The notes beneath the pieces are model-generated. The model was not told the origin of the DNA. It made no database searches and saw only the letters and a program-made list of their open reading frames with translations. Position numbers and translations under genes: made by a program. From contig CAMCME010000007.1 in NCBI GenBank assembly GCA_945875925.1, positions 1-45,965 of the forward strand: a stretch of 45,965 nt of DNA, in the 5' to 3' direction. Of this stretch, positions 1 through 45,965 are shown piece by piece. Position 1 is the stretch's first letter; each line of letters starts with the position of its first letter. The DNA is from Rickettsia typhi (GTDB taxonomy: Bacteria > Pseudomonadota > Alphaproteobacteria > Rickettsiales > UBA1997).

Positions 1-162
1 GTATCTCTTCCAGAAGGAGTAGAAATGGTTATGCCTGGTGATAATATTAAAATCACTGTAGAACTTATTTCTCCTATCGCTATGGAAGAAGGTCTTCGTT
101 TTGCTATCCGTGAAGGTGGTAGAACTGTTGGGGCTGGGGTGGTTAGTAAGGTAATTAAATAG
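1..162 (+). CDS. tuf: Elongation factor Tu, C-terminal fragment (5' truncated by window start)
   Basis: Frame 1 reads [53 protein letters not shown], the classic EF-Tu C-terminus; located upstream of rpsJ. Confidence 0.97.
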
Positions 163-167
163 TTAAT

Positions 168-491
168 ATGAAAAATAAAGAAAGTATCAAGATTACGCTT
201 GAGTCTTTTGATCATGTTGTTTTAAACAGGGCAATGGGCGAAATTATCGGCACAGTTAGAAGAACTGGAGCTGGTGTTCAAGGACCAATCCCCCTACCAA
301 CAAAGATTCAAAAGTTTTGCGTAATCAGAGGACCTCATGTTGATAAAGATTCAAGAGAGCAATTTGAAATTAGATCATCAAAGAGATTATTGATTATCTC
401 TCCAACAGCTCAAACTGTTGATGCTTTGATGAAGCTAAATCTTTCAGCTGGTGTTAATATCAAAATAGCAATTAACGGGGCAAAGAACTAA
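168..491 (+). CDS. rpsJ: 30S ribosomal protein S10
   Basis: Recognisable S10 sequence and operon position. Confidence 0.97.
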
Positions 492-493
492 AG

Positions 494-1129
494 ATGCTGG
501 AATTAGTCGGAAAAAAAATTGGCATGAGCCATCTTTTCAAAGATAACGGTACTACCGTTCCTTTGACAATGGTACAAATTTATGATAATTGTGTTCTTGA
601 TTTAGTCGTAAACGAAAATAAAGAATTTGACAGTCTTTTGATGGCTTTTGAAAAAGTTACTCATCCAAAAAGACTTTCAAAACCTCTTACTGGAATTTTC
701 AATAAAAAATCAGTACCTCTTTTTAAGAAAATCAGAGGATCTCAAGTAAAAAAAGGCCTGGAATATAAAGTTGGTGATCAAATCACAATTGACTCAGTAG
801 TGAAAGAAGGTGATATGATTAATATCACTGGCGTTTCGACTGGTAAAGGTTTTGCTGGTGTTATGAAAAGATGGAATTTCCGCGGGCTTGAAGCCTCTCA
901 CGGCGTTTCTGTTTCTCATAGATCCCACGGTTCAACTGGTCAAAGACAAGATCCAGGTAAAACTTTTAAAGGCAAAAAAATGGCTGGTCACATGGGTGTT
1001 GACAATATTACAGTAAAAAATTTAGAAGTATTGATAGTTGATAAAGAAAAATCAGTTATAGCTGTAAAGGGTTCAATTCCGGGTTATTCCGGCGGTGATG
1101 TGGTTTTAAAAATTGCCAGAAATTTCTAA
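494..1129 (+). CDS. rplC: 50S ribosomal protein L3
   Basis: L3 motif SHGSTGQRQDPGKTFKGKKMAGHMG; operon order. Confidence 0.97.
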   Translation: MLELVGKKIGMSHLFKDNGTTVPLTMVQIYDNCVLDLVVNENKEFDSLLMAFEKVTHPKRLSKPLTGIFNKKSVPLFKKIRGSQVKKGLEYKVGDQITIDSVVKEGDMINITGVSTGKGFAGVMKRWNFRGLEASHGVSVSHRSHGSTGQRQDPGKTFKGKKMAGHMGVDNITVKNLEVLIVDKEKSVIAVKGSIPGYSGGDVVLKIARNF

Positions 1130-1140
1130 TTTACTAATTT

Positions 1141-1791
1141 ATGACCTCTTTAACATTAAAAACTATAGATTTTAGTACACAGAAACTTGGTTCACAAGCC
1201 ATGGATGTGGATTCTAATCTAGAATTGGACAGTCCAAAATCTGTAGCTTATGTTGTCAGATGGCAACTTGCTAAAAGAAGAGCTGGATCTGCTAAAACTA
1301 AAACAATGGCCGAAATCTCAGGAACTACCGCTAAACCTTATAAACAAAAAGGCACGGGTAATGCGAGACAAGGTAGCAAAAGATCAGTTCAGTTTGTTGG
1401 TGGTAGAACTTGCCACGGTCCAACACTTAGATCTTTCGATTTTTCAATCCCAAAAAAGATTGTAAAAGTTGCTTTATCTGATGTTTTAAAATTAAAACTA
1501 AGAGAAGATAAAGTTATTTTATTCTCTGACAATTTTGGTTCTGAAATCAAAACTTCTCAAATTAATTCTTCTTTAAAGACTAATAACCTTTCAAGCGCTT
1601 TAATATTATATTGCGGTTCTTCAAAAAATAATGAAGTTCTAGCGAGATCAACAAGAAATTTAAAAAATGCAAAAGCTTTAAACGCTACTGCAATAAATGT
1701 GTATGACATATTGAGCTTCGATCACCTAGTGGTTGATAGTAAAATTTTTGAAAATGCAATTTCTAAAAATATTTTAGGAGACTTACAATAA
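1141..1791 (+). CDS. rplD: 50S ribosomal protein L4
   Basis: KPYKQKGTGNARQGSKRSVQFVGG motif; operon order. Confidence 0.96.
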   Translation: MTSLTLKTIDFSTQKLGSQAMDVDSNLELDSPKSVAYVVRWQLAKRRAGSAKTKTMAEISGTTAKPYKQKGTGNARQGSKRSVQFVGGRTCHGPTLRSFDFSIPKKIVKVALSDVLKLKLREDKVILFSDNFGSEIKTSQINSSLKTNNLSSALILYCGSSKNNEVLARSTRNLKNAKALNATAINVYDILSFDHLVVDSKIFENAISKNILGDLQ

Positions 1792-2079
1792 ATGTCTGCT
1801 CTATTAGGTTACGATAAGATCAAAGGTCTTATTTATACAGAAAAGTCAAATCAACAGCTGACCGACAATAAATATCATTTTGAAGTTGATGCTTCTTGTC
1901 GCAAAGAAGAAATCGCTTCTTTAGTTAAAAAGATATTTGGCGCTGAGATTAAAAAAGTAAATATTATTAACACCCACTCTAAAACAAAGAGATTCAAAGG
2001 TGTTGAAGGAAAAAGAAAATCATATAAAAAGGCGATTGTTACTTTGAAAGAAGGACAATCAATTAATTTTGGTTCATAA
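1792..2079 (+). CDS. rplW: 50S ribosomal protein L23
   Basis: L23-like sequence (TEKSNQQLTDNKYHFEVD); operon order. Confidence 0.96.
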   Translation: MSALLGYDKIKGLIYTEKSNQQLTDNKYHFEVDASCRKEEIASLVKKIFGAEIKKVNIINTHSKTKRFKGVEGKRKSYKKAIVTLKEGQSINFGS

Positions 2080-2082
2080 AAA

Positions 2083-2916
2083 ATGGCTCTAAAAAATTAC
2101 AAAGCTATAACCCCTTCTCTTAGACAGCTTATAACAGTTGATAGAAGTGACTTATGGAAAGGATCTCCTCTAAAAATTTTAACTGCTAGCAGCAGTTCTA
2201 ATGGTGGAAGAAACAACATGGGTCACATTACCGTTAGACATAAAGGTGGTGGTCATAAACAATCTTTCAGAGTTATTGACTTTAAAAGAGACAAGTATGA
2301 TATTGAGGCCGTTGTAGAAAGAATTGAGTATGATCCAAATCGTACAGCTTTTATAGCGTTGGTGAAATATTCAGATGGAACTTATTCTTATATTCTAGCT
2401 CCTCATAAACTAGCAGTTGGCGAAAAAATTACATCATCAAGAAAATTAATCGATGTGAAAATTGGAAATGCGATGCCACTTGCTGTGATACCTATTGGTA
2501 CCATCATTCATAATCTTGAATTAAAGCCGGGTTGCGGTGGATCTGTTTCTAGATCAGCTGGAACTTATTCCCAATTAGTTGGAAAAGATGGTGGATATGC
2601 TTTGATCAAGATGCAATCTGGTGAAATCAGATTATTCTTGCTTAACTGCATGGCAACAATCGGTTCAGTTTCAAACATAGATAATAAAAATATCTCGATT
2701 GGTAAAGCTGGAAGATCAAGATGGATGGGAATTAGACCAACCGTCAGAGGGGTTGTAATGAACCCAGTTGATCACCCGCATGGTGGTGGTGAAGGTAAAA
2801 CTTCTGGAGGTAGACATCCTGTTTCTCCTACTGGTAAATCAGCTAAGGGTAAGAAAACTAGATCTAGAAAAAATACCTCTAACAGATTTATTGTTAAATC
2901 GAGACACGCTAAATAA
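2083..2916 (+). CDS. rplB: 50S ribosomal protein L2
   Basis: [38 protein letters not shown] motif. Confidence 0.98.
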
Positions 2917-2935
2917 TAACAAAATATTCTGACAA

Positions 2936-3214
2936 ATGCCTAGATCAGCTTGGAAAGTACCCTTTGTAGATGGATATCTACTGAAAAAAGCAAGAGATTA
3001 TCTTAGCTCTTCAAAAAAACCACTTGTTAAAATTTGGTCAAGAAGATCTACTATTTTACCACAATTTGTTGGTATTAATTTTGCTGTACATAATGGTAAA
3101 AAATTCGTTTCTGTAACAGTTACTGAAGGAATGGTTGGCCACAAATTTGGTGAGTTCGCTCCTACTAGAACCTTTTATGGTCATTCTGGTGATAAAAAAA
3201 TTAAAAAAGACTAG
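2936..3214 (+). CDS. rpsS: 30S ribosomal protein S19
   Basis: [34 protein letters not shown]. Confidence 0.97.
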
Positions 3215-3219
3215 TAATT

Positions 3220-3576
3220 ATGACTGAGAAATTAGCTGTAGCTTATTTAAGCTCCGTAAAATCAAGTCCTCTTAAGGTTATGAAATTAACCGGAAATTTA
3301 ACTGGTAGACCAGTTTCTGAGGTTCTGAAATTTTTAAAATTCTGCAACTTAAAATTAGCTCCAGTTGTAAGTGGTCTTGTTTATTCAGCTATGTCAAATG
3401 CTGAAAACAATCACAATATGGATGTTGATAGCCTATATATCAAAAGAATTGATATTGGTCGTGCTTTTGCTTTAAAAAGATTTGCTGCCAGAGGTCGTGG
3501 TAAATCAAGTAGAATTTTAAAAACCTTTAGCAACATCAGAGTTGTTTTAGTAGAAAAACAAGAAAAACAAAAATAG
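3220..3576 (+). CDS. rplV: 50S ribosomal protein L22
   Basis: SAMSNAENNHNMD and GRAFALKRFAARGRGKSSRI motifs; operon order. Confidence 0.95.
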   Translation: MTEKLAVAYLSSVKSSPLKVMKLTGNLTGRPVSEVLKFLKFCNLKLAPVVSGLVYSAMSNAENNHNMDVDSLYIKRIDIGRAFALKRFAARGRGKSSRILKTFSNIRVVLVEKQEKQK

Positions 3577-3583
3577 AGGAAAA

Positions 3584-4228
3584 ATGGGTCAAAAGGTTAA
3601 TCCAGTTGGTTTTAGACTCCTTAATAGCAAAAATTGGGAGTCAGTTTGGTATGATGATAAAAATTATGCTAAAAAACTCATCAATGATATCGCTATCAGA
3701 GGATTCATTAAGAAAAATTACGCTCACTGCGGTATCGGAAGTGTTGTCATTGAAAGACCTTCAGATAAAGTAAATTTAATTATCAAAACTTCAAAACCAG
3801 GTGTTCTTATTGGTAAAAAAGGTCTTGATATTGAAAAAATCAACCAGGCTGTAGGCAAAATTGCTGGCACTAAAGTTGATGTGAAGATTGTTGAAATTGA
3901 TAAGCCAGATTTAAATTCCTCTCTAGTTGCTCAAAGCATTGCTAAACAATTAGAAGGTCGCGCTGCTTTCAAAAAAGTAATGAAGAAATCTATGCAGTCA
4001 GCCATGAAATATGGCGCTCTTGGAATTAAAGTTAGCTGCAGCGGTAGATTAGGTGGCGCGGAAATTGCAAGAACTGAATGGTACAAAGAGGGTTCAATCC
4101 CACTTCACACTTTGAGATGCAATATCGACTATGCAATTGCCAATGCTTACACAACTTATGGTGTAATTGGTGTTAAAGTGTGGATCTATAAGGGCTTTAT
4201 TGAAAAAAAATCAAATAAATTGGTATAA
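3584..4228 (+). CDS. rpsC: 30S ribosomal protein S3
   Basis: MGQKVNPVGFRL..KPGVLIGKKG..GRLGGAEIARTEWYKEGSIPLHTLR. Confidence 0.98.
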   Translation: MGQKVNPVGFRLLNSKNWESVWYDDKNYAKKLINDIAIRGFIKKNYAHCGIGSVVIERPSDKVNLIIKTSKPGVLIGKKGLDIEKINQAVGKIAGTKVDVKIVEIDKPDLNSSLVAQSIAKQLEGRAAFKKVMKKSMQSAMKYGALGIKVSCSGRLGGAEIARTEWYKEGSIPLHTLRCNIDYAIANAYTTYGVIGVKVWIYKGFIEKKSNKLV

Positions 4229-4231
4229 GAA

Positions 4232-4645
4232 ATGCTAGTTCCTGCAAAAACAAAATATAGAAAGTCGCAGAAAGGCGGTAAAAAAATCCTTGGAACCGCA
4301 GCTTCTGGAAATAGCTTAAAATTTGGTTCTTTCGGCCTTAAAGCCCTTGAACCTGGTAAGTTAAATTCAAAGCAAATTGAATCTTCTAGAAAGGTAATTA
4401 CTCGTTATATGAAAAGAGCTGGAAAATTATGGATCATGATTTTCCCTCACACTCCTGTTACTAAAAAACCAGCTGAAGTTAGAATGGGTAGTGGTAAAGG
4501 TAATGTAGAATATTATATAGCTAAGATTAAACCAGGTAGAATTATTTTTGAAATCGACGGAATTGACGATGCTTCAGCTATAACATCTTTGGAAAAGGCC
4601 TCAGCAAAACTGCCATTTAAAACAAAAATTGTTAATTTGATTTAA
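4232..4645 (+). CDS. rplP: 50S ribosomal protein L16
   Basis: MLVPAKTKYRKSQKG..KPAEVRMGSGKGNVEYY. Confidence 0.98.
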   Translation: MLVPAKTKYRKSQKGGKKILGTAASGNSLKFGSFGLKALEPGKLNSKQIESSRKVITRYMKRAGKLWIMIFPHTPVTKKPAEVRMGSGKGNVEYYIAKIKPGRIIFEIDGIDDASAITSLEKASAKLPFKTKIVNLI

Positions 4646-4647
4646 TT

Positions 4648-4833
4648 ATGAAAAAAGAAGAAAAACAGTCATTTTTGACAGATATAGCAAACTTAAAAAA
4701 AGAGCTTTTAATGATGAGAATCAAAGCTTCTTCTGGTGAATCTGTTATTGCAAAAGACTATAAAAGTAAAAAGAAAGAAATCGCGAGATTATTTACAAAA
4801 ATTAATAGCAACATAAAAGCTGCAAAGGCCTAA
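4648..4833 (+). CDS. rpmC: 50S ribosomal protein L29
   Basis: Short L29-like coiled protein between rplP and rpsQ. Confidence 0.9.
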   Translation: MKKEEKQSFLTDIANLKKELLMMRIKASSGESVIAKDYKSKKKEIARLFTKINSNIKAAKA

Positions 4834-4835
4834 AT

Positions 4836-5048
4836 ATGAAAGTAAAAGTTCTAAATATCATTGATCAAAAGACTTTTAAAGGTATTGCAACAACCTTTAA
4901 AAAACACCCTCGTTACGGTAAATATGTAACTAGCCATAAAAAATATTTGGTGGATTTCCAAGGTCAGCAACTGAATGTTGGAGATGAGGTTGAAATTGTG
5001 AGTTCAAGACCAATTTCGAAAAGAAAAAAATGGGCATTAAAAGTTTAA
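4836..5048 (+). CDS. rpsQ: 30S ribosomal protein S17
   Basis: KTFKGIATTFKKHPRYGKYVTSHKKYLVD; operon order. Confidence 0.95.
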   Translation: MKVKVLNIIDQKTFKGIATTFKKHPRYGKYVTSHKKYLVDFQGQQLNVGDEVEIVSSRPISKRKKWALKV

Positions 5049-5077
5049 AAATTTAAAGATTATTTGGTGAGTATAAA

Positions 5078-5446
5078 ATGATTCAAATGCAAACAAATTT
5101 GGTGGTTGCTGATAACTCAGGTGCAAAAACTGCTAGATGTATTAAAGTTCTAGGTGGAAGTGATCATATGATCACTGGTATTGGTACAATCGTGGTTGTT
5201 TCAATCACAAGCGTGATTCCTGGATCAAAAGTAAAAAAAGGATCAGTGGCAAAAGGTGTAATCGTTAGAACAAGAAGCAAAATAGTTAGAGCTGATGGCA
5301 GCTTTGTTAAATTTGATGATAATGCTTTAGTGCTTGTTGACAAAGATGGAGAGCCAATTGCTACTCGTGTCTTTGGTCCAGTAGCTAGAGAAGTTAGACA
5401 AAAAAACTTTTTAAAAATTGCGTCATTAGCTTCGGAGGTTTTGTAA
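5078..5446 (+). CDS. rplN: 50S ribosomal protein L14
   Basis: [28 protein letters not shown]. Confidence 0.98.
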
Positions 5447-5450
5447 TAAC

Positions 5451-5768
5451 ATGGCTAGAAAATTTAAAAAAAATGATCAAGTAGTCGTTATATCTGGTTC
5501 AAGCAAAGGTAAAATTGGCAAAATTACTACCATACTTGAAAATAAGGTAGTTGTAGAGGGTGCAAATATGGCGACGGTTCATAAAAAACCTACTTCATCA
5601 ACTCCTGGAAAAATATCAAAAGTTGAAAAGCCTATTCATATTTCTAATATTTCTCATGTTGAGGATGGAAAGGCTGTGAAAGTAAAATTTGCTATAGATT
5701 CTGGTGAGGGCAAAGAGTTTACCAGAAAATATCGCGTTTCAAAAAAATCTGGCAAAAAAATTGATTAG
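5451..5768 (+). CDS. rplX: 50S ribosomal protein L24
   Basis: KOW-type KFKKNDQVVVISGSSKGKIGKI; operon order. Confidence 0.96.
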   Translation: MARKFKKNDQVVVISGSSKGKIGKITTILENKVVVEGANMATVHKKPTSSTPGKISKVEKPIHISNISHVEDGKAVKVKFAIDSGEGKEFTRKYRVSKKSGKKID

Positions 5769-5775
5769 TATTTAA

Positions 5776-6315
5776 GTGATGCAAACATTAACCGAAAAAA
5801 TATACAAAGATTCAATTTCTGATATAAAACAGAAGTTTTCTTATACTAACGATCTAGAAGTTCCTAGATTGAAAATGATCAGCTTAAATGTTGGTATTAA
5901 AGCTGTGGATAGTGATAATAAATTTTTATCTTATCTTTCAACCCAAGTATCAAATATTGCTGGCCAAAAAGCCGTGACTACTAAGTCTCGTAAAGCAATC
6001 TCTACTTTTAAGTTAAGAAAAGATCTTCCAATTGGTTGCAGAGTTACCTTAAGAGGTAAAAAAATGTATCAGTTCATGGATAAGCTTGTAAATATAGCTT
6101 TGCCAAGAGTGAAAGATTTTAGAGGTCTGTCATCAAAAGGATTTAACCAAAGTGCTCATTATAGCTTTGGAATTAAGGAGCATAATGTCTTTTTAGAAGT
6201 TGATTTAGATAATATTCTAAAAGTTTTCGGTATGAATATTAGTATCGCAACTACTGCTAAAACAAAAGAAGAAGCTTTATACTTACTTAGAAAACTCAAT
6301 CTTCCAATCAAATAG
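5776..6315 (+). CDS. rplE: 50S ribosomal protein L5
   Basis: L5 sequence (TTKSRKAISTFKLRKDLPIGCRVTLRG). Confidence 0.97.
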   Translation: MMQTLTEKIYKDSISDIKQKFSYTNDLEVPRLKMISLNVGIKAVDSDNKFLSYLSTQVSNIAGQKAVTTKSRKAISTFKLRKDLPIGCRVTLRGKKMYQFMDKLVNIALPRVKDFRGLSSKGFNQSAHYSFGIKEHNVFLEVDLDNILKVFGMNISIATTAKTKEEALYLLRKLNLPIK

Positions 6316-6321
6316 TTCGAT

Positions 6322-6627
6322 ATGGCAAAGCAATCACTCATTAGAAGAAACGACAAAAGAAAAAGCGCATCTATTTTGCAAAAGGCAAAAAGATTAAAGC
6401 TAGCTGCTGTTGCGGATGATTTATCACTTCCTTTCGAGGAAAGATTGGTAGCTCAAATTAAACTTTCAGAAATGCCAAGAGATGGATCTGCGGCAAGATA
6501 TAGAAATAGATGCAGTCTTAGTGGAAGACCGAGAGGCAATTTTAGAAAATTTGGTTTATCAAGAATCGCACTTAGAGAGTTAGCGTCTTGGGGTCAAATT
6601 CCTGGCCTAGTTAAATCTAGTTGGTAA
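6322..6627 (+). CDS. rpsN: 30S ribosomal protein S14
   Basis: [41 protein letters not shown]. Confidence 0.98.
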
Positions 6628-6660
6628 TTTAGTTAATAATAATGATTGGTATAAAAAAAG

Positions 6661-7059
6661 ATGTTTTTTAATCATCCGGTTTCAGATTTAGCAACGAGAA
6701 TTAGAAATGGCTATTTAGCAAAGAGAGTTGTTATAAGCTCTCCAGTTTCTAGTTTAAGAGAAAATATTCTAAAAATCCTTAAAGAAGAAGGTTTCATTCT
6801 TAACTATAGTAAGATGAAAGAAGAAGGTCAGCCTGAAAGATTTGATATTCATTTGAAATATCATTATTCAAATCCGGTTGTTACTGAAATCACTGTAGTT
6901 TCAAAACCAGGAAGAAGAATCTATTGTGGTTCCGATGAAATACCGACCATTAAAAATGGACTTGGCATGGTTATTATTTCAACTTCTAAAGGAGTTGTTT
7001 CTGATCACAAAGCAAGAACTCATAAACTTGGCGGCGAAGTTCTACTAAAAATCTTTTAA
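6661..7059 (+). CDS. rpsH: 30S ribosomal protein S8
   Basis: VSDLATRIRNGYLAK..GLGMVIISTSKGVVSDHKAR. Confidence 0.97.
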   Translation: MFFNHPVSDLATRIRNGYLAKRVVISSPVSSLRENILKILKEEGFILNYSKMKEEGQPERFDIHLKYHYSNPVVTEITVVSKPGRRIYCGSDEIPTIKNGLGMVIISTSKGVVSDHKARTHKLGGEVLLKIF

Positions 7060-7072
7060 TATAGTTTTATTT

Positions 7073-7609
7073 ATGTCTAGAGTAGGAAAGCTACCTGTTA
7101 CAATACCTCAAACTATCAAAGTTGCCGTTAATAAAAGCGAACTTACTTTCGATAATGGAAAGGTAAAAAAATCTTATAAAGTTAGTCTTGGAGTGAAAAT
7201 TGAAATTCAAGATGGCTTAATAAAATTATCAGCAGAGAATGATGCTGTATCTGATATTTCTAAGTTCGTTGGTATGGACAGAAGTAATATCAAAAACATA
7301 GTAAAAGGTTTGCAAGAGCCATTTAAAACTGTACTGGAAATTAATGGTGTTGGCTATAAAGCTGCAGTAGATAAGGGAGTTTTGATGCTTACCTTAGGCT
7401 ATAGTCATGAAATTTTTTATGCTTTACCAAAAGGCATTTCAGCAGCATTCGAAAAACCAAATTTAATTATCATCTCGGGTGATGACAAGGTTTTGGTTGG
7501 TCAAATCGCTTCAGAAATTATTTCTTTTAGAAAGCCTGAACCTTATAAAGGCAAAGGTGTAAAGATCTTTGGAAAACAAATTTTAAGAAAAGAGGGTAAA
7601 AAGAAGTAA
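7073..7609 (+). CDS. rplF: 50S ribosomal protein L6
   Basis: EINGVGYKA..LTLGYSH..RKPEPYKGKGVKIFGKQILRKEGKKK. Confidence 0.97.
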   Translation: MSRVGKLPVTIPQTIKVAVNKSELTFDNGKVKKSYKVSLGVKIEIQDGLIKLSAENDAVSDISKFVGMDRSNIKNIVKGLQEPFKTVLEINGVGYKAAVDKGVLMLTLGYSHEIFYALPKGISAAFEKPNLIIISGDDKVLVGQIASEIISFRKPEPYKGKGVKIFGKQILRKEGKKK

Positions 7610-7610
7610 T

Positions 7611-7955
7611 ATGCTTACCAAATACGAAAGAAGAAAATTCAGGGTCAGAAGCAATATTGTCAAAAGAAATAAAACTCTTAGGCCAAGAATTGTGGTTTCT
7701 AAATCAAATAAAAACCTATATGCTCAGCTTATAAATGTTGAAGGAAAAGTTTTAAACTCCTTCTCAACTTTAGCTTTTGAGGAAAATACTAAGCTAACTG
7801 GCATGGAAAAGTCTACATTAGTTGGAAAAGAATTTGCCAAACTATGTTTAAGCTCGGGTTCTAAAGAAGTGGTTTTCGATAAAGGCGCTTATGTATATAA
7901 CGGTAGAGTAAAGGCTTTGGCCGAAGCTTGCCGTGAAGCAGGATTATCATTCTAA
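7611..7955 (+). CDS. rplR: 50S ribosomal protein L18
   Basis: L18-like sequence ending YNGRVKALAEACREAGLSF; operon order. Confidence 0.96.
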   Translation: MLTKYERRKFRVRSNIVKRNKTLRPRIVVSKSNKNLYAQLINVEGKVLNSFSTLAFEENTKLTGMEKSTLVGKEFAKLCLSSGSKEVVFDKGAYVYNGRVKALAEACREAGLSF

Positions 7956-7974
7956 ATTTTAAAATTTTTATCAG

Positions 7975-8514
7975 ATGTCAAAGCAAGCTAAAAACAATAA
8001 TTCAGAAATTACAGAAAGACTTATATCGGTAAATAAAGTTTCTAAAACAGTAAAAGGTGGTAAAAACCTTTCTTTCGCCGTACTAGTTGTAGTCGGTGAT
8101 AAAAATGGTAGAGTTGGATTTGGAAAAGGTAACGCCACAGAAGTTTCTGATGCTAAAAATAAAGCTTTTGAATCAGCAAAAAAAGCAATGACTAAAATTG
8201 CTTTGAAAGAAGGTAGAACAATTCATCACGATATTTTTGGAAGATTTTGTTCAGCTAAAGTTTACCTAAGAGCTGCCCCCGCAGGTACTGGAGTTATTGC
8301 TGGCGGTCCTATGCGGGCTGTATTTGAATGCGCTGGAATTCATGATATCGTGGCTAAATCTGTTGGAACTTCAAACCCATATAACATGGTTGGAGCAACA
8401 TTCTTAGCTTTGAAAGCACTTACATCTCCAAAGCTTATTGCTGAAAAAAGATCAAAAGAAATTTCCGAAATAGTAAATAGAAGAAATTTAGCTCTTAACA
8501 TAAATAATGAGTAA
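7975..8514 (+). CDS. rpsE: 30S ribosomal protein S5
   Basis: [58 protein letters not shown]. Confidence 0.98.
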
Positions 8515-8719
8515 TACCATGAAATTAGATAATTTTTTGAATCAAAAAATTGTTGTCACACAAGTAAAAGGTGGATCAAAACTAAACGCAAGACAAAGGG
8601 GTAGCGTTATAGGTCTTGGTCTAAGAGGCATTGGAACCTCTGTTGATCTTACATGCTCCGAGTCTATTCTTGGCATGATTAGAAAAGTGCACCATGTAAT
8701 CAAAATATCATTAGTATAA
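8507..8719 (+). CDS. rpmD: 50S ribosomal protein L30
   Basis: L30-like short protein between rpsE and rplO; overlaps rpsE by 8 nt. Confidence 0.85.
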
Positions 8720-8735
8720 TTTTAACATTTCAGAT

Positions 8736-9170
8736 ATGTCTATTTCTCTAAATAATTTAGCTAAGATCAAAAGAAATGATCGCATTAGAGTTGGTCGTGG
8801 TATTGGTTCTGGAAAGGGCAAAACTTCTGGTCGCGGTGTAAAAGGTCAAAAAGCTAGAACAGGTCACTCTTCAGTAAAAGGTTTCGAAGGTGGTCAAACT
8901 CCAGTTTATATGAGACTTCCTAAAAGAGGTTTCACTAATGTTCTAAGAAAAGAATATGAAACTGTTAATATCGCAGATGTTATCAATTTAGTTGCTAAGC
9001 AAAATCTTGATGTTTCCGTAGCTATTACAAAAGAAAGTTTGGAAAAACTTGGTCTTATTAAAGATCAAAAATCTAAAGTGAAATTGATAATGGGAAAAGA
9101 TGCTGCTGTTAAAGCTAGTTTTAAAGTCTCTGTTGATAGCTATTCTGAGAAAGCAAAAGCTTTTGCTTAA
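8736..9170 (+). CDS. rplO: 50S ribosomal protein L15
   Basis: [47 protein letters not shown]. Confidence 0.97.
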
Positions 9171-9232
9171 ATCTTTTATCTTTTTAATCTTGTCTAAATC
9201 AGGTCAAGATAACTCACGAAATTTTTAAAACT

Positions 9233-10510
9233 GTGTCAGCTTCAAATTCAGAGCTAAAAAGAAGAATTTTATTCACAATATTTATTCTCCTAATCTATAG
9301 ATTTGGTACATTCGTGCCAATTCCTGGAGTTAATATTGAAGTATTAAAAAAGTTTTTTGAAAGTAGCGGTGCCAATATTTTTGGTATGGTGAATCTTTTT
9401 TCGGGTGGCGCTCTACAAAGAATGAGTATTTTTGCACTAAATATCATGCCATATATTACGGCATCGATTATAATGCAGCTTCTAACCTCGATGTATAAAG
9501 GTTTGGAAGCCTTGAAGAAAGAAGGTGACTACGGTCGAGCTAAGATCAATCAATATACCAGATACCTTACAATCATTTTAGCATTTTTCCAATCTTTGGG
9601 CGTATACTACGGGCTTTCGGGTGGGGAGCAAAGCGCCTTTATATCTGATTCTCCAGTTTTTTTATGGACTACCTGTATTAGTCTGGTTGGTGGTACTGTA
9701 ATGTTGATGTGGTTCGGGGAAAGAATAACTTCCTCTGGGATAGGTAATGGAATTTCTCTTATCATTTTTGTTGGGATTGTATCTTCTTTGCCACCAACTG
9801 TTATACAAGTTTTTGATTTATCAAGAACTGGAGTATATTCATGGCTTACTATAGTATTGTTTTTCGCAGTTTTTGTTTTCTTCTTAATGTTTGTCTGTTT
9901 CGTTGAAAAGACTCATAAGAGAATCAAAATTCAATATCCAAATGGGGCGATGATGAAGGCCTCTGGAATGAGTGATTCATCATTCCTGCCTTTGAAAATT
10001 AATATTTCTGGAGTAATACCGCCAATTTTTGCAAGTTCTATTTTGATGTTCCCTTCAGCTTTGGTGCAATTTACTGGGGCAGATGGAGATTTATTAGTTT
10101 CGATGTTAAGAAGAGGTGGAGCTTTATATTTATTAATATTCTCCGCTTTGATTTTATTCTTTTCTTATTTTTATTCTTCAATAATTTTTAATACTGAAGA
10201 AGTATCGAATAATTTGAAAAAGAGCAATTGTTTTATTTTAGGTATCAGACCTGGTGCAAATACATCGGCATTTTTAGATAAAATTGTTTCTAGGTTAACT
10301 TTAATTGGTGCGGCTTATCTAATTTTTGTATGTATTACACCAGAAATTTTAGTTACTAATTATTCTATTCCCCTTCACATTGGTGGAACGGGAATTTTAA
10401 TTATGGTGAATGTGGTATTGGATTTAATTAATCAAGTTCAGTCACATTTATTTGCTACAAAATATGGTAGTTCGATGACTAGAAAAAGAAGAGTCAAGGT
10501 AAGGGGATAA
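9233..10510 (+). CDS. secY: Preprotein translocase subunit SecY (GTG start)
   Basis: Multi-pass membrane protein with RFGTFVPIPGV, IMPYITASIIMQLL, GNGISLIIFVGI motifs; spc operon position. Confidence 0.98.
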   Translation: MSASNSELKRRILFTIFILLIYRFGTFVPIPGVNIEVLKKFFESSGANIFGMVNLFSGGALQRMSIFALNIMPYITASIIMQLLTSMYKGLEALKKEGDYGRAKINQYTRYLTIILAFFQSLGVYYGLSGGEQSAFISDSPVFLWTTCISLVGGTVMLMWFGERITSSGIGNGISLIIFVGIVSSLPPTVIQVFDLSRTGVYSWLTIVLFFAVFVFFLMFVCFVEKTHKRIKIQYPNGAMMKASGMSDSSFLPLKINISGVIPPIFASSILMFPSALVQFTGADGDLLVSMLRRGGALYLLIFSALILFFSYFYSSIIFNTEEVSNNLKKSNCFILGIRPGANTSAFLDKIVSRLTLIGAAYLIFVCITPEILVTNYSIPLHIGGTGILIMVNVVLDLINQVQSHLFATKYGSSMTRKRRVKVRG

Positions 10511-10511
10511 T

Positions 10512-11174
10512 ATGGTAAATGTGATTTTTTTAGGCCCCCCAGGTTCTGGTAAAGGCACTCAGGCATCAATATTGGCGAAAGAGTTAAAGATTACAACTAT
10601 CTCAACGGGAGAGGTTTTGAGAAAGGAAGTGGAGAATCAGAGTGAAATTGGTAAATTAGCCAAAAGCTATATGAATTCTGGAGAATTAGTTCCAGATGAG
10701 GTGGTTGTTAATATTATAAAAAATAGAATTACAGATTCAGATTGCCAGAATGGTTTTATAGTTGATGGATTTCCAAGAAACATAAATCAGGCAATTGTTT
10801 TTGATAATATGTTACAATCTATTGGTAAAAAAATTGAAGTTGTTTTCAACTTTGAAGTTGATGAGAATATTTTAATAAAAAGAATTTCAGGACGCTTTTC
10901 TTGTAAAAGTTGTGGTGCGGTTTATAACCGTTACTTCAAGCTTACAGCAAAAGAAGGTTTTTGTGATAATTGTCAATCTGATCAATTTGAAAATAGAGCG
11001 GATGATAATGAGTCTACAGTAAAGAGTAGACTAAAGGTTTATCATAATTCTAACATAGAGTTAGTTAGATATTATGAAAAAAATAACTTGCTTTATTCAA
11101 TTGACGCCGTAAAAAGCGTCCCCTTCGTTTCAGGAAGGCTGATGGAAGTAGTTAAAAATTTCCCAAAAGTTTAA
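10512..11174 (+). CDS. adk: Adenylate kinase (with Cys4 zinc-lid)
   Basis: GPPGSGKGTQA P-loop; LID contains CKSCGAVYNRYFKLTAKEGFCDNC. Confidence 0.97.
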   Translation: MVNVIFLGPPGSGKGTQASILAKELKITTISTGEVLRKEVENQSEIGKLAKSYMNSGELVPDEVVVNIIKNRITDSDCQNGFIVDGFPRNINQAIVFDNMLQSIGKKIEVVFNFEVDENILIKRISGRFSCKSCGAVYNRYFKLTAKEGFCDNCQSDQFENRADDNESTVKSRLKVYHNSNIELVRYYEKNNLLYSIDAVKSVPFVSGRLMEVVKNFPKV

Positions 11175-11204
11175 ATAATAATCAAAAAGAATAGGAGTTT
11201 CGCT

Positions 11205-11585
11205 TTGGCTAGAATCGCTGGTGTCAACATTCCAAAAGAAAAAAGATTTGTCATATCATTGACCTATATTTACGGTATTGGCACAACTACTGCTAACAAA
11301 ATTTGTCAAAAAGCAAAAATTGATCTTGCTGTGAGAACTCACCAAGTAAGTGAAGATAAGCTTGCGCAAGTTAGATCTTTAATTGAGAAAGAATTCCCTG
11401 TACTTGAGGGTGATCTAAGAAGAAAAGTTTCTTCCGACATTAAAAGATTGACGGATCTTGGTTGCTATAGAGGTATTAGACATGTTAAAAAACTTCCAGT
11501 TAGAGGGCAAAGAACTCACACTAATGCCAAAACTCGTAAAGGAAGAGGCGTGGCTATCGCTGGTAAGAAAAAAGTAACTAAATAA
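11205..11585 (+). CDS. rpsM: 30S ribosomal protein S13 (TTG start)
   Basis: [38 protein letters not shown]. Confidence 0.98.
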
Positions 11586-11604
11586 TTTCTAAAATTCTCA
11601 AGAT

Positions 11605-11997
11605 ATGACTAAATATAGCGGCAAAAAGACCGTAAGCAAAAAAAAGAAAAGCATCCTAAATGGTGTGGTTCATGTTTACGCTAGTTTCAATAATACAATC
11701 ATTTCTATTACTGACACTCAAGGTAACATCATCTGCTGGTCTTCTGCCGGTAAGCATGGTTTTAAAGGTTCTAGAAAAGCCACTCCTTATGCAGCTCAAA
11801 TTGCAACGCAAAGTGCAGTTGATGCCGCAAAAGAATGTGGTTTACAAAATGTTACTGTTGAAATTAAAGGTCCTGGAGTTGGGAGAGAAGCTTCTCTTCG
11901 CGCTATTCAGGCAGCTGGAATAGTTGTTACCACAATCATCGACAGAACATACCATCCGCACAATGGATGCAGACCAGCTAAAAGAAGAAGAGTCTAA
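11605..11997 (+). CDS. rpsK: 30S ribosomal protein S11
   Basis: [32 protein letters not shown]. Confidence 0.98.
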
Positions 11998-12044
11998 TTT
12001 TTCTCTACTTATCAAATATTAAAAGCAACTAAAGTTTTCAAAAT

Positions 12045-13073
12045 ATGGCGATCTTAAAAGAAAGTTGGCAGTTACTTACCAAACCTGGTTCTATAGTTAT
12101 TAAAGAAGGCTATGACAATGTAAAAAAATCAGTCATAGTTATGGAGCCATTCGAAAGAGGCTTTGGTAATACTCTGGGTAATGCATTAAGAAGAGTTTTA
12201 TTATCTTCAGTAGCAGGATTTGCAGTTACTTCTATCAAAATCGAAGGTGTACTTCATGAATATAGCGCTGTTGAAGGCGTTAAAGAAGATGTTATTGACA
12301 TCATCATGAATATCAAATCTTTGGCAATCACTAAAGATGATTCTTCTTCATGTATCATCAAACTTTCTTCTAACAAACCTGGTCCAGTTTATGCTGGTTC
12401 AATCGAGCTTCCAGCTGGAGTTGAAATCATCAATAAAGATCTAGTTATATGCACTTTGAACAAAGGCGCTAAAATTGATATTCAAATGCATGTCGAATGT
12501 GGAAAAGGATATGTTGTTGCTGATCAAAGCAAGAAAAATGAACGCGGAGTTGGATCTGTAATGATCGATTCAGTATTCAGTCCAGTTAAAAGAGTTGCTT
12601 ATAAAGTTGAAAATGCTCGTGTAGGACAAATCACTGACTATGATAAATTAATCTTAGAAATTGACACTGATGGCTCGATTAGCCCTCAAGACGCTTTAGG
12701 TGTTGCTGCGAAAATATTACAAGAACAATTGCAAGTATTTATCAATTTTGATATTAGTAAAGTTGATGTGACAGCTCGTAAAGAAATTGATTTAGAGCCA
12801 GAGTTTAACAAAAACTTACTTAAAACAATTGATGAATTAGAGCTTTCGGTAAGATCTTACAATTGCTTGAAAAATGAAAATATCATTTATGTGGGTGATC
12901 TAGTTTCTAGATCTGAAGCTGAAATGTTGAAAACTGCTAATTTTGGTAGAAAATCCCTTAATGAATTAAAGGAAAATCTAAAAGCTATGAATCTTGGCTT
13001 CGGCATGAAGATTGCTAACTGGCCACCAAAAAATTTAGAAGATCTTCTTAAAGTAAAAAATAAAGAGTTTTAA
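12045..13073 (+). CDS. rpoA: DNA-directed RNA polymerase subunit alpha
   Basis: EPFERGFGNTLGNALRRVLLSSVAG; C-terminal alpha-CTD LELSVRSYNCLKNENI. Confidence 0.98.
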   Translation: MAILKESWQLLTKPGSIVIKEGYDNVKKSVIVMEPFERGFGNTLGNALRRVLLSSVAGFAVTSIKIEGVLHEYSAVEGVKEDVIDIIMNIKSLAITKDDSSSCIIKLSSNKPGPVYAGSIELPAGVEIINKDLVICTLNKGAKIDIQMHVECGKGYVVADQSKKNERGVGSVMIDSVFSPVKRVAYKVENARVGQITDYDKLILEIDTDGSISPQDALGVAAKILQEQLQVFINFDISKVDVTARKEIDLEPEFNKNLLKTIDELELSVRSYNCLKNENIIYVGDLVSRSEAEMLKTANFGRKSLNELKENLKAMNLGFGMKIANWPPKNLEDLLKVKNKEF

Positions 13074-13236
13074 GTAAACAATCTCAAGGGGTTGTAAAAA
13101 TAGTCTAAGTGGCTGTTTTTAGCTTAGAACTATTATGAGCCGACAGTTGCCAAGCGGCGACAAATAAGGAACGAAATTCCCAAAAATGAATTAGTCACAT
13201 GAGATAAATCTCATGTAAAAATAATCAGTAATTAAA

Positions 13237-13635
13237 ATGAAACACGGAATTAAAGGTAGAAAATTAGGCAGAAATAGTGCTCACAGAAAAGCATTATTCC
13301 GTAACTTAGCCATCGCTCTATTTCAACATGGAATGATCAAAACAACTTTGCCAAAAGCAAAAGATCTAAGACCATATGCTGAAAAAATAATGACTTTAGC
13401 AAAGAATGATACTCTTGCCAATCGTCGCTTAGCTATATCAATTCTTGGTAATCAAGAAATTGCAGATAAGCTTTTCAAAGAAATTGGACCAAGAATTGCT
13501 AACAGAAATGGTGGCTATATCAGAATCTTGAAATACGGCTTCAGAACTGGAGATAAAGCTCCTATGGCGATTGTAGAAATAGTTGATAGAGTTGTTGTTG
13601 AGCTAGTTCAAGAAAAAGAGTCTAAAAAGGCATAA
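13237..13635 (+). CDS. rplQ: 50S ribosomal protein L17
   Basis: [25 protein letters not shown]. Confidence 0.97.
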
Positions 13636-13659
13636 AGTTTTTAAACAAGGAGAATAGAG

Positions 13660-14070
13660 ATGAAAAATATACTTTCTGATTTTGCTAAAGAGCAAGTCAA
13701 AAAAATCAAAGAAAATAGAGGCGCTGAATTGCCAAACTTTAAAGTTGGTGATACAGTTAGCGTAAAATATAAAATTACTGAAGGTGCTAATACCAGAATT
13801 CAGGCCTTCAATGGCGTTGTTATTGCTAAAACAAAAAGCGATGCAAACTATTGTGCTACATTCACAGTTAGAAAAATCAGCAGTGGTATCGGCGTTGAAA
13901 GAAAGTTCACTACTTACTCTCCATTGCTTGCTAGTGTTGAAGTTTTGAAACAAGGTGTTGTGCGTAGAGCTAAATTATACTACTTAAGAAACTTGACTGG
14001 CAAGGCTTCTAGAATTAAAGAAAAATTAGATTTTCTTGTTAAAGAAACAGCTACCGATGCAAAATCTTAG
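13660..14070 (+). CDS. rplS: 50S ribosomal protein L19
   Basis: [53 protein letters not shown]. Confidence 0.95.
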
Positions 14071-14485
14071 TTTTAACCAAGCTGAAACTATTTATAAAAA
14101 AGGCAGAATCATCCTAGGATGTCTGCCTTTTTTTATTTTTATAGCTTCCTGTTCGGGAGATCTTTCGCAATATGGGCGCGTTACTCAGAATGGCGCTGGG
14201 AATAAAAGCTCTTTTGTCTTTTCGGTTAGTGAAGAATATTTAAAAAAGAATCAGGATTCTCCAAAGGATGAGCTTAATCCGAAGATGACTAAGGCTGAAT
14301 CAGCTTTATTGTTGAAGATTTTAAAGCAGCAAAAATATTGTTTAAATGATGAAGGAAAAACACTTTTTGCCATTACTTCAAAACAAGAAAAAATTTATGA
14401 CATGACTTTTGCTCATTTGATTGAGCAGAATTATAATGCTCGCCCATTGTCTCCGCGTACATATTATGGACAATGTATGAAATAA
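14057..14485 (+). CDS. Putative small lipoprotein of unknown function (ORF track start is 14036; ATG at 14057 also possible)
   Basis: Hydrophobic segment followed by lipobox-like FIASCSG; no family recognised. Confidence 0.55.
14096..14140 (+). terminator. Rho-independent terminator downstream of rplS
   Basis: AGGCAGA-at-CATCC-ta-GGATG-TCTGCCT stem followed by TTTTTTTATTTTT. Confidence 0.85.
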
Positions 14486-14608
14486 TTGTTTTAAGTGCTC
14501 TAAAGGCTTTGTTTGGGGGATATATTTAGAATTTTTCTTGATATTAAATCTGCTTAATTCTAAGAATTCCCAAGTTTTTAATATTATCTGTTCAAAATCT
14601 CTTATTTT

Positions 14609-14953
14609 ATGGGTGAGTTACTATCTTTCTTCACGATGAGAAGCGTTATTTTATTCGCTTCTACAGCATTTTCTATTATGTTTGTGATGTTACTTTTGAA
14701 CATTATCACGGTTGATGAAGTGGTGGTTATGTTAAAAATGTCTCCTGAAGCGGCCAACGCTTTCAAGCTTATAATTTCTAGAGTTCAAGAAGTGTCTTCT
14801 AATATTTTGGATATTATTTCTCAGCTTCTTAACAAGCTTCTTGGCTGGACTGGTGCTGATATTGATTTGAGTAAAATCAAGATTGATGTTAACAAAGGCG
14901 GAAGTGCTCTTCCGATCGCTACAGATCCCCATCATAATGGTGGCAGACCTTAA
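14609..14953 (+). CDS. Hypothetical membrane-anchored protein
   Basis: 114-aa ORF with an N-terminal hydrophobic segment (SVILFASTAFSIMFVMLLLNII). Confidence 0.5.
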   Translation: MGELLSFFTMRSVILFASTAFSIMFVMLLLNIITVDEVVVMLKMSPEAANAFKLIISRVQEVSSNILDIISQLLNKLLGWTGADIDLSKIKIDVNKGGSALPIATDPHHNGGRP

Positions 14954-14992
14954 GAGAGTTTAGTCTATTTAAGAAAATTCAATCATTCCTCC

Positions 14993-16276
14993 GTGCTAAA
15001 TCTCATTAGGTTATTTGGCTTATTTTTAGCTGCCGTTTGTTCTTATCCGATTTTTAAAAATCGTTCAATTTATTATTTTTTGAAACTTTCTGGTCCATCT
15101 TTTATAAAGTTGGGTCAGATGCTTTCGGCAAGGCCAGACTTGGTTGGGATCAAGTTATCTAAGACGCTTTCAAAATTTCAAGATCGCCTTCCTCCTTTTT
15201 CAGACTCAAAAGTAAAAAGAATTTTAGCGCAAGAATATGGCGATAATTTTTCTAAAATTTTTGCTGATTTCGATTTTAAATCGGTTGCTTCGGCTTCAAT
15301 TGCGCAAGTTCATAAAGCTAAAACTAGTGACGGAAAAGAAGTGGCGGTGAAAATTTTGCGCCCAAATATCGCGGCTGTTATGGCGCGCGACATAGTTACT
15401 TTGAAAATTATCGTTAAAATTATTTCTCTTTTTTCAAAATTTTTTGCCAAAGCCATTTCAGATATTGCTTTGCTTTTGCAAGAAACTTCCAAAAGCGAAT
15501 TAGATTTATTGCAAGAAGCGGCCAATGCTTCGAGGCTTGGAGAAGAGTTGAAAGAAGTGAAAGGATTTTATGTGCCAGAAATTTTCTGGAAATTATCTAC
15601 TTCAAAGATTTTAGTGTTGCAGTGGATTGATGGAATTCCATTTTCAAATAAAGAAGCGATTGCAAATTCACTATTTGATAAAAAACAAATTGCGCAAAGC
15701 CTTGTAATTAGCTATTTCACGCAAGTTTACGCCAATGGATTTTTTCATGCTGATATGCATCAGGGAAATTTATTTTTGATGAAAAATGGTGATATTGCGG
15801 CGATTGATTTTGGAATTATGGGTAAGATTGATAAAAAAACTCGCATCGCTGTGGCGGAAATTTTGATTGGATTTTTGAATAAAAATTATCACAAAGTGGC
15901 GCAAATTCATGTTGATGCAGGCTTTGTGCCGGGGGATGTGAATGTGGATGATTTGGCGCTTTCTTGTAGAAAAATTGGGGAAGCGATTGTTGGAAGTTCG
16001 GTGAAAGAAATTTCTTTGGCCAATCTTTTGGCGAATTTAATTACCATGACCAGAGATTATAAAATGGTAACAAAACCAGAATTATTGCTTTTGCAAAAAA
16101 CTGTGCTTTTGGTTGAAGGGATTGGTTTGATGCTTGATGAAAATTTGAATATGTGGGAATTGGCAAGGCCTTGGATGACAGATTGGGCGAAAAAGAATAT
16201 TAGTTTTGATGCCAAGATTCGCGATGTTGTGGTGGATTTATTTGAGATGTTTAAGAAATTTATTAGAAACAACTAA
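14993..16276 (+). CDS. ubiB: UbiB/ABC1-family atypical kinase, ubiquinone biosynthesis (GTG start)
   Basis: GPSFIKLGQMLSARPDL (KxGQ motif), ASASIAQVHKA, FHADMHQGNLF, AIDFGIMGKID. Confidence 0.93.
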   Translation: MLNLIRLFGLFLAAVCSYPIFKNRSIYYFLKLSGPSFIKLGQMLSARPDLVGIKLSKTLSKFQDRLPPFSDSKVKRILAQEYGDNFSKIFADFDFKSVASASIAQVHKAKTSDGKEVAVKILRPNIAAVMARDIVTLKIIVKIISLFSKFFAKAISDIALLLQETSKSELDLLQEAANASRLGEELKEVKGFYVPEIFWKLSTSKILVLQWIDGIPFSNKEAIANSLFDKKQIAQSLVISYFTQVYANGFFHADMHQGNLFLMKNGDIAAIDFGIMGKIDKKTRIAVAEILIGFLNKNYHKVAQIHVDAGFVPGDVNVDDLALSCRKIGEAIVGSSVKEISLANLLANLITMTRDYKMVTKPELLLLQKTVLLVEGIGLMLDENLNMWELARPWMTDWAKKNISFDAKIRDVVVDLFEMFKKFIRNN

Positions 16277-16284
16277 TTTAAAAT

Positions 16285-18255
16285 ATGGTCTTTAGAATTT
16301 CATCAGCCGCGCAATATGAAAAAAGTTGCAAAGAAGCTGAGATGGATCCGCAGAAATTCTGGGGAGAAATTGCTGATGAATTTTTCTGGTTTAAAAAATG
16401 GAATGAAGTTTCGGATTGTGATTTTTCAATTGGGAAAATTTCATGGTTTAAAAATGCTCAAACCAACATCTCTTACAACTGCCTTGATCGTCACTTAAAA
16501 GACAAATCTGACAAGATTGCGATTATTTCTGAACCAAACAATCCGAACGAAAAATTTAATACTTTAACTTATAAAGAACTTCATGAAGAAGTTTGTCGAT
16601 TCACGAATTTATTGTTGGCGCGCGGTGTGAAAACGGGAGATCGAGTTTGCATTTATATGCCGATGATTGCTCAAGGAGCAATTGCAATGCTGGCTTGTGC
16701 AAGAATTGGCGCGCCTCACTGCGTGGTTTTTGCAGGGTTTTCGGCTAAGGCTTTGGCAGATCGCATTCAAGATTCTGGCGCCAAAATTTTAATCACGGCA
16801 GATTTATTATTTCGTGGTGACAAGGTGATTCATCTTTTTGATATTGCTGTGCAGGCTTTAGAAAACTGTGGCAATGTGGTTGATGTGATTACTTATCAAA
16901 GAGTGGAAAAAGCCAGCGACAACTCTTTAAAACTCACAAAAAGCTCGGCCAATATTTTAATTTGGCAGGATGAAATTTCTAAATATTCAGAAATTAATGA
17001 AGCTGCTGTTTTAGATTCTGAGCATCCATTTTTTATTCTTTACACTTCGGGATCTACAGGAAAGCCAAAAGGAATTTTGCATAGCTTGGGCGGCTATATG
17101 GTTTATGTGGCTTATTCATTTCGCAATGTTTTTCAATATAAGCAAAGTGATGTGTTTTTTTGCAGCGCTGATATTGGCTGGATCACGGGTCATTCTTATT
17201 TAATTTATGGTCCGCTTTTAAATGGCGCGACCACTTTGATGTTTGAGGGAATTCCGACTCATCCAACGCCAGCAAGGTTTTGGGAAGTTATTGAAAAACA
17301 TAAAGTTAATATTTTTTATACAGCGCCAACGGCGATTAGAGCTTTGATGCAAAAGGGTGATGAATTTGCTGAAGGGCACGATTTATCTTCGCTGCGAGTT
17401 CTTGGAAGTGTGGGCGAGCCGATAAATGAAGAAGCTTGGAATTGGTATTTTGAAAAGATTGGCAATAAAAAATGTGCGATTGTTGATACTTGGTGGCAGA
17501 CTGAAACCGGGGGAATTTTAATTTCGGCTTTGGCGGGAGTTACTCAGAGTAAGCCAGCTTATGCAGGTTTGCCTTTGCCGGGGATTTTTCCTATTTTGCT
17601 GGATGATGCGGGGAAAGAAATTTTGGAAAGAAATAAGATTGGGAATCTATGTATTAAGAAGCCTTGGCCGTCAATGGCTAGAGGAGTTTGGGGTGATGAG
17701 GAAAAGTTTTTGACTTATTTTAAACGCATTGATGTTAGTTCGGAGCTTGGAGAAAAATGGACCCCGTCATGCGACGGGGTGACAAGCGGGGGTGTTTGGT
17801 GTTATTTAGCGGGAGATGGCGCTTTTCAGGATGAAGATGGGCTTTACAGAATTATAGGTCGAACTGATGATGTGATTAAAGTTTCGGGTCATCGATTGGG
17901 AACGGCGGAAATTGAAAATGCTATTAATTCTCATGAGAAAGTTGCGGAATCTGCGGTGATTGCTATGCCCCACGAAATTAAAGGTGAAGCGATTTATGCT
18001 TTTGTGATTATGAAGGTGGGAGTAAAAAATATTGAAGATGAGATTGCGGCTATTATTCAAAAAGAAATTGGTGCGATTGCTAGGCCAGAAAAAATTTATT
18101 TGGTGGATGATTTACCGAAAACTAGATCTGGGAAAATTATGCGTCGAGTATTGAAAAAAATTATTTCAGGTGAAGAAGATCTGGGAGATGTTTCTACCCT
18201 TGTTAATCCTGAGGTGGTTGATTATTTGAGAAAATTTAATTTGAATAATCTGTAA
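16285..18255 (+). CDS. acs: Acetyl-CoA synthetase (AMP-forming)
   Basis: YTSGSTGKPKGILHS, VDTWWQTETGGILIS, SGHRLGTAEIENA, PKTRSGKIMRR motifs. Confidence 0.93.
   Translation: MVFRISSAAQYEKSCKEAEMDPQKFWGEIADEFFWFKKWNEVSDCDFSIGKISWFKNAQTNISYNCLDRHLKDKSDKIAIISEPNNPNEKFNTLTYKELHEEVCRFTNLLLARGVKTGDRVCIYMPMIAQGAIAMLACARIGAPHCVVFAGFSAKALADRIQDSGAKILITADLLFRGDKVIHLFDIAVQALENCGNVVDVITYQRVEKASDNSLKLTKSSANILIWQDEISKYSEINEAAVLDSEHPFFILYTSGSTGKPKGILHSLGGYMVYVAYSFRNVFQYKQSDVFFCSADIGWITGHSYLIYGPLLNGATTLMFEGIPTHPTPARFWEVIEKHKVNIFYTAPTAIRALMQKGDEFAEGHDLSSLRVLGSVGEPINEEAWNWYFEKIGNKKCAIVDTWWQTETGGILISALAGVTQSKPAYAGLPLPGIFPILLDDAGKEILERNKIGNLCIKKPWPSMARGVWGDEEKFLTYFKRIDVSSELGEKWTPSCDGVTSGGVWCYLAGDGAFQDEDGLYRIIGRTDDVIKVSGHRLGTAEIENAINSHEKVAESAVIAMPHEIKGEAIYAFVIMKVGVKNIEDEIAAIIQKEIGAIARPEKIYLVDDLPKTRSGKIMRRVLKKIISGEEDLGDVSTLVNPEVVDYLRKFNLNNL
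17761..17780. repeat. Palindrome inserted in frame within acs
   Basis: ACCCCGTC-atgc-GACGGGGT; encodes TPSCDGV within a non-conserved stretch ahead of YLAGDG. Confidence 0.7.
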
Positions 18256-18435
18256 ATTAATCAATTAGTTTTTAGGAGTTATTCTTAACAAATTTAAGCA
18301 CTTAATCATGTATCTAAATTTGTTGGGAGTGTGTAAGAAAAGTAGTTTTAAAAAAATATTGCAGATGAAAAATATTCGATAGATATTTCGCCGCCTGCAA
18401 ATTCTGATCTGGCCGAACAATTAAAAATTTAAAAA

Positions 18436-18786
18436 ATGCAACTCACCTTATTTAAAGCAAAAATTCATCGCGCCACAGTTACAATGGCCGATCTTCATTA
18501 TGAAGGATCAATTTCGATTGATAGTAATTTACTTAAAGCTTCGGGAATTTTGGTGAATGAGAAGGTGGATGTTTTGAATATTAATAATGGCGAGAGATTC
18601 ACGACTTATACTATTCCTGCTAAAGCTGGCTCGGGCGCTATTCAAGTGAATGGCGCAGCGGCAAGATTGGTGCAGGCGGGAGATCGGGTGATTATTATCG
18701 CTTATGCTTCGATGAGTGAGGATGAAGCGAAGAAATTTAAGCCGACAGTGTTGTTGGTTGATGAGAAGAATCGAGTTAAAAAATAG
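18436..18786 (+). CDS. panD: Aspartate 1-decarboxylase
   Basis: [23 protein letters not shown] (GS pyruvoyl cleavage site), [20 protein letters not shown]. Confidence 0.95.
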
Positions 18787-18924
18787 TAAAATTAAAATCG
18801 TCAGTAAGTTCTTGCAATTATAAGATCGATGAATAGCATGCGCGACCTCTTTTTGGATGTGATTTAGATGCTCTCTTAAATCTTCGAAAATAAGCAAAAA
18901 ATAAGCAAAAATTATAGGTAAAAT

Positions 18925-19065
18925 ATGAAAAGAACTTGGCAGCCAAGCAAATTAGTACGCGCTAGAAGACATGGCTTTAGAGCTAGAATGGCAACGGTTG
19001 GTGGCCGTAAAATTTTGTCTCGTAGAAGAGCAAAAGGTCGCGCTTCTTTAACAGTGTCTCATTAG
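18925..19065 (+). CDS. rpmH: 50S ribosomal protein L34
   Basis: Manual translation [46 protein letters not shown]; below the ORF-track length cutoff. Confidence 0.97.
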
Positions 19066-19162
19066 ATTTAGCATTTAAAAAAACATGCCTTTTGGTGGTT
19101 TAAGTTTACTAATTTAAATTTTACCAAAAGCGTGTTTTTGTTAACTGAAATACCCCCCAAAT

Positions 19163-19552
19163 TTGCGTATTCTTACAATCACAAAATCCGCAGAATTCCA
19201 AAAAATCGGCAAAAAAAATACTAAGTTTTATTCAAAAACTGTTCTTTTGCTCAACTCTCCTACTCCATCATTTTATCTTCAAGATTTAACTAAAAATAAA
19301 AACGCTAAAGACTTTTGTCGCGTTGGCTACACAGTCAGCAAAGTGGTTGGCAATGCGGTTAATCGCAATTTAGCTAAAAGAAGATTGCGCGAAATTGTGA
19401 GAGATTTAATGCCGAAATATGCCAAACTTCATCATGATTATGTGTTGATTGCGAGAAAAGAAATTGCGTCGGCAGAATTTAAGCAAATTGAAAATGATTT
19501 GAAATTTTGCCTAAAGAAAATTCATCAAAATTCCAATCCAGTAAAATTATGA
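19163..19552 (+). CDS. rnpA: Ribonuclease P protein component (TTG start)
   Basis: RVGYTVSKVVGNAVNRNLAKRRLREIVRDL motif; follows rpmH. Confidence 0.92.
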   Translation: MRILTITKSAEFQKIGKKNTKFYSKTVLLLNSPTPSFYLQDLTKNKNAKDFCRVGYTVSKVVGNAVNRNLAKRRLREIVRDLMPKYAKLHHDYVLIARKEIASAEFKQIENDLKFCLKKIHQNSNPVKL

Positions 19553-20022
19553 AAGGGCAAAAAAAATCTAAAATTCCTTATATTTTTTTCGTCTTTTTTG
19601 CGGTGATTTTTGCGGTTAATTTTTTCTATATTTACATTTCTCAAAAAACTTGGCGCGGCCTTGCAACTGATGACGCCTATCAGAAAGGTTTGCATTATAA
19701 TCAAATTTTAGAAGCCGAGAAAAAACAAAAAGAATTGGGCTGGAAAATGGCAATTTATTATCGCAATTTAGGTGAAAATAAAGGTGTGCTGGAAATTGAT
19801 TTGAAAGATAAAAATTCTCAGAAAATTTCGGATGCAGAAATAGAGGTGAATTTCAAAAGACCAACTCAAGAAGGCAAAGATTTTTCTCAAAAATTAAAAT
19901 TTAGGGATGGCTTTTTTAAGGCTGATATTTTTTTTCCACTTAAAGGTCAGTGGGATTTCGAAATTAGAGCTGTAAGAGGTGAAGATGTTTTTCAAGAAAC
20001 TGATCGTAATATTATTCAATGA
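19549..20022 (+). CDS. ccoH: FixH/CcoH-family protein
   Basis: MKGQKKSKIPYIFFVFFAVIFAVNFFYIYISQKTWRGLATDDAYQKGLHYNQIL; ATGA overlap with rnpA; precedes ccoI. Confidence 0.85.
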   Translation: MKGQKKSKIPYIFFVFFAVIFAVNFFYIYISQKTWRGLATDDAYQKGLHYNQILEAEKKQKELGWKMAIYYRNLGENKGVLEIDLKDKNSQKISDAEIEVNFKRPTQEGKDFSQKLKFRDGFFKADIFFPLKGQWDFEIRAVRGEDVFQETDRNIIQ

Positions 20023-22418
20023 TAAAATCTTGTTTACATTGCGGCAGTGACACAAAAAAAATCACAGAGGATTTTTGCTGTCTTGGGTGTGATGCGGCCT
20101 ATAAAATAATCAATAAATTTGGCTTCGAAAATTATTATAAGTTGCGACAAATTGACCCTAAAGAACGCAAAATAAAACCAGAAATCGAAGAGAAAATTAA
20201 TATTGATGAATTTGTAATTGATCAAAAAAATGGTTCTTTTGCAATTTCATTGATGGTTCAAGGATTGCATTGTGCGGCTTGTGTTTGGCTGATTGAGAGC
20301 ATTTTAAAAAAACAAAAAAATGTGCTGAAGGCTAGAATTAATCTTTCAAAAAAATCACTGTTTTTGCAGTGGGCGGGTGAAAAAGAAGATGGAAATATTT
20401 TGGTTTCGATGATTTCTGATATTGGTTATAAGCTGCTTCCTTTTGATGAAGAAATTATTTTGGCAGAAGAGAAAAAATATGATGATAAAATTTTGAAAGC
20501 CTTGGCAGTTGCGGGTTTTGGTGTGGGCAATGTGATGTTGTTTTCAATTGTTTTGTGGATTACTGGGCCAGAAAATTTAGGCCAAGAGAATCTAGGTGTT
20601 AATACTAGAAATTTACTGCATTTTTTCTCGGCACTTCTTGCTCTTCCCGTAATTATTTATTCTTCTCGTCCATTTTTTTCATCAGCTTTGCGCTCAATAA
20701 AGGCGGGTTATCCCAATATGGATTTGCCAATTTCGATGGCGATTTTTTTGGCTTGTCTTGTCAGTTTGCTTGAGAGTTTTCGTGGTCAAAAATATGTCTA
20801 TTTTGACTCGGTGGTGATGTTGATTTTCCTCCTTTTAATTGGTCGCTATTTGGACATGAAGGCGCGCAAAAAGGCTTTTTCGATAGTGTCGGAATTTGCA
20901 ATGTTGGCTGCTGGTTTTGGTCGCGTGAAAAGTGCGGATGGTAAAACAAAAATTTTGCCGATTAAAGAAATTCAACAAGATATGATTTTGATTGTGGCGG
21001 CGGGAGAAAAAATTGCGGCTGATGGAATTGTGATTGATGGAAAAAGTGAAGTTGATGCTTCTTTAGTGAATGGAGAAACTTTGCCAAAGATTGTGGAAAC
21101 TGGCGCGCAGGTTTATTCGGGCATGATAAATTTAGAATCTCCTTTAAAAATTAAAGTGACCAAAGTGGCGCAAGATAGTTTGCTGGCCCAAATTGTACGA
21201 TTGAGTGAAGATGTTGAAAGTAAGAAAAATCACTATGTGAGAATTGCAGATCGATTATCAAAAATTTACACGCCGGCAATTCATATTTTAGCTTTTTTAA
21301 CTTTTGCGCTGTGGTTTTTTTATTTTGGTGGTAATTGGGAAGATGCTTTGATGAAGGCAACTGCGGTGTTGATTGTGACCTGTCCATGCGCTTTGGCTTT
21401 GGCGGTTCCGATTGTGCAGACTATTGCGATTTCGAATTTTATTAAGCAGGGAATTTTGGTGAAATCGGGCGAGGCTTTGGAAAGATTGCGCGAGGTGGGC
21501 GTTATAATTTTTGATAAGACTGGTAGTTTGACACTTGGAAAACCACGCTTGAATGAGGTTTTTTTGCTTAAAAATAATCAGAGAATTTTATTAAATGATG
21601 AACAAAAAAATCATTATTTAAAACTTGCGGCCTCACTGGCTGTGAATAGTAAACACCCAATTTCCGCAGCTATTTCTAAAAGCTATTCAGGTGAATTGGA
21701 AAGTCTGTCTGTGCAAGAAAACAGAGGCTTTGGGCTAGAAACTATTTATCAAAACCAAGTTATAAAATTAGGTAGAAAAGATTTTTGTGATATTCGTGGC
21801 GATGTGATTTTGAGTGATGGAATTTCTGAAAATTTTATCACTAGTTTTATGAAAATTGGTGAAGATGAAATAATATTTTTGCTTTCTGATGAAATTAAAG
21901 AAGACTCGGGATTAGTGATTGCGAGGCTGAAAAAATTAAATAAGAGAATTATTTTATTGTCGGGAGATGGCGAAAAAATTGTGCGAGAAGTGGCAAATAA
22001 AACCCAAATTTCGGAATTTTATTTTGAGCAAACTCCACTTTCTAAAGCAGAATTTTTGCAGAAATTAAAAGCACAAAATCATAAAGTTTTGATGATTGGT
22101 GACGGCTTGAATGATGCGCCATCTTTGGCGGCAGCCGATGTTTCAATTTCTTTTTCTGAAGGTTCGGATATTAGCCAAAATATTGCGGATATCGTAATTC
22201 AAGGACAAAAACTAGAGCCGATTATTGCAGTGATAAATTCTTCAAAAAAAGCCATGTCTTTGATGAAACAGAATTTAATTATTGCTTTGATTTATAATTT
22301 AGTGGCAGTGCCTTTTGCGGTGGCGGGATTTATTAAGCCTTTAATTGCAGCCTTTGCCATGTCTTCTTCTTCACTGCTGGTTTTGTTAAATTCGTTGCGT
22401 ATGAATAAGAAAATCTAA
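20019..22418 (+). CDS. ccoI: Heavy-metal P1B-type ATPase, cbb3 oxidase maturation type
   Basis: N-terminal Cys-rich domain (CLHCG..FCCLGC), CxxC HMA (HCAACVW), CPC motif, DKTGSLT, GDGLNDAPSLAAADV. Confidence 0.93.
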   Translation: MIKSCLHCGSDTKKITEDFCCLGCDAAYKIINKFGFENYYKLRQIDPKERKIKPEIEEKINIDEFVIDQKNGSFAISLMVQGLHCAACVWLIESILKKQKNVLKARINLSKKSLFLQWAGEKEDGNILVSMISDIGYKLLPFDEEIILAEEKKYDDKILKALAVAGFGVGNVMLFSIVLWITGPENLGQENLGVNTRNLLHFFSALLALPVIIYSSRPFFSSALRSIKAGYPNMDLPISMAIFLACLVSLLESFRGQKYVYFDSVVMLIFLLLIGRYLDMKARKKAFSIVSEFAMLAAGFGRVKSADGKTKILPIKEIQQDMILIVAAGEKIAADGIVIDGKSEVDASLVNGETLPKIVETGAQVYSGMINLESPLKIKVTKVAQDSLLAQIVRLSEDVESKKNHYVRIADRLSKIYTPAIHILAFLTFALWFFYFGGNWEDALMKATAVLIVTCPCALALAVPIVQTIAISNFIKQGILVKSGEALERLREVGVIIFDKTGSLTLGKPRLNEVFLLKNNQRILLNDEQKNHYLKLAASLAVNSKHPISAAISKSYSGELESLSVQENRGFGLETIYQNQVIKLGRKDFCDIRGDVILSDGISENFITSFMKIGEDEIIFLLSDEIKEDSGLVIARLKKLNKRIILLSGDGEKIVREVANKTQISEFYFEQTPLSKAEFLQKLKAQNHKVLMIGDGLNDAPSLAAADVSISFSEGSDISQNIADIVIQGQKLEPIIAVINSSKKAMSLMKQNLIIALIYNLVAVPFAVAGFIKPLIAAFAMSSSSLLVLLNSLRMNKKI

Positions 22419-22422
22419 CCCA

Positions 22423-22510
22423 CACTGTCATCTCGAACGCAAGTGAGAGATCTCATTAATTATTTCCGCTAAACTCATAAGATCTCTCACTTGCGTTTGA
22501 GATGACAGTG
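22423..22510. repeat. Dispersed palindromic repeat, copy 1
   Basis: CACTGTCATCTCGAACGCAAGTGAGAGATCT ... AGATCTCTCACTTGCGTTTGAGATGACAGTG. Confidence 0.9.
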
Positions 22511-22546
22511 CGGTTTATTTCGATATTACTAATTTAATTCAGAAAA

Positions 22547-22744
22547 ATGTCAGTCTTAATTTTCTTAATCCCAATTACACTTGCTCTTGGTTTGCTTGGG
22601 CTTGCGGCTTTTTTGTGGAGTTTGAAAACTAAGCAATATGAAGATTTGCAAGGTGCGGCAAATAGGATTTTATTTGATGATGAAGATGAGAATTTGAGGA
22701 AGATTGAAGAGAAGGTTGAAGAAAAAATTGAAGAGAAAAAATGA
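22547..22744 (+). CDS. ccoS: Cytochrome cbb3 oxidase assembly protein CcoS
   Basis: Single TM followed by KTKQYEDLQGAANRILFDDE, typical of CcoS; downstream of ccoI. Confidence 0.88.
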   Translation: MSVLIFLIPITLALGLLGLAAFLWSLKTKQYEDLQGAANRILFDDEDENLRKIEEKVEEKIEEKK

Positions 22745-22848
22745 ATCACCAGTCTTGCGGAAGAGGCGGTCATCCACAGTTTTTTTCAAAGAAGGATAAA
22801 GTATGTTGTAGAAAAATAATTTTAGTCGTTGTCTTTTTGTTGATGTAA
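22741..22848 (+). CDS. Possible 35-aa Cys-containing small membrane protein
   Basis: MNHQSCGRGGHPQFFSKKDKVCCRKIILVVVFLLM*; ATGA overlap with ccoS stop; short ORF, no family recognised. Confidence 0.25.
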   Translation: MNHQSCGRGGHPQFFSKKDKVCCRKIILVVVFLLM

Positions 22849-22915
22849 ATTACTTTTCGGGACTCTGTTTCCTGCTTAGATGTTCAGGATTTTCTAAAAT
22901 AAAATTTCGATAAAA

Positions 22916-23701
22916 ATGATCAGATATTTTCTTAAAAATTTTATTATTTTTTTAAGCCTTCTTACAATTGCTTCTTGCTCTTATTTTAAAGAAGAGGGGC
23001 CGAAAAAAATCCGTATTGTTGATTTGCAAGGCAAGGCTCACGAGGTTAGGACAAGAATTCCGGAATTAAATTCTCAAATTATCAAATCTCAAGGAGGCAG
23101 ACCGCAGAATGATATGTCTAGCGCTCCATCATCTATGACAGCTCCAGAAGATATTGCGCAAAATCGCGCTCCTCAAAACAAAGCAGCAATGGATCCTCAA
23201 GCTACTAATAACCAAGCCAGCAACGATCAATCGAATGTTCCTGATTATGGTGTAACTGCGCCAGAGCCAGTGAAAAAAACTTTCCAAGCTGAAAATGCAG
23301 CTGATCCTGTGAGCGACACGCTTAATGCTCCAAAGGTTACTGCTGGAAAAATTATGCAAGAAAAAGAAATTCAATATGATTTGTCGGATACAAAAAAATC
23401 TAAAAAATCAGCTGTTAAAACAGTTTATCATGCTCCAAAAAAACAAGAATCTGTAAAATCAGAATCTTCAGCTGAGGGAATTTTTGTGCAGACAGGGGCA
23501 TTCTCAAATAAATCCAGCGCCGATAAATCTCTAAATTCTATGCAAAAATTTTCGGAAGGACAAATTGAAGAAGCTGAAAGTGGCAATAAAATATTATACA
23601 GAGTTTTGCTTGGACCATTCCCTAGTAAAGTGCAAGCGACTAAAGTTCTTGGCAAGATAAAGAAATCTGGTCGTGAAGCGGTTATTGTGAGGAAGAATTA
23701 A
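22916..23701 (+). CDS. SPOR-domain lipoprotein (RlpA-like C-terminus)
   Basis: Lipobox TIASCSY; C-terminal VQTGAFSNKSSADKSLNSM..YRVLLGPFPSKVQATKVLGKIKKSG SPOR domain. Confidence 0.8.
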   Translation: MIRYFLKNFIIFLSLLTIASCSYFKEEGPKKIRIVDLQGKAHEVRTRIPELNSQIIKSQGGRPQNDMSSAPSSMTAPEDIAQNRAPQNKAAMDPQATNNQASNDQSNVPDYGVTAPEPVKKTFQAENAADPVSDTLNAPKVTAGKIMQEKEIQYDLSDTKKSKKSAVKTVYHAPKKQESVKSESSAEGIFVQTGAFSNKSSADKSLNSMQKFSEGQIEEAESGNKILYRVLLGPFPSKVQATKVLGKIKKSGREAVIVRKN

Positions 23702-23703
23702 AA

Positions 23704-24669
23704 ATGTGGTTGGAGAAAAATTCCTTTTTTCAAAAAGCTATTTTGGTGATTTTTCTTTTGGGCACGGCTTCTTGTGAAACGGAAAATATCAATGAGAATT
23801 TCGAGAAGAAATATAAAAATGATGTGAAGCAGTTTACAGCTGCTAGAACTCAGCCCAACCAAACAAATGGGCCGATTTCGGAGTCTCCTAAATTGAATTT
23901 TGCAGCACCCACTCCTGAAGTAAGAATCTCTGAAAATAGCAATACTCTTGAACCTGGTTCTGAGCAATATTACGCCAATGTAGATTTTGAAGAATATAGC
24001 CAAGTTCAGCCGAAGGAATATATGCCCAATGGTTCGGAAGTTGCTAGAAATTCTTCAAAACTTCCACCCGACATGTTCGACCTTAATTACAGAACAAAAC
24101 TTAGTCCGCCATTTAGAAAATCAGGTTTTGAATTTGATTTGATTAACATTCCGCCACAAGATTCTTACGGCGTGAAAACTGCGATGTCGGAAAAAGAATA
24201 TTTATTAGTGGGCAATAAATCTTTGCAAAAAAGTGTTGATCAAATTAATGCCACAAAAAGCAAAGATGATGTAGAGATTAGTAAAATTTTGATTAAAGAG
24301 CAGCAGCAATTGAAGAGAAGGCAAAAGATGATTAAGATGTTTGGGGAAGATTCTTTGCCAGTGGATTCAGCTAAAAGTAAGAATAAAAGTGAGGATGTGA
24401 AAGCTAAATCAGATGCCAAAGATAAAATGGCTAATAAAAAACAGGATAAATCCGCAGACAAAACTACACAAAATGCTCCAGCAGATGCCGCAAAAAATAA
24501 AGCAATGGCGATGCCCGATCTTACAACTCAAGATAAATCGGCAGCTGCATCACCAGAGCCGCAATCTCAAGCTGCAGCTTTAGCGGCACAAAATAAGAAA
24601 GCACAGGATAATAATCCAAGCAGCGCTCCAAAAAATGCAGCTGCGGAAGTTACGAAAAATAAAAATTGA
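23704..24669 (+). CDS. Putative lipoprotein with Lys/Ala/Gln-rich low-complexity C-terminus
   Basis: Lipobox-like LLGTASCE; low-complexity tail; no family recognised. Confidence 0.6.
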   Translation: MWLEKNSFFQKAILVIFLLGTASCETENINENFEKKYKNDVKQFTAARTQPNQTNGPISESPKLNFAAPTPEVRISENSNTLEPGSEQYYANVDFEEYSQVQPKEYMPNGSEVARNSSKLPPDMFDLNYRTKLSPPFRKSGFEFDLINIPPQDSYGVKTAMSEKEYLLVGNKSLQKSVDQINATKSKDDVEISKILIKEQQQLKRRQKMIKMFGEDSLPVDSAKSKNKSEDVKAKSDAKDKMANKKQDKSADKTTQNAPADAAKNKAMAMPDLTTQDKSAAASPEPQSQAAALAAQNKKAQDNNPSSAPKNAAAEVTKNKN

Positions 24670-24679
24670 TTTAGATTAG

Positions 24680-26125
24680 ATGAATATTCTTATAAAAAAT
24701 CTGCGATTGATATTCTGCTTGGTATTTTTGGTGACTTTATTTCAAGCAGAATCCCAAGCTAAAGTTGAAAATAAGAAAGAAAAAATCTCAGCCAAGAGCA
24801 AGAAGACGAAGCAAAAACCCAAAATCAAAATAGAATATAAAGAAACTCCTTCAAAATATTATTATAAAACTGATTCAGATAAATCGGTTTCGCTGAAATT
24901 TAATGCCGCGAAATATGGCAAAGCAAAAAACAATAAAACTCAGACAAAAAAGAAAGTAGAAACCAAGAAGAAATCGGAAGTTAAAAAAGTAGAAGTTTTT
25001 AAGCCCAAAGCTCCAGCCAATAAATGGCAAGAATTACAAGATGCTCAATATTATTTCTTAACCGATTTTGACACAGGTGAAGTTTTATTATCTAGAAACC
25101 CCGATGTGCAAATTGCCCCTTCTTCAATGACTAAATTGATGACGGCTTATGTGGTTTTCGATCAAGTTAAAAGAGGTCGCCTGAGCCTTAATAAACAATG
25201 CATGGTTGGCAAAAGTGCTTATAAAAAATCGGGATCCAGCATGTTTCTTAATTATGGCGATATAGTGTCGATTAATGAACTTCTGAGAGGATTATTGGCA
25301 GTTTCAGGAAATGATGCTTCGATTGTTTTGGCTGAATCTACGGCTGGAAGTTTAGAAGATTTTGTGGGTTTGATGAATTTTAAAGCGCGAGAATTAAATC
25401 TTAAAAATTCTCATTTCAGAAATCCTCATGGCTTGAATGAAGATGGCCATTATATGAGTATCAGAGATTTGGCGACTTTGACCGCCAGGATTTATAAAGA
25501 TTTTCCAGAATATTCCAGCTATTTGGGAATTAGAGAATTTACTTATCGCAATATCACGCAGCATAGTCGCAATCCATTAATCAAAGGCAATTATAGCGGC
25601 GATGAAGTTGGTGGAAAAACAGGTCACACTGATGATGGTGGTTATGGCGTAGCGGGAAGTGTGAGAAGAGATGATCGTCGATTAATTGCAATTGTGAATA
25701 AGGCCAGAACTCCAAAATTAAGAGCGGCAATTTTGACTGAACTTTTAGATTATGGTTTTGATAAATATAAAAAAGTTACGCTGTTTAAAAAAGATTCTTC
25801 CGTGACATCTTTAGAAACTTGGCTTGCTAAAAAACCGAAATTTGAAGTGGTGACGGATCGAGAAGTTTCTTTCAATATTCCTAAGGATAAATCGAAAGAT
25901 AATGTGATTGTAAAAGTGAAATATAAAGGGCCTGTGAATGCACCAATTAAAAAAGGCGACAAGATGGCTACAATGTTTGTAGAAGTGAAGGGATATAAAA
26001 CTTTTGAGTATCCGCTTTTTGCCAAAGAAAGCGTTGACAAAGCTGGATTCTTTGGAAGAATGAAGCAAATTTCGCGCTACAAAACAAGCGGTTTTCTCAA
26101 TAAATTTTCTCACAAAAAAAGTTAA
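24680..26125 (+). CDS. dacC: D-alanyl-D-alanine carboxypeptidase (PBP5/6 family)
   Basis: SSMTKL (SxxK), SGN, KTGHTDDGGYG motifs; C-terminal PBP5-like domain. Confidence 0.9.
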   Translation: MNILIKNLRLIFCLVFLVTLFQAESQAKVENKKEKISAKSKKTKQKPKIKIEYKETPSKYYYKTDSDKSVSLKFNAAKYGKAKNNKTQTKKKVETKKKSEVKKVEVFKPKAPANKWQELQDAQYYFLTDFDTGEVLLSRNPDVQIAPSSMTKLMTAYVVFDQVKRGRLSLNKQCMVGKSAYKKSGSSMFLNYGDIVSINELLRGLLAVSGNDASIVLAESTAGSLEDFVGLMNFKARELNLKNSHFRNPHGLNEDGHYMSIRDLATLTARIYKDFPEYSSYLGIREFTYRNITQHSRNPLIKGNYSGDEVGGKTGHTDDGGYGVAGSVRRDDRRLIAIVNKARTPKLRAAILTELLDYGFDKYKKVTLFKKDSSVTSLETWLAKKPKFEVVTDREVSFNIPKDKSKDNVIVKVKYKGPVNAPIKKGDKMATMFVEVKGYKTFEYPLFAKESVDKAGFFGRMKQISRYKTSGFLNKFSHKKS

Positions 26126-26128
26126 AAT

Positions 26129-26443
26129 ATGGATATCAAATCTCTAATGCGCCAAGCACAAGAAGTGCAAAAAAAAATGCAAAAAGCCCAAGAAGAACTT
26201 GCTAATCTTGAATTTGAAGGATCAGCAGCAGCTGGCATGATTAAGGTTATTATTACTGGTTCGGGAGTTGCAAAAAAAATATTCATCGACCCTTCTTTGG
26301 TTGTGGTAGATGAAAAAGAAATTTTAGAAGATCTTATTATTGTAGCCTTTAATGACGCTAAAAGAAAAGCTGATGAAGGTTCGTCTGAATCAATGAAATC
26401 AGTTACTGGTGGCATTCCTCTTCCTCCTGGATTCAAGATGTAG
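26129..26443 (+). CDS. ybaB: YbaB/EbfC family nucleoid-associated protein
   Basis: MRQAQEVQKKMQKAQEELANLEFEGSAAAGMIKVIITG..GGIPLPPGFKM. Confidence 0.95.
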   Translation: MDIKSLMRQAQEVQKKMQKAQEELANLEFEGSAAAGMIKVIITGSGVAKKIFIDPSLVVVDEKEILEDLIIVAFNDAKRKADEGSSESMKSVTGGIPLPPGFKM

Positions 26444-26486
26444 TGATGTGTTATCTCTTTTGTGTGAATAATAAATAAGTAAATTA

Positions 26487-27125
26487 ATGAAAGTAAAATT
26501 ATGCGGCTTTAAAGACCAACAGTCTGTGGCTGCTGCAATTGCAAGCAAAGCAGATTTTATCGGCTTTGTTTTCTCTGAAAAATCTCCTCGCTATATCGAC
26601 CCTGAAAATGTTGCTGAAGTTGCAAAAATCATTCCTGCTTCAATTGCTAAAGTTGCGGTGCTAGCCAATGTTGATTTAGAAGTTATTAAAAAAATTCATA
26701 AAAATTTAGCTCCCGATTATTTCCAATTTCATGGTTCAGAAACTCCTGGATTTTTGCTAAAGATTAGAGAAATTTTTCCGAAAGTAAAAATCATCAAAGC
26801 TTTCAAAATCATCAGCAAACAAGATTTGAAACAAGTTAGAAGATTTGAAAATGAATCGGATTTATTTTTATTTGATAAAGCCCCAAGTAAAGATGAAGTG
26901 GAAGGCGGCAATGGTAAACCTTTCGATTGGACAATTTTATCAGGCTTTAGAAGTAGAAGAGATTGGTTTTTATCTGGTGGATTAAATGCTGAAAATGTTA
27001 GAGATGCTGTAAAAATTACGGGCGCGAAAATGATCGATGTTTCATCTGGAATTGAGAAAACTCGCGGACAAAAATCAGCGCAACTGATAGAGCAATTAAT
27101 GATCAAAGCTAAAAATCATGCTTAA
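26487..27125 (+). CDS. trpF: Phosphoribosylanthranilate isomerase
   Basis: VKLCGFKDQQSVAAA..DFIGFVFSEKSPRYI..LSGGLNAENVRDAV..DVSSGIEKTRGQKS. Confidence 0.93.
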   Translation: MKVKLCGFKDQQSVAAAIASKADFIGFVFSEKSPRYIDPENVAEVAKIIPASIAKVAVLANVDLEVIKKIHKNLAPDYFQFHGSETPGFLLKIREIFPKVKIIKAFKIISKQDLKQVRRFENESDLFLFDKAPSKDEVEGGNGKPFDWTILSGFRSRRDWFLSGGLNAENVRDAVKITGAKMIDVSSGIEKTRGQKSAQLIEQLMIKAKNHA

Positions 27126-29079
27126 TAAAGTTAGAAATTTCCTCTTTGGCAACCCTAGAAATATCTTCGACCAAGACACTAGAAAACATATTTCTTTGAT
27201 TGCGATAATGGCTTGGATTGGCCTTGGTGCAGACGGAATTTCATCTTCTTGTTATGGTCCTGAAGAGGCGTTTTTGGCTCTTGGAACTCATGAAGAATTA
27301 GCTATTTATTTGGCAATTGCCACGGCCTTCACGGTCTTCATCATTTCTTACGCTTACACTCAAGTTATCGAACTTTTCCCTAATGGTGGTGGTGGATATC
27401 GCGTGGCGACAAGGCTGCTGGGTCGATATGCTGGCTTGGTCTCGGGTTCAGCTTTAATCATTGATTATGTTTTGACTATTGCCATTTCAGTCGCCAGTGG
27501 TGTTGATGCGATATTTAGTTTCATGCCAATTGAATGGCAAAATATGAAGTTGCTGGTGGCGATTATTGCGGTAGCATTGCTTGCGATGCTGAATTTGCGC
27601 GGCATGAAAGAGTCGATTAAATTTTTAATGCCAGTCTTTTTGGGTTTCATTGTTACTCATTTCTTCCTGATTATTTACGGAATTGCTACTCACCATTCTG
27701 GCCTTGCCGATCTAATTCCAAAAGCCAATCAAGAAACTTCCTTGATGAGCGATTCTGTTGGTATGGTTTTTGTAATTTCTCTTTTCTTAAAAGCTTTCTC
27801 CATGGGTGGTGGTACTTACACGGGTCTAGAAGCTGTTTCAAATAATGTTCACACTTTGGCTGAACCGCGAGTTAGAACGGCAAAACTTACCATGTTTTTA
27901 GTGGCAGTTTCTTTGTCATTCATGGCGGCCGGAATCATCTTGCTTTATCTGCTTTGGGGCGTTGAAAAAGTTGATGGACAAACTTTGAATGCAACAGTGT
28001 TTTATACAATTACTCAACATTGGCAGATTGGCGAATTTAATTTAAGTTCGGCGATTGTGCCTTTCATCTTAATGCTTGAGGCTGGCCTTTTAATCGTGGC
28101 GGCCAATTCAGGTTTCTTAGCAGGCCCAAGCGTTGTAGCCAACATGGCAAATGACGAATGGATGCCAAAATCTTTCAGCTCTCTTTCAAGTCGTTTGGTG
28201 GTGAAAAATGGTATTTTATTCATGGCAATTTCAGCGGTGGTAACGCTGCTAATTACAGGTGGATCGGTGCATATTTTGGTGGTTCTTTATTCCATCAATG
28301 TGTTTATCACTTTTTCAATGTCGCTTTTGGGCCTTACTATTTATTGGTTTCGCCACAGAAGAAGAAAACCAAGTTGGAAAAGTAAATTATTAATTGCTTC
28401 AATTGGTTTTATAGTTTGTTTGGCAATTTTAATCATAACAATTTTCGAAAAATTCTATGAAGGCGGCTGGATAACTTTGGTTATTACTTCGGTTTTTGTG
28501 GGCATCGGTTTTGCAATTAAGAGACTTTATTTGAAATTCAAAGAACGCTTAGCCAAAACAGAATCACAATTTTGTGACTATGAAAATATTGCTCCAACTT
28601 TAGAAGAACAAGAAATTGATAAAAGCGCTCCAACTGCTGCTATCATTGTTGATCAAACTTTTGGAAGTGGCATGCATTGCTTGCTTGAAATCAAAAAACT
28701 ATTTCCTGGAATTTTCAAAAATTTCATTTTTGTAACTGTGGGTGAGGTTGATTCTAACACTTTCAGAGAAGAAAGAAGATGGCGCGATATGAGAAGAAAA
28801 ACCAAATCAGTTTTGCGTAAATATAAAAATTACTGCAATGCTAATGGTCGTTTTGCTAAAGCCTATGTTGGTTATAGCACCGATATTATCGAAAAATTTA
28901 CCCAGCTTACAGATCGCGTGAGCAAAGATTATCCGCACACTGTGTTCTTCGGCACGAAATTTATTTTTGATAATGAGAATATTTTTACCCAAGTTTTGTA
29001 TAACCATGTGGCATATATCATGCAGAGAAGATTGCATGTGAAGGGTGTGAATATGGTGATTTTGCCGATGAAAATTTAG
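27118..29079 (+). CDS. APC-superfamily amino acid/polyamine permease
   Basis: Multi-TM protein with WIGLGADGISSSCYGPEEAF and GGGGYRVATRLLG; C-terminal cytosolic domain. Confidence 0.82.
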   Translation: MLNKVRNFLFGNPRNIFDQDTRKHISLIAIMAWIGLGADGISSSCYGPEEAFLALGTHEELAIYLAIATAFTVFIISYAYTQVIELFPNGGGGYRVATRLLGRYAGLVSGSALIIDYVLTIAISVASGVDAIFSFMPIEWQNMKLLVAIIAVALLAMLNLRGMKESIKFLMPVFLGFIVTHFFLIIYGIATHHSGLADLIPKANQETSLMSDSVGMVFVISLFLKAFSMGGGTYTGLEAVSNNVHTLAEPRVRTAKLTMFLVAVSLSFMAAGIILLYLLWGVEKVDGQTLNATVFYTITQHWQIGEFNLSSAIVPFILMLEAGLLIVAANSGFLAGPSVVANMANDEWMPKSFSSLSSRLVVKNGILFMAISAVVTLLITGGSVHILVVLYSINVFITFSMSLLGLTIYWFRHRRRKPSWKSKLLIASIGFIVCLAILIITIFEKFYEGGWITLVITSVFVGIGFAIKRLYLKFKERLAKTESQFCDYENIAPTLEEQEIDKSAPTAAIIVDQTFGSGMHCLLEIKKLFPGIFKNFIFVTVGEVDSNTFREERRWRDMRRKTKSVLRKYKNYCNANGRFAKAYVGYSTDIIEKFTQLTDRVSKDYPHTVFFGTKFIFDNENIFTQVLYNHVAYIMQRRLHVKGVNMVILPMKI

Positions 29080-29115
29080 TAAATTTTTATGCTAAGCTTG
29101 TCATTTTCCCTGCGC

Positions 29116-29202
29116 TGTCATTTCGAGCGTAGCGAGAAATCTCATGAGGCTTAGCTTACAAGTATCAACCTCGTGAGATTTCTCGCTACGCTCCAAATGA
29201 CA
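29116..29202. repeat. Dispersed palindromic repeat, copy 2
   Basis: TGTCATTTCGAGCGTAGCGAGAAATCTCATGAG ... CTCGTGAGATTTCTCGCTACGCTCCAAATGACA. Confidence 0.9.
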
Positions 29203-29233
29203 GTATTGGGGGAAGAAAGAGTTGATGATTTAT

Positions 29234-29683
29234 CTATTTTAGAACTTCCTTCGCCCTTTCCTCAAAAGCCGCCATCATCTTCTGTGTGGCTCTTTCAAAA
29301 ATAGCTCCAAGCATTTTTTCTAAGAAAAAAGAGTTAAACTGAAACTCAATAAAAAACTCAATCTGGCAAGATTTTCCATCTGCGTCATCTTTAAATTTCC
29401 ACTTATTTACCAAGCTTTTGAAAGGCCCTTGAATGGCCATCACATCTACAAAATACTCGCCATTTTGTAGTTCTCCATGTTTCACATCAGAGCGATATTT
29501 CTCGAAGAAATTTTTGAAATTAATTAGCAGATCAGCAATGAGATTTTCTTCAGAAATTACCTCAATAATTTTTGCCTGTTTACACCAAGGCAAAAATTCT
29601 GGATATTTTTCAATATCAATCACAAGTCCGTAAATTTGCTTGGCGCTGTGAGGAAGGATTCTATTTTCTGTAAGGCTGGGCAT
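29234..29683 (-). CDS. COQ10/RatA-family START-domain protein (coenzyme Q-binding)
   Basis: RILPHSAKQIYGLVIDIEKYPEFLPWCKQAKI..FFIEFQFNSFFLEKMLGAIFERATQKMMAAFEERAKEV. Confidence 0.88.
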   Translation of the reverse strand: MPSLTENRILPHSAKQIYGLVIDIEKYPEFLPWCKQAKIIEVISEENLIADLLINFKNFFEKYRSDVKHGELQNGEYFVDVMAIQGPFKSLVNKWKFKDDADGKSCQIEFFIEFQFNSFFLEKMLGAIFERATQKMMAAFEERAKEVLK

Positions 29684-29694
29684 TGCTTTGTAAG

Positions 29695-31062
29695 TTACTG
29701 AACAAAGTTTTTTAATTTAGTCATATCCTCGCCTTCGATCATTTGTGATAATTTGCTTGGATCAACTTTGCCAAATTTTTTCATCATTTTTTGAATCTGT
29801 TTATATTTTTTAAGTAAACGATTCACCTCTTGAATATTGCTGCCAGCGCCTCTTGCGATGCGATGTTTGCGTGAAGAAGTTAACATTTCAGGTTTTGCTC
29901 TTTCTTTTGGAGTCATTGAAAGAATTAAAGCTTCTTGGCGCATCATTTCTGTTTCAGCGTCTCCAAGTTTGCCTAAATGTTCTTTAAGTTTACTTGCACC
30001 AGGCAAGAATTTTAACATACTTCCCATGCCGCCCATCTTTTTCATATTGCGGATTTGCGACAATAAATCATTCAAATCAAATTGGCCTTTTTGCATTTTT
30101 TTGGCCGAAGTTTCCATGTCTTTGGCGTCAAACATTTCTTGCGCTTTTTCAACTAACGAAACCACATCACCCATGCCGATAATGCGAGATGCGATGCGGT
30201 CTGGATTGAATTCTTCTAACTCATCTAATTTTTCACCCACACCGATAAATTTAATTGGGCAATTAGTTGCAGCCTTCATGGTTAAAGCCGCGCCACCTCT
30301 AGAATCACCATCTAAACGAGTTAAAATTACACCCGTAAGTTCTAGCCGTTCATTAAAATTTTGCGCAACATTGATCGCATCTTGACCAATCAAAGCATCA
30401 ACCACCAACAAGATTTCTATAGGGTTGGCCAGCTTTTTTATTTCAAGCAATTCTTGCATCAATTCTTCATTCAAATGAGTGCGGCCCGCAGTATCTAAAA
30501 TTAAAACTTCGCTGCCCAAATCATGAGCTTTTTGAATGGCGCGTTTAGTAATTTCTAGTGGTTTTTGGCCAGCGATAATTTCAACAATATCAGTTTCGGT
30601 TTTTTTAGCCAAAATTTCTAATTGCTCTTGCGCTGCTGGTCTGTAAGTGTCGAGAGAAGCGAGTAAAACTTTTTTACGATTTTTATTTTTTAATCTCAGC
30701 GCCAATTTACCAGCACTGGTGGTTTTGCCCGCACCTTGCAAACCAACCAACATAATGATTACAGGCGAACGAGTTTCAAAATGAATTTCCGATCTTCTGC
30801 TGCCAAGTAATTTGACTAGTTCGTCATGAACAATTTTCACCACCATTTGTCCAGCAGAAATACTTTTTAGAACTTGTTGTCCCAAAGCTTCAGCTTTTAC
30901 TTTCTCGATAAAATCTTTGGCGATTACCAAAGAAACATCTGCTTCTAAAAGGGCCATTCTAATTTCGCGCATGGTTACATTTAGATCATCTTCACTGATG
31001 AATTTTTTGCCAGAAATGGCGTCAAAAATTTTAGAAACTTTACTAGAAAAATTATCGAGCAT
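29695..31062 (-). CDS. ffh: Signal recognition particle protein Ffh
   Basis: GLQGAGKTTSAGKLA, DTYRPAAQEQL, DTAGRTHLNEELM, TRLDGDSRGGAAL, M domain. Confidence 0.97.
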   Translation of the reverse strand: MLDNFSSKVSKIFDAISGKKFISEDDLNVTMREIRMALLEADVSLVIAKDFIEKVKAEALGQQVLKSISAGQMVVKIVHDELVKLLGSRRSEIHFETRSPVIIMLVGLQGAGKTTSAGKLALRLKNKNRKKVLLASLDTYRPAAQEQLEILAKKTETDIVEIIAGQKPLEITKRAIQKAHDLGSEVLILDTAGRTHLNEELMQELLEIKKLANPIEILLVVDALIGQDAINVAQNFNERLELTGVILTRLDGDSRGGAALTMKAATNCPIKFIGVGEKLDELEEFNPDRIASRIIGMGDVVSLVEKAQEMFDAKDMETSAKKMQKGQFDLNDLLSQIRNMKKMGGMGSMLKFLPGASKLKEHLGKLGDAETEMMRQEALILSMTPKERAKPEMLTSSRKHRIARGAGSNIQEVNRLLKKYKQIQKMMKKFGKVDPSKLSQMIEGEDMTKLKNFVQ

Positions 31063-31463
31063 TATTTTTTACTAATTAGATTTTTTATTTCGTCACTAAG
31101 ACGAGAAGGCTTGAAATTGCTGGCGTTAACGCAAACAATTTCCACTTTTAAACTGGTTATAACTTTATCATTTAGAAAAATTTTCTGGCTCATATTAATT
31201 GACGCGGCAGATATTTTTTCAATTTCCACATCCACAAAAATTAAATCATCAAGTCTAGCTGAAGATAGATATTCAATCTCACATTTTCTAACTACAAAAG
31301 CTAAGTTTTTTTCTTGCAATAACTGACCTTGGTTAATGCCAAGATCACGCAAGAAATCAGTTCTGGCGCGCTCAAAAAATTTCAAATAATTGGCGTAATA
31401 AACCACACCACCAGCGTCGGTGTCTTCGTAGTAAATTCGGTAAGAGAAATTTTTATTTTGCAT
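31062..31463 (-). CDS. ybgC: YbgC-family acyl-CoA thioesterase
   Basis: YRIYYEDTDAGGVVYYANYLKFFERARTDFLRDLGI hotdog thioesterase motif. Confidence 0.93.
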   Translation of the reverse strand: MQNKNFSYRIYYEDTDAGGVVYYANYLKFFERARTDFLRDLGINQGQLLQEKNLAFVVRKCEIEYLSSARLDDLIFVDVEIEKISAASINMSQKIFLNDKVITSLKVEIVCVNASNFKPSRLSDEIKNLISKK

Positions 31464-31489
31464 TTTATTTAAATTTTAATTCCCACTTT

Positions 31490-31584
31490 CGTCATCCTTG
31501 GCCCAAAGGGCCGAGGATCTAATGAGAAAAACCTCGGAATTTAAACTCATGAGATCCTCGAATCCTTCGGATTCAAGGATGACG
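31490..31584. repeat. Dispersed palindromic repeat, copy 3
   Basis: CGTCATCCTTGGCCCAAAGGGCCGAGGATCT ... GATCCTCGAATCCTTCGGATTCAAGGATGACG. Confidence 0.9.
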
Positions 31585-31598
31585 AGCTAGTAAAGATT

Positions 31599-32021
31599 TT
31601 ATTTACCAATTTCAGCGTAGCAATTCGGTGTCTCGTAAAGCTTAATGCTAACACATTTTACAAATTTATCGGCAAAAAGTTTCGGACAAATTTCTTCAAA
31701 TAAAAATTTAGCAATATTTTCGGCTGTTGGATTTTCATCTAGATAAAAAATCTTTTGCTCAGTTTCTTCGCAAATTTTGTCGCCTAAGTTTTTATCTTTA
31801 ATTGACAAAATTGTGTTATGATCAAAATTATCATCAATCCAAGTGCCAAGCACTTCGCGGATCACTCCAAAATCAATTACACGGCCTAAATTATCTAGTT
31901 CATTGGCGCTAAAAGTTGCTTCCAAAACATAACGATGTCCGTGAAGCATTTTGCATTTGCTTTCGTGATTTAAAATTCGGTGCGCGGCATCAAATTGAAT
32001 GCGCCTTGTACAAGTGATCAT
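31599..32021 (-). CDS. queD: 6-carboxytetrahydropterin synthase QueD
   Basis: FDAAHRILNHESKCKMLHGHRYVLEAT; PTAENIAKFLFEEI; LYETPNCYAEI. Confidence 0.92.
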   Translation of the reverse strand: MITCTRRIQFDAAHRILNHESKCKMLHGHRYVLEATFSANELDNLGRVIDFGVIREVLGTWIDDNFDHNTILSIKDKNLGDKICEETEQKIFYLDENPTAENIAKFLFEEICPKLFADKFVKCVSIKLYETPNCYAEIGK

Positions 32022-32098
32022 TTTTAAAATTGATTGTTTTTGGAATTGCCTTTAACTTTAGGCCTCGCACTCACAATTATCAACACTCTTAAAAAATC

Positions 32099-32440
32099 AT
32101 GAAAGCTGACTTACAAGAAGTTCTAAAAAAATTAAAATTTGACCAAAATGGTTTGATTCCGGCAATTGCGCAAGATGCAAAAAGCGGTGAAGTTTTGATG
32201 ATGGCTTTTATGAATTTGGAGAGTTTGGAGCTTACCCTTGAGAGCGGCTTTGCGACTTATTATTCAAGATCGAGAAAGGCTTTATGGAAGAAGGGTGATA
32301 CTTCTGGGCATTTGCAAGAAGTGGTGAGTATTTCTACGGATTGTGATTTTGACTGTATTTTGATGAAGGTAAAACAGACGGGTGTGGCTTGTCACACAGG
32401 AAAGATGAGTTGTTTTTTTAATGAAATAAGCCTCCTTTGA
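32099..32440 (+). CDS. hisI: Phosphoribosyl-AMP cyclohydrolase
   Basis: [67 protein letters not shown]. Confidence 0.95.
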
Positions 32441-32467
32441 CAATTGCTTTAGCAATTGTCAAAGAGG
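32431..32467. repeat. Palindrome spanning the convergent ends of hisI and proS
   Basis: CCTCcTTTGACAATTGCT-tt-AGCAATTGTCAAAGAGG; contains both stop codons. Confidence 0.85.
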
Positions 32468-33738
32468 GCTAAAGATTCAGCAATCGCAACTTCTTTCTTC
32501 TCACCAGTTTTTCTATCTTTCACTTCCACCATTCCTAAGGCCGCAGATTTTGGTCCTACAACTATTTGAGTTGGAATTCCGATTAAATCGGCGATGGAGA
32601 ATTTTTGGCCTAAGCTTGCTTTAGTGTCGTCGTAGATAACTTCGATTCCGCGGTTTTTCAAGCTTGTGTAAATTTCTTCGCAAACCTTATCGCAAAGCTC
32701 GTCGCCAGCTCGCACATTAATCAAAATAACTTGGAAAGGTGCAATTGCTTTGGGCCACACAATTCCTTTTTCGTCATGATTCGCTTCAATCGCGGCAGCC
32801 ACAACTCTTGAAACGCCAATTCCGTAAGAACCCATATTTGGATAAATTTTTTCAGAATTTGGGCCCATTACGCTGGCTTCTAAGGCTTTAGAATATTTGA
32901 GTCCGAAGTTGAAAATATGTCCAACTTCAATTCCGCGTCTTGAAGAAAGTTGTTCGGCAGGAATTGGGCAATTGGCCTCCACATGCATTTCGTCAGCCAT
33001 GGCGTAAAGATTTTGCATTTGCTCAATGTCGAAAGTTTTCGACTGCGACAATTCATCAAATTTTTTGTCGTAATAAATTGCGCTTTCGCCAGTGTCGGCA
33101 AGCAAGTGAAATTCGTGAGATAAATCGCCACCAATTGCACCAGTATCTGCGCGCACTGCCATTGGTTTTAAACCCATAGCGCGGAAAATTTTGAAGTAAG
33201 TTTCATACATCAAATTGTAAGTTTTTTTGGCCGTTGCGTCATCAATATCAAAAGAATAAGAATCTTTCATCAAGAACTCGCGACCGCGCATTAAGCCGAA
33301 ACGGGGGCGAATTTCATCGCGAAATTTCCAGTGAATTTGGTAAAGATTTTTTGGTAAATCTTTGTAAGAAGTAATATTTTTGCGAAAAATATCAGTTACA
33401 ACTTCTTCATGAGTTGGCCCGTAAAGAATGTCGCGATCATGGCGATCTTTAATGCGTAACATCTCTTTGCCGTAAGCTTCATATCTGCCAGATTCAATCC
33501 AAAGTTCGGCAGGTTGAATTGTTGGCATCAAAATTTCTAAAGCGCCGGCTTTATCCATTTCTTCTTTAACAATTTTTTCCACCTTGCGCAAAACTTTTAG
33601 GCCCAATGGCAGCCAAGTGTAAATGCCACTGGCAGTTTGACGAATCATACCAGCGCGAATCATTAATTGATGCGACACAATAGTGGCGTCCACTGGATTT
33701 TCTTTAAGAGTTGGTAAAAAATATTGGGAAAGTTTCAT
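32449..33738 (-). CDS. proS: Prolyl-tRNA synthetase (short form without the large insertion domain)
   Basis: [66 protein letters not shown]. Confidence 0.96.
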
Positions 33739-33739
33739 G

Positions 33740-34399
33740 TTACTTAAGAATTTTTTTAATAAAATTTTGGGCAGATTTTATGCCGTGAATATCAATTGTA
33801 TGATCTAGATGAGGCACGCTGTGTGATTCGAAAGAGAAATTATTTTCTTCAAGAACTCTTCTGGCTTCTAAGAAATTTTCGAAAGGAACTACAGAATCAG
33901 ACTCGCCGTGAATGATGCAGATTTGTGGTTTAGAATTTAAAGTTTCGCCCAATACTTCTGGCAAAACTAATTTGCCTGAAAAAGCCACCACGCCTGCAAA
34001 TTCTTCTTTGCTGATTAGGCCTTGATACATGCTCATCATGGCACCTTGAGAAAAGCCCACTAAAAATAAATTTTGGCGAGTTAGAGAAAATCTTTCCAGT
34101 TGAGAGTCGATAAAATCGCTTAAGATTTTGGTGGAAACTTTGATTTCAGGAATCATTTCATTCAAACCTTTTGAACCAAAACCCGAGCCCAAAGAGAACC
34201 ATTGGTAAGACCCTGGAAAGCCTCCTTCCCAAGCTTGTGGGGCGTTTGGAGAAATGAAATGTGCTTCAGGCAAAACATGCGCAAATTCATGCCAAAGACT
34301 TAATAAATTTTCGCCACTGGCACCATAGCCATGCAAGAAAATCACTAGATATTTTGGATTTTGCACTGCAGCATGTTCAACAAATTTTAATTGCGACAT
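33740..34399 (-). CDS. Alpha/beta-hydrolase, phospholipase/carboxylesterase family
   Basis: [53 protein letters not shown] catalytic motifs. Confidence 0.88.
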
Positions 34400-34448
34400 A
34401 GTTCTAATACTTAGAGAAATAAGGGTTTAAAAGGGGGCTTTAAAGGAT

Positions 34449-35060
34449 ATGCTTACGGTTGATAATCTTTCATTACATAAAAATCACAAGAAAATTTTTG
34501 GACCAATTGGTTTTTCAATTGGCCTTGGATCGGCGCTGATTTTGACAGGAAAAAATGGCTCTGGGAAAACTAGTTTGTTAAAAATTTTGGCAGGAATTTC
34601 TAAACCAAGTTCTGGAAGAATTCTTTGGGGCGAAACAGATGTGGAAGAAATTCGCGATGAATTTAATGGCGATTTGCAATATTTGGGTCATCAAAATTTT
34701 TTAAAACAAGATTTGACGGTGGTGGAAAATTTAAGATTTTATACCAAGCTTCACGACACGGAAATATTGATTCCAGCGGCATTGACAGTTTTTGGGCTGG
34801 AAGAAATTGCTGATGAAAAAGTGAAAAAATTATCTGCTGGTTGGCAAAAAAAAGTGATGCTGGCGAAGTTGATTTGCTGCCCTGCAACTTTGTGGTTTTT
34901 GGATGAGCCTTCGAGTAATTTGGACAGACTAGCAAAGGAAAAGTTGTATAATTTGATTGTGACCAAGATTAAAGATGGTCAAGGTTTGGTGGTGATGACG
35001 ACGCATGATGAGATTTTTTTGAAGCTGGGTGCGGTGGTGGATTTGGAGGATTTTTCTTAA
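34449..35060 (+). CDS. ccmA: Heme exporter ATP-binding protein CcmA
   Basis: ABC ATPase: LTGKNGSGKTSLLKILAG, LSAGWQKKVMLAKL, LWFLDEPSSNLD; short CcmA-like architecture. Confidence 0.85.
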   Translation: MLTVDNLSLHKNHKKIFGPIGFSIGLGSALILTGKNGSGKTSLLKILAGISKPSSGRILWGETDVEEIRDEFNGDLQYLGHQNFLKQDLTVVENLRFYTKLHDTEILIPAALTVFGLEEIADEKVKKLSAGWQKKVMLAKLICCPATLWFLDEPSSNLDRLAKEKLYNLIVTKIKDGQGLVVMTTHDEIFLKLGAVVDLEDFS

Positions 35061-35065
35061 GCACT

Positions 35066-35160
35066 CGTCATCCTTGGTCGTGTAACGGCCGAGGATCTCA
35101 TGAGTTTAAACTCCAAGGCAAAACTCATGAGATCCTCGGCGCTATGTGCCAAGGATGACG
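35066..35160. repeat. Dispersed palindromic repeat, copy 4
   Basis: CGTCATCCTTGG..GCCGAGGATCTCATGAGTTT ... AAACTCATGAGATCCTCGGC..CCAAGGATGACG. Confidence 0.9.
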
Positions 35161-35212
35161 GGGAGGATTTATTACGAGTGTGGGCTTGGTGTGTGTGGGA
35201 TGATTGAGATAT

Positions 35213-36088
35213 TTATCTAATTACTTCAATCTTAAATTCCTTATTCTCACCCCTTCCGATTACTTCCAAAATCTTTGGCATAATTTCTTTCATCTTTTCA
35301 TCCAATTGCCAAGGCGCGTTTAAAATATACATTCCGCAAGCGCTCATTCTTGTGTCTTCGGCTTTGCTGCCAACATCAAACGATGCATGCATAATTTTGG
35401 CAAATTTCAAATTCGCCATGCTTTTTCGAAACTTTCTTAAAATATCTTCGTCAGTTTTTATAATCGGATACCAAATTAAATAAACGCCGTGCGCAAAGCG
35501 TTTGAAGGCATCCTCTAAGCCTAAAATAATTTTCTCCCAATCAGCAGAAACTTTGCTTTGATCTTTTTCAAAGGCGGGGTCAATTATTGTGAGGCCGCGT
35601 TTTTCAAGTGGTGGAAGTTTTGATTGTAAAAGGTGAAAGCCATCTTCACGCATGATGGAAAATTTTGGGTTTCCTGCAAAATGGCGTTTTAGCTGAATAA
35701 AATCATCATAATTTAATTCAGAAAAAATAGCGCGATCGCGAGCGCGTAAATAATCTTTAATTAAAATTGGCGAGCCGCTGTAAACCTTCATTTTTTCAGG
35801 AAGTTCTGAGATTTCGCAGTGATTAAGTTTTGCTAGAATTGTTAAATAACGCGCTGGTAAAAAATCTAAAAAATTTGACTCAGTAATAAGTTTTTTTATT
35901 CCTTCATCAGCCTCAAATGTCTTTAAAGATTTTTCGTCCAAAAGATCATATTTTCCAATGCCTGCGTGAGTGTCTAAAATAAAAAATGGCGCTGGCTTTT
36001 CGTGAAGTTTTTCTAGGCAAAGAGTTAGAATTACATGCTTAAAAATATCGGCAAAATTGCCAGCGTGATAGATGTGGTGATAGTTCAT
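35213..36088 (-). CDS. rlmJ: 23S rRNA (adenine(2030)-N(6))-methyltransferase RlmJ
   Basis: MNYHHIYHAGNFADIFKHVILTLCLEKLHEKPAPFFILDTHAGIGKYDL; LTIIDPAFE. Confidence 0.94.
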   Translation of the reverse strand: MNYHHIYHAGNFADIFKHVILTLCLEKLHEKPAPFFILDTHAGIGKYDLLDEKSLKTFEADEGIKKLITESNFLDFLPARYLTILAKLNHCEISELPEKMKVYSGSPILIKDYLRARDRAIFSELNYDDFIQLKRHFAGNPKFSIMREDGFHLLQSKLPPLEKRGLTIIDPAFEKDQSKVSADWEKIILGLEDAFKRFAHGVYLIWYPIIKTDEDILRKFRKSMANLKFAKIMHASFDVGSKAEDTRMSACGMYILNAPWQLDEKMKEIMPKILEVIGRGENKEFKIEVIR

Positions 36089-36114
36089 GAGAAAAATTTA
36101 AATTATGTAACAAG

Positions 36115-36198
36115 CTGTCATCTCGAGCGTAAGCGAGAGATCTCCTGAGTTTAGAGAGTAAGATTCATGAGATCTTTCGCCTACGCTCGAGATGACAG
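36115..36198. repeat. Dispersed palindromic repeat, copy 5
   Basis: CTGTCATCTCGAGCGTAAGCGAGAGATCT ... AGATCTTTCGCCTACGCTCGAGATGACAG. Confidence 0.9.
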
Positions 36199-36242
36199 AA
36201 GGTTTTGTGAAGTAAAAAAACTCAGAGAATTATCCAAAGAAA

Positions 36243-37028
36243 TTACCCAAAAAATATTCCAGTAATTATGTAATTCGAAAGTAGAATTGTGATTGACGCA
36301 GCAACAACTGCATTGGTTGTGGCAATTCCTACACCTTCAGCGCCACCTTTAGAATTATAGCCAAAATAGCAGCCCATAATTGCAATTAAAAATCCGAAAA
36401 CTGCGGCTTTTGTAAGTCCAGAAATTACATCGATGGTTTCTAAAAATTTGAAAGTGCTGCTTAAGTAAGGCCCTGGTGAAAAGCCAAGGCTGTGAACGCT
36501 AACTAAATAGCCGCCCATCACGCCGATAATGTCGGCGATTAGCACTAAAAATGGCAACATTAACACGCTTGCGATAACGCGCGGAGCTACTAAATATCTG
36601 AATGGATTGGTAGAAAGTGTGCGCAGTGCATCAATTTGTTCTGTAACTTTCATTGTGCCAATTTCGGCGGCGATTGAAGCGCCAACGCGCCCCGCAACCA
36701 TTAATCCAGCAAGCACTGGGCCAAGTTCGCGAGTGATTGATAAAACCACCACGGTGGCAATTGTGCTTTCAGCATTGAAACGAGAAAATCCTGAATAGCT
36801 TTGTAAAGCCAAAACTGCGCCCGAGAAAATTGCAGTTAAGCCCACAACTGGTAAAGAAAAATAGCCGATTTGAATGATTTGTCTCCAAATCATTTTTGGA
36901 TAAAAAGGTGCAGAGAAACAGCTTTTTACAGCGTTGCCCGCAAAGGTAACAATTTTTCCAAGTTCGCCTAAATTATATAAAGTGAAGCCGCCGATTTTTT
37001 CTAAAAAATTCAAAGTTCGAGAAATCAT
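36243..37028 (-). CDS. mlaE: MlaE-family ABC transporter permease
   Basis: FSGAVLALQSYSGFSRF..TRELGPVLAGLMVAGRVGASIAAEIGTMKVTEQIDALRTL. Confidence 0.93.
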   Translation of the reverse strand: MISRTLNFLEKIGGFTLYNLGELGKIVTFAGNAVKSCFSAPFYPKMIWRQIIQIGYFSLPVVGLTAIFSGAVLALQSYSGFSRFNAESTIATVVVLSITRELGPVLAGLMVAGRVGASIAAEIGTMKVTEQIDALRTLSTNPFRYLVAPRVIASVLMLPFLVLIADIIGVMGGYLVSVHSLGFSPGPYLSSTFKFLETIDVISGLTKAAVFGFLIAIMGCYFGYNSKGGAEGVGIATTNAVVAASITILLSNYIITGIFFG

Positions 37029-37130
37029 GAGGAAATGTGATTAGTTTTTTAGGGTTGATTTTTTTTAAATACTTATCTTAATAGTAAACCCTTAGTGTTT
37101 TTTTAAGCAAATAAAGTTTCCAAATAGAAG

Positions 37131-37520
37131 TTGATCTTCAAAGAAAAAATAAAATCCATTTTTAAGTATTTTTTACTTCCAGTTTTGCTGGTGCTTTTTG
37201 TTGTCAGCAGAAGTCTTTTGCTTGCCCATAGTTTTTCTCATCAAGAATTTAAAGATTCTAAACAATCTTCTCACACACAAAATATTTTAGAAAAAGTAAT
37301 TTTTTCTCATTCTGGTGAACCGACTGATTCTTCTAAAAAAGCTGCAGTATGTTCTTTATGTGCTTTGTCAAATTTACAAAACCAAGTTTTAGTTTTTGCA
37401 GCTGAAATTTTTGCGATGATCGCTTTTTACTTAGCCTTCATTTCTCGAGATTTTAATCGAGTTAAGCTTGCCTATATTTCCTCTTCTTACTCTTCGCGCG
37501 CTCCTCCTGTTATTTCTTAA
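37131..37520 (+). CDS. Small membrane protein with CxxC (DUF2946-like architecture)
   Basis: TTG-start ORF with two hydrophobic segments and CSLC; directly upstream of the TonB receptor. Confidence 0.5.
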   Translation: MIFKEKIKSIFKYFLLPVLLVLFVVSRSLLLAHSFSHQEFKDSKQSSHTQNILEKVIFSHSGEPTDSSKKAAVCSLCALSNLQNQVLVFAAEIFAMIAFYLAFISRDFNRVKLAYISSSYSSRAPPVIS

Positions 37521-37539
37521 ATAGACATTTTTAGTTTCT

Positions 37540-37581
37540 TCATGATTAAACCAGCGCATTTAGGTGCGTGGTCCATCATGA
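37540..37581 (+). promoter_or_regulatory. Stem-loop in the 5' leader of the TonB receptor gene
   Basis: TCATGAT-taaa-CCAgCGCA-tttagg-TGCGTGG-tcc-ATCATGA nested inverted repeats. Confidence 0.45.
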
Positions 37582-37612
37582 GATGCATTTAAAACTTTAA
37601 GAAATAACTCTC

Positions 37613-39691
37613 ATGAAAAAATTATTCGTTACTTCGCTTATTGCGAATTTCCTCTTAACAATTTCAACAGCTTTTGCTTCTGAAATTCCAGAATATCAAA
37701 TAACTGCAACCAAACTTGATAATTCGCGTAATAAACTCTCGCCAAAAACTGGCGGTAGCTCTTTTTCTTTTGAACAAAAAGATATTGAAAACTTGCCGCA
37801 AGGACAAGCAACTCCGCTTAACCAAGTGTTGCTGCGCGCGCCTTCTGTTGTGCAAAGCACACAAGGCCAGCTTTATGTGCGCGGTGATCACTCTAATTTG
37901 CAATATCGCATTAACGGCGTGATGTTGCCAGATGGAGTTGGTGGATTTGGCCAATCTTTAGACACTCACTTTGCAGATAAAATTGAGTTTTTAACTGGGG
38001 CAATGCCAGCTCAATATGGCTATAGAACTGCTGGTGTGGTTGATATTAAAACCAAAAGTGGTGCTTTTAATAATGGTGCTAGATCGGAAGTGATGGTTGG
38101 TGGTAATGATACTTTGGGATTAAACCAACAAGTAAGTGGCTCAGAAGGTAATTTAAATTATTACATCAATGCCAGTTTTTTGCAGAGTAATCGTGGTCTT
38201 GAATCTTCAACTGCTTCTAAAACTTCTCTGCATAATGACACAACGCAAGACAAGCTTTTTGGTTATTTTTCTTATTTGATTGATGCCGGAAAACGCTTGA
38301 ATTTGATTGTTTCAAACTCGACCAATCGCTTTGAAATTCCTAATAATCCGAATCAAACGCCTGAGTATGAATTAAACGGATTTAGCAATATTTCTTCATC
38401 AAATTTGGATCAAAGGCAAATCGAATCAAACAAGTTTGCAATTGCGTCATTGCAGGGCGTGACAGATTCAGAAATTGATTACCAAGTGTCGCTTTTCTCG
38501 CGCTACAGCGATTTAAAATATCGCCCAGATTATGCGGGTGATTTGGTTTTTAACGGTATTGCCTCAACTCTAAATCGCAGCAGTTTTGCTAATGGATTGC
38601 AGGGTGATTTTAGTTATGATTTAAATGAAACAAACACACTTCGTTCGGGGTTTTTTGCTAGCAATGACCAAGTAAAAAGTGCTACAGAAAACTGGGTTTT
38701 TGCATCTGATGGTTCTGGTGGTTACTTGAATACTCCATTTAGAATTGATGAAGACTCAACCAAAAACTCACAACTGTTTGGTGGCTATTTGCAAAATGAA
38801 TGGAAAGGAATTGATAAATTGACGATTAATTATGGCGCGCGATTTGATGCTGCAAGAGCTTATGTTAATGAAAGTCAACTTAGCCCAAGGTTTGGTGCGC
38901 TTTATGATTTAACTAAGCAAACCAAGATTCATGCTGGATTTGCTCGTTATTTTACGCCGCCACCAACTTCAGCAATTTCTGAAACCACTCGCTCGAAATT
39001 TGCTGACACCAGCAATGCTTCTGAAAGCGAAACTAACTCTAAAGTAAAGGCGGAGCGCACCAATTATTATGATGTAGGAATTTCTCACCAAATTTCTCCG
39101 CATTTAACTTTGGCTTTAGATGGCTATTACAAAGAAATGAAAAACCTGCTTGATGAGCATCAATTTGGTAATTCGTTAATTTTTACGCCGTTTAACTATC
39201 AGCGCGGTAAAGCTTATGGCGTTGAGTTTAAGGCTGATTACAGAAAAGATAAATTTGATTCTTACTTTAATTTTTCTGCTCAAAACGCTTGGGGAAAAAA
39301 TATTGTTTCAGGTCAATATATTCACGATGCTGACGAGCTTGATTATGTTGCAAATAACAAGATCACGCTTGATCACAGTCAAACCTACACAATCTCGGGC
39401 GGCGCGTCTTATTTGTTCTTGGGCACAAAATACAGCGCGGATGCAATTTATGGTTCGGGTTTGCGCACAGGAGACAACAATCTAAACACTATGCCAGCCT
39501 ATCTTCAGGTTAATGGACATGTTTCGCGTGATGTTATTTTGGGTGCAGCAGGAAAAGTTAATCTAAGGCTGTCTCTGGTAAATATTTTTGACGAAGTTTA
39601 TCAAATCAGCAACGGCTCAGGCATTGGAATTGGTGCCTCACAATATGGCCCAAGACGCACGGCTTATTTAATGGCTGTTAAGTCGTTTTAA
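37613..39691 (+). CDS. TonB-dependent outer-membrane receptor
   Basis: Signal peptide, plug domain (QVLLRAPSVVQSTQGQLYVRGDHSNLQYRINGVMLPDG), beta-barrel repeats, terminal aromatic (VKSF). Confidence 0.92.
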   Translation: MKKLFVTSLIANFLLTISTAFASEIPEYQITATKLDNSRNKLSPKTGGSSFSFEQKDIENLPQGQATPLNQVLLRAPSVVQSTQGQLYVRGDHSNLQYRINGVMLPDGVGGFGQSLDTHFADKIEFLTGAMPAQYGYRTAGVVDIKTKSGAFNNGARSEVMVGGNDTLGLNQQVSGSEGNLNYYINASFLQSNRGLESSTASKTSLHNDTTQDKLFGYFSYLIDAGKRLNLIVSNSTNRFEIPNNPNQTPEYELNGFSNISSSNLDQRQIESNKFAIASLQGVTDSEIDYQVSLFSRYSDLKYRPDYAGDLVFNGIASTLNRSSFANGLQGDFSYDLNETNTLRSGFFASNDQVKSATENWVFASDGSGGYLNTPFRIDEDSTKNSQLFGGYLQNEWKGIDKLTINYGARFDAARAYVNESQLSPRFGALYDLTKQTKIHAGFARYFTPPPTSAISETTRSKFADTSNASESETNSKVKAERTNYYDVGISHQISPHLTLALDGYYKEMKNLLDEHQFGNSLIFTPFNYQRGKAYGVEFKADYRKDKFDSYFNFSAQNAWGKNIVSGQYIHDADELDYVANNKITLDHSQTYTISGGASYLFLGTKYSADAIYGSGLRTGDNNLNTMPAYLQVNGHVSRDVILGAAGKVNLRLSLVNIFDEVYQISNGSGIGIGASQYGPRRTAYLMAVKSF

Positions 39692-39696
39692 GCTAA

Positions 39697-42066
39697 ATGA
39701 ACCTAAAATTAATGCAGGATGAATTGGCAATAGTCAATTCATCCAACGCTTTCTGGCAAAAGCTAGATAGCGATTTTTCTCGCGCTTCTTGTGGTGGTCA
39801 CAATCATGGTAAAGGTGAACAGCATTTTCACATGGCGGGAAATTTTTTGGTAGCACAAGATAAAATCTCTGAGGCGATTTCTACAGTTTTTGGTGATGGG
39901 TTTGATTCTGCAAATTCCGATCACAGAGATCATCTTTTTGTACTTGCCGCAGTTCAGAAAGCTCAAGATCAAATAACTGGCGGCAAAGATTTCGTCTCCC
40001 AAAGAACCAAAGATTTTAATAATCATTTCAACATTTCAGATGATTTGTTGGGCAAAAAAATTGCCGGCGAAATTATTGCAATGCCAGATGCTAAAAAATA
40101 TTTGGTAAAAAAATTTCATCTTGATAACACTTGGGCTAAAGCCAATGTGATAAGAGCAAGTCGAGAAGCCGCGTTAACAAAAGCTGGAAAGTTAGTGGAT
40201 TTGGGCTTTAAAGGCATGGTAAATCCCTTGGTTGAAATTGCTCAGTCAACTTACAGGGCAGCACCTTCATTGGCTGTTGCGGGATTAGCTTTGGGAACGG
40301 CGCAGATGATTTTGCGATCTGCTGGCGATCAAGAAAGTGCTAATAAACTGCGAGATAATATTGGCGCCTCGACTGAAGCAGCAGCGTTTTTTGTTTTGGT
40401 AAATGGTGTTTTAGAAAATTTATCACACTCGTTTATTTTGGCGGCTCCTGCATTTGCAACTGTTGCAGCTTATGATGCGGCGCATCCAAGCTTTAAAAGG
40501 ATTTATGATTATTTTAGAGGCCCCGTGGTTGAAGAGGTGGCGCAGTCAGGCACAGGTTATGTTGATGTTAATCTTAATCTTGAGGATATTTATCCTGAAG
40601 ATGGGGCTAGTAAAGAAAATCAGGAGATTAATCTTCTGCAGCCCAATCCCGTGGTTGAAAATTCTGTTAATGTTAATCTTGAAATTGGGCTTAATGGAGT
40701 AAATAATCTTAATCTTAATCTTGCTGATCTTGCTAATCTTGATCTTGGGGATATTTATCTTAAAGATGAGGTTAGTAAAAAAAATCAGGAGATTAATCTT
40801 TCGCAGCTCAATGTTGAAGAGGTGGCGCAGTCAGACACAGGTTATGTTGATCTTGAACTTGGGCGTAGTAAAAAAAATCCGGAAATTCTTGGATCATTTT
40901 CTCACTCCTCTAATAAGGCGATTAATCTTCTGCAGCGCGCTAAATCTTTTATCTATGAAGACGGTATGTGGCTTGGCTTGCGCAAGCATCAGCTGGCATA
41001 TAAAGATAATGGCTTGGAAGTTGAATTAAAAACCAAAATTCAAGAACTAATTACGGCTGTAATAACAAATCCATTGCAGCTAAATAAACTGTTTCAACAA
41101 GATTTTAATCAAACTTTGTGCGATAGTTTTGTAATGCTTCAGGCTTATTTGGAGGTTTATCGCAAAAATAATCCGGCAAGTGGAGTTGATAAATTTGTTG
41201 AAGAGTTTTGTGACTATTTTTCGCGCGATGCGGTTTTGCTTTCAGAGCCTTCAGAAAATGCAAAGAGGGCGGCTTTTTATTGTAAATCGCATGCTGGCTT
41301 AGTTTCTTTTGAAGAGCGCATCAAAGAATCTTTGCCGCACATGCCAACAGGGCAGCAAGTGCTTCTGATAGCTTCAGTTATTGGTGCTCTATATTCTGCA
41401 AGTGCAATTTACAAAGCGGCAACTGGCCAAGAAGAGGCTTATTCTGACTATGTTACAAATTTTCCAGATCATCTTTTTAAGTGGTTGCAGCTTGACCAAA
41501 TGTATCAAAATATGGGTGGAGGAGCTGAGGCAACTGAAGCTTTTAAAGATTTTTTTGCTGGGTTTAATTTGGCAGAAAACTCAACCCATTTGGGAATTGC
41601 GGTAGCTCCTTTTGCGGCATATTCACAAATGGGTTCAAAAATGTTTGAGGGCATAACGCATAAGCCAATAAATTATTTGGCTTATGCGGCAGATATGGCA
41701 AATTCTTACGCAACAGCTATTGGTGATTGGTTTAGGAGTCCTGCTGCATTAGCACCAGCGCCGGAAGCCCCGAAAAACTATGAAGAAATTAATGCTTCGG
41801 TTGATGTTTCAACTCAAACTGAGGCTGCGAAAGTTGCACCAGCCCCGGAATACAAGGAAAACTATGAAGAAATTAATGCTTCGGTTGATGTTTCAACTCA
41901 AAATGAGGCTGCGAATAAAAAGATTGATCTGAAGGAGATGACTTATTGTGGTCAGACTAAGATTACTAAAGCTCAGGTAAAGCCTAAAGCTAAGATTTCA
42001 AAGCCTAAAGCTAACAATTTTAGTTCCCATCTTTGTAATGACCCTGGGTGTAATTTCAAATCCTAA
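39697..42066 (+). CDS. Large protein of unknown function with His-rich N-terminus and internal repeats
   Basis: 789-aa ORF: CGGHNHGKGEQHFHMAGNF; repeated EEVAQSxTGYVD, DIYxxDxxSKxNQEINL and NYEEINASVDVSTQ segments. Confidence 0.8.
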   Translation: MNLKLMQDELAIVNSSNAFWQKLDSDFSRASCGGHNHGKGEQHFHMAGNFLVAQDKISEAISTVFGDGFDSANSDHRDHLFVLAAVQKAQDQITGGKDFVSQRTKDFNNHFNISDDLLGKKIAGEIIAMPDAKKYLVKKFHLDNTWAKANVIRASREAALTKAGKLVDLGFKGMVNPLVEIAQSTYRAAPSLAVAGLALGTAQMILRSAGDQESANKLRDNIGASTEAAAFFVLVNGVLENLSHSFILAAPAFATVAAYDAAHPSFKRIYDYFRGPVVEEVAQSGTGYVDVNLNLEDIYPEDGASKENQEINLLQPNPVVENSVNVNLEIGLNGVNNLNLNLADLANLDLGDIYLKDEVSKKNQEINLSQLNVEEVAQSDTGYVDLELGRSKKNPEILGSFSHSSNKAINLLQRAKSFIYEDGMWLGLRKHQLAYKDNGLEVELKTKIQELITAVITNPLQLNKLFQQDFNQTLCDSFVMLQAYLEVYRKNNPASGVDKFVEEFCDYFSRDAVLLSEPSENAKRAAFYCKSHAGLVSFEERIKESLPHMPTGQQVLLIASVIGALYSASAIYKAATGQEEAYSDYVTNFPDHLFKWLQLDQMYQNMGGGAEATEAFKDFFAGFNLAENSTHLGIAVAPFAAYSQMGSKMFEGITHKPINYLAYAADMANSYATAIGDWFRSPAALAPAPEAPKNYEEINASVDVSTQTEAAKVAPAPEYKENYEEINASVDVSTQNEAANKKIDLKEMTYCGQTKITKAQVKPKAKISKPKANNFSSHLCNDPGCNFKS

Positions 42067-42110
42067 AGCTAACAATTTGAGTTCCCATCTTTGTAATGAC
42101 CCTGGGTGTA
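41995..42110. repeat. 58-bp tandem duplication (2 copies)
   Basis: ATTTCAAA(G/T)CCTAAAGCTAACAATTT(T/G)AGTTCCCATCTTTGTAATGACCCTGGGTGTA at 41995 and 42053. Confidence 0.95.
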
Positions 42111-42135
42111 TACATTTTTAATACGATAAAATTTT

Positions 42136-42165
42136 CAGGGCAAACTTCATAACAAGTTTGTCCTG
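42136..42165. repeat. Inverted repeat / stem-loop after the 39697 ORF
   Basis: CAGGGCAAACTT-cataac-AAGTTTGTCCTG; no adjacent T-tract on the + strand. Confidence 0.6.
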
Positions 42166-42202
42166 AGAATCTAAAATAAAGTTAAGATATATCTAGATAT
42201 TA

Positions 42203-42733
42203 ATGAAGACTCGTACTCTAAGTGTTGTCGCCGCCTTCACCATTCACGCCTTATTGGCCATCGCTCTTTATTATTCAGTCTCCGCCAAATTCACAGCCCC
42301 ACAAACAGTAGTTGCAATAAATATCCTCTCCCTTGGTGAAAATGCCGAATCAGGAAAAGTTTCAAGCAAAGAAACTTCCAGCAAAATTTCAAATTCAGAA
42401 AGAAAAGAAAGCAGCATAAAATATCACCAACATTCAGCAGAAGAAACACAGACGAAAAATTCTGAAAACCACAAAAACACCCCCCAAAAAGCCGCTCTAA
42501 TTTACAATCCCTTACCAAAAATTCCTGATGACCTGCGCGAAGAAGCCTTCAACAACTACGCCATTGCGCGTTTCAAAATTGCCAAAGATGGCACAGCCAC
42601 AGTTGAATTAATCAAACCTTGCAGCAACCCGCGATTAAATAATTTGTTATTGAAAAACCTAAAAACATGGAAATTCGCCGCTAGCAACAGCGAATCAACT
42701 CAGGAAATTCGTGTGAATTTTAAAGTAGAATAA
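42203..42733 (+). CDS. TonB-like energy transducer
   Basis: N-terminal TM anchor (VVAAFTIHALLAIALYYSV), linker, C-terminal ARFKIAKDGTATVELIKPCSNPRLNNLLLKNLKTWKF. Confidence 0.72.
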   Translation: MKTRTLSVVAAFTIHALLAIALYYSVSAKFTAPQTVVAINILSLGENAESGKVSSKETSSKISNSERKESSIKYHQHSAEETQTKNSENHKNTPQKAALIYNPLPKIPDDLREEAFNNYAIARFKIAKDGTATVELIKPCSNPRLNNLLLKNLKTWKFAASNSESTQEIRVNFKVE

Positions 42734-42810
42734 TTCTGCGCTATTTATAATCAGATCATCTTAAAAGAAGATGTTTTCTGATCTAAAAATTTCATCAGCA
42801 CAAAAGACAA

Positions 42811-42930
42811 TAAAAAAGGCGGACTCGTAAGTCCGCCTCAAATTTTATGCGTCTCTTTTTGACAGAGACACTTGTTACCAGCTTGACTGCAAATTCCCAT
42901 AAGAGCCAAATTGATGAGATCAATATTTTT
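42811..42930 (-). ncRNA. Candidate tracrRNA, transcribed antisense upstream of the cas9 remnant
   Basis: Minus strand: ..TTGGCTCTTATGGGAATTTGCAGTCAAGCTGGTAACAAGTGTCTCTGTCAAAAAGAGACGCATAAAATTTGAGGCGGACTTACGAGTCCGCCTTTTTTATTG: a stem-loop (GTCTCT/AGAGAC) then a strong minus-strand terminator (AGGCGGAC/GTCCGCCT + T6). 5' end is approximate. Confidence 0.5.
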
Positions 42931-42976
42931 ATAATTTTTTAATGAGCAACTTTTTTTTCTAACCAAGCCTAAATTT

Positions 42977-43339
42977 ATGCAAAACACTTCAAAACAAAGT
43001 TACCGATTAGGACTTGATCTTGGCACCAACTCAATTGGCTGGGCGATGCTGGCTTTGAATCAAGAAAATCAGCCTTACAAAATTTTGGATGCGGGTGTAA
43101 GAATTTTTTCGGATGGCAGAAATCCCAAAAAAGAACCGCTTGCCGTCGCCAGAAGAACAGCGCGAGGAATGCGCCGCCGCCGCGATCGCTTTTTGGCAAG
43201 AAAATCAAAACTGATGAATTGCTTGGTTAATCTTGAATTAATGCCCAAAGATGAAATTGAGCGCAAAAAATTAGAATCACTAAATCCTTACGAACTTAGA
43301 TGCAAAGCACTTTATCAAGCAACAGACCTGAGCGCATGA
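42977..43339 (+). pseudogene. cas9: cas9 remnant: RuvC-I motif plus Arg-rich bridge helix only
   Basis: YRLGLDLGTNSIGWAMLAL..GVRIFSDGRNPKKEPLAVARRTARGMRRRRDRFLARKSKLMNCLVNLELMP..LNPYELRCKAL; ORF stops at 120 aa, no REC, HNH, RuvC-II/III or PI domain follows. Confidence 0.9.
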
Positions 43340-43417
43340 GCTTGGTTACAAACCAAGTCTAGCCGAGGTTTTGAGTTAGAATAAAATTTTCTAAAACCAA
43401 AAATGTAATGAATTCTT

Positions 43418-44011
43418 ATGGAAACTTTTTTCACAATCTATGAACACGCTTTCTCTGTATTTGGAGCCATAGTAAAAATGTTTTATTTACATAAGCCAAA
43501 AATTTATGCGGAGCTAAAGGTTGATCGGAAAGATTTTTTTATAGCACCACATTATCAGCCTTCTTGGAGCTTTATTGTTGTGGAGGTAACAAATCGAGAC
43601 TCGATGTCAGTTCAAATTGAAATTGATTCCTTTAAAAAAGAGAGTGGAGAGGTTTGGTTTCCAATTGATTTCCAAGATGATTCTGGATTTCCTCACCCAT
43701 TAGAAGATATTGTAGATCAGTATTATACCGACAAAGGTGATAGCGAATCGTGCAATCCATTGAAAAAAGAGATGAAGGAATACCCGGTTTTGATTAATTC
43801 TGGCGAATCAAAAAAGTTTTATCTCATGGTAGAAAAGGAATATATCGGCTCTTTTTCTAACCCAAGATTAATGAAAAAAATACTCATCCGAGTTGGCTTA
43901 TTCTCTTTGTGCTATAGACCAAAAATTACCCTCTATAATAAATTTATTTTTAGGATGAGATTTTTCGAAGGATTAAAGACTAAGATTATAAATTCCGTTT
44001 CAGCAAAATGA
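43418..44011 (+). CDS. Protein of unknown function, first gene of a cassette within the cas9 position
   Basis: Intact 197-aa ORF; no family recognised; overlaps the next ORF by 4 nt (ATGA). Confidence 0.65.
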   Translation: METFFTIYEHAFSVFGAIVKMFYLHKPKIYAELKVDRKDFFIAPHYQPSWSFIVVEVTNRDSMSVQIEIDSFKKESGEVWFPIDFQDDSGFPHPLEDIVDQYYTDKGDSESCNPLKKEMKEYPVLINSGESKKFYLMVEKEYIGSFSNPRLMKKILIRVGLFSLCYRPKITLYNKFIFRMRFFEGLKTKIINSVSAK

Positions 44012-44874
44012 CCGAATATTTGTATCACTACACAAGTCTAGAAGGGTTAAAGGGTATTTTAGAAAGTGATTGCCTTTGGGCTACTGACGCCTTCAAAAGC
44101 AATGATCTTACCGAGATAAGATTTGGAAGTGAAATTTTAAAAAAGAAATTAATTGAGTCTGGAATTAGTAGAAATGATGCCGAGAAATTTATTGAAGTTA
44201 TTTATAAAGAGATCAAAGAAAAAGCAGAAGGGTTTTTTCTAACCTGTTTTTCTGGAGTGATTAAAGATAAATACCGAGAAGATAATGGGGTATTAAGCCA
44301 GTGGCGAGGTTATGGTTCTTATGCAATAAAATTTGATCAAGAGAAATTAAAAAATTTTATTGCGAAAGAAGGTTCTACAAAAACAGAAGGTTCTGTAAAA
44401 GATTGGTTTGGAATCGCTGATTTTGATGATGGGGTTAAGTATTTTGATCCAATGGGAAATTGCTCTGCAGGATATTTTAAGAAACATTTTGTCTCGCTAA
44501 AAGAAGCCGCTCTTTTAAAAGAGAAATTTTTAGAACTTAAGGAAGATGACTTTAAAAAAGTTATCGAAAATTTTTGCATATGCCTCCTCCTTTCAAAGCA
44601 TGTTGGCTTTGAGGAAGAATTAGAGAGGCGTTGCGCCTACATTGTTTGGAAGGGTGACGAAGAAATAAAAGAAGTAACCAAGATCTATTCTGATGAATCT
44701 GGCAAAAGATACATAAAAAGATTTGTTGGCGGAATAAATAATGCGATTGAGAGCGTTATAATTGGCCCAATGTCTGATGCGGATTACAAGGTTGGCGAGA
44801 TATTTTTATCCAAGCGTAAAATAAAATTTCGCAGATCCGAAACGCCATTCTTAAACTTAAAGAAGTCGAACTAA
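44008..44874 (+). CDS. DUF2971-like protein
   Basis: LYHYTSLEGLKGILESDCLWATDAFKSNDLTEIRFG and FLTCFSG..DNGVLSQWRGYGSYAIKFD, the N-terminal signature of DUF2971-type proteins. Confidence 0.75.
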   Translation: MTEYLYHYTSLEGLKGILESDCLWATDAFKSNDLTEIRFGSEILKKKLIESGISRNDAEKFIEVIYKEIKEKAEGFFLTCFSGVIKDKYREDNGVLSQWRGYGSYAIKFDQEKLKNFIAKEGSTKTEGSVKDWFGIADFDDGVKYFDPMGNCSAGYFKKHFVSLKEAALLKEKFLELKEDDFKKVIENFCICLLLSKHVGFEEELERRCAYIVWKGDEEIKEVTKIYSDESGKRYIKRFVGGINNAIESVIIGPMSDADYKVGEIFLSKRKIKFRRSETPFLNLKKSN

Positions 44875-44924
44875 CCAAAATTTTCGATTCAGGCGCCATT
44901 TTAAAAACAACTTAAAGAAAATTA

Positions 44925-45832
44925 ATGACCAGCCGCATCATTGAAATTTCCGATCCGCTAGTTTCGCTTTCAATGTTGCGTGGTTTTTTGTTGGTGAAGG
45001 TTGAAGGCGTTGAAAAAGCCCGCATTTCTTTTGTAGATATTGGCTTTTAATTTTGAATGGAACTGGCGCCACAATCACCACCAACTTGCTTAATTCTTTG
45101 CTGGAAGCGGGCGTGATGATTGTGGTTTTGGGTGCAAATTATTTGCCTTCGGGAATTTTTTATCCCACCAATCCGCATTATTTGCATAAGCAAAAAATCA
45201 ATCTGCAAATTCAATCTTCAAAGCCGCTTGAAAAAAGGCTTTGGCAACAAGTGGTAAAAGCTAAAATTTTAAATCAGGCGACAATTCTTTCGCATTTTAG
45301 CGGCGAAGACGAAAAGCAACTTTTTGAGTTAGCAAAAAAAGTAAGTTCAGGCGACAAAGAAAATTTTGAGGCGCAAGCGGCAAAAAAATATTGGCAAAAA
45401 CTTTTTGGATCAAATTTTAGAAGAGATCACAATGCGCAAGGCATTAATTCTATGCTTAATTATGGTTATGCAATTCTAAGATCGGCAACGGCTAGAGCAA
45501 TTTTTTCTAGTGGTTTGCATCCTGCGATTGGAATTCATCACAGCAACCAAGAAAATGCTTTTTGTTTAGTCGATGATTTGATGGAGCCTTTTAGGCCGAT
45601 AGTTGATTTTGTAGTAAAAAAAATTTCTGAAGATAATCAAGAAATCAAAGAACTAACGCCTGAAATAAAAAAATCTTTAACTAAAATTTTAAACTTAGAT
45701 TTATCAACATCGGCTGGCACAACGCCAATTAGCAACTGTCTCATCAGGCTTTGCCAATCTTTCGTAAACAGCCTTGAAAGTGGAGAAATAAAATTAGATT
45801 TTCCGCTTTCGCCATTACCTATACCAAACTAA
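44925..45832 (+). pseudogene. cas1: cas1 (type II-like) with a single-base frameshift
   Basis: MTSRIIEISDPLVSLSMLRGFLLVKVEGVEKARISFVDIGF*(45048) then, in another frame, LNGTGATITTNLLNSLLEAGVMIVVLGANYLPSGIF..EAQAAKKYWQKLFGSNFRRD..GINSMLNYGYAILRSATARAIFSSGLHPAIGIHHSNQENAFCLVDDLMEPFRPIVD. Confidence 0.9.
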
Positions 45833-45836
45833 AAAT

Positions 45837-45965
45837 CTATTGATCGCATTAGCTTCATCTTTTTGGTAAAAATTAAAACTTAAAAAAACCAGCGGTATAT
45901 TGATACAGCAAGTTTTTTTAAGTTTTAATTTTCCCTCAAAAATACTTTGCTACTGCGATCAATAG
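45837..45965. repeat. ~129-bp imperfect palindrome ending exactly at the window edge
   Basis: Ends CTATTGATCGCA / TGCGATCAATAG; inner 21-bp perfect arms AAAATTAAAACTTAAAAAAAC / GTTTTTTTAAGTTTTAATTTT; apex GCGGTAT-attg-ATACAGC. Confidence 0.85.

Follow-up and report, generated by a model that had tools for sequence, protein, structure and literature searches.

At least 8 of 21 type II CRISPR-Cas systems in Mollicutes are predicted to be inactivated (PMC6882279), and the CRISPR2 locus of Enterococcus faecalis is an orphan array, devoid of cas genes, that can use the Cas9 of another locus (PMC5930301). Because degraded CRISPR loci are common, the novelty of a further one is low, and the case described here is a clear instance of an ordinary process. 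Judging from alignment with related genomes, about 90% of cas9 was deleted in this lineage and a 1.53-kb segment encoding ORF197 and a DUF2971-family protein stands in its place. We consider it highly probable that this is a recently inactivated type II-C locus whose cas9 was struck by illegitimate recombination, which imported exchangeable, probably defence-type cargo.

The host is an uncultured alphaproteobacterium represented by a MAG of 80 contigs (1.67 Mb, 97% complete, 0.36% contamination). The window, by which we mean the whole stretch of DNA analysed (45,965 nt), is its complete contig C7.

Organization of the locus

The locus order was tracrRNA, cas9 5' end, cassette, cas9 3' end, frameshifted cas1, MITE, cas2 and array. 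The features within the window were as follows.

42812..42903, minus strand: tracrRNA gene with anti-repeat (42871-42903), internal hairpin and terminator hairpin (42818-42837) plus T-run; carries GGGAATTTGCAGTCAAGCTGG of the repeat
42977..43320, plus strand: cas9 5' remnant (RuvC-I and bridge helix), its ORF extending to 43339; defined by TIGR01865 positions 1-106 and comparison with G015 and G024
43321..44856, plus strand: inserted cassette of ~1.53 kb in place of ~3.02 kb of cas9; defined by alignment breaks against G015, G024 and G011
43340..43364, no strand: short palindrome GCTTGGTTACAAACCAAGT, at the cassette's left end; G022 has a similar palindrome upstream of DUF2971
43418..44011, plus strand: ORF197, 197 aa, no known family (family profile searches; low-confidence model)
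44008..44874, plus strand: DUF2971-family gene, 288 aa, sharing 4 nt with the end of ORF197 and bearing a HYD1-type ADP-ribosyltransferase signature at its N-terminus
44857..44915, plus strand: cas9 3' remnant ending in KIFDSGAILKTT and a stop codon; defined by alignment to relatives
44925..45832, plus strand: type II cas1, frameshifted, last codons contributed by the MITE; TIGR03639, E 1.1e-76
45820..45965, no strand: start of a palindromic MITE of ~163 bp, cut by the contig end; TIR TATACCAAACTAAAAAT..., TA target

The first-pass annotation had described a decayed type II locus in which the body of cas9 was swapped for a two-gene cassette. Sister genomes bear out the swap; the extent of decay was overestimated, as the tracrRNA, cas2 and a 14-repeat array survive. 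That annotation had overlooked the tracrRNA, the surviving 3' end of cas9 (44857-44915) and, at the contig end, the MITE (45820-45965).

The 120-aa ORF (42977-43339) matched Cas9 residues 1-106 of TIGR01865 (E 1.9e-28) at 99.3 bits, just below a cut-off of 100 bits that is set for the full-length protein, and also matched PADLOC Cas9 (E 1.9e-19); these profile matches confirm the Cas9 N-terminal fragment recognized earlier. The remnant was near-identical to G015 across the two comparable stretches and 80% identical to G024 at the amino acid level. By sequence comparison, the matches of the Cas9 fragment, of Cas1 and of their collinear relatives are well beyond chance. A full-length Cas9 with RuvC and HNH domains is no longer encoded: residues 1 to about 115 are left, plus the last ~20, and the window is missing the HNH, RuvC-II/III and PI coding sequence, again in agreement with the earlier reading. 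A Csn1 search for a second cas9 found none elsewhere in the genome, the sole other match (E 0.005) being noise.

The gene upstream of the locus varies: it is DNA ligase-like in G015 (L026) and G024 (L024), another gene in G011 (L025) and TonB-like in the window (42203). The CRISPR locus occupies different genomic places within the genus. Further upstream in the window, positions 39697-42066 encode a 789-aa protein of no family, with a tandem-like repeat of ~60 bp around its 3' end (42010-42110).

The replacement lies inside cas9

Alignment of the window to G015, G024 and G011 broke off at 43320 and picked up again at about 44857. The two junction points are separated by ~3.02 kb in G015 and by ~1.53 kb of other DNA in the window; as the 3 kb is still present in G015, the replacement arose in the window's lineage. 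The last ~60 nt of cas9 were kept downstream of the cassette, where the cas9-frame end KIFDSGAILKTT corresponds to KVFDSGPILKTT in G024, and this tail has lost 24 bp internally, between two copies of the 9-bp direct repeat AAAATTTTC. In G022 and G020 the last residues of the DUF2971 ortholog before the stop codon are ETPFLRK and ETPFLVK. The window copy reads ETPFLNLKKSN and a stop codon across the junction: its own stop codon is lost, and the final residues NLKKSN are the cas9 end read out of frame. Read against these orthologs, both junctions fall inside cas9 coding sequence, the right one having taken away the DUF2971 stop codon. The cas9 tail still following the cassette, and DUF2971 running out of frame into it, point to a collinear replacement inside cas9, which on these alignments is hard to explain as misassembly.

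We nonetheless weighed whether chimeric assembly of the MAG had spliced the cassette into cas9. The genome is an 80-contig MAG with multi-copy repeats, and its contigs do break at repeats. Such an error would require two independent false joins, both of them leaving the ends of one cas9 correctly ordered and oriented on a single contig. The end of DUF2971 meets cas9 DNA without a repeat, the loss of 24 bp from the tail is what genuine mutation typically produces, contamination stands at 0.36% and the DUF2971 gene belongs to the genus. On this evidence we regard an assembly artefact as improbable.

cas1, the MITE and the probably adjoining contig

The cas1 gene, frameshifted as first annotated, was of type II (TIGR03639) and read in two frames (44925-45050, then 45053-45832), the relatives carrying one extra base after 45044. 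The frameshift could be a consensus error. The locus does not have an intact cas1 adjoining cas2, as cas1 is frameshifted and cas2 lies behind the MITE. The complete MITE is ~163 bp long, has the ends TATACC...GGTATA and sits at TA; 16 near-full-length copies with 96-100% identity were found in the same genome. The element was also seen on C3, C61, C58, C43, C38, C47, C18, C9, C68, C56, C44, C30, C4 and C13, and many contigs break there.

Contig C3 terminates in the same MITE, followed by cas2 and the array. When the MITE flanks were joined, cas1 ended in PLPSELMIS and a stop codon, compared with PLPTELIIS and a stop codon in G024. Since joining the flanks restores the cas1 3' end, C7 very likely adjoins C3 in the genome; the joining repeat ends many contigs, and it is the continuity of the gene that supports the order. 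The absence of cas2 and of an array noted earlier for the window was thus a contig-end artefact, since C3 carries both beyond its copy of the MITE.

Guide RNAs and spacers are retained

On C3, cas2 was intact (85% to G024), and a repeat-pattern search identified a repeat-spacer array in which 14 identical 36-nt repeats AAGCTAGGCGATGGGAATTTGCGGTCAAGCTGGAAC enclose 13 spacers, each 29-30 nt long. No csn2 or cas4, the genes whose absence distinguishes II-C from II-A and II-B, was found between cas2 and the array here or in G024. The predicted repeat:anti-repeat duplex had an energy of -44.3 kcal/mol versus -19.4 +/- 2.9 for shuffled repeats, a predicted pairing between tracrRNA and repeat. G024 and G015 retain the hairpin and terminator of the tracrRNA in altered sequence; Rfam gave nothing in the window at gathering scores. 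With no effector, the 13 spacers would be inert. Searches for spacer targets found none beyond chance in the genome itself outside the array or in relatives' genomes, and none in phages. Lacking any self-match, the spacers give no indication that autoimmunity caused the loss.

The cassette carries probable cargo genes

Two intact ORFs follow the Cas9 fragment and, consistent with the first-pass annotation, neither is a cas gene (ORF list and family profile searches). The cassette holds only these two, profile searches matched neither to a recombinase family, and a general repeat search of 42700-45965 turned up no evident pair of terminal repeats for the ends at 43321 and 44857; on these searches it does not qualify as an autonomous mobile element, which would have its own recombinase or transposase, or terminal repeats. 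A donor carrying ORF197 beside DUF2971 was not found, and as a pair the two genes share no relatives. Lacking a recombinase, demonstrable terminal repeats and paired relatives, the cassette looks like cargo and not like a mobile element itself. The earlier suggestion that the locus may have become the site of a different element was for these reasons an overstatement. We infer that the cassette came in through illegitimate recombination.

ORF197 has a hydrophobic N-terminal stretch, which is probably a membrane anchor, and the remainder may be a mainly beta domain, as drawn from a low-confidence model. Among 378 genomes of the order, its relatives were found solely in G307 (43%) and G316 (31%), both of the same family; within the 27 genomes of the genus ORF197 matched itself alone, and it had no match in phages, plasmids or viral contigs. 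The G307 relative lies near a reverse transcriptase (PADLOC RT, E 4.2e-50). In G316 (L070, 285-7943) the relative sits between phage-integrase-like and resolvase-type recombinase genes, and a BRO-N (PDC-S13) protein and a type I specificity subunit are encoded upstream. No DUF2971 gene was present beside either relative in the stretch examined.

The 288-aa protein scored 23.6 bits against DUF2971 (PF11185), above the Pfam gathering cut-off of 22, and 23.1 bits against the HYD1 ADP-ribosyltransferase family (PF15633), under its cut-off of 25, the fold model being too poor to judge. It was 75-76% identical in amino acids to the G022 and G020 orthologs, and its dN/dS of 0.23-0.40 indicates, at the level of codon comparison, that the gene is under constraint. 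In G022 and G020 (L027 and L028), DUF2971 is located 3' of argG, and no cas gene is close by. In the window's own genome the place 3' of argG (L105, G000:C31) holds instead an Abi_alpha gene (PF14337, E 1.5e-20), so the 3' side of argG looks like a variable cargo site in the genus. A DUF2971 search of genome_contigs returned one locus, on an alphaproteobacterial MAG contig, with the gene in a position equal to that in G022. Relatives on plasmids had mixed neighbours, one of them adjoining an abortive-infection gene. A 206-aa plasmid neighbour of DUF2971, considered as kin of ORF197, was ruled out, as the two showed no relationship. DUF2971 was absent from viral contigs and gave two weak, partial matches in phages. 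A Halomonas genome reannotation provided the one mention found in the literature.

Because they overlap by 4 nt, ORF197 and DUF2971 are predicted to form, and are probably expressed as, a two-gene operon. Structure models of the two proteins were of low confidence (mean pLDDT 42.6 and 50.8) with no usable fold match, and a search for relatives among solved structures found none. As a membrane-linked beta protein and an ADP-ribosyltransferase-like protein, the two are probably innate-defence or toxin type cargo; it is the gene neighbourhood that makes a defence-type role likely.

Intact cassette genes co-directional with cas9, together with the intact tracrRNA, array and cas2, could also reflect a selected replacement driven by the cas9 promoter, with the retained parts of the locus kept for a new purpose. 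Against such a functional swap, the arrangement occurs in one genome only (among 27 genus and 378 order genomes, no second case of a cassette in cas9 was seen), cas1 is frameshifted and MITE-hit, and a palindrome lies between the cas9 remnant and ORF197. This explanation seems to us very unlikely. So does its broader form, in which the cas9 slot would be re-usable, a two-gene ADP-ribosyltransferase-like defence module having been selected there under the cas9 promoter with guide RNAs and cas2 repurposed, to which we give equally little credence.

It is least likely of all, to the point of being scarcely credible, that the 120-aa Cas9 N-terminal ORF has been domesticated as a stand-alone protein, even though its frame does stay open from the start of cas9 until a stop codon at 43339: in 378 order genomes nearly all of its other matches lie within frames of 988-1219 aa, the shorter ones belonging to contig ends (G011, G015, G308), to a gene with its own internal deletion (G299) or to a 280-aa frame on a short contig (G366); no second copy of the conserved stand-alone protein contemplated in the first-pass annotation was seen among those genomes; and the ORF lacks HNH, RuvC-II/III, the REC lobe past its start and PI.

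Relatives and timing of the loss

Three genomes of the same genus carry related loci. G024 has an uninterrupted cas9 (1118 aa) without the cassette, which is what the comparison with sister genomes was expected to reveal, followed by cas1 (305 aa), cas2 (110 aa) and an array. G015 has the order cas9-cas1, with cas9 split only at contig ends, and G011 has cas1, cas2 and one repeat, its cas9 being divided into two pieces between different contigs. In another genome of the same order, G299 (L093; 100% complete, 20 contigs), cas9 encodes residues 4-335 and then 889-1107 in a different frame, with the HNH region missing and cas1 next; this deletion is independent of that in the window.

Two spans were compared with G015 for mosaic identity, cas1 (44876-45819) and 42801-43096. 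In cas1, blocks as far as about 45355 were 95-100% identical and the sequence further on 67-87%; upstream, identity climbed from 75-85% across the tracrRNA region and reached 97-100% at 42921 and beyond. Such a mosaic, with about 97-100% identity inside and 67-87% outside, is suggestive of homologous exchange of the cas9 region among lineages or species of the genus. The 3' part of cas1 had a dN/dS of 0.06-0.16 versus relatives, compared with 0.07 between intact relatives. Identical repeats and the unrelaxed dN/dS of the cas1 3' part indicate that the loss is recent.

Discussion

The sequence of events that best fits a recently inactivated II-C locus would start from tracrRNA, cas9, cas1, cas2 and array, a system probably functional until recently, in which interference was then lost. 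The segment would have entered by illegitimate recombination of the end-joining or replication type, with no site-specific element involved. At the same time or later, cas1 acquired its frameshift, the cas9 tail a slippage-type deletion of 24 bp and the cas1 3' end the MITE. The tracrRNA and array are perhaps still transcribed without an effector.

The locus offers a well-resolved snapshot of the loss of adaptive immunity, in which the effector goes first and array, tracrRNA and cas2 are still intact, the gap being filled by cargo of a type found at other variable sites of the genus. It also illustrates that apparent CRISPR decay can be exaggerated when a contig breaks off in a multi-copy MITE. 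ORF197 represents an unnamed family, with a reverse transcriptase neighbour in one relative and flanking recombinases in another.

Compared with DUF2971 (PF11185) proteins of plasmids and islands, in a family often found on mobile DNA, the window copy is alike in scoring over the cut-off and in its H-Y-T and downstream conserved residues; unlike the DUF2971 genes examined elsewhere, it has ORF197 as a partner and a C-terminus changed by the junction. The locus resembles the II-C locus of G024 in its tracrRNA, cas9 ends, cas1, cas2 and 36-nt repeat with a GGGAATTTGCGGTCAAGCTGGAAC core, but its cas9 is gutted and cassette-filled, its cas1 is frameshifted and a MITE lies between cas1 and cas2. 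As in E. faecalis CRISPR2 (PMC5930301), an array is left without its own working effector, although here no second Cas9 was found in the genome. As in the degraded loci of Mollicutes (PMC6882279), cas genes have been partly lost and other parts retained; in contrast to those, a self-targeting spacer was not found, and the body of cas9 is replaced by an identified two-gene insert.
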